Origin: Nymphaea colorata
Lineage: Eukaryota; Streptophyta; Magnoliopsida; Nymphaeales; Nymphaeaceae
NCBI RefSeq assembly: GCF_008831285.2
Contig: NC_045144.1
Span: 16,665,858 to 16,729,857, forward strand
Direction of reading: 5' to 3'
DNA length: 64,000 bases
Positions 1 through 64,000 of the stretch are shown in pieces. The position numbers and the translations under genes were made by a program. Every line of letters starts with the position of its first letter. Within the stretch, counting starts at the first letter, position 1. The notes beneath the pieces were generated by a model. The model made no database searches, was not told the DNA's origin, and saw only the letters and a list, made by a program, of their open reading frames with translations.

Positions 1-1202
1 GAGAGAGAGACTTATAAATGCAACACTATATGTATTATAGATAATCAAATATGTAAACACATACACAATCACACAAGGGTGGCTAATAATATAAAAAAAC
101 ATTCAGATAGATACACACTCAGAAACAGGACCACGTGCACTAATCGCCCCCTCCCCCTGCTTGAAAAGAAAGCGAAACCAATAAAATGCAATACTAATTT
201 TCAAAATTACCAAAGCATTTTTTCAATGAAAAATCTAACACTATTAATTGAAAAAAACAATTAAAATGCATAACAAAACCACAAAAAACACATTACAACA
301 TGATAATAGATATAATTAAAAGTTCAAAAGATCAAAATGAATGGAGGGTGAACAACTAGAGTTAACAAGATACATAGGACCCAAAAAAAAAACTGAAAAA
401 TAAATACCAGTGTATTTCAATGTTATAGAGCATGCAAAATCTTACCATTTACTAAATGCCAACTACTAAAACTCCAATTGCAATTTCTAAAACTAATATC
501 CTAAAAGAAAATCTGGATTAATAATACAATTAGAAGCAAAAGAATATAAATCCTCAATATAATTACAGTTTCTTTGAACACTGTTTAACAACATAGGTGT
601 ATCCAACAGCTTCGTGTACGAGAATCCCCCCCCTTTCCTTCCCCAGCAACTTTTCAATTACCAGTCAACAAAATGTTTAGCCTTTAGCAATAGAAAGGAG
701 AGGAAAAGAGATGTAGAAAAAACAGAAGAGAGACACGTGGCTTTGAGATTTTCCAGGATGTGGTTGTTATGGATATAGCTAAGTTCGTTCTCCTGAAACT
801 TCAATGCAAGAGAAATGTCATTGTCACAGCAAACAGTATCAATCTGTTGGAAACAGCAAAAACTGAAGTAAGATGAACATGACTAAGGAAGCAACTAACC
901 CCTTTAGTGGTATATTCAGATCATAAAGCTTCAATTGCAGGACAAGCTTTCCATTCTCTTTTTCTTTCCCAACATAACCCAAACAGCAAAGGACATTCTT
1001 AATAAAGAAGGGAAAAATTAGGATCCTTTTCTAATTAACCTAGACTGTGACTCTTGATTATTGAAAGCCAAAATTTAAACATAGGTTCACACTTGAATTA
1101 TTTCCAGGATGAAAGAAACTAAAAACTTGTTAGTGGGAATGAAATCATAAGAGCAAGAACGGTCATTTTCCTGGAAATAGAGGCAATTTGTAATAAACTT
1201 AC

Positions 1203-3800
1203 AGGGAATCCAACATATATAAGAAGTTCTCTGTATAAGACAGATTGCTGGAAGGAATGACTGGAGGTCGTCCAGCAGTCCTCAAATATGCTGCCGCTGC
1301 AATTGTAGGTGCCTATGAATGATCAAATTTAATTAGCAAAGGTGAGTTTCTTGATAAACCATATGCAGCCTAAGATATGACCAGAAGTGAAGTCTAAGAT
1401 AAGACCTGATGAAAAGAGGAAAGGAACAAGGATGAATGTCAAATAAAGAGGAAGTGGTAGTTTAACATTAGCGCTGGTTCTCAAGTAAATTTATTAAATC
1501 GGCAATTACAGAAGACAGATAACTGTAAACAAAAGAAGAAACAATATTGTCACTCTTTGACAAGAAAAAATATTGATGAACTCTAGCAAGGAAAGATTGA
1601 CATATAGGACATCAAAATGGGACATACTTAATTAACAAAGAGATTCTGTTCGGGCTAAAATTTGTTTGTCAACATGATAATCCAATGCAAATCTACATCA
1701 ACTTTAAAACAGAGAAAGAAATGACAGAATATTTTCAAAATAAAAAGTTGATTCTGATTCTTTGACTATGATTAAATAAAACCAAATAATTTGAACATTT
1801 TCTTTAAAAAAAAATGAAGAATATATTAGTTTAACTATTTTGTGAACATGTTTGCCAAAGTATTCTGGAAGGGCCTACCTTCCCAAGTACACGAGCTATC
1901 TGTTTGTCTCTTACTTGCCTGGATTTATAGATATCTTGACCCTGTGAAAGAATCCAACAATCAGATCAGAAATAAAAGGATGAAAAAAATGACTTGAGGA
2001 AGTCATCAAAGCCAGAAAATTATCATAGCCTCTGGAGGAAATCTTAAGGGCAAAGATCATTTTCAATTTTGTTCCATAGAAGAGAAATGGCTACTTGATC
2101 AAGTTCTAATTAACATGTTCCACAAGCTAATTTCATTCATTAAACTTTACGAGCATTGGGTGCTAACTTGCAAAAAGGAAAAGGAAAGAAAAAAAAAAAT
2201 CTTCCCTTTGTTTCTTTGAAATAAGATACAAACGTTCCTACAAGATAAATCCTGTACAGTTGATCAACCATATCCATGAAAGTTAGAACTACTACAGGGA
2301 AGAAATATCTACATAAAAGGAAAAATTACATATAAAAAACAAACAATAAAACATGACCACAGTATTTTGCACATTATGCAAAATGTCTAGCCAAGTGCTC
2401 CCTCCTTCCTTGGCACACTTATATAGGCAAGCTAAATCGATGCCTCTCCACAACAGTAGCCACTAGGCTGCTAGATACAACAATGATAAGAACGGCACCA
2501 TCATATACTCATATTAACTCCAGAGGAAGGATCGTCACATTTCTAGCGAGCAGACAAACCGCATATAAAACTAAGCAGTCAATCATCCATCCGACAATGT
2601 GAACGTTAAAAATATAGGAGAATCACTTACTCTAAGAGCAGGGTTAGCGTCGGGGTGGAAGATGGAGAGTGCACCCATTGCACTCACAAGCATCCCCATT
2701 GGATGGGAATCGTGAGGCATTGCATGTATAATGTCCTGGAGCAGGCATACAAAGAAACATCTAAATTCTTCAAACTTTTACGTCCACGGAATTTAAAAAA
2801 AAAATGTTAAAATTTGAACACGTATCAAGCGCCCCGTCTCACTACAGTGGGTGATCATTACGAGTTACAAAGAGCTGCATACAGAAACTACTAGATATAA
2901 ACACAAGGGAATATAGCAATTGATATCGAACCAGGATGCCCTGAGGAACAACTGAATGTTGAGCGAGCACAAATTCCCACTCCGCCAACTGACTCTGCGA
3001 AGGCAAGCTACCGTACACTGAAGAAAGGAAATCGCCAATCAACTTCGAAGGTGAAACATTAAGAATTCATGAACAAGCGAATTAGAAGGCATACAATCGC
3101 CCCTCATGCAGGAATTACAAGGCAAGGGAGGAAATCCGCTCACTCAGAAGATATGCGACCTCCGGGAAAGTGCTGCTCTCAGCCAATTCCTCGATCGGGT
3201 AACCTCTGTACCTGAGAATTCCAGCGTCTCCGTCTATGTAAGAAATAGAAGATCGCACCGGCGCCGTGTTGAGATAGCCAGGATCGTACAGCTTGATCCC
3301 CTTGTCATGCTTGCGTCCGGTCGTCAACTAGGCAAATAGAAAAATTACAGTGAGCTTATGAGGCTCATACAACAGAAACCAAGAAACACCAGAGTAACCA
3401 AAATTGCACCAGAAGCCGCAGAGAAAGAAAAGTAATTCAAGATCCTGATTCTTCCTTTTGGAATGAATTCAACCTCGTTTCCCCAAGCAATGCAGAAATC
3501 AAGGGGGGGGGGGGGGGGTGTTTAGAAAAGGAGGAGGAGTTTTAGAACAATTAGGCGAAATGGAACCTTCTTCAAGTCGGTCGCCTTGATCGTGCCTTCT
3601 TCTGAGACCTCGACGTCGATCTTTTTCCCTGTCCGGTTGTCGACAATCGTCAGGGACCCTCGGAGGTTCGCCGGCAGGTCAGCGACCTCTGAAGCGGAAA
3701 CACGCGAAAGCTCCAAGACGGCCGGAGAAGGGACAAGGAAGTGGGAGGAGATGACAGCTAACCGGTTCTTAGACGCCGACGAGTCGACCCTCGCCTCCAT
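1203..3800 (-). CDS. CSY: Citrate synthase, peroxisomal/glyoxysomal type (5' part, gene continues past left edge)
   Basis: Condenses acetyl-CoA and oxaloacetate to citrate in peroxisomes, for fatty-acid respiration and the glyoxylate cycle. Six exons can be read on the minus strand: 3567-3800, 3144-3327, 2932-3017, 2631-2735, 1879-1941 and 1203-1312. All have GT/AG borders and compatible phases and give about 260 residues. Seen: the conserved stretches [49 protein letters not shown] and [20 protein letters not shown], which match plant CSY2/CSY3 rather than the mitochondrial form. Residues 13-21 (RLAVISSHF) form a PTS2-like peroxisomal signal. The start at 3800 is the first Met in frame with the targeting region. 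The C-terminal half, including most catalytic residues, is not in the window: intron 6 starts at 1202 and no further exon appears before base 1. A 16-base G run (3503-3518) lies in intron 1. Confidence 0.93.
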
Positions 3801-4279
3801 TGCTGCTTCGATCAGAGAGACGAACAAGAGAGAGAGAGAGAGAAGCCGCAGAAAAAGGAGCGGGGAAGCGAACGTCCTTTTCCACGGGAGTGGAGGCCCG
3901 ACGCCGGGATTGACGAGGAAGGATTTTTTCTTAGCACATCCTCAAGTTATGCCAAATTGACAAATTCATACTTTCTTAGTTACTTAACATTTATAGGCAA
4001 ATACGTTCAGGCGAGCTGCTGAAATTAAATTTGCCTATTATAACTGTCATTATTTTGATGAAACGATACATGCAATTTACGAATGAAGCGCGATTGACTC
4101 AATAGAATGACATATAACTACTCTTGAAAATTAAATTTATTTTTTTAAGTAGATGAATATAATAAGTTGCCAATCATGGTCATTGATTGGACGTAATTCA
4201 TAAGATAAGGTTAAAAATGCATAGATAATTTTAATAAAATAATGATGACTGTGTTTATTGGAGATTTTTTGAGATTAGG

Positions 4280-4283
<4 letters not shown>

Positions 4284-4338
<55 letters not shown>
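4284..4338. repeat. TA dinucleotide microsatellite
   Basis: An uninterrupted alternating TA run of about 55 bases in intergenic DNA. Confidence 0.95.
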
Positions 4339-4342
<4 letters not shown>

Positions 4343-5064
4343 ACAATATTTAGTGTTTTATAGATCTGCATCGAATTCTCTTGGATAAGATACGTGGTGG
4401 ATTTTTCATGTACCATGAAAGTGAATATAACCCGCTTCGTCGACACTCGCTCTTTTGCTTGTAATACCAAATGGCCTTTTTGTCCTACACATGAATTCTA
4501 GGTGCCACAGAGGGTTGCACTTTATTTGATCGTCAAAATGAGCAAAAATTGAATCAAATCAGTGATCATTCATAATTGACAATATATATGACTAGAAAAG
4601 AAGTATATAAAAAACAAATAAATGTATACATGTGACACTTTTGTGTACTGATTCAAGTCAAGCTGATCTTTACAACATTGACCAAGACCCTACGTTTGGA
4701 TGTTGAATGATTATTAAGACACCGAAAAACATGTGAAAATATGTCGGATTTGGATTCATAAATATATCATAAATCCAGTTTGATCAAATTTGGTACATCT
4801 GAAAAATGGAAAGACCTAAAATCATATCTCAATTTTGAGCATATATGCAACTCTTGGAAGGTGTTTTGTATGAGAAGAACAAGGTAGTTTTAGAACACTA
4901 CTTTATTGAAACTTTTATAAGAAGAATATCGTGTTTTGAAACTTACTTTCTTATAACAAATTTTATATACACTACATTGATTTTTTTAGCAACGTTGGGT
5001 ACTCATGTCAGATTTAGCAATAATATTTATAATCCCATTCATCTTGATTCTTAAGCTTTTTTTA

Positions 5065-5403
5065 TACGGATGTACAACGAGTGAGCCGAGCAACCAGCTT
5101 AAACTCGACTCGACTCACATATAGTTCGGCTCAAGCTCAAGCTCGACTTGTTTAAGCTCATTGCCTTTAATATATATTTTGTGCTTAAAATTTTCATATT
5201 TTTATTTAAGCCATTTTAAGTTTTTGAAATTACAAAAAATAAGTATTATTATTAAAGGAGTCTAATCGAACTTAATCGAGTCAGTTCATCCAACTCGAAC
5301 TCGACTAGTTTACAAACTCGAGTTATCGGTTAAACTTCAACTAAACTTGTTTAACTTACAAGTCGAGCTTAACTGAGCAGTCGAGCCTGGTTGAACATTC
5401 CTA
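5065..5403. mobile_element. hAT-like MITE, family 1, copy 1
   Basis: A non-coding element of about 340 bp. The ends are degenerate inverted repeats (left tacggatgt, right reverse-complement taggaatgt). The interior is rich in alternating CTCGA/TCGAG-type motifs (gagccgag, actcgactcg). It is homologous over its full length to the copies at 25826-26208 and 40335-40716. It encodes no transposase. Its target-site duplication is not convincing, so it is an older copy. Confidence 0.7.
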
Positions 5404-8400
5404 GTTTTGTTAATGTTGATAGTTTAGAAAATGTTTATTCGTACGTGAACTTTTAATTTAACATGTCAAATGAATTGATGGCGTTGCCCCTTGCTGAATC
5501 AGAACCTTTTCATCTTTCACGTTGTTGAGCATCTTTACTTCGATCTTAACTTTAAAAAACAGTTTATATTTACAAAAAACCTTGTTCCATGTCTCACATT
5601 TTGCTCAAAAATTCCAAGGTATGTGATTCTTAAAACATGAACTGTTCACGGTTTTATCACCTCCTTGAATTGAAAAAAAAAAGGAACTTAATTTCAGCCA
5701 CTCTTCTAAAATTAGAGTGGAAATATCGGGGCCCAAATGAAAAATAGTATCCAAAAGAAAACACAGCGAAGCGATAAAAACCAGCACACAAATAAGGAAG
5801 GAGCGTGTGGCATTTGAACTCAAAGACTTTACGCAAAGAGTGACGTGTTCCGTGCTGATCTTCAGCATAATTACAAGAAGACATCCAAATATTTTCTTTC
5901 CAAAGTTTCTCGTCCTTTAACGGCATCATTTCCAATGTTCACATGGCACGTTTTACATCGTTGGCAGCTTTCACATTATTTCCACATTTTTGGATGTATA
6001 ATGTTTATAATACAATGGTTTTCTTCCAAGTTTACGGCCATAATTCAGAAAATAGCCTTTTAATTTTTATATGAGACATATTTTTGCTGACAAGAGGGAG
6101 AGGAAAGATACTCTAAAAGGGCCGAAGCTGCTTGTCATTTATTTTTATTTTCAGAGTCTAATATCTAATATCCTCTAAAGATTTGGATAAAAAGTAAGAA
6201 CATACATCAACTAGAATGTGCATCCACAGTTTAGCGCCCATAGAAATTAAACTGACGATCAAACGTTCACCCATCCATGAGTATGAACAGCAACACTACA
6301 ATGATCAAGGCATTTGTTTAGGGCATTTTAACATTGTCGCCTTTCACATCCGCTTCTGTCCACTGATTCACCCAAATTTGTTTTTATTTACAACTGGCAA
6401 ACAAGAGCTTGGTGCCTAGTGTTACCTTTCTTCATAGCTTCTGCTGTAGTACTAATTAGGTTGGTTGAAGAAAATGAGATGGATACAAATTTATCTTAGA
6501 GAAATATATAAACAAAAACAAAAACTTATAACCCATTCATAAATTACTGATTAAGAAATTAGAAGTAGCCACATAATATTATAAAATAATTTGGAATTAT
6601 ACACTTCACTGATAAAAATTATTGAAAGGTGCTTAGGAAGACTGCCTTGACCCCACAAAAAGAAAATAACTTGAAATGAAAAGCTATTTCAAAATTTTTT
6701 TTTTTTTAGTTTTCCATGGTTTGCCCTTCTCTGTGACTGTACATGTAGAGAGAGGTATGTGACATTATACATAAGTTGATTTTTAAAAACGTGAATTGTG
6801 AAGTTTCTTTTCTATGAGTGATATATATATTCAATGTAAAAGTGGTTTTTTTAAAGTGTATTTTAGCATTTTCATTCATAAAGCATGTGTTTGTAAATTA
6901 CTTCTAAAAGTTAACGGTTATTTATAATTTTTCAAATGTTAGTTTGTCATCCATAAATGCAAAAAGTGTTAAGCTGTAACTTTTGTAATATTTTATTTTA
7001 ATATAAAAAGAATCTTTCTTTAGGATAATGTTGAAAAATTACAAGTTTTCACTTACCCTGAGTAAGGTTACACATGGACCAGGCTTGCCTCTTCGAACCC
7101 CATACCGAAGTCCAGAGTCGGAGACCGAGCTCAAGCCACGGCCCTATGAAGATTGAACCAACTCAGCTCACTAATGCAGCATGGATTTCAAATACCAATA
7201 TGTTTTACATTATTAATTTTTCATTAAACCAAAATGTTTCATGCTACTGTTTGACATATTGTTTGGATCGTGACAAGATCTAATAATGCAGAGCATTCGC
7301 CATATATACAGTTAACATAAAACTTTTATTATAAACACAGGGCTATAAAGTCAAGCTCATTAAGCTTCATACTCCAGCTGAACTTTACAAATTCAAATTT
7401 GGACAAAAATTTAGCCTTCCTATGTAGTTTTGAATTCGAATTCATAGTATGAATGCGTACCCAGATTCATATTGAATTTTATCTTGTTACATTCTCAATC
7501 CAAATTCTATTGCATATTTGAATTTGCATCTCCTTGAGATACTGGGGTTAATGAATGCAAGGCTAACATAACTCTTATGATTTATTAGCCACGTAGATCT
7601 TACCGTATGCAGTTAGCTGGATAATGCTTCACCAGACTTGAAATGAAATCTGAGTTCAAATGTACGAAACAAAGCAAACTTTTACATGTAATTGGCTTTA
7701 GAATATTCTTTATTAAATTTTGTAATAAAATCTCCAACCCAAATCAAGATCTTCCACTAACATCTGTGTATGCTTGCGCCACTTAAATGCACAAGTAAAT
7801 CCAAATGACAGAAATGCAATTTGGTGATAGTGCAATATTGAGTCAACAGTTTAGCTAAACTAACAAAAGGATGGGGACACCTTCGTAGCCGGGAAGGTTG
7901 AGTGGTAGGGGTGAGGTTTAGTAAGGCGAAAAACCAGAACATGGCATGATATACAGGCAGCTCCTGTTTTAGAGTTTGACACATGAAAACTCAGGTGGAT
8001 ACCTTTGTAGTTGAAAAATAAGAAGAAAAGCATGGTTTAATCTTGTAAAACAAAGTACTGATGATGGATTTGTCGATTTTCAATTCAGGAAATGACTTCA
8101 CCAACTGCCTATAAATTAGGAATGATATTACAAGAAAAACCTTACATACCTTTAAGAATGAACATGTAACCATGAGTTGAAAACCTCCTAGCATATACCG
8201 CAAGTAGCGGAATGCCTGCAACTCCATATGGAACACTCCCACTCATCATGTTCTTTGAAGCTGTAGATGCAGAGCTGGTTTCCAATCATACAATCTCTAG
8301 CAAGTATTGGCCTCAACCACTGCTGATTATGAGAAATAAATAATATGGCAATGTATTTGTTCGAAAGCCAGTTGCAGTATTTTTTTTTTCTGGGTGGGTG

Positions 8401-9370
8401 GGGGGAAATGCATGGTTGGTTGCTATATGCACATATTCTGTAGTATGAGACAAAATGCTTCACACTTTACATCTTCTTTTGAACAACTTCCTGTAACAGT
8501 ATGCACTTAAAACACACTATCAATGCATTGAATACTCTGTTTAGACAATGCACTCTTAAACTATTGCGCTAAAGAATAATCTGTTATTTAGATAGATAAA
8601 AATGGGCTTAGTTGAAAGAACGATATATCAAATAGAAATTAGTTGCTGTGTTTGCTTCAAGTTATTTCATAACTTATAGAGCTGTTCACTGGGGTTGAAT
8701 TGCCAGCTAACTCTAGAGACCAACTTCTGGTATAAATCTATCTGTAAATTAATTGACCAGAACAATATTTGAATTTCCATTGGCTTGCACAAAATACAGG
8801 GTGTACCTTCTAATATAGTTTGGTCTTCCTTCTTATATGTACCAATAAAACCACTGAACTAGCAAGACAAAGGACAGAAACAAACAGCGACATAGGGTAC
8901 CATGAGTGGTACTATCAGTCAGGTGGGGAAAATCAAACGCACTTTCCATTTAGAAAAGGAAGCTCAGTAAGTAAAAAAAAAAGCGCCATCAAAGTCATAA
9001 ACAAAACCATAGTACAGAACTTTGTAATGCAACTGATGTGGCTATGATGTATTAAATACATGCAGAAATGAACTTACAGCAAAGATATGACAAGAGGTTT
9101 ATTATATTATGTAGATATGATGTTTCGAATACATGCAGACCAAGTGCTCGTGATGCCTTCTTGCTGATCAGCATGTCAATTATAGTTTGCTTCTTGTATA
9201 GCTAATTGGTTTTCCTGCATAATTGTTCTTGAAATTGTAAAAGACAGATTCTCCTGAAACAGAAAACATAAGCTCTGCGAATGGAAGACAATACTAATGA
9301 TTGTCTATACAGTCTCACGTTACAACCTTACCACCATGTCCCAAAATGGCGTAGAACAAGTCCTAGGATT

Positions 9371-10988
9371 TTATCTTGCTGAGAAGATAGGTGCAGCATC
9401 CGCAGTAGGTTGTGTTCTTCGTGTATACTTCATAAGCAAACCTTCTGATGAAAGGCCGGGTACACTCAAATCCCTGTACACAAGATTTAGTACGTAAATT
9501 ACACAAGTAGCTCAGACATGCTTTTGTTACAGGAGAGTGCATGCACCTGCTAGACCATAAATTTTTTGAATCCGGCCAAAGAAAATATAACCCAAAAAAC
9601 AATAAAAATACATCACAGAAGAGGAAAACATCTTCAACCTTATAAATGGCTCCAGATGTTGCCATTCCCATCTTTGACGTTCTCTGAAGAGAGCAGCAAA
9701 GCGCTCGGCAGGGGTAGAAGGCAGTGAAGATACGCTAAATCCACGCACCCAAATATCCACTCCTATCTTCTCAGTCAATACTTCGCCTTCTAACATACCC
9801 ATGCTGACATCAATACCTGATGGAACTGTTCGCTTCCATTCTTCCATGAAGTCCACTTCCTTCCTCTTACCACATCTGCCAAGAACTCTCCGCCCATAGA
9901 ACACAGCCACTATCCTTTCGTTCAGGCACCAGACATGACCCTCTTCCTTCTCTTCCTTGCTTCCATTAGTGTTCAAGCAATGAAGCACAAGTGTTGGACT
10001 ATACCCATCATCAACCATAACGGGCAGAACCTCTTCTTCACGAAGAGCATTAGATAACCAACCATGGATGTCCAAATTACGGAACATCATCGTCAGCAAA
10101 TCTTCCATCAGACCATCATCAACCAATCTCCAGTACCCATCAATCTCCACCGCCGAAATTGCTCGTAGACCATCTCTCAGTTCATCATCACTGGCCTGAA
10201 TTCTATCAGCCAAGTCCTGCCATGTATACAACCCAAGCTTGCTATCAGACTCACAGTCATCGGAATCCCCTTTGTACACTCTCTGTTTCAGCAGGGTCTT
10301 AAGCTTCTCAAGCTTCGGCGCCACAAGCATGAGCTCCATGTGTCCAGGGGCAAGTTTGACGACAGATGCTGCTGAATCCGTTACATCGATTTCTGTTTCA
10401 GTCTCTGCTCCGACTGAGTGACAACCTTTAGGGGGCACAAGGAAGACTGAATTCGAGGTGCTGACAAACTTAAGAGCATAAGTTTTAGAAGATGTACAAA
10501 GAACAGCTTCTTCATCGGGTTCGCCTCTGATTACAACCCTGAACCACAGGAAATGCACAAAACCAATTTGATTAAACTCAAAAAATTAGTCGTCACAAAG
10601 TCGTTGACTTAATTCCCCAATGCTCTAAATATTTAGAAAAATTTCGAATAAAAAAACTGACGGTCCAAAATTCAACCAATCGTAAACTAAGCTAACAAAG
10701 GAAAGACCACGAAGACCGAAGTCAAAAATCGTAGTAAATCAGAATGCGCTCTTCCTCGCATGTCGAACAAGAGAACCCAAGATTTACAAATGCAAAAAGC
10801 ATGAGAACGAGTGACTAACGATAATAAGTGCGACCACAAGAGAAAACCACAAAAATAAAAAGGAAAATTACCTACATATACGAAGAGAAAGGAGATGGGA
10901 GGAACCTGTTTAGATGGAAATCTAAAAGAAGAAGCAATGGGTAACCAGAGAGACGAATGGAAGTGAGATAACCACGAAATTATATTGA

Positions 10989-11029
<41 letters not shown>

Positions 11030-11172
11030 CTGTCATCGAGGAATTGGGGGAGGAGGGCATCGTCGACTTCCAAGAGGATAAGTTCATCATGAGGGCCAAA
11101 GGACGAACCGTAACAGATGGGGATCGAGGAATTCACTTCAAGATTCAGTAAAGTCTCCGCTCCCCCTCCCAT
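9371..11172 (-). CDS. DCC1: Sister chromatid cohesion protein DCC1 (CTF18-RFC subunit)
   Basis: DCC1, with CTF8 and CTF18, forms the alternative clamp loader that acts on PCNA during replication and supports sister-chromatid cohesion in the nucleus. Three exons join in phase: 11030-11172, 9639-10538 and 9371-9473. They give 1146 nt and a 381-residue protein ending at TAA (9371-9373). Seen: the N-terminal stretch CYGSSFGPHDELILLEVDD, the VFLVPP and SNSVFL region, a central winged-helix-like segment (WQDLADRIQASDDELRDGL, then EIDGYWRLVDD), and the conserved C-terminus ending LLMKYTRRTQPTADAAPIF. Length agrees with plant and animal DCC1 (about 390 aa). The start at 11172 is the first Met in the exon-1 frame. 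Intron 1 (10539-11029) begins directly with a CT microsatellite. The gene looks complete and intact. Confidence 0.93.
10992..11027. repeat. GA/CT microsatellite abutting the DCC1 intron-1 donor
   Basis: A run of about 36 bases of alternating GA (CT on the coding strand). It starts 2 nt inside intron 1, immediately after the GT donor at 11029-11028. Confidence 0.95.
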
Positions 11173-13158
11173 GGCGCTCGCGCTCTCTCTCTCTCTTTTC
11201 TGCTGTGTGCGCGCGAGGGTTGAAGCGCGTTCCTTTCGTTTCCCGCCATCCCGGTGGCACACCTTGAAAACGGGAAAATAACGCCCATCCGTTTTTCGCG
11301 TTATGTTTTGGGGTGATTCTTAAGCGGCAGACCATATCATGTGACAGTATCCGATTCGATAGCATGGGATCTCAAATCGGGTGCATTCGATTTTTTATGG
11401 ATCTTAGATCCAAGAGAATCTTACATCTGTGATAGCTGTATCAAACTTTTTTTTATGGATCTTAGATCCGAACATAACGCGAAAGTGTGGATTTAAGTTT
11501 GTACCCCCAAGTGTGGATTTGAAATCGGATGAGGGGTGTAGATTTGAAAGCCGTCTGCAGGAATCTGAGATCACTGAGACCATAATGAAGTAAAGAACTC
11601 GATGGTATCGTCACAAAGCAATGAATTACAATAATGTTTCATTTGTGCGTGATACCAAATTGGAAAGCTTTACTTCTTTCTCTTGCATTTCACTTGATGT
11701 TGCACTTTACCTAAAGCCTTAAGGGAATAGCGCCCATAAGAATGAAAATGATAACCAAATTTGAACCAGTCATCGGTTCGACCAGTTACACTATGCCTCT
11801 TGAGCTTTTATGCAACTCGCAACAGATCAAAGTAATAGATCTACAATTGTGGAACAGAAAATTATTTTTCCAGATTCACACGATTTGGCTTCTCTCTATC
11901 TTGAACGCTGAAACCACCTTCTCTAGTAAGTGTTGACTTGCTACTGAGACTCGCTGCTGCTCCTTTCTATCTTTAGTTGATACTATCACATGAACTTTCC
12001 TTCAACACAAGGCTGATCTAAAAAACCTAGACTTTGTATCACTTAGACGGCGTTTGATAGCATCGGATTTGAGATTCTCGTGATTTGAAAATCGGTCAGA
12101 TCCCCTTTTCCCTCCCATCTTATGTTTGACCTAAGAACTTTAGGTTGATGAAGCATGTATTTTACCAATGATCTTTTGTCACGTCAGATCCACAATAGAT
12201 CCATGGATTTGAAATTCGAAATAATCAAGGGCCCCCCTTAATTGTTTAAACGGTCAGAAACTCACGCTTCATGTCCAACAAGTGAGGGAGAAAGTGGGCC
12301 TCTGATTACTGAAATTCAGATATTCAATGATTTCGGATCACCTCATGTCTGAAACGGGAAGAAGTGAACATAACTTAAAAGAGATTTGGAATCTTTTTTT
12401 TTTTTAAATAACCATGAAAAATCTTGATTGTGCTTTCTGGTCCAAACCAAGTACACTTCCGATTGTTTTAAAAATAAATCCGGTAAATAAAATCATGAAA
12501 CAAAATCAACGATAAAAACGTAAGGTATCGGACAATGAATTTTGTATATGACTTGATATTTAATTCTCATCCTTTCCATTGACAAAGACACTCACCATAT
12601 TTGGCAAAATAATTTTTTTATCCATTATTGTGTTAATAAAAGAGTTCTTTAATCCATTATTATGTAAATCTTTCCTAAAGCTGTAGGTGTAAAAGCTTCA
12701 GGGTAATACCAGTTACCACGCTTGCATGAAAATTTAGGCACGCTTTTACTTTGAATATTTAGAGGACAGAATGAAAAATAAGATGTTCTCTCTCGAACTA
12801 GAGTAGATCCAGAGAAGGTTCCCAGATAGAGCTTTACAGTTCAGCTGAAGTCACAAATCAACAAGGCCAACAAACTTTTAGAACAATAAAAAGGGTAACA
12901 ACATGATCCTAGAGAATATTACCAGTACCAATAAGGGGAAAAAAGAGGCCGAATTTAACAATGAAAAGGGTAACAACATGGTCCTAGAGAATATTACCAC
13001 TATCAATAACGGGAAAAAGAAGCCGAATTTAACATTCTTTTAAATGCAGAGAACAGGGGATGGCTTGCTATAGCAACGAAGGCTTGAACTTTACAGTTTC
13101 CACCAAGTATTCTCCACAAAAAGAGTTGATGAAACTAAGCGGAATATTGTTGATGAAG
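11173..13158. other. Intergenic region between DCC1 (5' end) and RPT5 (3' end)
   Basis: About 2 kb without a supported gene. It includes the DCC1 promoter side (CT-rich leader at about 11185-11202). A short AT-rich motif (ttttttatggatcttagatc) appears twice, near 11390 and 11450. Next to the RPT5 stop codon there is a tandem duplication (12884-13033). I found no RNA gene. Confidence 0.6.
12884..13033. repeat. Two-copy tandem repeat, about 75-bp unit, in the RPT5 3' flank
   Basis: Two direct copies of a segment of about 75 bp, each containing gggtaacaacatg, cctagagaatattacca and gccgaatttaac, with a few mismatches. They lie 125-275 bp beyond the RPT5 stop codon, so they probably fall in or just past the RPT5 3' UTR. 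Confidence 0.85.
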
Positions 13159-16100
13159 CTAAGCGTAGTAGTTCAAGCTTGCTTTCTTCTTCGCTTGAAC
13201 TTGAATGATCCCTTCATTGAAATCTTCATGGTTAACCTGAAATATGAGAAGACACATCGTCTAAGCTCCTCCATAAATGAAAGTAAATTTGTAAAGCAAA
13301 GTTGCGATAAATTCACAACGCTTAAATGACATGTGAGCTGTAGGTTGCAAGATGCAACACAGCTGTTCACAAAGGATTCAGAAGTTTGAGAACAAGGCAC
13401 AACCTCAGTTGCATCACGACGGAGAGCCAACATGCCTGCCTCTACACAAACAGCTTTAAGTTGGGCCCCGTTGAAGTCATCAGTTGAACGAGCCAGCTCT
13501 TCAAAATTAACATCTGGATGAACGTTCATTTTTCTAGAATGGATCTGTTACAAGTGGAGACTTTCAGACATACAACGATATGAATGATAGAAGAAAATAT
13601 GACTCAGGACTAACCTGCAAGATTCGAGATCTGGCTTCCTCAGATGGGTGTGGGAACTCAATTTTGCGATCTAAACGGCCTGAACGCATGAGTGCAGGAT
13701 CAAGGATATCTGCCCTGTTCGTAGCTGCTATGACCTGCATTGCATGGAATAATGTAAACAAGAATAAGTTTCCCCACAACATGCGAGTAGTAAAACATTG
13801 AATTTTGTTCTATAGAAAACACCACAAAACAAAATTATTATTCTGTCAAGGTCTGCAGCGGTCATACCAAATTCTGCAACATTTGTAGGTTGAAGTATGT
13901 TTGCAAAGGAAGGCTGCAAATTTTGGTAGAGCTTCATTGCAAGGAATCAGGTAGAAAGCTTCTGAAGAAGGCTTAGGTGATCAAGATACAAACGACAGAC
14001 ATGGGGAGTAAAAGAAACATGGTTGGCTTAAACGAGGCCTTATGACAAAAGAAGCCAATATGGTAGGAAGGGGGAAATGACATTGCATATCACAGAAAAG
14101 AAAAAACTATCAAATGTAAACCATTTTAATGCTGTAAATTCTACCTTTATACGTTCATCACTGCTAAAACCATCAAGTTGATTTAATAACTCCAACATTG
14201 TCCGCTGGACTTCTCTGTCTCCACTTACTTCACTGTTGCCAAAGAGTAAGAACTAAGATGAACTTCTACAGTATCAAGGATTACAAATATCCAATTTCAT
14301 AAACAATAACAGTAGGTATTAAATGGTAAAGGATACACAGATGAAATCCCAACTACTTGCAGAAGGTATGAAAAATGTAGAAATAAATTTAAATTGGTTA
14401 TGGGCCCACGATTAGCTACCATTCTATAGGTAGGTCATGCAGGTCGGTAGGAAACATAAGGAAAGTATCCTCAACCCCAGGGCCTAGAATCTTACATTCC
14501 ACACTAAAATTTTATACAAACATGTCGCCACTCGTGATCTATTTGGAAAGGCATGAATGTCTAAATGACATGCCTAAAGACCAGCACAAGCTTGACACCA
14601 AGGTGAAACACAAAATCAAATGTTTCACGGATGATAGTTTGATAAATAATCAATGTCGTAATTGCACAGTTTGTTTTTACCTATTAGTTGTTACATGAAT
14701 AAATATAACTTAGTTGTCAGTCTTGTGATTTCAGTTGATGTTAGTTTGACTTGTTTTTGAATCATATAAATAAAATTAAGTTATTTTCTAATTTTTGATA
14801 TTAAAAAAACAAGTTATACATTGTTATTTCTTCGAAAAAAGAGTTAACATGACCCAGTCCGAGTAGCCTAAGTTGTCCCACCGAGTCACGAGTAAAGAAC
14901 AGCCCAGTCGACTCTCGAGTCATTGGGTTTTAAAACCTTGGCTTAAAGCACCCCAGGGCTAAGTCACATGGGTACTTCAGTATAAGGTCCACATACCCAT
15001 GTCGCCATACCCATACCCATAGGAGGTACTTGGACACACTTGGGTACTTGTTAAATTGACACTGTTTCAAACTGCTTAATTTTACTTAATTAATTTTTTT
15101 CCACTCAATTTTCATTATATTTTTAGAGTTATTGTTCATTAACATGTAATGTTTTTATTTATATCACCTTTTATTTAAATGTTGCTTTTATTTTGATTTT
15201 TTTGTGTTAGTTTCATATATACAGATATATATCATGTGATACCCTCGGGCCCTCATTTTCTAAAGTTGTCATGTTTGTAGCCTTAACTCCGGACTCAAAC
15301 CGTACCCGTACTTGTACCCCATACCCATGTGACTTAGATCCAGGGTAACCAACACATCTATTATGGGTAGAACCTAGCTTCAGAAATAACTGAACTATAT
15401 CTGTTGCCACCATAGAAAATAACAATTAGAATAAAGAAAATGAACAGACTAGGCATGCAAAGCCACTCACAGTCAGAACCACATCTAAGTGCCCATATCC
15501 TGATGAGATACGAACGCTCCTGAGCCACCAAAAATAAATGAAAACTGGAAAGCCAGTAACCATTGAAAACAAGAAATGTTTATTGTGATAATAATAGCAA
15601 ATTTTGTTACAAACTTGCGAAATACTCTCAGTCTCAAATTCCAGTTAGCAGCATTTATATTTCCAACTTTTAACAAGAAGCTTTCTGATTTTTGTGTACC
15701 CTGCCCTCATTTCTTATTGCTACAGGAATTATACAGATAATAGCTCATAGTTCAGTATATTCCACCATATCCCGCCTTTTTTTCCTAGGGAAGGTAGTGC
15801 CTGCGTACCTGTCAAATCTTTTTGTACCAATGGCATCAATTTCATCAATAAATATGATGCAGGGGGACTTCTCCTTTGCAAGCTGAAATGCATCACGGAC
15901 AAGCTTCGCTCCATCTCCTATAAACATCTGAAAAGGACCATAATTACATCCAATGTACACAAATAAACTGAAAACAAGACCTATAAATATTCTAGATACA
16001 GGCCATATTTAACAAAAATGTTTCAGAAGCAAATGCCTACAACATGATCAAAAGTCTTCCCAAGCAGCTAGAAGAAAAGAAAATAAGACAATATAAGTAG

Positions 16101-19100
16101 CTATACACGGAAATAGGACCCCTGAAAAGTAGCATTTACTGTCAATAGTAGTCTAAGAAAGAGAAAATCTACGATAAAGAATGTCAAGGTCACTAAGTTG
16201 AATATGAAAGAAACTAATGCCATTTAATCGCATTTAATCCGCAGTCTGCACCTTGCTGACAAACTATTCCTGAGACTAAAGGACCCAAAGCAATAAATGC
16301 TTATATCTGGAGAAACATTCAACAATTCAACTATTTGTTAAACAATGTTAAGAGAACTACAAGCTTATGTTGCAACATGCAAAAAATATAGGACTTTACC
16401 ATGACATCATTTTATTTGAGAAAGTATTTATAGGCCAACTAAAATATGAGTGGTAATTTTGGTGCTTTTTTCTTTAAGGGGCACTTAATAAGTTGTAGTC
16501 TAAGTGGATCAAACAACAAATATAAAAATGTTTTTGAATACCTAAGAGTAATGAACAAAACCTTAGCTAAAACATAAAAAATGGATGTCTTACCAGCAAT
16601 TTAAATGTTTACATAAACTAGGAGTACAAGTAAATTTACAAAAAGTTGGAGATTTATCATTTTAGAAATTTAAAGCAGCATTCATATCATATAATTTGGT
16701 AAGTTACACAAGATATCGAAATCTTAACACCAGAAATCCATGGAAGACAGAGGTGCCTTCCAGTGTGAAATTTTCTGGAGTTTCTCATGTTAAGCAGAAA
16801 CAGATGAACCACCTATTTTGTAGTTGGCAAATCAGTGAATAAGACTCAGATTGGCTGACTACTGGATCACAGTAAAGAAGTTGACTCGGTGACTCGTCCA
16901 GGCCAGGTCATAAATTCTTTATAGCATATTTTCACTACAAATTGAGGAAGGAGTTGAACATATCTATAAAATAACAAGCACCGAGTAAATGCAATCAAAC
17001 TGTAGTTTAGGGACCCAACTATAAAGTATAAAATAATTAGTAATAAACAAGTAAACAACATTTACTAAAATAGTTTATTTCTTAGTGATATTGAGTAATA
17101 CTTAGACTTCCTGCTGAATAAAACAGCTGAGAATCAGCCAATCCTGAGCAGATTCAACCAATGCAGCCCATTCATCCCATTTAGAACTTATTCAGTTGCA
17201 TTTGGCCAAATGCTTGACTCCGGGACAATCCAGGTCAACTCACCAGGATTTACAAGTTACAACTATGATCTAATTAGTAAATCAGCATACTTCTCAAAAC
17301 TCTTTTCTAACTTATCGCCAAAAGCATAATGTAATAGAGATGAAAGAGTAACAACAATAACACAAAATGTTAAGAAGATGATCATATGGGCAGCAATTCA
17401 AATAACTGCTTGTTGTACACTACGGTATCAGATTTCACTCTGACTAAGTTGCATATTTACTAAGCACATTATGAAGATAAATCATGAATGCAATACTATC
17501 AGTGACCAGAAGGCTCAGACTGACTGAAGAATTTGGCAGATATCTGACCTTAAGTATGTGCATGAAACACATTCACATGCAATGCTATTTACCTGAACAA
17601 GCTGGGGACCTGCCAGCTTAAGAAAAGTAGCATTTGTTTGAGCTGCACAGGCACGTGCCATAAGTGTTTTACCCGTTCCTGGAGGTCCATAAAGAAGAAC
17701 TCCTTTAGGTGGGCGGACCCCCAATTTCTGAAATCTTTCTTTGTGAGTCATTGGCAACACAATGGCCTCAACAAGTTCTTGGATCTGCAAAATTACCTCC
17801 AATAGATGTCATAAGTGCTTCACAGGTGTGAATACTTTTAAAAGAAAGGATTAAAGAGATACTAACAATCTAACATTAAACATTTACAAACTGCAAACTA
17901 GTACACTTAAACATGCAATATTAGTAGAAGAAAAAGAAAACACATCAAGTCAACATTGTCCACTTGGAACCATCTTACCTGCTTTTCAAGCCCTCCTATA
18001 TCATTGTAGTCTTCTGTTGGTTTTTCATCCACCTCCATGGCCTTAACACGGGAGTCATATTCAGATGGTAAAGTATCCAATATCAAGTAGCTGTCTTTGT
18101 TAACTCCAACTAAATCTCCAGGCTTTAGCTTGTCTGGGTCTACAAGCCCAACCACAGGAAGAAAGATTGTCTGTCATAAAATACAGAACAGAAGAGCAGC
18201 AATTGAGGCATCAAAGAACAACTACTTCTAAGTTTATAACCTACTATTACCCATAATCCATATACAGTTATTACCACATATTCAACTTGATACTTTTCTA
18301 AATAATGGCATTCTTGCAATCAATGATAATCGATAAGGAATTTGCAAAGGAAAGAGTTTCATGCTTCCCATCTTTGTAGCAACTACTTCTAGAACGAGGA
18401 GGAAAGGGGTAATTTTTTTTCTCCTCATCCCAATTCCAATTCATCAGTTTTATTACAATAGCTTTTAAAATTTTAGTTCAAATGTAATGTAAAATATAAA
18501 TGACCTTTCTCACTGCAGGTTTACTGGACTAGGAGAAAATAGCAACCCTGTTGTCACCTCCACAAATGAACATGTGGTTTATTCTCCATTACACTGCCCA
18601 CCTAAGGTTACATTTTTTAAATTTTATCCAGATTTTGTATGACCTCATACTTCATAATCCATATCCCATATCAATATAATAACGGATTTACAATGGACTT
18701 ATCCTTGTATTTTAGCCATCTCTATAAGCAATAGATTTGAAGATTTTTAGTCAAATGATCAAAATTTTGTCTATTGGCATGCCAGAAGAACCATCCATTA
18801 TCCACAAGCGTAAATAGAAAGAAGATTTTGCTTATGCAGTAAATACTAAGCAAAAAATCAAAATAGAAAGGGAATCTAATTGTAGATTAAACTGTACTGC
18901 AGAACTGCAATTAGTAGAGATTCTTACCTGGCGTGTAGAAGTTTTCAGGACAACACATTTCCCTTTTCTTTGAGAGTCTAAATCAACGTTTGCACCATCT
19001 TCTTCAGCCTCATCCTCAGGATTCATTTCTAGGATCTGCAAAGCTAGTAGAATGTGAGAATACCCACAGAGGGTCATCTGATTAGCATCAATTCATTTTC

Positions 19101-21421
19101 CTTTTCATGAAACAATACAAATAGAAGTTAACAAGACTAAATTAACCAATAAAGGAGGCAAGAATCATCTTTGCATTCTAACACATATTAGAAGCTAAAG
19201 CAAACAATATACAATGCTCCAACTTCTGTAGCGCCACAGTCTCATTCCCCAGAACAGAAGCAAGATGTTGCATGGGGAGAAAATGTGTGATATAAATATG
19301 TGTTTATGCTTATATTTCTGTGTGTATATATATATATATATATGTTATTTATTATATTTTCTTTTCCATTTTGCCGGAGTAATTAGTGCAGACACCACCT
19401 GCCAGTAAGTATGCACATCTTACGTACATTCACATAGTTGCCTATGCACTTAGCGCATGGTGTGACCTAACAGTTAATATTAATGACATGAAAAAAATGA
19501 TGCGCTAACAAAATGTGAAGTGAGTGTGGTTTACACCAAAATCGATGCCATGAACACATGAGGTTTGAGAAACACCCCATCAGAGCCCATGAATCCGTTA
19601 CGAGAGAAACCCAGTCCAACATATCACCCCATGGTGGTGGCCATCAACCAAAACCCCAAAACATATACAAAAATTTATAATATATTACCAACCCAAAAGA
19701 AAACGCCAATCATTCACACAAGGGGGTTCAAAAAGAAACAAGAAAAGTAACTTCCAATTGTGAAACAAGCTATTTTAATAACTTAATAACCAATAAATAA
19801 TGTGTCTATTTTTTTACGACCAAACAAATGTTGCCACCAAAAAGCAATCAGTAGCATTAATTTCAAGCTTTATACACTTCAAGGTCTATCCAAGAATGTA
19901 AGCAAGTGTTTCAATCTTCCTCACAAAACAATCCCTCATTCATCTTCCCAACCTATAATAGAACTCTCTCACAATCTACAGAATCAGTGAGACCTAACCT
20001 TCCTGTATTGAACAAAATCTTTCATGGACTGTCCACAAATATATTTGGTCCATTTTCCTCTTTCTAGTTGAGTTATCTTCCCTACCATATCGTCAATAGA
20101 ATGATCATTGGTTTGGCGCAGACAATGCTTGGTTCAAAACCAAAGATACCTAGAAAAGCACAAAAATTAGAAAAAAAAAAACAACACAAAAGTCACAGGC
20201 ATTGTGGTGTCATACTCTAGGATTCAGCAGGTGTAGGTGTGGTGACTTATACATCTCCCACTATGTCTTTGGTGGCAGGGTCACATTTTGAGTTGCCTTA
20301 TAGATGTGATTGATCTAGTGATAATAACAAAGATGCTAAAAATCATGATAATAAAGACGATGCAATGGTTTTCAAACAGTAAACAGAGAGAGTTCTAATT
20401 TCACATAAGCACAGATATTTTTCTAAAAAGTGGGAAATCTTCTTCCAATAGACATAAAATTTGCCAACCAAGATCAAAATATTAATAATTTCATATAACC
20501 AGATATATATGCCAGCCACAAGTATGCATAATACTTAGTTTCTTCCGCCTTACAATTGCTTAGTTAACACGAGAACTAGGAGCATGGTTGTACAGTGAAT
20601 GTCCTGCAGTCAACAATTTCTTCTAGGAACAAAAAGGACTTTCAATTATGATCACTCAATTCCTCAAGGGTTCACATATACAATACCATGAAACAATATC
20701 CCACGCCTTTTAGAACAAAGCGTGCACGCACAGCACGCGCATTTTTGTCACTCTAATTTCTTTATCCTTCTGTCACACAACCAACACCCAGATACCTACG
20801 AGTAGACGTTCCTCCTCTCAGGAGCTGCATCAAGCAACCAATAACTGATGAATACCATCCAGCCCAAACCACCTAAACGCAATTTGGCAGATGAAAGACT
20901 CCAAATTTATGAGGGACAACAATTCCACGAATAAAAACCGCAAGAAAAAACAAAAATATCCCAATATCAATGGAATTAGGGAACATAGATACCCCCGAAG
21001 CGTCGGCAACAAAGGAAATACGATCGATTACCTCGACAATGTTGCCAACCAAGTACGGAAGTTGCTTGTTCAGCTTGATCTTCTCTTGGTTCTCTTTGAT
21101 CTTATCCTTCAGATTCTCCAATTCGAGATTCGTCCTCTGCATCTCATCCTTCACGTCACCCACCAAAAGCAGGGCGAAACAATTAAAATCCTCAACGTGA
21201 GGAAAACCAATAGTCCAATGAAGAACATCCGAAGTGCCTTGGAATTTTCCCCTAAATCCACAGAACTGGGCGATGGGCACAACCCAGAGAGAAAAATCGA
21301 GAAACAGAAATGGGTATACCTTGAGGATCCTGATCTCGTTGTCGAGGAGACGAGAAGCTCTAACTATGTCCTCGATAGGCATGGACGCCAGCTGGTCTTC
21401 CTCGAAGAAGTTGTCCGCCAT
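13159..21421 (-). CDS. RPT5: 26S proteasome regulatory particle AAA-ATPase RPT5 (subunit 6A)
   Basis: One of six ATPases in the base ring of the 19S particle, which unfolds ubiquitinated proteins and opens the 20S gate. Ten exons join in perfect phase: 21320-21421, 21032-21148, 18928-19035, 17979-18170, 17593-17784, 15809-15927, 14145-14232, 13615-13734, 13404-13544 and 13159-13236. They give 1257 nt and 418 residues, the usual length. Seen: an N-terminal coiled coil (about 20-70), the OB-fold segment [20 protein letters not shown], Walker A GPPGTGKT (206-213), Walker B IIFIDEID with DEID at about 265-268, the arginine-finger region [15 protein letters not shown], and the C-terminal gate-opening tail LNYYA (HbYX type). 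Start: Met at 21421 in a good context (aagATGgcg). Large introns (1.6-2.0 kb) explain the 8.3-kb span. The gene looks fully functional. Confidence 0.97.
14959..15337. mobile_element. MITE in RPT5 intron 6, with 16-bp perfect terminal inverted repeats
   Basis: The 16-base sequence ctaagtcacatgggta at 14959-14974 recurs exactly inverted at 15322-15337, and the similarity continues outward (ccaggg / cctgga). The interior is about 350 bp, AT-rich and non-coding, with subterminal short direct and inverted motifs (cccatacccata, gtaccc). This fits a non-autonomous DNA transposon. I could not fix a target-site duplication, so the superfamily is open. Confidence 0.75.
19090..19310. repeat. Segment of RPT5 intron 2 that is also present at 36.05 kb
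   Basis: About 220 bp in intron 2 of RPT5, starting some 55 bp upstream (in transcript sense) of exon 3. It is nearly identical, in the same orientation, to 36046-36275. Shared stretches include tagaagttaacaagactaaa, aagctaaagcaaacaatata and ggggagaaaatgtgtgatat. Confidence 0.85.
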
Positions 21422-22057
21422 CTTTTCTTCTCCTTCGACTTCGCCTGCCCTTTCCTCCCCTTTGCCTTCAACTCAGAGAGAGAGCGAGACGCCGAGACCT
21501 GTCTTCTAGCTCAACTAAGGAAGAAGACTCCTCTGGTTCGGATTTCGAGTTGGATACTGGATCATGATCCACAGGTGAAGTCCAGTTGAAGCCGTCTTAA
21601 GATGCAGGTTCATGCTTTATTCACGTTTTCAGCTTGTGGTAAGTCAATTTTCATAATCTATTTCAAATAAATCGAAATAATACGGGCAAAAATTGTCCAC
21701 CTTGTTTAAGAAGTGACAAAAAATGTTAAAAAAAATGAGGGGAAAGAAAAACAACAACTAACCCGTGTTTGCTAAAATGGACAAGGTGTCGCATATTCCT
21801 TTCTTTGAAAATGAAGCTACATTTCTTCTCGATTGCAAATGCACTCTAAAACCACAAGGAAATTCCGACGACTTCAAACAATTTCTGAGGGTTGCAACTC
21901 CATACATTTGAGTTGTTGCTAGCACACGTAAATCATAGTTTTCCCACTTGGAAATAGCGTAGCAAAGCAAATCGTGAGCCTTGCAGATCATATTCATAAT
22001 CTCATATATTTTTAATCATATATGTTTTTTCGAATATTCATATTATCACACCTCAAC

Positions 22058-22167
22058 TTTTTTGACTTTCAAACACATTTTTTTTTTAACATAAAACATT
22101 AAAGTGTGATGACCTTTTTGACCCTCAAACACATTTTTTTTTAACATAAAACATTGAAGTGTGATGA
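22058..22167. repeat. Two-copy tandem repeat, about 55-bp unit
   Basis: Two adjacent direct copies of a 55-bp segment containing tcaaacacattttttttt, taacataaaacatt and aagtgtgatgac, with few differences. Confidence 0.85.
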
Positions 22168-22199
22168 CACAACATTTCAAAAAGGGAGCTATGGGGCGA

Positions 22200-22790
22200 A
22201 CTTTTATTTATATAACAATTTTAATTCATAAAGATTCACGGTGACAAAAATACCTCAAACTACGATGCCTAATAAAAATAAGACATCAAAAACACCAACC
22301 CATATACACTTTCCCCAATCTAAGCCAAGATCCAACTTCATTGTATTAGAATAAAAAAAGCTTAGGGCAATGAACGGCTTCTGACAAGCAATTCACTCAC
22401 TAAATCCCCACAAGAACCAAAGAATCGAATGAATTCCAAAAAGACCTTGACGGCACACACAATCGCGCCGGCGAAGACACCCGACAGAAACCCATCGAAA
22501 CCTTCAGACCTAAACCTAAGACTACGGATTAGACTCCAAAGCCAATGGAAAACCCTAGAATTTTGACACTCAAAATCCGGCGAGCACGGGCGGACATAAG
22601 AAGAAGAAAGGGGAGAAGGCAGAGTTTCACCGACAATATCTAGAAAGAGAGAGAGAGTGGACCTGAATCCCTGTATGCTGATCGTCGTCGGCAATCGGTG
22701 AGACGTCCGGCGGGTGACTGTGTTTTTGAAAGAAGCGGCAAAGTTAATATCAACGGAAGCCCATCCGACGGTTTTTATCCTTCTGTTTTG
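22200..22790 (-). other. Possible promoter and first exon of an unrecognised minus-strand transcript
   Basis: This stretch is richer in C and G than its surroundings. Its minus strand has features of a plant transcription start: a TGGGCTTCC site-II-like element near 22757, then a GC-rich leader (ccgccggacgtctcacc). After that, a frame of about 110 codons stays open from about 22694 to 22362 but has no ATG start. The frame contains a hydrophobic stretch (FLSGVFAGAIVCAVKVFLEF) that could be a membrane segment. I recognise no family. It may be a non-coding transcript, a pseudogene or chance. Confidence 0.25.
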
Positions 22791-25402
22791 TGAGTAGTTT
22801 CCAGATTTTACTTTATTGGAAAAACTTGCAGCACAAGAAGCCTTAACATGCAGTTTTTAAATACCACAAAAAAAGATAATGAAAATTTTTCAAAATCATA
22901 CATAAAAAAATGTTCAACAATAAAAATACATACTGTACCTTTACATATTGTTAAAATCACATATAGATTGTTGTACGGTATAAAAAGATTGATAAAAATA
23001 TAATTCATAAATAAGTACATTTAGCATTTTTAACTCTATAAAATATTATAAAAAATATGTCGAACTAATTTTGCCACTGCAATTTTTTCCTTGACAAGAA
23101 ATTTCCGGACGTTAAGAAAAAAAAATATCAGATAATTATTTTGTGGAGAAACAAACTACTGACTTATTTAGATGTAGTTTGGGAAAAAGCTAATGCAAGC
23201 TAATGAACTTACAGTTTGTTCCTTCTAACAGTATTTGAGGACTTTATAATACTTGCTAGTTTAATTTAGCAATAACAAAGAAGTTATTGACAAATTAAAT
23301 GCAAAACTTCCGCTGCAATGCAAAAATGCCCTCCCTCGTGACCAAAAATGAAAATTGACAACATTACCATCAACGGAAACTGATCATGAGTTTTGTGGTT
23401 TTCTCTCTTTGATGCTTTTGGATATGCCATGCCACCACTTTTTCTTGGCAATATAATTCTTTTAACACTTTTCTTCGACGTGTTGGCCATATTCTATGTA
23501 TTCCATACTTCGATTTTAATTCTAGAAATGCAAAGAAAAGAACAAAAGATACGGCTGGAGAGAATTTTAGAAATTACTAAATAAAAATTTCAGTTTTGCT
23601 TTGTTGACACAAGTTATAATTTTATGAAAACAAACCTAAGGATTTGAAGTAAACTTTTATTAACCTGAAAAGCAAAAAATGTCAGCTAAGGTCATGAAAA
23701 GGTAAATTACTAATACAAGGTAATATTTAGAAAATATTGTAGATAAGTTTTTTAACTTTTCCATGAAAACAGAATTTCGCTTTAAGCCTTGATTGATAGT
23801 TTTTTAAACCTCCTAGTTCCTATTAAAAAATGATTGAAAGTAAATTTTTGAAAACGATAGCAACGTATTTGATAGTTCGGATGGAAATTATTATTTAATA
23901 AAAAATGGAAATGACCAAAATGTCTATGTTAGTAAAATAAAAAATCTTCAAAAAGTGGAATCAGAAAAGTCTCTAATCGATTACAAATAAGTTATCAGTA
24001 TAACATAGAAACTGCTCTTACCAAATTGATGGCCTCTTCGTCTAGTAATTTAAGCGGCTTTAATTGCCATTCACAATGGCCCATTAAAACAATATTTAAT
24101 TAATCATGTTATGCCAAAAAAAAAAAAAAAAAGGAAAGAAAAATTTTCATATTCATGCCAATCTTTTGCCCATAATTTTAAAAGTTGTCCAATTTTCATA
24201 ATTTTCTTAAAAGTCCCACATTTTTCGTAGAAATTGTTAACTCAAGCCTTCAATGAACTTTCAGTACTGACTCAAAAATTAGAAAACGTGAACTTTGTTT
24301 TTATTCAACATCTACCTTCGATCAGTAGATTATATCTCAATGTCTCATTAGAAGGGAGAGGTTACATCTTCTCAAACATGGAGTTACATCTTTGGATGCC
24401 TTTTTCTTAATCACTAGCCAAGCCAAAAAAATTTGTCTGAAAAGAGCACTATTTCAATAACATTAATGCTTCTAGGGCACCTATGCATAAATAATCAAAT
24501 CTATCAAATTATTAAAGAAAAAATAAATAAACTTTAGAGGGTTGGTATGTGCAACTGCACACACCAGATGGGCCATTGCCCCGTATTAACAAGCAGGCTG
24601 CCTCTTGACCCAGCCAGTGGGACCAGTGAGCAGGGATGGAGAAAAGGGAGATCCGCATGGGTCCTCGCTCCACCTCAATTTAAAAAAAAAAATACATGTA
24701 AATTTAAAAAAAAATCACTTTGAAAAATGTTATTTCGGTTCTTGTCAAAATTTAAGAAAATTTAATTCGGCTCCCCTCATAAAAAATTTCTGGCTTCGCT
24801 CCTGCCAGTGACCCCTCTATCGACAGTTACAAGATGAAGGGATAGAGCTCTTGACCACATTCAACACAGTGAGCCCTCTGTCGACAAAGGATTGCACCTA
24901 AAAACACCAACCCATCTGTCTCTTGTAAATAGAGGATCAAAACAACAAATGTTTGCTTACTTTAAGTGCCAGCTTGGATGACACTTTTAAACGATATTTT
25001 AGTTTGATTTCAAAACATACATTATTGGAGGTTGGCCTTCTTAGGGTATTAAGAGAAAACGACATTTTGAGTATGTCATGCACCACCCAAACACGAACTA
25101 GTTTTCAAGAACTCATTACAAAAACCAAATTTTAACTTCAAATGATATTGAAGTCTTTATTTGACAGTTTCAATGAGAAATTTAGCTTAAAAATATTGCA
25201 AAAGATTATTTTCTACACTAATTTAAAAAAAAAATTAAAAACCTTGAATGGGAATAGATGTGGGGGGTCTTTGCTTGATGGCTCTGTGTCGGTTGATTTA
25301 TAATTTTCAGAAAATTACTCTATCGGTTGAAAAGTTTTAATAATTCATTGTGTCCCATAGACGCTTCATTCGAAAATCATTTTCAAAAAGTAATAAATCA
25401 AC

Positions 25403-25510
25403 TTTTAACAATCACAATCATGAAATACTAACGAAGTGTTTAACAATCACAATCATGAAATACTAACGAAGTGTTTAACAATCACAATCATGAAATACTA
25501 ACGAAGTGTT
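25403..25510. repeat. Three-copy tandem repeat, 36-bp unit
   Basis: Three virtually identical 36-bp units containing aacaatcacaatcatgaaat and actaacgaagtg. The homologous position in the right segment copy (about 40.03 kb) has at most one degenerate partial unit, so the triplication arose after the larger duplication. Confidence 0.95.
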
Positions 25511-25825
25511 CCTATGTTACCTTTAAAGTGTGATGCAAATGGCGTGTGGATAAAAACTCATTAACTTTGTGAAGTTTTTGGCAAATACGCAGTCCATGTC
25601 TCACGATCAAGAGGCAGTGCCGCAGTTGGGCATGTGTGGGCAGTTGCCCATACAGTCCCACACAATGTACGTATTTTTACATCGGTGGTCTCAAATAATT
25701 TGTTTATTCATATAACAATGCCTCTTAATTATTTGCCTTGTGTCATGTTTAAGACTTTTTATCTAGTTTTTACAAGTCCAGCTAGTAGTCTACTAGGCTA
25801 GACTTAATTTGGATCACCGTTTGGT

Positions 25826-26208
25826 TAGGGATGTACAATAGTGAGCCGAGCTTGAGCTCAGCATGGTCAAACTTGACTCCACCCACCTATAGCTTGACTT
25901 GAGCTTTATGAGGTGCACTCGATTTCGATTTTTTTAATCTTGTGTCCCTTAATATATATTTTATGCTTAAAATTTTTAAATTTCTATTTAAGCCATGTTA
26001 AGTTTTTGAAATTGCAAAAATAAGTATTAGTATTAAATGAGTCTAATCGAGTCGAATTCATCCAAACTCGAATTCAGCTCATTTACAAGTTTGAGTTATC
26101 GGTTAAGCTCGAACTAGACTCGTTTAACTTAGGAGTCAAGCTCGAATCGAGTTTAACAAAGCAAGTTTGAGTTGAGCCCAAGGTAACTCGACTCGTTGAA
26201 CATACCTA
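25826..26208. mobile_element. hAT-like MITE, family 1, copy 2
   Basis: About 383 bp, starting tagggatgt and ending with the imperfect inverse acatacctA. The interior is the same CTCGA/TCGAG-rich sequence as the copy at 40335-40716. It is part of segment A, so it was inserted before the segment duplicated. Confidence 0.8.
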
Positions 26209-27554
26209 GTGGTGATCTAACCGAAACCATTGCTAATACGCATAAAATCCCAACAAATATCTGGCCGAAAATATGCATAGGATTTGAGCAAAATCACAAG
26301 CAACTAAAGGGGTGCATCCCTTGCAAGCCCGACCTGCGTTTCTTTGTATCATATGCTATAGTTGCTGACCTAACAGATTTTGTCAACAGTTTTGTAATGG
26401 ATGATGAGAGTTTACATGTTGTTTTTCTTTTGCATTTTTTAATTAACTAAAATTATTAATAGACCAATACATAACTACATGTGGACAAAATGTGACATTT
26501 ATTAATTGACCGCTTGTTTGAGGATTTACATTAGCCCCAGTCATCTTCCTCTTACTACTGTTGTAACCTGAGTTAGCGACTAATTTGACAATTAAAATAT
26601 TGAACATCTGTCTCTCTGGTGCCAACATAGAACAGTGTTGCATAGCTGGTCGGACAGGAAGCATATATATATATAAGATGTATCTCTTGTGCAAATTTTA
26701 AGGTCATTATTATTTTAAAAAGACAAATAAATAAATAAATAACTATAAAATTCCTATAAACATTTAGAAATTTACTAGTGTCCCCTGGAATTTAGGTGGA
26801 GTCCATACGGACATTTGCTATTTAATTAGGCGCACTGATTTTCACAATCGCAGTTCTAACTTTTATTTGTGTCAATTCTTTGCAAAAGGGGAAGCAGAGT
26901 AGCTCTAACAAAATTAAAACTGGCTGCTTGTTCCAACAAGACAAAAACAAAATTATTTGAAGTAGAAAGCAGAAACCAAACTGTGTACATTATTTATTTT
27001 CATAACAAATACTTGAACAAGGCTTTTATGATGTATACTAAATTATTGCTTATAATTTGAATTATAGGCACTGACGAATTTGAATTGAAACACAATAACA
27101 TATCTTCACTTGGCTGGACTAGATCATAAATATTTATAGCATATGTTTTCTAAAGTAGAAGTTTGTCGTGACTTCAGGATAGAGTTTTTCATCAACTAAA
27201 ACTAAATAACATGTAATATGAGTATTAATGTATATTTAGTAAATTTTGTTGTATATCTCAATTAGAAAAATAACAAACTTTAGCAACATGCAATTAGTTT
27301 AGGATCCCAATTGACAAGGGGTCCTGACTTGTGGCCTAAGTAAATGAAAGTTTGCAATTCCGATTGGCAAGTTTGCCAACTATGTAACAGAAACATGCTA
27401 AATTTTAAATATATTTATTTAACGTTTTTTATATGATTTAGTAGATTCAATGAAAAGACTCAAAACGTTTTAACTTGAGTGTGTTTCTATCAATTTACCC
27501 AAAGTCTGACACCGGTTCTGAATCTTGACGGTGAAGCTACATTTTTAATATACC

Positions 27555-28700
27555 AAAAAAAGACCCATCTTGAAAGATGGTGGTATAATCAGAGCCTCTA
27601 ATTGAGATTCATATCCATTTCATTAAATAAAGGAATGAACAACAACAGCCCAACTATTTTTTTTTTAGTTCCTTGCACTCTTCTGAATATATCAGCGATG
27701 CGGACATCGTTGCAGAAACTGATTGCTTAAATATGATTTTAAAACTTGAGCAACAAAGACTACCACCGTGTTTGGATGCACACCTACAAGCATGTTTCGG
27801 CTGTTTTACCTCCAAAAATGCCTTTTCTTTGGCTTGTTTAGATGGCTTGAAAGCGAAGAGTTTTCAGCAAAAAGTGTGAATGAAAAATAAAAAAAGCTAT
27901 TTCCCTCATATTATTCATTTAACAACTAGTTTTTAAAGTATGTTTTTCAAAACTCATTAAAAAAATCATTTTTTGCCAAACCACTGTGTTATCCATCCAA
28001 ACACTACCCACAAAGTTACCACTTACCCGCATGTTTCTCAAATTACTTTTGCTTTTTTCTAAGAGCAGTGTGATGTTCAACTTTTTTTGAAAGTAGTGTA
28101 AATGAAGACAAAAGAACCTTTTGAGCCTTTTTCTAAGAGCAGTGTGGTGCTCCCAACAGTTTAGATGGGTCGGATATAATTTTCTTAGATATGACTTCCA
28201 ATCTGACGTTCTCTGTGTTCTACTGGAATCTATTTGTCCAAGTATCAACTCTAAATGCAACAGCTTGTTTGTGGGGTCCAACTCCAAACGCTCAATCAAC
28301 GTCCAACAACCTGTTTGTGGGTGTTTGAATGATAACATCAAAACTCAATTTTATGAAAACAAAGTTCTTTAATAAGTTTTTAAAAATTGGTGATTTTATT
28401 TGAATGACATATCCAAGGCTGTTTTCTGCCTAAGGCAGTTTCCTAAGTAAACAATAGAAAAAAAAAAGCCTAGTAATTGTTTTTGTTTAATTTTTATTTC
28501 ATAAAGAGGTGTTTAGATAACACTTCAAAACCAAGCGTTGGAGTGTTTGAATAACATTGACTCTGACTTTCAAGAAAACCCAATTTTAACAAAACCTGGT
28601 TTGTAAAAGAGAGTGATAGTTAAAAACCGATGTGTCATCCAAACAAACAAATAAAGAGAGTGTTTGATGACAATCTAAAACCAGGTTTTGCCTCAAGACA
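27555..28700 (+). repeat. Directly duplicated segment B (left copy)
   Basis: Homologous to 34849-35765 in the same orientation, sharing catcttgaaagatgg, ataatcagagcctctaatt and agaaactgattgcttaaata. It is partly homologous to 42875-44200. No conserved reading frame was found in the copies. Confidence 0.9.
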
Positions 28701-28759
28701 CTATTTTAAAATATGAGGCTATTAAACACTGTCTTATAGAAACAACACTAGGTGTCTTG

Positions 28760-29240
28760 TTTGAGATCTCAAATATGAGGCCATTAAACACTCTCTTTGA
28801 AAAACAACAGCATGCATCTTGTGTGAAGGTTGTTAACACAAATTGAGAATCTCCATTTCAGCACATGAAGTAGACTTAGCAAACAATTTCAAATCTCTAA
28901 ATGTCCACACAAAGTACATCTAATTAAGAAACAAAGCAAACCACCTTTTCCATGAAAAGAAAAGAGGCTATTTTCAGACAATTTGAAATCATTATATGTC
29001 CAATCAAAAGACATCCAACAAGAAACAAAGCAAACCACCCTTTCCTTAAGAAGAAATGGTGTTGTTTTCTGTCCCATTATTCATTGATGAACAGTATGTC
29101 ATGAGCCTTTTTCCCATGACGAGGAAAGCTTTTGATCACACTAGTAACTATCAACAACATCATTAAGCATCGGAGATGTTACTGCTGTGTCAGGTGCATT
29201 AAAGACCTTTACTTGCTTGGTTGGTGTCCAGTTTAGTGCC
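28760..29240 (+). repeat. Directly duplicated segment C (left copy)
   Basis: Homologous to 37826-38330 in the same orientation, sharing catcttgtgtgaaggttgtt, aaatctctaaatgtccacac and gaaagcttttgatcacacta. Here C follows B directly. In the right-hand copy B and C are separated by about 2 kb. Confidence 0.88.
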
Positions 29241-29284
29241 TTTACTTCAAATGGATTGCTCATGCTCGGTGCCAGCTGCATATG

Positions 29285-29600
29285 GGGCCTAAGTGAGTCG
29301 AGCAAAACTCTTCGTTACTGAGATCAGAGAACTGGTTGAGCACCAACTTTAGGAGTGGCTTCCAGCATTATGTTGGTCGATGTAGAGCAGGTTGTCTTTG
29401 AATATCCCAAATCTATTCTCCCTCTCCGTCAAATCATTGTAGGATTTGTCGTGCTCTACTATCCACTTCTCAAATAGTTTTTTCACCTCTTGATCACTCT
29501 GACCACCAAAGTTCTACCCGTCATTACTATTTATTGGCATGTCCAGAGCAGCAATACCCTACCAGTAGCAAAGCCATTGCACTGGGTGCCATGGCTGAAA
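29285..29600 (-). pseudogene. Papain-family cysteine protease fragment (signal peptide + I29 propeptide), broken
   Basis: Read on the minus strand from 29592, the sequence starts MAPSAMALLLVGYCCSG, a signal-peptide-like stretch, and then meets a stop. A shifted frame continues with KLFEKWIVEHDKSYNDLTER, NRFGIFKDNLLYIDQHNAGS and, after another frameshift at about 29350, LVLNQFSDLSNEEFCSTHLG. This is the ERFNIN/GNFD-type I29 propeptide of plant papain-like proteases (secreted or vacuolar, RD21/SAG12-like group). The mature catalytic domain is absent: beyond 29285 the sequence no longer matches. With at least one stop, one frameshift and no catalytic part, it is a gene fragment, probably captured or left over from rearrangement. 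Confidence 0.85.
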
Positions 29601-29718
29601 TGATCTCAACACCTTACAAGGAAGTCCAAAAAAAATATTCGGGAACATATAAAATCATAAAATGAATTATAGCCCTACAAAAAGAAGAACTACTATACAA
29701 TATAAGCTCCACGTGCAA

Positions 29719-29857
29719 TTAGGAGACAATATATGTGGATGTGATAAGAGATCCAAATTTGAACTTGGATACAAAACTAAAGTTGGATTAGGAGACAATA
29801 TATGTGGATGTGATAAGAGATCCAAATTTGAACTTGGATACAAAACTAAAGTTGGAT
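29719..29857. repeat. Two-copy tandem repeat, 69-bp unit
   Basis: Two essentially identical direct copies of 69 bp containing ggagacaatatatgtggatg, tgataagagatccaaatttg and aacttggatacaaaactaaa. The unit is a multiple of three and stays open on the plus strand for both copies, but the frame has no recognisable domain. Confidence 0.95.
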
Positions 29858-30382
29858 CTTAATTGAGCTGAATAGTGCAAAGTCTTACATTTAAATGCAA
29901 TGTTGAGTGAGAAGTAAAAATATTTCATCTTACTACCCAACAAGAGAGCTTATGCCTCACCCTTACTCTATCTGTTGGGGTGTCAGACCTACGGAATGAG
30001 AAAATGTACTTGTTGAATCAATCTCAATCGATGAGAATAAAGCCAGTCAATAAGAGTGATGGACACATCTTATAAAAAAATAGTTTGCAGTTGTGTTGAG
30101 CAGTCACCAGAATTTTCTTCAAACTGGTGCAACTGCACCTGTGAAACTAGCAAATCATCCTCACATTTCGTAAATCTAAGCTTCATTCTCTGCATAAAAA
30201 GAAGATCTATAGTTCTTGTTACCTGCATATTCTTGTCTTCTTTGTAATAATATGTAGGCTAATGATCATCGTTGGATCTAAAATACTACACAACTTCAGT
30301 CTCTTGCGCTCTTGATATGTATGATATTCTTGTCCAGTTAAAAATTTACCTAGTGCAAGACTCAAACTAAAGGGGATAGATC

Positions 30383-33300
30383 TATGTCCAGCGCTACGAA
30401 GTCGCTCGTTCTTGACAGATCCGATTGGGTGTGATCGACTGAAAAACGTGGCTCCCTCATCGGCCAGACAATCATATCTACAATGAAAAAAAAAAGAAGC
30501 AGAGAAAGAAGAAAAGCCTACGGGTAAGCAATGAGAGTTTGGATCGAATCTCCCATCGAAAAGGACAAACTCCGAACTAAATCATCGCGAACTTCTCCAC
30601 GGAGTCTTTGACCATGAAGTAACGAATGTGGGGGCGGTCGAACTAGAAAGACTCCTGCCACGGCGCATTCACAACACATGTCATCTCGACGTCCATCGCT
30701 ACGAAGTTGCTCGTTCTTGACAGATCCGATCGGGTGTGATTGAATGAAAAACAAAGCTCCTCCAGTGGCCAGACAATCATATCTACATATCTCAGAGAGA
30801 TAAAGAGGTTTCTCTGAGGAAGACAATCCCTAAAAGTTGCCCGAAGTGTCTCGAGCGTAGATTCAGAAGAATCTATCATCTCGACGTCCAGCGCTACGAA
30901 GTCGCTTATTCTTCACAGATCCGATCGGGTGTGAACGAATGAAAACAAGGCTCCCGCAGCGAAATCATATCGATAATAAAAAAGGAAGCTGTGAGAGGAA
31001 AGGACAAACTCCGAACTGAACCATCGCGAACTTCTCCGTGGAGTTTTTGACCATGAAGTACCAAACGTGAGGGTGGTCGAACTCGAAAGACTCCCGTCAC
31101 GGCACGTTCACGATGTCTATCATCTCGACGTCCAGAACTACGAAGTCGCTTGTTCTTGACAGATTTGATCGGGTGTCATTGAATGAAAAACAAGACTCCC
31201 CAGCGGCCAAAGAATCATATCTACATATCTTGGAGAGAGAAAGAGGCTTCTCCGACGAAGACAATCCCTAAAAGTAGCCCGAAGTGTCTCAACAGTAGAT
31301 TCATAAGAACCTGTCATCTCGACGTCTAGCGTGACAAAGTTGCTCGTTCTTGACAGATCCGATCGGGAGTGATCAAATGAAAAACAAGACTCCCCTAGTG
31401 GTCAGACAATCATATCTACAATAAAAAAAAAAAGGAAGCTACAAAAGGAAAAAAAGTATACGCGTGAGCAATGAGAGTTTGGCTCAAATCTTCCCATCAG
31501 AAAGGACAAACTCCGGACTGAATCATCGCGAAATTCTCCACGGAGTCCTTGACTATAAAGTACCGAACGTGGGGGTGGTCGAACTCGAAAGACTTCTGCC
31601 ATGGTGCATTCACGACACCTGTCATCTCGACGTCCAGCGCTGTGAAATCGCTTGTTCTTGACAGATCCGATCGAGTGTGATTGAATGAAAAACAAGGTTC
31701 CACCAGCGGCCAGACAACGATATCTACATATCTCAGAGAGAAAGACGCTTCTCTGACGAAGAACATCCCTAAAAGTCGCCTAAAGTATCTCGAGCGTAAA
31801 TTCAGAAGAACCTATCATCTCGACGTCCAGCGCTACAAAGTTGCTCGATTTTGACAGATCCAATCGGGTGTGATCGAATGAAATACAAGGCTCCCCCAGC
31901 GGCCAGACAATCATATCTACAATAAAAGAAAAGAAGCTGCGAAAGGAAAAAAAGCCTATGGGTAAGCAATGAGAGTTTGGTTCGAATCTTCCCATTGGAA
32001 AGGACAAACTCCGAACTGAACCACCGCGAACTTCTCCACGGAGTCTTTGACCATGAAGTACCGAACACATGGGGGCGGTCGAACTCGAAAGACTCCCACC
32101 ACGGTGCGTTCACGACGCCTGTCATCTCGACGTTCTTGACAGATCTGATCGGGTGTGGTGTGATTGAATGAAAAACAAAGTTCTCCCAGCGGCCAGACAA
32201 TCATATCTACATATCTCAGATAGAGAAAGAGGCTTACCCGATGAAGACAATCCCTAAAAGAGGCCCCAAGTGTTTTGAGCATAGATTCAGAAGAAAATGT
32301 CATCTCGACGTCCAGCGCTACGAAGTCACTCATTTTTGAAAAATCTGATCGATTGTGATCGAATGAAAAACAAGGCTCCCCCAGCGGCCAGACAATCATA
32401 TCTATAATAAAAAAAAGGAAGCTGCCAAAGAAGAAAAGCCTACGGTTAAGCAATGAGAGTTTGGCTCGAATCTTCCCATCGCGAACTTCTCCGTGGAGTC
32501 TTTGACCATGAAGTACCGAGTGTGGGGGCGGTTGAACTTGAAAGACTCTAGCCACGGCCCGTTCATGACGCCTATCATCTCGACGTTCTTAACAGATCCG
32601 ATCGGGTGTGATTGAATGAAAAACAAATCCCTCCCAACGGCCAGACAATCATATCTACATATTTGAGAGAGAGAAAGAGGCTTCTCCGACGAAGACAATC
32701 CTTAAAAGTGGCCCGAAGTGTTTCGAGCGTAGATTCAAAAGAACATGTCATCTCAACGTCCAACACTACGAAGTCGCTCGTTTTTGAAAGATCTGATTGG
32801 TTGTGATCGAATGAAAAACAAGGCTACCCCAACGGCCAGACAATCATACCTACAATTTAAAAAAAAAGGACATTGCAAAAGAAGAAAAGCCTACCGATAA
32901 GTAATGAGAGTTTAGCTCGAATCTTTCCATCAGAAAGGACAAACTCTAAACTAAACCATTGCGAACTTCTCCACGGAGTCTTTGACCATGAAGTAATGAA
33001 CGTGGCGGCAGTCGAACTCCAAAGACTCCCTCCACAGCGCGTTTACGACACCTGTCATCTCAGCGTCCACTGCTACGAAGTCGCTCGTTCTTTATAGATC
33101 TGATCTGGTGTGATGAAATGAAAAACAAGGCTCCCTCAACGGCCAGACAATCATATCTACATATCTCAAAGAAAAAAAGAGGCTTCTCTGGCGAAGATAA
33201 TCCCTAAAAGTGGCTGGAAATGTCTCTAGCGTAGATTCAGAAGCACTTGTCATCTCGATGTCCAGCGCTACGAAATCGCTCGTTTTTGACAGATCCGATC

Positions 33301-34850
33301 GAGTGTGATCGAATGAAAAACAAGTCTCCCTAGCGGCCAGACAATCATATCTACAATTAAAAAAAAAAATGAAGCTGCGAAAGGAAAAAAACCTATGGGT
33401 AAGCAACGAGAGTTTGATAGGAATCTTCCCATCGAAAAGAACAAACTTCGAACTAAACTATTGCGAACTTCTCTGCGGAGTCTTTGACCACGAAGTACCG
33501 AACGTCGGGATGGTCGAACACGGAATACTCCCATCACGTCGGATTCACGACGCCTGCCATCTTGACGTTTTTGAGAGATCCGATTGGGTGTGATTGAATG
33601 AAAAACAAGGCTCCCTCAGCGGCCAGACAATGATATGTACATATCTCAGAGAGAGAAAGATGTTTTTCCGACGAAGACAATCCATAAAAGTGGCCCGAAG
33701 TGTCTGCAGCATAGATTCAGAAGAACATGACATCTTGATGGTTAGCGCTATGAAGTTGATCGTTCTTGAAAGATCCGATCGAGTGTGATCGAATGAAAAA
33801 CAAGGCTCCTCTAGTGGCCAGACAATCATATCTACAATAAAAAAAAAAGTTGCGAAAGGAGAAAAGCCTACAGGTAAGTAATGATAGTTTGGCTCGAATC
33901 TTCCCATTAGAAAGGACAAACTTCAAACTGAACCATCGCGAACTTGTCTGTGGAGCCTTTGACCATGTAGTACTGAACGTAGAGGCGGTCGAACTCGAAA
34001 GACTCCCGCCACGGCCCGTTCACGATGCCTGTCATCTCAATGTCCAGCGCTACGAAGTCGCTCATTCTTGACAGATCCAATGGGGTGTGATTGAATGAAA
34101 AATAAGGCTCCCCTGGTGGCCAAACAATCATATCTACATATCTCAGAGAGAAAAAGATGCTTCTTTAATGAAGACAATCCCTAAGAGTAGCCTGAAGTGT
34201 CTTGAGTGTAGATTCAAAAGAATATGTCATCTCGACGTCCAATGCTACGAAGTTGTTCGTTCTTGACAAATCCGATCAGGTGTGATCGAATGAAAAACAA
34301 GGCTCACCAAGCGGCCAGACAATCATATCTACAATAAAAAAAAAAGGAAGCCGCGAAAAAAAAAAGCCTATTAGTAAACAAATGAGAGTTTGGCTCGAAT
34401 CTTCCCATCAGAAAGGACAAACTCCGAATTGAACCATTGCGAACTTCTCTGCAGAGTCTTTGACCAAGAAGTACCGAACGTGGGGGTGGTCGAACTCGAA
34501 GGGCTCTCACCATGGTGAGTTCACGACGCCTGTCATCTCGACGTCTAGTGTTACGAAGTGGCTCGTTCTTGACAGATCTGATCGGGTGTGATTGAATGAA
34601 AAACAAGGCTCCCCTAATGGCCAGACAATCATATCTACATATCTTAGAGAGAGAAAGATGTTTCTCTGATGAAGACAATCCCTAAAAGTGGCCCGAAATA
34701 TCTTGAGCGTAGATTCAGAAGAACCTGTCATCCCGACATTCAGCGCTATGAAGTCGTTTGTTCTTGACAGATATGATCGGGTGTAATCGAATGAAAAACA
34801 AGGCTTCCCCAGCAGCCAGACAATCATATCTACAATAAAAAAAGGACTCA
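30383..34850 (-). repeat. Tandem array of about nine ~0.5-kb units derived from a PARN-like gene fragment
   Basis: A core of about 105 bp (contains tccagcgctacgaagtcgct, ttcttgacagatccgat and gccagacaatcatatctaca) occurs 19 times, alternating between two contexts. Ten A-type cores (near 30383, 30868, 31312, 31814, 32298, 32746, 33249, 33729, 34228, 34728) have an A-rich tail on their left. Nine B-type cores (near 30678, 31119, 31621, 32121, 32575, 33055, 33560, 34031, 34534) have a tail containing tctcagagagagaaagaggc. The A+B period is about 445-505 bp. Both B cores at 32121 and 32575, and one at 33560, lack about 30 bp. On the minus strand each unit contains a PARN-like exon plus pieces of flanking intron and exon. 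It is a minisatellite-like amplification, not a CRISPR array or a set of intact genes. Confidence 0.93.
31480..31680 (-). pseudogene. PARN-like poly(A) ribonuclease exon, example copy inside the array
   Basis: The minus-strand frame from about 31670 reads SDFTALDVEMTGVVNAPW, then KSFEFDHPHVRYFIVKDSVE and FAMIQSGVCPF. After that comes TGA where other copies keep CGA or CAA, followed by tryptophan. This corresponds to the start of the PARN/CAF1-type DEDD nuclease fold: the D and E of ALDVEMTG are the first two metal ligands, and the QFGVCPFRW strand follows as in human PARN. In the copy near 31.98 kb the reading continues FGVCPFQWEDSNQTLIAYP to a gtaggc donor, showing the natural exon end. No copy has the remaining nuclease exons, so none can be active. 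Other copies are damaged by stops, small indels or a 30-bp deletion. Confidence 0.85.
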
Positions 34851-35765
34851 TCTTGAAAGATGGTATAATCAGAGCCTCTAATTGGTAAAATCTTTGAGAT
34901 TCATATTCATTTCATTAAATAAAGGAATGAACAACAGCCCAACTATTTTTTTTATTTATTTTTAGTTCCTTGCACTCTTCTGAATTTATCTGCGATGCGG
35001 ATATCTTTGCAGAAACTGATTGCTTAAATATGATTTTAAAACTTGAGCAACAAAGACTACCATCGTGTTTGGATACACACCTAAAAACATGTTTCGGCTG
35101 TTTTACCTCTAAAATGTCTTTTCTTTGGCATGTTTAGATGTCTTGAAAGCAAGGAGTTTTCAACAAAAAGTGGAATGATAAATAAAAAAGCTATTTCCCT
35201 CATATTATTCATTTAACAACTAGTTTTACCTGTCCACCCAAATAGGGAAAATATGTTTTTCAAAACTCATTAAAAAAAAATCAGTTTTTGCAAAACCAAT
35301 GTGTTAAAAAAAATCATTTTTTTGGAAACCAATGTCCAACTCCAAACGCTCAATCAACGTCCAACAACCTGTTTGTGGGTGTTTGAATGATAACATCAAA
35401 ACTTAATTTTATGAAAACAAAGTTTTTTAATAAGTTTTTAAAAGTTGGTGATTTTATTTGAATGACATATCCAAGGCTGTTTTATGCCTAAGGCAGTTTC
35501 CTAAGTAAACAATAGAAAAAAAAAAGGCTAGTAATTGTTTTTGTTTAATTTTTATTTCATAAAGAGGTGTTTAGAAAAACTTCAAAACCAACGTTGGAGT
35601 GTTTGAATAACATTGACTCTGACTTTCAAGAAAACCCAATTTTAACAAAACCTGATTTGTAAAAGAGAGTGATAATTAAAAACCGATGTGTCATCCAAAC
35701 AAACAAATAAAGAGTGTTTGATGACAATCTAAAACCAGGTTTTGCCTCAAGACACTATTTTTAAA
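34849..35765 (+). repeat. Directly duplicated segment B (second copy)
   Basis: Aligns with 27555-28700, with a deletion of several hundred bp in the middle (roughly 28.01-28.27 kb of the left copy is missing). It begins exactly where the PARN-like array stops. Confidence 0.9.
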
Positions 35766-36045
35766 GTGTTTGGATGACATTAAAACTGGGTTTTGGCATA
35801 ACCTAAACCTCGTTTTCATGAAAGACCTCAAAAGTTTTTCCCAAACATTCAAACTAAGTTTACAAAACTGGTGTTTATCGTGTTTGTTGATGGTGTCATC
35901 CAAATGCATCCAAAGTTTTTAAAACTCATTAAAAAACTTGGATATGACCACCCCAAAGTCAGTTCTTCCAACTATTAGGTCTATATTTTTTAGGAAAAAT
36001 AAATGACTTGTGGCTTCCAAGTAGGGGAAAACCCTGGTCTCTTTT

Positions 36046-36275
36046 TCATTTCCCTTTCATGAAACAGTACAAATAGAAGTTAACAAGACTAAATTAACCA
36101 ATAAAGGAAGCAAGAATCAACTTTGCATTCTAGCACATAGTACAACTTATAAGCTAAAGCAAACAATATACAATGCACTAACTTCTGTAGCGCTACAGTT
36201 TCAGTCCCCAGAACAGCAGCAAGATGTTACACGGGGAGAAAATGTGTGATATAAATTTGTGTTTATGCTTGTATA
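36046..36275. repeat. Copied fragment of RPT5 intron 2
   Basis: About 230 bp nearly identical and co-oriented to 19090-19310 in RPT5 intron 2. No RPT5 exon sequence accompanies it: the match stops before exon 3. It lies in a 2.06-kb stretch (35765-37825) that separates segments B and C here but not in the left copy. Confidence 0.85.
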
Positions 36276-36455
36276 TATATAATATACTTTATGTACATGT
36301 TGGGTTTTTAATGACATTGTCACGAACGCGACCTTGCTAAGTCACTTTTAGTAAAGACGTTGAGTCTAATTAATTAGTCTTGTCAGTATTGATATTGAGT
36401 GCCTTGTAAGTCTCATATGGTGTTTCAGCCCGCAGCCGATTAATCCAATAGTGAG

Positions 36456-36592
36456 TTAAAAAATTGTATTTGGAAACCAAGGCTTGTAAATGTTTGCGAT
36501 ATGCCTCCCTTTGAATGCAAGGTCGACCAAAATAAGCATCTGATTAGCTTCGACTGCATCCTCTAACCTAACGTCTTCAATATGATTCTATA
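36456..36592 (-). other. Codon-like open stretch, possible exon remnant of unknown origin
   Basis: The minus strand stays open for about 45 codons ending at TAA (36456-36458). It includes EDVRLEDAVEANQ, LVDLAFKGRHIANIY and KPWFP, whose composition looks protein-like. I do not recognise the family, and there is no clear start or splice acceptor. It may be another captured fragment or chance. Confidence 0.25.
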
Positions 36593-37825
36593 GAGACCAA
36601 AGATTCAGCACCAAACTTTTCTGAAAATTTTGTAACATCTTAGTTGACCGAACCAAGCATGCTTGGAGTTTTGAATTTTAAATTGTGGCAGCGAAATTGA
36701 ATCCGATCCTTGGTCTGGACCCAGGCTCGCTATATATGGGCATATGAGAGACAACATCTTGATGACTTATCCTAACCTGAAGCTCTTGAATTTGTTGAGG
36801 AAAGCAGCACCCGATTCTAATAAAGGTCTTGTCTACAATGTAAAATTTCAAACACGAGTCCAACCCAACTTATATCAGGAACTAATTAAACTTCAGATCC
36901 AGTTATGGGCATATGATAGCGACCTGATGCTGGACGGATCTTGTTCTCTTCTAGTTTCAACCAACTCTGAACCAGAGTCTGAAATAGGTAATCTAAAATC
37001 TAATGACTTGGTCTTTACGGCCCCGAAGGAACCCTCTACGTATCTCTCTATATGTGACGGCTGTCTAACATCCAGTTCATTATCTAACTCTTACAGTTTT
37101 GTTCTTGAGGGATAATGTTTGACGAAAAATATCTGTCTAGCAGCAAAACTGGACTTTCATTTGTGAAGAGTGAGAAAGCCACATATCTTTGTCCTGATTT
37201 ACTGAGATTTCTTCTTCGGGCAAGATGTTATATTTTTGCCTCCATTTCTTTTAATTTTCCTTCTTTTTGCTTCTGATTGCCGGCAAAGTTCTATGTAGTA
37301 GTCTAAACCTAGACATCTTGTCATCATGCAGGCACAACTTCTACCACATGGCCAACCAAACAACACTCCATTAGGTTGCAAGTTTAAACTAGAAGGCAGT
37401 AAGGCAGATCACTCACGATCTTGATAAAACTAAGCTTGAGAAAAACTTAGTTGGACAATCTAGCTTTCCATAAGTGAGTGCAAATGGGACTTTTCCCGTG
37501 TCATTTACAAAAAAATTGGGTTTTGGGTGTGTCAATAAAATACACAAACCAGATTCCCGAAACTCATTAAAGAAAAACTGATTTTCAGAAAATCAAGTTT
37601 TTACAAAACTGAGTTAAAATAAGAGTGTTCTCCAAGTGCCCAAAAGAGGACTTCGTAAGCCAATTGACCACCTATACATAGCTGTCAAGACAGTGATGGT
37701 TATGTTTTGATGTGGTTTTGGTAATATATTGGTATCTTAAACCTTTTTTTTTACATAATGGTGAAATCTAGTGTTTGTTTACTTTGTAGGCCCCACATAA
37801 AAGTAATGTCAGATCAGTCAGATCT

Positions 37826-38330
37826 CAAATATGAAGCTATTAAACACTCTCTTAGAGAAACAACACCATGCATCTTGTGTGAAGGTTGTTAACACAGTGT
37901 ATTGAGTTGTTAACAGAGTGTATTTAGAATCTCCATTTCAACATATGAAGTAAACTTAGCAGACAATTTCAAATCTCTAAATGTCCACACAAATTACATC
38001 TAATTAAGAAACAAAGTAAACCACCTTTTCCATGAAAAGAAAAGAGGATATTTTCAGACAATTTGAAATAACTATGTCCAATCAAAAGACATCCAACAAG
38101 AAACAAAGCAAACCACCCTTTCCTTGAGAAGAAATGGTGTTATTTTTTGTCCCGTTATTCATTGATGAACAGTATATCATAGGCCTCTTTCTCATGACCA
38201 GGAAAGCTTTTGATCACACTAGTAACTATCAACAACAACACTAGTAACTATCAACAACATCATCAAGCATCTGCGATGCTACTGTTGTGCCGAGGTGCAT
38301 CAAGGACCTTTACTTGCTTGGCTGCTCTGT
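37826..38330 (+). repeat. Directly duplicated segment C (right copy)
   Basis: Aligns with 28760-29240. It includes a short internal direct duplication (ctagtaactatcaacaac twice near 38217-38260). It is followed almost immediately by segment A. Confidence 0.88.
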
Positions 38331-40334
38331 TGAGGTGCATCAAATCCAGCAAACGTGCCCTGAAGAAAATTCCTAACGTTAAGAAAAAAAAATATCAGAT
38401 AATTATTTTGTGGAGGAACAAACTACCGACTTATTTAGATATAGTTTGGAAAAAAGCTAATGCAAGCTAATGAACTTACAGTTTGTTCCTTCTAACAGTA
38501 TTTGAGGACTTTATAATACTTCCTAGTTCAATTTAGCAATAACAAAGAAGTTATTGACAAATTAAATGCAAAACTTCCCCTGTAATGCAAAAATGCCCTC
38601 CCTCGTGATCAAAAATGAAAATTGATAACATTACCATCAACAGAAACTGATCATGAGTTTTGTGGTTTTCTCACTTTTATGCTTTTGGATATGCCACCGC
38701 TTTTCAAGATTTTCACTCAAAACGGATTTCTTGGCAATATAATGGAAATTTTCTTTTAACACTTTTCTTCCTTTTAGCTAAAGACGCGCTGGGCATATTC
38801 TATGTATTCCATACTTCGATCTTAATTTTAGAAATGCAAAGAAAAGAACAGAAATAAATGGTCAGAGAGAATTTTAGAAATTACTAAATAGAAAATTCAG
38901 TTTTTGCTTGTTGACACAAGTTATAATTTTATGACAACAAACCTAAGGATAAGGATTTGAAGTAAATTTTGTTAACCTGAAAAGCAAAAAATGTCAGCTA
39001 AGATAATAAAAAGGTGAATTACTAATACAAGATAATATTTAGAAAATAATGTAGCTAAGTTTTTATTAGTTTTTATAAACCTTCTAGTTCCTATTAAAAA
39101 AATGACTAAAAGTAATTTTTTTAAACGATAGCCAGAAGAAAGTACGAAAACGTGTTTGATAGTACGGATGGAAATCATTACTGATTAAAAAAAAAGGAAA
39201 TGACCAAAATGTCTATGTTTGTTAACTAAAAATAACTTCTCCTCACAAGGCAAAAGTGAAATCGGAAAAGTCTCAAGTAGATTACAAATATGCCCCTCCA
39301 GCTACACAAGGTCCCACGTATTAGCGGTATAATAACACGGAAGCTGCTCTTACTCAATTGATGATCTCCTTCATCTAGTAATTGCCATTCACAAAAGAAG
39401 CTTATATTAATTTGGCCCATTAAAACAATACTTAATCACGTTATGCCAAAAATAAAAAGAAAGAAAGAAAAATTTTCATATTCATGCCAATATTTTTTCC
39501 ATAATTTTAAAAGGAGTCCAACTTTCACGATTTTCTTAAAAGTCCCACATTTTTTGTACAAATTGTTAACTCAATGTTTCAATGAACTTTCAACTCAAAA
39601 ATTAGAAAAAGTGAACTTTGTTTTTATTCAACATCTACATTCTATCACTAGATTGTAGCTCAATGTCTCACTACACGGGGGTGGTTACATCTTGGATCTT
39701 TGGATGCCTTCCCTTTCATTCGTGGAAGCCAAAAAAAAATTGTCTGGAAAGAGCACTATTTCAATAACATTAATGCTTTTAGGGTACCTGTGTATAAATA
39801 ATCAAATCTATCAAGTCACTAAAATAAAAACAAATAAAACCTTGAATGTAGCTTAAAAATATTGCAAAAGATTATTTTCTAACACTAATTTAAAAAAAAA
39901 TGAAAACCTTGAATGGGAATAAATGTGAGTGGTCTTGATGGCACTATTTCCTTGTTAAAGTTGATTTATAACTTTCAGAAAATTACTCTATTGGTTGAAA
40001 ATTTTTAATAATTCATAGTATTCTATGGAAATACTAACAAAGTTTTCTTATATTACCTTTAGAGTGTGATGAAGATGGCGTGTAGATAAAAACTCTTTTA
40101 ACTTTGGGAAGTTTTTGGCAAATAAGCGTTACGTGTCCCACCATCCAGAGGTGGGGCCGCACTTAGGCATGTGTGGGCAGTTGAGTCCCACAAATGTATG
40201 TATTTTTACGTTGATTCATATAACAACGCCCATTAGTTATTTGCCCCGTGCTATGTTTAAGACTTTTTATCTAGTTTTATTAGGTCCAGCTATTAGTCTA
40301 CTCGACTAGACTTAATTTGGATCACCGCCGTGCT

Positions 40335-40716
40335 TAGGGATGTAGAATGAGCGAGCCGAGCTTGAGCGAGCCGAGGTCGAACTCGACTCTAGTCACATAT
40401 AGCTTGACTTGAGCTTTATGCGGTGAACTCGAGCTTGACTTTTTTAAGGTTGTGTCCTTTAATATATATTTTATGCTTAAAATTTCTAAATTTTTATTTA
40501 AGTGATGTTCAGTTTTTGAAATTACAAAAATAAGCATTAGTGTTAAACGAATCTAATTGAGTTGAATTCATCCAACTCGAATTCAACTCAATTACAAGCT
40601 TGAGTTATCAGCTAAGCTTGAACTAGGCTCGTTTAACTTATGAGTCAAGCTTGAATCGAGTTTAACCAAGCAAGTTTGAGTTGAGCCAAGGTAATTCAAC
40701 TCGTTGAACATCCCTA
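40335..40716. mobile_element. hAT-like MITE, family 1, copy 3
   Basis: 382 bp with 9-bp inverted ends (tagggatgt ... acatcccta), flanked by gccgtgct on the left and gccgtgat on the right, an 8-bp target-site duplication with one mismatch as expected for hAT elements. The interior matches the copies at 5065 and 25826. It is non-coding. Confidence 0.85.
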
Positions 40717-41093
40717 GCCGTGATCTAACCCAAACCACGACTAATAAGCACAGAAGGCCAACAAATATAGACCAATACATAACTACATGTGGGCAAAATG
40801 TGACATTTATTAATTGATCGCCTATTTGAGGATTTACATTAACCCCAATCATCTTCTTCTTACTACCGTTATAACCTCACTTAGCGATTAGTTTGACAAT
40901 TTAAAATATCTGAACATTTGTCTTTCTCTTGCCAACGTACATAGGACGGTGTTGCACAGCTGGTCGGAAAGGGACATATATTAGATGTATCTCTTGTTGG
41001 AATTTTAAGGGCATTACTTTTTTTTTAAATAAAGAAATAAATAACTATAAAATTCTTAGAAACATTTAAAAACTTACTAGTGGCACTAGGAAT

Positions 41094-41529
41094 TAGGGAT
41101 ATCAACAGATCGGGTATATCCTTAGTCATATCCGCTTTTTCGGATATTCACATATTCAAATTCATATTCAAATTCGAATAAAGAAAATTCATATCCGAAT
41201 CCGAAATCCGATTTTACAATTTGAATCCGATCTGAATCCAATTTTTATATTTATATCCAAATTTGAATTTTTAATCGGATTTTACCGAATTCCAAAATTT
41301 AGTAGCACCAGATACAGGATATTTATCTAAAAATGAATCTGATCCGAATCTGTATCTGAATCCAATTGGATATTTATGTATATTTGAATCCAAATATGAA
41401 TCCGGTCGGATGTCATTTATTAAATCTGAATCCGATCGGAATTCTTAATCAAATACTAAACTTTTTTTCCATATCCGAAATTTTTGGATTGAATCGACCC
41501 GATTGAAAGCTGATAGATTGACATCCCTA
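41094..41529. mobile_element. hAT-like MITE, family 2, copy 1 (with empty-site paralogue)
   Basis: 436 bp with ends tagggatatcaa ... ttgacatccctA (12-bp inverted repeats, one mismatch). It is flanked by ctaggaat and cctggaat (8 bp, one mismatch). The interior is built from short motifs such as atccgaatccga and ttcaaattcg. The homologous place in the left copy of segment A (26784-26791) has a single cctggaat and no element. Confidence 0.9.
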
Positions 41530-43371
41530 CCTGGAATTTAACTAGGCGCAGTGATTTTCACAATGACGGTTCTAACTTTTATTTGTGTCAACTCTTTGCA
41601 TAAGGGGAAGCATAGTAGATTTAATAAAATTAAAACTGACTGCTTGTTCTAGCAAGACAAAAACAAATTATTTGAAGTAGAAAGCGGAAACCAAACAATG
41701 TACATTATTTATTTTCATAACAAATACTTGAACACAGCTTTTATGATTCACGTGATATAACACGTTAAAAATACACAAATTGAGAGCTAACAAGCATGCA
41801 TAAACATTGCAAATTTAGCATTAATGACCATATTGGGTCTGAAGTGACAACCCTAATCCTAAGACGCAAGAGCTTTGTGGCACCCACTGAGGCCATTGGG
41901 GGTTGAAACTTACACCTTGTTTAGTTGAAAGGAAATGGAGAGATTGAGCAATCACTCATGTGTTTGGTTGGCTAATTAGAAAGGAGGGAAAGAAAGAAAG
42001 ATTGTTTGGATGAAGGAATGAAAAGGAAAAGAAGAGATTGTGTAGTGTAAATCCAATCCCTTCCAAATCGAATGGATTGGAAAGGAAAGGAAAAGAAGGA
42101 AAATGAGGAGTTATAGTTTGCCCACAATACCTCTATGAAGACCCCCCTCTTATTGAAGAAGAAACGGAAGAAGAAAAGAAGAAACGAAAGAAGAAGGCAA
42201 GCAAGGAACATGGCAGAAGAGCAAAAGAGAAAAAAAAACAAAGAAGAAGGTGCGTTTTAGTTTTTCTTCCATCGCCGCTGCATCTACTGGCCAATTAGAA
42301 ATTTGTTAACCATATACTTAATGTCGGAAAGAAAATCTAGCTCCACCCCTGGTATGCACGACACGGAAGAGATTTGGTCTCGTGCCCAGCAATGCGATTA
42401 ATGATTACATCAGTTTGGGGTGGGCTTGTTGATGATAGAAATGTCCCTAGCAACCTTAGCTCTTTGTCAACCATTGCATGATATTGCCAGATTGCACTTA
42501 AATTAGTTGGATAAACATGTCTCCATGTTAGAATTTAAGTTGGATAAAAGTCTGTGATGGATTCAAGCAAGGGTGGAGCTAGGATTTTTTTCAGGGTCGG
42601 ACCAAATGAGGGTTGAGTTTTGTGAGTTGGATTTAGTAGGGCCAAACTAAACTCACATTCAAAAAATACATTGAAGCAAAAAAAAAAAAACAATTTTTAC
42701 ACTTTTTTTTTTTCATTTGGTTGGGGTGGAGCCATGGCCTAGGCGGGGCCCCCTCCCTCTAATATCAAGTAGGAAACTAAAATAAAATGAATTAAAATTT
42801 TTTCATGCATACAATAATTGAAATATTTACTAAAAATATTTGGGCTTCTAGGCCCCATTCTCATATGGGCTTTAGATAGCTTGAAAGCTTAGAGTTTTTA
42901 GCAAAATTGGAATGAAAAAAAAAACTATTTCCCTCGTACTATTCATTTAACAACTAGTTTTTACCTGTCCACCGAAACAGGGAAAATATGTTTTTCAAAA
43001 CTCATTAAAAAAAACATTTTTTGCAAACCAATGTGTTATCCATCCAAACACTACCCACAACCTACAAAGTTACCCCCACGTTTCTGAAGTTGCTTTTTCC
43101 TTTTTCTAAGAGCTTACAATTCAACTTTTTTTTTTTTAAAGTAATGTAAACGAAGACAAAAGAACATTTCGAGTCTTTGTAGCAAAAATGGAAGAAAGCC
43201 AGCAACCAAAAAACTATATAAAATGGGACAAGTTGTATAACAGTTCATTAATCAACAAAATTAAAAATAAAAAAATAAAAAAATGTTGGCCCTATGGGTC
43301 CGGATGCCACCTCTCAAATTTGTTGGGCCTAGATTGACTCATCGGGTCAATTTTTGTGCTCGGACTCAATC

Positions 43372-43810
43372 TAGGGATGTCAACATCTCCGATTTGAATC
43401 GTATATCTGACCGATTCGATCCGATCTGATCTAAAAAAACCGGATGTGGAAAAAATTTTAATATCCGATTAAAAAATCAGATCAGATTCAGATTTAATAA
43501 ATGACATCTGATCGGATTCAGATTCAGATATACAAAAATATCCGATCAGATTCGGGTTGGATTTATTTTTAGACAAATATTTATGTTTCAAAATTCGGAT
43601 ATAGATATAAAAATCAGATTCAGATTGTAAAATTGGATTTTGGTTTCAGATTTGGATATAACTTTTTTTATTCAAATTCGAATTCGAATATGTGAATATT
43701 GGATTTTGGTTTCAGATTTGAATATAACTTTTTTTATTCAAATTCGAATTCGAATATGTGAATATATGAAAAAACAGATATGAATAAGGATATATCCGTT
43801 GACATCCCTA
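43372..43810. mobile_element. hAT-like MITE, family 2, copy 2
   Basis: 439 bp with ends tagggatgtcaa ... ttgacatcccta (perfect 12-bp inverted repeats). The interior has atccgatc/gaatttgg-type motifs in the opposite orientation to the copy at 41094. It contains a 66-bp tandem duplication. The target-site duplication is unclear. Confidence 0.82.
43635..43766. repeat. Two-copy tandem repeat, 66-bp unit, inside a MITE
   Basis: Two nearly identical 66-bp units, each beginning ggattttggtttcagattt and ending attcgaatatgtgaatat. Confidence 0.95.
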
Positions 43811-44740
43811 AGACCCTAACTCTGCCCAATGTTCAGCCTTAACAAATAACTTAGCCTTAACAAATAACTTAGGTGAACGGTGGCATTTGGTGCAGCCAAC
43901 AGTTTAGATGGGTCCGATATGATTTTCTAAGATCCGATTTCCAATCTGATGTTTTCTGTGTTCTACTGCTATGTATGCATTCAAATATCCAACCACTCTC
44001 CATAAATAAGATGGGCCAGGGGTTCAACTCTAAACGCTCAACCTCCAACTTGTTTGTGGGGTTCAACTCCAAACGCTCAACGTCCAACAACCTGTTTGTG
44101 TGACAACATCAAAACTTAATTTTATGAAAATAAAGTTTTTTTAATAAGTTTTTAAAAATTAGTTATTTTATTTGAATGACAAATCTAAGGCTATTTTATG
44201 CTATTAAAAAAAATAATTATTTTTGTATTTTTTTAGATTTGGGTTTAGTTTGGTTTTATTCGGATAAATTCGTTGGATCGTTTGATCTACTCCTCAAATG
44301 AAAAAAAATCGCTTTGCTTCCGGATCCAAATAGAAGAAACTGTCATCCAAACAGGGGAACAATAATGGATCAGATCTGGACCTATTAAATTAGATTCTCA
44401 AGTGAGATTTAGCTTGATTTTGAAGCAAACTGACCAAGAACTGCACTTTCTCAAAACGAGGCAAAGACACAATGTGGAACCTCGGGGCACCTTTATTCCC
44501 ACCATTCCCTGCGATTGTATCCGGATTCGTATTCATATGGTATGGATTTAGACTCAAGAAGATGGATCCACCCAGACCCGTTGTGGATCTTCGAAGCAGG
44601 AAAATATCTGAAAGCTCAAACAAAGACTGAAAAAGATCCAAGAAACTCGCACACAAAAAAAGCATGAATTTGGAAGATCCCAATTCGCCTCCTTATCCAC
44701 CACCGCCACCACTCCCCATAATTTCACTCTGCCCCCTCCC

Positions 44741-47700
44741 ATGTTCCTGTATTTCCGCCCATACCTTTCCTGTCATCGTCACCGTCTCCTCCTCTCCACT
44801 TTCTTGAGAAACCCTAATCCTAAGAGCTCTAAACCCTTGCTTCCCTGCCTCCTCCCTCACTCGATCCGCCGACTGTCCGGCCAGATTGCGGCCATGGACG
44901 CCACCGTCGACTCCCTCCGCAGGGCCGTGTCGGAGAAGCAGGCGGCAGCCGAGAAGCAGGGCGAGATCGTCCGCGCAATGAAGGCGGACTCGGGAGCGTC
45001 TAAGCTGGAGATCGATGCAGCTGTTGAGGGCCTCAAGGGTCTCAAGGCGGAGGTCTCCGCGCTGTCCGCTGAGCTACAGGCGAAGCTCGCCGTCGATGGG
45101 TCTAATGGGGGGGGCCTCAGCAGGGAGGCGTTTAGGGAGAAGGTGGTGAACACCCTTGAAAGGAGGCTCTTTTACATTCCTTCGTTCAAGATCTACCGGG
45201 GCGTGGCCGGGCTGTACGATTACGGGCCTCCTGGTTGTGCTATCAAGTCGAACGTCCTTGCCTTCTGGCGGCAGGTGAGTCAGATGTTTCATTTTTTTTT
45301 TTTTTTGGTTTTTGGCCTTACATTCCGTTTTCTTCTCATGAGGAAAAGTGGAATTTCATTGAGTTTACTGGCTTAAGGTTTGAAATTTGGCTAGTGCTTT
45401 TTTGGTAAATTGAAATTTAGCAATTTAACTGGAATTTGAATTTTGTCAACTTTTAGTCAACCCGCATTTTGAAAATTTGCTTTCTTTCGTTGTGTCTGAT
45501 ACCATTTTTTCAGTTCTTAATTTATACTTAGATCTAATTATTTGATACGTTCCTAGTATCTATGATGCATTTCTGTTCGTAGAAAGTCCCTGTTATCAAC
45601 TCATTTAAAAATATTTTAGGTTATTGAAAACTGTGTCTTCTCTGGACAAACATCTAGTGAATTAGAACTACAAAGTGGTTTACTAGAGTTGATCAGTGAG
45701 AAACCAAATGTGCTTTGTTTTCGTTAAATTTGGTTGAATCTTGGGAAAACTGATACTTATAGCCTTTCACAATATACTTTCCGGCTGCATGTTGAATTGA
45801 ATTTTATGATTATTTTCTAATATCGTAGACATGTTTTTTTTACCTCTTCCATGCTTTGGATGTGACCATATTGCAATTTATGGAACTGACCATTTCTGTA
45901 ATTACGATGAATTGTTATTCAGATAAGCTGAGTAGGTGAGTTTTCTTCGGTGACTTCTCTTATGTTATTGCTGTCTTAAGGGCCCTAAAGGCCATAGAAC
46001 TTTCTATCTCTATCTTTTGATCAACTCATCATTGGACATAATTAAAACCAAGGGTTAAATTGCCCCTTCAAATAAGTTGTGGGGGATTTCGAGGGAGATT
46101 TGCTCTTGATAGGCAAGCAAAGGAGCACCAGGACTGATAAAGGAACAGGAAACAAGGGAGGGTGCTAAATAATTCTCTTATGGAGAGGTTGTATGAGGCT
46201 AACAAATCACGCACTCTTTGTTTCGTGGCCCCATAGAAAATACTGTTTATTCTGAGAATGTCATTCAGTTGTGATAATAATGTGATAAATCACTTATAGA
46301 ATTTTGTACTTTTTTTTTACATTTTGATATTACTTTGTATTTTCTAAATTTTTAAGACTGTTATAGACTTATTATCATTTTTAAAATTTATAGTGGTTTT
46401 TTCCTCACTTAAATGAAGTTTATCATGCTGCTTTTGGAATTTAGATCATGAGTTTGGTGAAAATCTGTGACCCTTATTTGGTGCGATGCTACAGTGATAG
46501 TGATGTCTCGATCATTTACCACCTTGTTATATGAATTTTCTAGTGCTTTAGATACACTGAACGGGAAAAGCAGGATCGGTTAGCACTTAGCAATTAAAAT
46601 CCTGATTCATTTGGACGTTGTTGAGCGGTTAGCACTCAGCAATAAAATATAACTTTATTTTTTTCCATATAATAATTTTCTTTTCAATTTAAACTTTTGC
46701 TAGTTTTTACATATGTTTTTGGGTCCAACGAGTCATGGATGTATTCTTCCTGGATGGAAAGGTGCTGACTGATTATGATAATCTGTTGAATTTAATCACT
46801 CAATTACCTATTAAATGCCAAATTATTTGACTATACACTTCATTGCAGCATTTTGTGCTTGAGGAGAATATGTTGGAGGTGGACTGCCCTTGCGTCACCC
46901 CTGAAGTTGTGTTGAAGGCTTCAGGCCACGTAGACAAGTTCACAGATCTCATGGTGAAAGATGAGAAAACTGGAACATGCTATCGAGCAGATCACTTGCT
47001 CAAAGATTACTGCAAGGAGAAACTTGAGAAGGACCTCACGCTACCTGTTGAGAAGGCAGAGGAACTGAAACATGTGCTTGCGGTTCTTGATGACCTATCT
47101 GCTGAAGAACTTGGTGCAAAGCTCAAGGAATATGGCATAACTGCACCTGATACAAAGAACCCCCTCTCTGATCCATACCCTTTCAATTTGATGTTTTCTA
47201 CGTCTATTGGCCCATCTGGCTTGAGTCCAGGGTAGGTGCATTTGTTTTTGAATGGTTCTTCCTGAACAGTATGGTGTCCATGATGCCTTTTCATTCCTAT
47301 CCATTTTCATCTACCTATATTATATGTCCATGCAGGTACATGAGGCCAGAAACAGCACAAGGCATCTTTGTGAACTTTAAAGACCTATACTATTACAATG
47401 GCAACAAACTCCCTTTTGCTGCTGCACAGATTGGCCAGGCCTTCAGAAATGAGGTAGTATTCTTGTACATTGATTTGTATGTTCAGAGTGCTCAGCCTAC
47501 AATGGCCACCTCTCCTCCCTAATCACTTCTCTCCTGTTGTAGCTATTACATGATGGATATCTGATGATTACAGATTACTTATAGATTATGACCCCTTTGC
47601 CTTCTTAAAAAATGTTTTTGTGAGGTCTGACCCTTTTCTATGTAATGAGAAACGACTCCTATTTATTTATGTAGCAATATGATGGTAAAATGCAATTGTG

Positions 47701-49816
47701 ACCATTGGAATGATTTCACCTCTGTTCAGATATCTCCTCGGCAAGGGCTTCTCCGAGTTCGTGAGTTCACTTTGGCTGAGATTGAACATTTTGTGGATCC
47801 AAACAATAAATTACATACCAAATTTAAAGATGTTGCTGATTTGGAGTTTTTGATGTTCCCGAGAGAAGAACAAATGTCTGGAAAGTCATCTAGAAAGCTT
47901 CGCCTTAGTGATGCGGTCTCAAAGGTTGGTTTGTTCTCTGTTATCTCATCACAAATCCTGCAAACTCTTATTGCATGCATTCATAATATTTGACTGCATT
48001 TTATTATAAATGGGCTCTAACTATCAGTGAGTTCATAACAGGGAACCATTAATAATGAGACCCTAGGCTACTTTATTGGGAGGACATACCTCTTCTTAAC
48101 ATCACTTGGTATCAACAAAGATCGTTTGCGCTTCCGCCAGCATTTACCCAATGAGATGGCCCATTATGCAGCAGATTGTTGGGATGCAGAGATTGAATGC
48201 TCTTACGGTTGGATTGAGTGTGTTGGTATTGCTGATAGGTCTGCATACGATCTACATGCACACACGGTAATAAATAAAACCTTTTGGTACAGAAGTGCAG
48301 AAATTAATTGTTTATGCTATTTCAATTTTTTGTTTATCCTAATCTTTTCTTCTGTTTGACTACTGGTGGAAATTTGGCCCTTCATCCTGCATTGGTCTAG
48401 TTCAATGTCTGACCGATTCCTGCGTGGTATAACTGATTAGTCACATCTTTCTTTTTGTCATAATAAACTTAGCATTTGCAAGTTTTAGGTTTTTTTAAGT
48501 CTATATTCCATAGTTTTGCATTTTATTTTTTTTCACATATAACAATGCTAAATATACAGCAAAAAGTTTTTTAATGAACCTTTATTTGGTTATGCTTTGC
48601 TGCTATTCCATAAACCAATTTTGTTTTCACCTCATTATTTTAGTATGGCAATTCATCAATGGTCTTATATGCTTGCTGTGTTGTTCATTTGCTCAATTAG
48701 GGCTGTTCTTTTATTTCACAAGCACAAATTGATCAATTAGTGAACCTTTTGCCATGAAAAACTGGTGTGTTTATAACAGGAAAAAAGTGGTGTCCCATTG
48801 GTTGCCCAAGAGAAGTATCCAGAACCAAGGGAGGTTGAGGTAACTCTCTCTCTCTCTCTCTCTCTCTCCCTCTCCCTCTCTCTCCCTCTCTCTCTCTCTC
48901 TAAATCTATCTATCTATATATGTATGTATGGATGTAGACCGTATGTGTGTGCGCGTGTGTTTGAACTTGCATCTCTCAGTTGTTTAGTTGTTTTAAGTTT
49001 GGATGACCCTAACTGCAGAAACTGATAATTGCTCCTGCAAAAAAAGAGCTTGGGATTGCATTCAAGGCTGAACAGAAAAAAATTGCTGAAGCCCTAGAGG
49101 TGAGTAGTGTCCCACAATCTCTTGGTAGCGGTACTCCTGCATTTGCCAATGCTAACGTCTGCCATTACTATCTCGAGCAGGCCATGACTGAAAAGGAAGC
49201 CATGGAAATGAAAGCTAATCTAGAATCAGCTGGGGAGGTTGAGTTCCACGTATGTACTCTTGGCAAGGCTGTTAAAATCTCCAAAAAGATGGTCTCAATT
49301 TCAAAGGAGATTAAGAAAGAGCACCAAAGGGTATTTACGCCATCTGTTATTGAACCCTCTTTTGGTATTGGAAGGATAATCTACTGCCTCTTTGAGCATT
49401 CCTTCTACACAAGACCAAGCAAAGCTGGTGATGAGCAGCTGAATGTGTTCAGCTTCCCTCCACTAGTTGCACCGATCAAATGTACTGTGTTTCCCCTGAT
49501 TCAGAATCAGCTGTACGATGAAGTTGCAAAACAGATATCTAAATCATTGACTGCAGCTGGGATATCACATAAAATAGATATAACAGGTACATCCATTGGT
49601 AAACGATATGCAAGAACTGATGAGCTTGGTGTTCCATTTGCCATTACTGTTGATTCCACAACCTCCGTGACAATCCGGGAGAGGGACAGTAAAGACCAGA
49701 TCCGAGTATCAGTTGAGGAGGTCTCATCAGTGATGAAGGAGGTGACAGATGGGCAGAGCACCTGGGCCGACATTCTTTGGAGGTACCCCACTCATTCCTC
49801 AGGGCCAGCTGAGTGA
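44741..49816 (+). CDS. Glycyl-tRNA synthetase, eukaryotic class II, probably organellar plus cytosolic
   Basis: Charges tRNA-Gly with glycine. Eight exons join in phase: 44741-45274, 46849-47231, 47336-47453, 47730-47924, 48042-48266, 48780-48839, 49019-49099 and 49181-49816. They give 2232 nt and 743 residues. Seen: an Arg/Ser/Leu-rich presequence (1-51), a WHEP helix-turn-helix (about 55-110), the core start [20 protein letters not shown], motif 2 [17 protein letters not shown] (split by intron 3), motif 3 [12 protein letters not shown], and a C-terminal anticodon-binding domain (KCTVFPL ... [20 protein letters not shown]). A second in-frame ATG at 44894 (residue 52) has a strong context (gccATGg), whereas the first (cccATGt) is weak. 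Translation from both would give a 743-aa imported form and a 692-aa cytosolic form. Intron 7 is an 81-nt stop-free intron. Confidence 0.96.
48840..48901. repeat. CT microsatellite abutting the glycyl-tRNA synthetase intron-6 donor
   Basis: After the donor gtaa at 48840, an interrupted CT run of nearly 60 bases begins at once. Confidence 0.93.
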
Positions 49817-50622
49817 GCTATTTGGCTTTTTATGTGCACCGCGTAGATTATGAAAAAGGCCAAATCTCAGAAGAAGAAGTTTTGGATTTTCATAGAGAAT
49901 TTTGGATACATTTTCATAATTATGATATGGGGGAAATTTATTTGATATTGGATACTTCATTTGATAATATGACCGAGAAAAGTTTGTTTCCTTGTTCTCT
50001 TATTTATTTATGCCTTGAACGGGGGTCATCTTTGCAATGCTTAACCGTGGAAGTTGGAACTCTGGAAGAGTTACCAATACACCCATAGAATTTAGCTGCT
50101 ATCTCTAGGTGAAGGATATCTGACTACATTTCTAGCTTCAAAGAAAGGCTTGATTCTGTGCAACAACTTGTATTTCTATTGAAGATTATTCTGAAACTCT
50201 CCTCTTGAAATTTTATCTACTCCCACGCTCTCCTCCTGATAGTTTATCATCTACTCCCACGCTCTCCTCCATTGCTTTAACAGGCACCTTGTCTCGATCT
50301 GTTCACTTTTTCCAGGTTTATGGGATGTGTGTGTGTGTCTATATATATAGGAGGATTCTAATCTACCGGTTGCTGGATATTGCCAAATTCATTGCTGAAT
50401 GCACTGTTGTTGAAAGCATCATGAACCACTGCTGCATCATAGACTGTTATTACTGCACCTCCCTGATTGTCATTCAGCGACATTTTTAGCTTGAAGTTCT
50501 CTTCACAATCTGCATCGTGGTAAGTTAAGGCCTTGAACCTAAACGATCTCAAGAATTCGGATATTTGAATTGTACATCTCTTATCACGTGGATGAAATAT
50601 CTAGAAAAACGGCATCTCCACT

Positions 50623-50760
50623 ATGCCTAAGAGCGTGCTGGACAATACTGTGAGAGTTGCATCACCATACCAGAAATTTGAATTTCTTGAGGAGGTATTG
50701 AGCCCTCAAGATTGGGACTTGGTGAATGAATCCTCACGGGCTGCTGGTTTCTCCATGTAA
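50623..50760 (+). other. Small open reading frame, 45 aa, function unknown
   Basis: ATG at 50623 to TAA at 50758-50760. The product begins MPKSVLDNTVRVASPYQKFE and includes EEVLSPQDWDLVNESSRAAG. The composition is protein-like and acidic, without membrane segment or known motif. A possible splice donor (gtaatg) overlaps its end, so it could be the first exon of a degraded gene. It lies 0.8 kb past the synthetase stop, perhaps in its 3' UTR. Confidence 0.25.
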
Positions 50761-53102
50761 TGGGACTCCTTAATTTTATAATTATCTATTTGAAACTGAA
50801 TCAGAAAAGAATATGATACATTTAGCTTTTTGAACTTTTTGCCTGCTATTATTCTATTAATTTTTTTTATCATAATGGAGAATGAATGAACTAGTTTTAC
50901 TTAAAACTATGTTGTTTTTTCAACAATATACAACATCTTATCTCAGATCCTCGTTGTGTATTTCATTACTCTTTCTTTGAAATACAATGTAGGGTATGAA
51001 TGCAATGCCATCATCATTTATGCCAAGTTTGAATGCATCGTTGTCAACATCAATGCACTTCATATGGGCCATACTGCAAACTTGCAACAATGCATGAGTG
51101 GACAAGGGTCAATTGTCTGCTGAGTCACAGATATCTTAGAAGTGTTTGATAAAAAGAATATTGTGTCTCTACAATATATATATTGTAAACACGCATATAC
51201 AAACACACGCACATATATTTGTTAATAAATACATTGTATTTTCTGAAATAAAAATTTGGTGCTCTTGAAACAGGTGTTTTAAGAACCCAGTGTTCTTGGT
51301 CAGATCTTGAGATGCATGAGTCTTCGTTCAACTCCCATGAAGTGATTTACTGCTGCCAATAGGAAGCACATCGAAGGGTTTATTTTACTTTACAAAGGCG
51401 TGTTTGACGCACCCGATTGAGTGTCTTGGACATAATTGTTGGGACACTTGCGTTCATTCTCCAAAGCTGGTAAACAAACATCGAATGGATGTAAGTCGGG
51501 AACTGCCTCATATGTGTATGTATCCTAAGTACATACAAGTAAAACTTGTAGTTAATTTAAAGCATTTTCCATCGTTCAGTTTCCTTTTAACATCTGGACA
51601 TTTTTAGATGAATCAATCAATTTTTTTTTAAAATAATCACGGACACACAGTCCACGAAAGTCTTTCATCTATCATGAGAGATTGGATGTTGGAGACTTGG
51701 ACAAAACAAAGTGGGCGAGACAGCAACGCTTGATTGCAGTGCATCTGGCAAAAGAACAATATGTCACCAAAAGTTGCACCAAGAATTGGATTTTTCCCAC
51801 CAAATATAAGTAAGGTTTTATTCTTGACTACCAAACAGGCTTGCTTATGTCAGTCCATTTGAAAGCACTTTTCAAGCACAATAAGTGTTGTCTATGGGGC
51901 CCTAAATTCACCCCCACTGGATTAATAGGAGGCTATTTAACACTCATAACAAATTGTTACTCGTCAATGATTTTGCTCCAAAATTTTGGGTAGATTTATG
52001 GAACAATATATTACAAGGTTTCATGAATTTGCCTCAATTTTAAGATAATTTCAATGGATGGTCATAACAATTTGTTATTGGTGCCAAACAGCCTCTAGAG
52101 GTAACGAAAAGGTTGTGTTTGATAAGATCGGATATCGGACATTTAGGGAAAATAGGATCTGCACTTGGTGAATTTGGATTTCAAGTTCATGGTTGAGTGT
52201 AGGAACTGTGGATTTATGGTTTAAGAAGGGGGAAGGGGAGATGCCAAAGAAGTTGAGGTTCATCTTTTCCCCTTGCTTTTAGGGTTCAAGGCAGTTTTAG
52301 GACAAGCATAGAGTACACCCCATCAACTAGAGTGTCATGCACCTCATTGTTTATAGTTCAAGAGAACAGTACATATAATAATAGAACTCACCAGACTTTC
52401 ACCGCCTCACCAATCCTATCACTGACTCGCCAATCCTATCAATTATGCTATGCCTCTTGAGGCTTCTCTCCAAGTAAAGAGGGTCGAAGGCAGATCTAAA
52501 ATCTAAATGGGTCTTAAATTACTTGGGAACTTACATCTGAGGCAATCAAATGCAACTAAAATATTGTCTATCTGAGGTGAGTGTTGACAATCAAACACTA
52601 AGAGGGATGCAGACAAAATGGCCACTGCTCCTACTATCAAACACCAAAACTCAATAGATGAAGTAAATGCAAGCAAATGCTCAATGCAACTCAAGTTTGC
52701 TTTCTTGGTGCAACTTTTTTTTTCACTTGGTTGTATAATCTTTCACGAAATTATGAGGTCTATATCAATTCTGTAAGAAAACATTAATTAAAATTAAAAA
52801 TTAGCTACTAAAATGCCAAACAAAAAAATTGTTGGCAACATATTAACATGCGAGAGAATTGTGTTACATTTGCAAGAAATCAAATCGGCGATGTTTGTGA
52901 GTGCTCACAAAGATTATCTATTTTTTGGTACTATTCTCCATTGAGAATATATGGAAAATAAATTTTACTTGCTTGGGGTTGGAATGACCGCGGCACTTAT
53001 TCTTTCTATACCTCTCTCTCCTTATAAGTACTTGATTAAGCAACTCATACTCTGTTTTTTATATTAAAGCATTTATTACACACACACACACACACACACA
53101 CT

Positions 53103-53140
53103 CATTTCCTTAGAGGTGGAATTATACATAAATAAATAAG

Positions 53141-53187
<47 letters not shown>

Positions 53188-53213
53188 GTATAATTCCACC
53201 TCTAAATGAAATG
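53103..53213. mobile_element. Foldback/MITE-like palindrome with a TA-microsatellite loop
   Basis: The left arm (53103-53134, containing agaggtggaattatacataa) is repeated inverted in the right arm (53181-53213, containing ttatgtataattccacctct), with one small mismatch or indel in about 32 bp. The loop is an alternating TA run (about 53144-53182). A CA run (53081-53100) sits on its left. Confidence 0.85.
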
Positions 53214-53581
53214 ATACATATTTAATTGCTTTTAATGCAGCAGTAGGTTGTTAGAATCAATTGTGGATAATATTTTTCTACCTTTTTTAGGTGAAACACT
53301 ACAATTATGCAAAACATAAACTAGAATAAATTTTTAAAAGCTCGAGAGATGCAAACCCAGAAAAAAAAGAGTTGGCCTTCCGTTTAACCGGACGGTGATA
53401 GCTTGGGGAGGCCAGGGGTCATAAACCAGTTGAAGAATCAAACTAGGCGCTCATATGGAAAAATTAAAACCTCAAGCCTCCTTTCGTTATTCCGCATAAG
53501 TTAGACACCTTTATCGAAAATATTCGGTTCCCACCTCCCCTCTCTCCGTCTCTCCGGTCTCCTGTTCCTCCCGTTGGTCGA

Positions 53582-53918
53582 GTTCCTTTTCTTGATCTCC
53601 TTTCGCCGACGGCGGAGGCTTCCGCAAATTCCGGGCTCAGGGGAATTGCAGGGTTGTTAGAAGCGTGACAAACGACAAACGTACGCCTCAGGGCGTTTCC
53701 TCCCAAAACTCCTCGAGGCATTACGTAAGGCATTGAACGCGCGAGTGCCTGTTCCTCTTTTTGATCTCTTTTCGCCGACAGCAGATGCTTCCGCAAATTC
53801 CGGGCTCTTCTGGCCCGGGGAATTGCAGGGTTGGTAGAGGCGTGACAAACCTCAGGGCGTTTTGCACTCGAAACTCCTCGAGGCGTTAGTGTAAATCACT
53901 GAATTGTGTGAGTGCCTG
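53582..53918. repeat. GC-rich two-copy tandem duplication, about 169-bp period
   Basis: Two direct copies, starting at 53582 and 53751, share ttcgccgac, gcttccgcaaattccgggct, ggggaattgcagggtt and aactcctcgaggc, with substitutions and small indels. They lie upstream of the TFIIIC subunit gene, so they may be part of its promoter. Confidence 0.85.
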
Positions 53919-54139
53919 AGGCGTATTGTTCAAGTACAGTGCCTCTCGAGTATCGACTCTCTCCCTCTTTCTCTGCTTGCCGTGCGCGTCGTAAAGGTCC
54001 GTCTTTCTGTCTCTCTCTCCCTCTCTCTCGGCACTGACCTTCGGCCGCGGTTGTCTCCCTTTCTTTCTGTCGACTGAGGGTCGGAAGGCTGCCGGCCCGC
54101 AAGCGGGCTGGCGGCCTTCGTTGCTCCCTCTCTCCCTCA

Positions 54140-54175
54140 CACAGACACACACACATTCACACAGACAGACAGACA

Positions 54176-54271
<96 letters not shown>
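54140..54271. repeat. Compound CA/GA microsatellite
   Basis: A CA-rich run (about 54140-54212) passes directly into a GA run (to about 54271), in the presumed leader or promoter of the TFIIIC subunit gene. Confidence 0.95.
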
Positions 54272-54274
<3 letters not shown>

Positions 54275-54770
54275 ATTTGGGGTTTTTGCATGATTTGTTT
54301 GATGCACCGCTCATCATTAGCCCGTGAAAAATGCATTTCCTGTGATCTTCGTTGCCTATCCTTACTTCAAGGTCCTCAATCATCCTGTGTGCCTGTATCT
54401 CATCGGTCGATATGTATATGAATCCGCGGGACAGGTTTCCGACTCGAATTGGAGGAGGATTTGATCCGATTGTTGGGACGTCGAAGTGTGTTTACCAAGT
54501 CTGGGAAGATATCAGTAATTTCTTCAATGGGTGTAGCTTGAATTTGGTCCAGATGTGGTAGTCGGTGTTTGACGATGTTCTTTATTGTGTGATGCGTCTT
54601 GTAAAAGTAAGTATCTGAGCTTCTTAGTTGGTAACCTTATACTCTCCCTCTTTGGGCGTGTCTTTGTTTGAGACTTGCAGGATTTCAACCAGCGAAAGAT
54701 ACAGAAATTAACGAAGGGTAGAGGAGTATCGTTTCTCTACTCAGAGGAGTGAGCAGCTGCCGTCCAACTT

Positions 54771-54813
54771 ATGGCTGACTCGAACAGGTTGCCTGGAATC
54801 TATTGGACATCAG
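54771..54813 (+). promoter_or_regulatory. Candidate upstream open reading frame start in the TFIIIC subunit 5' leader
   Basis: ATG at 54771 opens a frame MADSNRLPGIYWTS up to a good donor (caggtaagc) at 54814. If spliced to the acceptor at 55870 (ttaag), the frame runs 26 codons to TAG at 55906-55908, overlapping the main ATG (55877) out of frame. The splice is inferred from the signals only. Confidence 0.4.
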
Positions 54814-55876
54814 GTAAGCAACTGAACGTCTTTTTTTATATACGTCTTAGGTTTGCATGAAATATAGTCCGGACAATTGTTGGACTTATGGTGATGCATA
54901 AAGAGGTGTCCGTCGTCGATGACCAATACCAATTAGCCCATATAACATACTGCTAAAAAAAATGTATCGCTGCTTCAAACTCATTCACCAAAAACCAACG
55001 TTTTGGTGGTGTTATAATCTATGGAAGCAGTACTGACACTTCAAATGATTGGTTATATGTCACTAAAACTCCTGGCTCCATTACAGATCCAACAAATTTT
55101 ATGTAGCATACTTTTTGTCCACAGCCATCAAGAACCTTGTTTGGGTTCTTCAACTAGTGAATCAAGTGGACCGGAAAATTCAGGGTTTACATGTTAGCGC
55201 CATGTACTGCTAGGGCTTGGGGCATAACATATGTAGGGCTTTAGCAGGTCCTGTCCATTAGAGTTGTCTTGCCTCTGATCCACATTTCCTGTGTTTATGT
55301 AAGGCCATTGTCTTTTCCAATTTGAGGCTTTTAGGGGAACCATTTTCATCTTCTGGAGGGAGCTTACGTTTTTTCCTTTTACAGATACCTCTTTCTTTAT
55401 AGCCCTGACCCTCCATTTGCATGCGTACTCAAATCCATAGTCACAACTCACAAGTACAGGCCTTGCTTTTCTGTCGGTAAGGTTTTATTTGGAGGATTTG
55501 TTATTGTTGAAAACATCTCAGAAATTCAAAAAATTGGAAAATACACTCAAAATAATGAATTTTTTTTTCCAGGTTATGAGCTTTCTACAATTTTTTTTTT
55601 AAAAAACATATAGTTAGAGTGTTCAAAGAAACATTTAAAATATATTAAAATGATTTTTTTTTCAAATTTCATGAAAATATTGCAATAATAACATGATATT
55701 TTCAGAAATTGGTGATATTTTCAAAATATTGCAATAAATTGTTTTCTTTAGCTTTTTTTTTTGGCAATAAAAATATGAGTGATGTTGGTGAGTATTCTTA
55801 AACCTTATGGATAACCAACCAAAATAAATATTGGTGTTAAATTGGTTTCTTTTTCTGCTTCTAGCTTAAGGTTTTA

Positions 55877-58800
55877 ATGGTGGCAGAACAGAGCAGCGTG
55901 CACGTTAGGGATGAAGGGGAAGAGGAAGATATCACCATACCTGTCAGGGAGAAGGATTATGAGCAAGAAGGCCATGAGCAAGAGGAAGGAGAAGATGGGG
56001 TGGATGAGGAGGAGGAAGAGGAGGAGGACGAGGAATGTGGGGATGATGATGGATACACACTCCGATTTCATGGAGAGATGGACCCCATGAAGTTTGCAGA
56101 GGAGGACGCATCTGGAGCTCAGCCCTATGAGCAATTTGAGAGGCTCAAGTGTGAGGCATTGGCTGAACGGGAACGCAAACGCAAAGCCCTAGATAGTTGC
56201 TCGTAACTTCTATTGCTTTCATTGTTTCTTTCTTTTATCTTCTTCTTGCTTCTTTCTGCTTCCATCCTCTTGGAAGTTTCATGCAATAGTTCAAACATAG
56301 AATACTGACTTCAAAAAAATTCTTTCCAACGATTTGCACAAAAAATAGAAGTTTGAGAAAATTATGCTCTCTTTCTTCCTTTTCAGTTTTCAGCTTTTGT
56401 CGATAAAAAGTGCTTTGTAATTCTGTAAAATTGGTGAAAATTTTCTACTGATTTTTAAACTTTAATGCAACAAAGACTTTGAACATTTTTTTGTTTATTC
56501 ATCATTCAAACAACTTTTTTGATTGGAAAATTATGACCTTTGAGAAACCACCTTATTGGACATCTACTTGGCTTTTTGTTCTTGTTAGATGGTTTGATGT
56601 TTGGTGGGTCTACTTGTTGCTCTGTGGATTCAGTTACTTGCTTTGTCTTGTGGTAGTATATAAATGCTATGAGTTACAGTTTTCTTATGAAGCAACTTTT
56701 GCAAAAATAAACTAATCTGGGATATGTCTTCTGCATTATCCACTTAATGTAAAATGTAAGCAGCATGTCTTTCTTCAATAGTTTTTAAGTACTGAAGAAG
56801 AAGAGGTTATTTATGGTCAGAGCAAAACTACTTGTAGAATAGCACCTTGTTGCAAACGTCATAGCATTATTTTAAAAGCTAATTGTCTTTCTTGTCTTTC
56901 TTCTTGCAGTAATGAAGCAGGAAAGAAAGCAAGGCAAGAAGGTTTTTTTGGTGCAAATATTGATGAAATAATGGAAGCTGTGGATTTCAGTTCAAGGCGA
57001 AGATCTAGACAGGTATGGTGACATATTAAGCTCCTTTATTGAGAAAGGTGTGAGGTGGTCTCAATCTCCAATGCAAAGTACTGATTATTCGTATAGTGCA
57101 TGAATGCAACTTACTCCTCTTAATGATTGTTGATGTTTTATGTTTGAAATGTCCCATGTCCTAACTCCTAAATAAGAACTTAAGACACAGTTGCTCTTAC
57201 CATGTGACATGGTTGCATTATCTGTATCTTTGATGGAAGTGCTTTGTTACCTGGACCTTAAATCTTTTGCTTCTACAATTTTGACATTTCAGCCTAAGAA
57301 AAGGGGACGAAAGAAGGGTTCAAAAAGTAAACTTAGCCCTGAAGTGATGGAGAAGCTTGGGATAGCCAATCTTCATTATGCATTTGGCCGTTTTGATGAG
57401 GTGATATTTGTGTACCTTTAATTTTCCTTTGTCTTTTTGTCTTTTAAATTATGGGTAAAAATTATTCTTACGAGGATTAGGTGTGTATGTTGGATAGGCT
57501 GAATCAATTTTATGCCATTAGTTATCTTAGTTGGAACTAAAGAAATGGGCAGACTTGATTGTTGAAGCCAACTTGTGCAGATTTTTGATCAAATGGATCG
57601 GCAAGTCATAAATTATGGCTCAGATACATGCAGTTGTTGATTCTATAGAAATGTGGTTGACTTGGATTTATACTGTTTCCAATGTATAAGTGGTGCCATA
57701 TTCTATCTTGCATAATTTTTTATTGGCTTCTTCAAAACTCTGCAGCTAAGATCCAACTTCAGCTGATCTATTTGTCCAATTTATGGTTCAATTTAGACTG
57801 ACTGAGAGGTGCAGTTGAGATAGAGTTGAGAATGGGGATAGAAGATGGATATGAGAATGGACTTATAGTAAGAATGGACTTCAGTTGGCGGCATAGCTGA
57901 TCCAAACCCAAACGGTTTGCATAGCTACTGTGACAATTGTTGAGATCCAATGAGAACTCGTCCATAGTTTAACCTGGATTTGTAACCTTGACAGCTCAAT
58001 CTGGGCTGTTAAATTTGTTCAACATGGTATTTTGTTTAGGGATATGAGGATATCACATTTGTATGTTGGGGGAAACCAAAGTTTGATCCTTCAAGTATGA
58101 GACTGTAAATATGGTAACTGTTCAACTCATAGGCCACTGGAAGCCCACTCATGTGCACTAATTGCTTGATCAAATAATTGCATACCAAAGGAACTATTGT
58201 TCAATACCTATATGACTGGGTTATGATCCCTTGCAACTAACATGGGTGTGCTGGGTTGGCCCAATTACCAAACATAATCATGAACCGGACTCTTCTTTTT
58301 GTTTCCATGTACTAGAGAGAATGGGGCCAACACATCATCCATCTCCCTCTCTTTTTTTCTTTATTGGCGGATATGAGACGTGGAGGGGATAAATGGAGCT
58401 CCAACCAAAGAAATTCTGCCTAGCTGGCACTGGTTCTATCCTAAAGCCCTCTTTTCTTGCACATATGCATGTTCGCAAATATATAAACTCCTTCTTCATG
58501 AATACTGTACACTCTGCACTTACACCTATTTGATAGCTGAGTGAATATTTAGTTGTAATGAAAAGGAATAATATAATATCTTCATGCATTGAAACATAAT
58601 GGCATTATGATGGGCCTATTTGTATACATAATTGTATGGGCATAAATATGTGTTGCTGTACTCATATTTACTGGTTAGACTCATGTAATACCTTCTATCC
58701 ACACCATACCTATGTGGTATGACTGTGTGGTTTCTCATCATTTAACATTTTTGATCATCTGTGCTAAAACGTTTTGGCTATTATGATTCTTGAAACACTT

Positions 58801-61577
58801 GCATGCTACATGATATAAGTTCTTATTTTATAGCATTCACCATTGAATTGAGAAACAGCATTTCCTGGTGTAAATGTGAAATGTTATTGTCAGGCAAGAT
58901 GACGGGTTCAACCATTTCATTTCTTCCAAAATTGGTTGAAGATTAGGGCAATTTCTGACTTGCCTCTCAAAAATCCAGGAATATAATAATATTGAATTAT
59001 ACCTGGTTATCCTTTTTGATGATACCAGAAACAAAGAAGCACTTACCATCAAGTTGTCCCTCTTGTGTTTCCTTGTTCATATTAATATTATATTCTTCAT
59101 TTCTAGATTAAGATGTTTTGTGCTGTCTCTATTTATGTTAATCTACTATAGCTTTCTTTCTTTCTTGTGTCTACCGTTTGGTGAATAATCCTTATTAGTT
59201 AGGGAAACAATGTCTTAAGCCTCCTAATAGACATAATGGTCAAGGTAAATATTTAATGCATTCCTTGGTGAAGTGATTATTGTTGACGGAGAAAAAATTT
59301 TGGCTTTCTTTATTATCCTTGGTCAGAAACCCAGGTGTCATTTTTGTTTAATTTTTTACATTAGTTGTATTGCTTATGTTTGGGTTTGCACGATTGCCCT
59401 TTCTGGAAGTTGATACTTCTTAAAACATTTCTTTGGCACTTGTTAGTTAAACTTGTCTTTTTTTTTTTTATTTTCCCTTTGCCATATTTTGTCCAGTTAC
59501 TGATGGATTTCTAAAAGAGTTGTGTCTTTGATATATTGCTGCTTTCCTTTAAGAGTTTTTGATTAGACATCACATTTATTCAACATATGGATTAATTCCC
59601 TTTGATATATGATGGTTCAACGTCCAAACTTATTTTCTGACATGATATAAAACGATCATTGATATCTTTTGCTACTCTTTCTCTCCCCCTCTGCCTCTCT
59701 TTTTTCCTTTCTTTTTCTTTTTCTTTTTCATTTCCCTTGTTGGAAATCAGGCATTAAATGTGTTAAAGGAAGTTGTAAGGCTGGCACCCAACTTAGCAGA
59801 TTCCTACCACACGCTTGGCCTTGTATACAGTGCAATTGGAGACAAGAAAAAGGCACTGAACTTCTACATGATCGCTGCCCATTTAACACCCAAGGATGCA
59901 TTTCTTTGGAAACGACTCGTTGACTGGTCCATGTAAGGTGTTGCAATCCTTTACAATATCTCCTTTCATGCAATAGGTGCTCAAATCACTAAATGTTTTC
60001 TTTTATTACAACAAATACAAAGTTTTTTAGTGATACAGCTAGCTTGAAAGCATCAGCCATAATATGTGCAGTTTTTTACCTGTGAAACTGAAACAGAAAT
60101 GGTTGATTGTAGATTATTAGTTTCCTGGTATAGTCTGAATTGGTTGCATAATTCCTTCCAACTCTTTTGTTCTTTCATTAAAAGACTGTGTCCTCTTTAA
60201 GTTGTATGAAACAATACATTAATGATAGGAAGGACTGCAAAATCGACAAAATCATGTAATTTATCAGAGTGCATGCATTCTTCTGATTTACATATTTAAA
60301 TAGCCTGGTCTTGGGGACATTCCACGAAAAAGACCCGTACCTCCACTTATCAATACCCTCAAGGGGTTCCTGACACCCAAACTTCAAACTTGTGGTGGAG
60401 GATTCTTGCTTCTGTCTTTTAGTTTTTAATAACCAGTCAGCTTGATGATGTAGACAAGTGGTGCCAATCAGTTTCAGGAGCCTACGAGGATGCTTGTACC
60501 TTTCAAAAGAGTCCATGTTTGCACATATTTGTTTTTCTTGTGGTCCATAAAGAGTTGGGTGCGGTCAACAAAGAGTTGATGTTTATATAGGTCAAAAACA
60601 AATTTTTGAACCATTTGACTGAATCTATACTTGTCATTCCTTGCTTTCCTTTTTCTTTTTCTTCTCTCTCCTCCTCCTCTTTCCTATTCTCCTTATCTCT
60701 GTTTATGTCCTTATTGACATGTGGAGCCTAGAAACTGGGTTAATACTTCCTTTAAGATTCAGTCTCAGCCCCAAAACTTGGTTGATACCTACTTTATGTT
60801 GTTACTGAACATGCCCTGTATGTTATAAATGACAATTTTCTTCTTCAATGTGTGAAAGACATAGTTGGATGTATTTCTGATGGTTGCATAATTTTTAACT
60901 GAATAAGTCGGTTTAAAAAAAATTATTTTTCTATTTTTCTGAATTAACAACTTGATGTCGTCAGTTATCACTTTATAGATGCATGGATGTTATCAGTTAT
61001 CTGTTATCACTATTATAGATGCATGGATGTTATCAGTTATCACATTATCGCTGAAAACCTCTTTATTGCTCTATCCTGTTTTTGCAAATGCAGGGAACTA
61101 GGAAATATGGGACAAGTTATTTATTGTCTTTCAAAAGCAATAGCAGCAGACCCAGAAGACATGGGCCTTAAGTTTAAGCGTGCTTCATTATATATTGAAC
61201 GAGGTGATTATCAAAAGGCATCCGAGTCCTTTGACCAAATATTAAGAATGCATCCTGCAGATGTTGAAGCATGTAAGATGTGTGCAAAGGTAGAAGTTAT
61301 TCTTTTAAAGAGATAATTTTTGTTTTGTGAATGCAATAAGATGGTGGATTTCTTTATAGGTCCCGACTCAATGTTGTTTTATTATTTTTTTTTTCTCCTG
61401 TTTTCCCCTCTTTTATATGTTTCTCACTTGTGGATGTGACATTGCCATGTTCATGATCACTTTGCTCCATGTCACTATGGAAATTTCTTTGGAAATTACT
61501 TAAAACCTATAAAAATTACACTTTTTGAGCAATGTTAATATACATGCATACATACATATATATATATATGAATATAT

Positions 61578-61616
<39 letters not shown>

Positions 61617-62250
61617 TCCATACAGTGATGAGAGGTGTAGATAAAGTAGCCATAGTGTTATCTTTATAGAAGGCAGGATTCAGTTTCCTCCTTTTCTCTT
61701 GCACATGTACGTGTGTGTGCTCTAAATGGTAATACCATCTCAAGTCAAACTATTCAATATCTCTAGACCATCATAACAAAAAACATGATAGATGAGGCGA
61801 GTTGAAAATCAAGGAAGGTCATATATGTAAATGGCTCAGTCAATGACAAAGTATTGACAATGTCTGGTTTAGTTTGACTGTGCCCATTAAGAAACTTGTT
61901 GTGCTTAAGAATCATACATTGTTAATGTACGATGCATTTGATATGTGAAGTTTCTGCCTGCATAGTTTTATATTCAACATGTCATACAACAAATACCTTT
62001 TCTCTTTTTTGAGATCAATCTGACCAGACTACCTCCAAACAAGACAATGACAATGTAATAGTGAGAGCAAGAACAAAGTAGAGAAAATGATAACATTCCT
62101 GTAAATGTGCTGTACTTTATACAGGTGATTAAGATCTGATAATGGTGGTGGCAACTGTATACAGTTTCTTTGTGCCTCTAAGCATTTGTTGCACAAGTCA
62201 TTTGTTATGATAACTACTGGATTAAATATGACAGCAAGGTGGTAATACCA

Positions 62251-62325
<75 letters not shown>

Positions 62326-63820
62326 TCCACATTGACATCCATTCAGAAACCAATAATGTCCTTAATTTTTCAATATAGTTGACATGATGTCTTGGATTGG
62401 GTACTGCAGAAACATGATCTCCTGCAATAAGACGTGAAGTATCAAATTTTATTTTGTAGCCAATTTAAGTCTTGGCAACGAAATGTAATGCTTTCAAAGG
62501 CTGAGAACTATCTTTTATGACCTTTATGGAGCTAATGAAGGGGAAGCCAAACATTTCTTGCTAACAATATTCAGATATTCCTAGCCATATAATCCCCTAT
62601 TTTTGTTGTTGGATTTGCAGATGTACTGTACATTTGGCCAGAAAGAGAAAGCGGTTGAGATATTGGAAAGATACGTTCAAGATCATTTTGCAGCAGCTGA
62701 TTTAAATTTGTTTAACTTTTTAGCTACCTTGCTTATGGAAGATAAGTTTTACCAGAGAGCACTTGAGCATATTGAGCGCGCAAGGTCAGTCTACTGCTTG
62801 AAGAAGCTACCTTTATATCTAAGTGTGAAGGCTGGGATTTGCTATGCATATCTTGGAGAAATTGAGAAATCTGAGGTTTGCTTCTATTATCCTGTAATAT
62901 TTGTTGATTTTGCTCTTCTTATGGCTTGGTGATTTGGCTTTGCCTTTTGTCCTTGAGCCATTACTTGCTTGGGTTGAGTATATCTGATGCATTTCCATAC
63001 ATGAACTTGGGGGGCTTGATATGCTCTGTGGGTCAGCTTGGAGGTGCTTTTACCTTTACCAAGCACATTTCCACCCGACCATCAATTTGATCAGTATGGG
63101 TTACATGGCTGGTTTCATATGCAAAGCGATTAGTCCTATGGTGCGATAGATGTGATTCATCATGGCAGGGGTGATATCTTTTAGATGCCATGTGAATGAC
63201 ACTGCTTAATCATCCTTGGCAAGTCTATATCTTGCAAGATTGGGCTGAAACTCAGGACAAAGTTCCTTGTTTGTGCATGAAATATAAGTTTAGAATGATC
63301 AGGAATACTTGGTTCTCTGGTACAATATGTTAGGCTGGCTCTGCACCTAGCAACAGGAACCAGATTTTGATGAACTTATTGAGGCAGAAAAGAAAAGTTT
63401 TATTCATGTGCATATGCCACTTTGGTTTGTTCCTTGGACCTCATCAATTCATTCAGATATACCTACGTTCTACTTATCATGTTTTAGTAACAAAAGGATT
63501 TATAACTGACTATATGCATCCTACCAAACTGGTTTCTGCAACAGCATGCATTGCTTGTTCATGTATCACATTCACAGGTGAAGACTGCTCTTATCACATG
63601 CATGACACTGCATGTATGAACAGTTTCAGTCTTACTATTTCTGCCTGATTTTTCGTTGGTTTCATGGAAACAGATGCTTTTCATGGATTTGCAAATGGAA
63701 AATGTTGGTGGTTGTGCTGACTTACTATGGGAAGCTGCCAATGCAATGATGAGCGTTGGGCGTTATGAGTCTGCACTCAAATATTTATTGTTGCTAAATG
63801 AAATGCCTGAGCATAGCAGT
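55877..63820 (+). CDS. GTF3C3: TFIIIC TPR subunit, general transcription factor 3C polypeptide 3 (5' part, continues past right edge)
   Basis: Largest TPR subunit of the tauA part of TFIIIC. It recruits TFIIIB to tRNA and 5S genes for RNA polymerase III in the nucleus. Seven coding exons join in phase: 55877-56202, 56910-57012, 57293-57400, 59751-59932, 61094-61289, 62621-62875 and 63674-63820, giving about 439 residues. Seen: a very acidic N-terminus (Glu/Asp run at about 35-60), PYEQFERLKCEALAERERKR, a basic AT-hook-like patch PKKRGRKKGSKSK, then TPR repeats (LHYAFGRFDEALNVLKEVVR, DSYHTLGLVYSAIGDKKKAL, FKRASLYIERGDYQKASESF and others). These match plant TFC4/GTF3C3 homologues. The ATG at 55877 is the first in this frame after a plausible acceptor, in a modest context. 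Homologues run to about 900 residues, so roughly half lies beyond the window. The last exon boundary (63820/63821) is less certain. Confidence 0.92.
61579..61612. repeat. CA microsatellite (TFIIIC subunit intron)
   Basis: An alternating CA run of about 34 bases, preceded by a short TA run, in the intron between 61290 and 62620. Confidence 0.95.
62251..62322. repeat. Compound CT/CA microsatellite (TFIIIC subunit intron)
   Basis: A CT run of about 26 bases followed directly by a CA run of about 46 bases, in the same intron as the CA run at 61.6 kb. Confidence 0.95.
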
Positions 63821-64000
63821 GTATGCATCCTTCTGCCACAAATGTGTCTCTTACCATTTTAAATGTCAAACACTTTGCTTGCATGGATTCCTTTTCTTGT
63901 TTGACATTGTGATTACAGATTTTGAATGACAAGCCATGCTGTTTTTAGATATTTTGGTTTGGGTCATTTCACATTTTAGGTTAAAGTTGGAGTTTTTTGT

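Follow-up and report, generated by a model that had tools for sequence, protein, structure and literature searches.

A tandem array in Nymphaea colorata with the appearance of a young satellite-type repeat derived from a PARN gene

A stretch of 64,000 nucleotides from Nymphaea colorata (the window) contains a tandem array that does not look like a functional gene; it resembles a young satellite-type repeat with a genic origin. The array is very probably a tandemly amplified, non-functional pseudo-exon, in which an ectopic 5' half of a PARN gene was patched with organelle DNA, amplified, silenced and left to decay. In such an array, the emergence of satellite-type DNA from a protein-coding exon would be caught at an early point. 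Because the parent gene, a sister copy and the mitochondrial fragment can all be identified in one genome, much of the order of events is readable. Gene predictors, for their part, may annotate the locus as a multi-domain PARN-like gene.

Architecture of the array

The array is confirmed as nine head-to-tail units of about 500 bp and a partial tenth, all on the minus strand (Table 1); on the chromosome it occupies C7:16696240-16700700. The full units are 445-501 bp long and span 34836-30485. The low end of the array was placed by hand from the preliminary description, whereas local alignments stop at 30386. That description had reported about nine minus-strand units of roughly 0.5 kb; the count and the strand hold, but the unit is larger in content than was supposed, with PARN sequence making up about half of it and the remainder consisting of a 117-bp insert and an internal duplication of about 110 bp. 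When whole units were searched against the genome, the only matches beyond the array (two of the 12 listed) were the parent exon and a mitochondrial stretch.

Table 1. Positions of the array, its units and neighbouring features in the window
Feature	Position	Strand	Remarks
Whole tandem array	30383..34843	-	nine full units and one partial, all in the same orientation
Unit U1	34336..34836	-	501 bp
Unit U2	33839..34335	-	497 bp
Unit U3	33358..33838	-	481 bp
Unit U4	32857..33357	-	501 bp
Unit U5	32409..32856	-	448 bp; PARN part with 29-bp deletion
Unit U6	31924..32408	-	485 bp; PARN part stop-free but with 2-bp insertion
Unit U7	31423..31923	-	501 bp
Unit U8	30978..31422	-	445 bp; donor region lost by ~50-bp deletion
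Unit U9	30485..30977	-	493 bp
Partial unit U10	30383..30484	-	102 bp; broken at downstream edge of array
PARN exon 1 core and intron 1 start in U9	30486..30707	-	88% identical to C3:17472405-17472627
Mitochondrial-derived insert, example in U9	30738..30825	-	88 bp, 89.8% identical to C782:442722-442809
Degenerate PARN exon 3	29994..30348	-	89% identical to C3:17470341-17470695; intron flanks of 16 and 19 bp
Papain-type protease propeptide-related remnant	29293..29760	-	85% identical to C3 stretch L032, open frame Inhibitor_I29, E 1.7e-21
DNA common to flank of second truncated PARN copy (C3:22.957 Mb)	28765..29760	.	81%
Right flank from array edge	34837..35227	.	truncated copy of local repeat 27555-27933, 88%
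Local direct repeat	35334..35765	.	97% identical to 28276-28711

PARN identity and the parent gene

The preliminary description had read the array as a piece of the first catalytic PARN exon that had been amplified, and not as ordinary satellite DNA. That reading is borne out by a parent gene in the same genome and by a PARN exon 3 adjoining the array. A 64-residue composite of the peptides it quoted matches the Pfam CAF1 family (PF04857) with an E of 1.6e-17, as had been expected of a PARN-like sequence, and solved PARN chains with an E of 1.5e-4; a match to a transposon protein only, the contrary outcome it had named, did not occur. The peptides themselves are composites: a six-frame search for four full-length strings located only QFGVCPFQWEDSNQTLIAYP, at a single place in U6, and none of the other three.

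The best whole-genome match of the 64-residue composite is a single stop-free exon on C3 (E 6.3e-34). Ten of the 13 matches listed represent the nine units of the array, one unit being split in two pieces, and two more are weaker PARN-like loci. The C3 exon belongs to the parent PARN gene, which lies on another chromosome (C3:17465215-17472832) and which the genome scan matched to CAF1 positions 1-125 and 179-320; its joined exons 1-3 match CAF1 positions 1-169 (E 5.7e-52) and human PARN (E 2.7e-24). The alignment of parent and array covers that end of exon 1 which codes for the nuclease, where the D and E of the Exo I motif presumably lie, and the first ~35 bp of intron 1, which the units retain. 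Here the unit consensus is 92.9% identical to the parent over 225 bp. Upstream of the insert, a 40-bp PARN piece is identical at 33 of 40 positions, a score reached by none of 2000 letter shuffles. Six array stretches exceed the curated CAF1 cut-off in the genome scan. A complete CAF1 nuclease domain in an open frame was not found in the array, its matches lying within profile positions 18-91 of 320; one of them extends into the exon 3 remnant, to position 168.

A mitochondrial fragment within the exon

In every unit, PARN exon 1 is split by the 117-bp insert, which comprises 88 bp matching mitochondrial DNA and about 29 bp of dispersed nuclear sequence. U9 serves as the example in Table 1, and the remaining eight full units carry mitochondrial-matching stretches of 76-94 bp. 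The unit consensus is closer to the mitochondrial contig (C782, 617,195 bp; 94.3% over 88 bp) than to the other long nuclear relative among the matches listed, on C12 (91% over 80 bp), as expected of a nuclear mitochondrial insertion (NUMT). The mitochondrial open frame has no Pfam family. The 29-bp part is absent from the mitochondrial genome when searched at up to three mismatches. It does occur at five nuclear places outside the array, and at four of these the neighbouring DNA is tRNA-Lys-like and has a match in the mitochondrial genome. Filler-DNA patchwork of this kind is the usual result of double-strand break patching. Neither this insert nor the pseudogene context had been noticed in the preliminary description.

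Exon 3 remnant, sister copy and flanks

The array sits within a truncated PARN copy. Exon 3 lies just downstream of the exon 1 array, in the same order and orientation as in the parent. Searched on its own up to an E of 10, the parental exon 3 frame matched neither a Pfam family nor a solved structure. The sole Pfam match of the exon 3 frame from C3:22.96 Mb is to one unrelated family, below its cut-off; exon 3 is placed in CAF1, and its start in human PARN, only through the joined exons 1-3. A processed pseudogene was considered and rejected, because the units keep the start of intron 1 and the exon 3 remnant keeps short intron flanks.

A second truncated PARN copy lies at C3:22.96 Mb, and its left junction with protease-related DNA is common to both copies. 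More generally, the DNA flanking the array is part of stretches repeated on C3 (at 3.3 and 21.8-23.1 Mb) and at 3.0 Mb on C2. Three open frames elsewhere in the window (36675-37112, 22365-22856 and 18835-19092) are without a Pfam match.

Decay of the units

Stop codons interrupt the PARN part in eight of the nine units, and the ninth (U6) is frameshifted. Substitutions in the array fit neutrality: 100 nonsynonymous, 48 synonymous and 9 stop changes are observed, against 100.0, 51.1 and 6.0 expected without selection. The preliminary description had placed a GTAGGC splice donor after the PARN part, but this holds for four units (U2, U4, U5 and U9) and not for the other five. GT is kept in five of nine overall, U7 reading GTATAC; AT replaces it in three units, and the site is deleted in U8.

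Measured against the majority consensus, a choice on which the bias depends, 200 of 309 changes are C>T or G>A. The transition rate is 16.8% at CG, 13.6% at CHG and 8.7% at CHH sites, compared with 1.3-1.5% at T and A sites. This dominance is as expected of methylated DNA; a C>T bias is also found in methylated DNA that is not repetitive.

Adjacent units are 83.6% identical and other pairs 83.5%, and the unit tree is star-like with none of its six inner branches supported. Ongoing homogenisation by unequal crossing-over is thus not supported. That said, U3, U5 and U6 share a 22-bp deletion, and some parental bases survive in U3, U6 or U9. Such common variants may point to amplification in two or more steps, or to short ACG repeats between which deletion recurred.

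Proposed order of events and rival explanations

The junctions shared by the two loci show that the PARN 5' half was initially copied next to protease-related DNA, forming a composite whose relatives are now found at C3:22.96 Mb and in the window. In the window lineage, exon 1 would then have gained its 117-bp insert, whose mitochondrial and nuclear parts are joined in the manner of filler DNA used to patch a double-strand break. This chimeric exon, together with ~35 bp of intron 1 and the internal ~110-bp duplication, was next amplified to nine or more copies; a single burst is the simplest account. Lost along the way were exon 2, the greater part of introns 1 and 2, and the promoter side. 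Unequal crossing-over, re-replication and insertion of a rolling-circle product are indistinguishable here as routes. Finally, judging from the substitution pattern, the array was probably cytosine-methylated and silenced, its units decaying independently, and most likely it does nothing now.

An unlikely, though not far-fetched, alternative is that a transposon of the Pack-MULE, CACTA or Helitron type captured and moved the PARN half-gene and the protease-related DNA, the array being part of the element. Gene-capturing elements do indeed produce composites such as this one, with two gene fragments joined and present at two loci, and dispersed copies of the flanking pieces exist. Yet because the flanks belong to stretches repeated on C3 and C2, ordinary ectopic duplication from C3 suffices, and the right array edge does not coincide with the end of a repeat but falls within it, as the longer version at C3:20.242 Mb shows. 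There is next to no likelihood that the array is an ordinary satellite, or an artefact of assembly, that resembles PARN by chance. Although tandem arrays are frequent and can be misassembled, the PARN homology is highly significant, units that differ by about 16% are not collapsed or duplicated reads, and the whole-unit matches outside the array are those to the parent exon and the mitochondrial stretch. A coding tandem-exon gene for a protein with multiple PARN domains is just as hard to credit. In the consensus unit, a reading frame runs from PARN across the insert and back into PARN with a single stop, where the parent has a CGA codon; against this stand the stops and frameshift, the neutral substitution ratio and the loss of donor sites. 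Selection on an expressed in-frame fusion was likewise dismissed: the insert is a multiple of three in length and is open in two of its three frames, so that an open frame arises by chance about two times in nine.

That the array gives rise to small RNAs against the parental gene was a speculation of the preliminary description; it is very improbable that such RNAs dampen or methylate parental PARN in trans. Of a 427-bp parental stretch that covers exon 1 and runs just into intron 1, 35 of the 404 24-mers and 50 of the 407 21-mers have exact copies in the array, and the longest exact match is 39 nt. The decay pattern is also suggestive of methylation, a process that RNA can direct in plants. 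However, the units share one orientation and the array's inverted pairs number six, each 21-23 nt long and 74-78% complementary, so no long hairpin precursor is expected; the sequence is without sign of selection, and identity to the parent, 80-90% per unit, is eroding. Somewhat less improbable, but still a long shot, is a broader proposal: a single repair event both stitched mitochondrial DNA into the PARN pseudo-exon and began its amplification, break-captured organelle DNA would seed satellites from host exons, and small RNAs from the methylated array may still target parental PARN. The Arabidopsis counterpart of PARN acts on mitochondrial mRNA.

Comparison with known systems

Among the papers listed by searches of one open library, no title or abstract opening describes a plant PARN pseudogene tandem array. 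In plant PARN (AHG2/AtPARN), a CAF1/DEDD deadenylase, the exon found in the array is exon 1, where the nuclease begins; unlike that gene, the array holds part of exon 1 only, broken in all units and without the full nuclease domain. As in the transposon-captured plant gene fragments described in PMC13317346, decayed pieces of two host genes lie side by side at a new place, but here one exon has been tandemly amplified. NUMTs that act as filler DNA at double-strand breaks (PMC7037861) resemble the array in placing a short mitochondrial fragment in a patchwork insert, and the C>T/G>A decay described there for organelle inserts (NUPTs) is seen in the array too; the difference is that the array's fragment lies within a nuclear exon copy and was co-amplified with it. 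Satellites that arose from short tandem repeats of other sequences, such as retrotransposons, offer a further parallel (PMC7004042), in that a short head-to-tail array forms from pre-existing non-satellite sequence. The present array differs from these in being seeded by a protein-coding exon and organelle DNA, and in showing neither long homogenised arrays nor several loci, but nine copies at a single locus with star-like divergence and no sign of homogenisation.

The array and its parent gene

The window spans C7:16665858-16729857. The preliminary description held that a PARN-like exon is tandemly repeated in it, and as an observation this is borne out: the units could be cut and aligned, and a 64-residue composite of the peptides quoted there matches both the Pfam CAF1 family (E 1.6e-17) and solved PARN chains (E 1.5e-4). 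The peptides are themselves composites, only one of the four full-length strings being present exactly, at a single occurrence. A genome search with one unit gave 12 matches (the nine units, the partial unit, an exon on C3 and a mitochondrial stretch); such a search passes over very common words, and short dispersed pieces can escape it, as the 29-bp piece discussed below did.

The C3 exon belongs to the parental PARN gene. It has no stops and 88% protein identity to the composite, and its frame, with 48 residues ahead of the CAF1 match, continues into exons 2 and 3 in consistent splice phases (exon limits were placed by eye). Exons 1-3, when joined, match CAF1 positions 1-169 (E 5.7e-52) and human PARN (E 2.7e-24). 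CAF1 positions 179-320 are matched by additional stretches within C3:17465215-17465884, and the gene is known from the joined exons and these separate stretches. Two remoter PARN-like loci lie at C3:4.87 Mb (33%) and C8:4.97 Mb (30%). According to one account, mitochondrial mRNAs are targets of Arabidopsis PARN (AHG2), and most plant PARN paralogs carry an N-terminal extension with a predicted mitochondrial signal (PMC8509313). One mitochondrial stretch, C782:60128-60185, resembles part of the parent locus near C3:17471422-17471478 (88% over 57 bp).

Features of the array, its relatives and its surroundings (C782, mitochondrial contig; L numbers, labels of genome stretches)
Feature	Location	Description
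Array	window 34836 to ~30383, minus strand	9 full units (445-501 bp) followed by an incomplete tenth
Block R	first in unit	~110 bp; second copy of insert end plus DFVALDVEMTG
PARN exon 1 piece	second in unit	40 bp, upstream of nuclease start; 33/40 identical to parent
Insert	third in unit	117 bp
PARN main part	last in unit	DFVALDVEMTG to exon 1 end, then ~35 bp from intron 1; 92.9% identical to parent (225 bp)
PARN exon 3 and short intron flanks	window 29994-30348	89% identical to parent; parental order and orientation
69-bp tandem repeat	window 29718-29857	two perfect copies, just downstream of exon 3 remnant
Mosaic	window 23096-44480	
Local direct repeat	window 28276-28711 / 35334-35765	97%; one example from the mosaic, whose direct repeats have offsets near 7 and 15 kb
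Open frame	window 36675-37112, +	146 codons; no Pfam match; surrounding DNA related to C3:23.063 Mb
Collinear relative of mosaic	C14:1.873-1.894 Mb	
Second partial PARN 5' copy	C3:22958584-22960361	87-91%; within C3:22952000-22961900 (L031)
Relative of insert's first 88 bp	C782:442722-442809	94.3% to unit consensus
Nuclear copy of mitochondrial DNA	C12:12462552-12462820 (L043)	88%
29-bp motif loci (L048-L051)	C6:23002302, C2:32841047, C4:11505362, C1:36599745, C1:36615961	1-3 mismatches
Relative of tRNA-Lys-like stretch	C782:167432-167499	

Anatomy of the unit

The unit is a chimera of PARN exon 1 and mitochondrial scrap. On the minus strand, the consensus runs from block R through 40 bp of exon 1 and the insert to the PARN remainder; the score of the 40-bp piece was equalled by none of 2000 letter shuffles. 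Over its first 88 bp the insert matches a stretch of the mitochondrial contig C782, a contig on which one frame reads as nad1. Among the matches listed for the 88-bp mitochondrial stretch (151 found) there is one other long nuclear relative, on C12; it has a second mitochondrial match ~2 kb away and is most likely itself a NUMT. The array insert is nearer to the mitochondrion (94%) than to this copy (91%). The last ~29 bp of the insert were not found in C782 and recur at five nuclear loci away from the array. All of these but C2 share longer sequence including a tRNA-Lys-like stretch of mitochondrial relationship, and ARAGORN called a tRNA at the C4 locus only, among four loci scanned.

Genomic setting

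The array stands in a pseudogene context. An exon 3 remnant lies ~35 bp past its downstream end, and the 1.7 kb that separate the exon 1 piece from exon 3 in the parent are absent. The truncated sister copy at C3:22.96 Mb is without exons 1 and 2, and its exon 3 still has a 100-codon frame; in both copies the PARN DNA abuts a common flank at the identical point. From exon 3 beside the array and this common junction it follows that the array originated inside a truncated PARN gene copy. Part of the flank shares 85% identity with C3 DNA that has an Inhibitor_I29 domain in its frame (E 1.7e-21), the propeptide of papain-type proteases.

The surrounding mosaic combines local direct repeats, C3-related pieces and DNA collinear with C14; at E 1e-10, the C14 stretch gave no reported match to the array. 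On one side of it is a minus-strand gene, presumably proteasome RPT5 (Pfam gave nothing on one exon); on the other is a gene on the plus strand that has a WHEP-TRS domain and that we take to encode a glycyl-tRNA ligase.

Decay and amplification

The units have decayed. The PARN part carries one to three stops in each of 8 of the 9 units, U6 has a 2-bp insertion, and changes from consensus (100 non-synonymous, 48 synonymous, 9 stop) are close to those expected when the same changes are put randomly on like sites (100.0, 51.1 and 6.0). Scored against leave-one-out consensuses, 200 of 309 changes are C>T or G>A; transitions in the opposite direction number 28 and transversions 81. CG sites (410) show transitions at a rate of 16.8%, CHG sites (242) at 13.6% and CHH sites (1121) at 8.7%, compared with 1.3-1.5% for the 2040 T and A sites. 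Exon 3 shows a weaker bias on the window branch (of 25 changes across 328 columns, 12 are C>T/G>A and 4 the reverse) and none on the other two (4 v 4 and 4 v 6). This pattern fits methylated, silenced DNA, and silencing of the array would be the corresponding step in its history.

The mean distance of a unit from the consensus is 9.5%, neighbours are no closer than distant units, and all six inner branches of the unit tree lack support; because of the last two points, a single burst followed by independent decay would be the simplest history. A deletion common to U3, U5 and U6, and parental bases scattered through the units, leave room for more than one amplification step.

Origin and comparison with known systems

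In plants, breaks are described as being filled with organelle DNA, the joins being either blunt or made through microhomology of 1-7 bp (PMC7037861), and the insert probably arose through break repair. Its presence in all nine units suggests that insertion came first and amplification second. That small RNAs from the array might act on parental PARN, as the preliminary description speculated, is possible in principle, because 35 of 404 parental 24-mers occur exactly in the array, though unsupported. No description of a fused and amplified nuclear exon and mitochondrial scrap was found in the literature searched; gene fragments, NUMT fillers and young tandem arrays are each already known.
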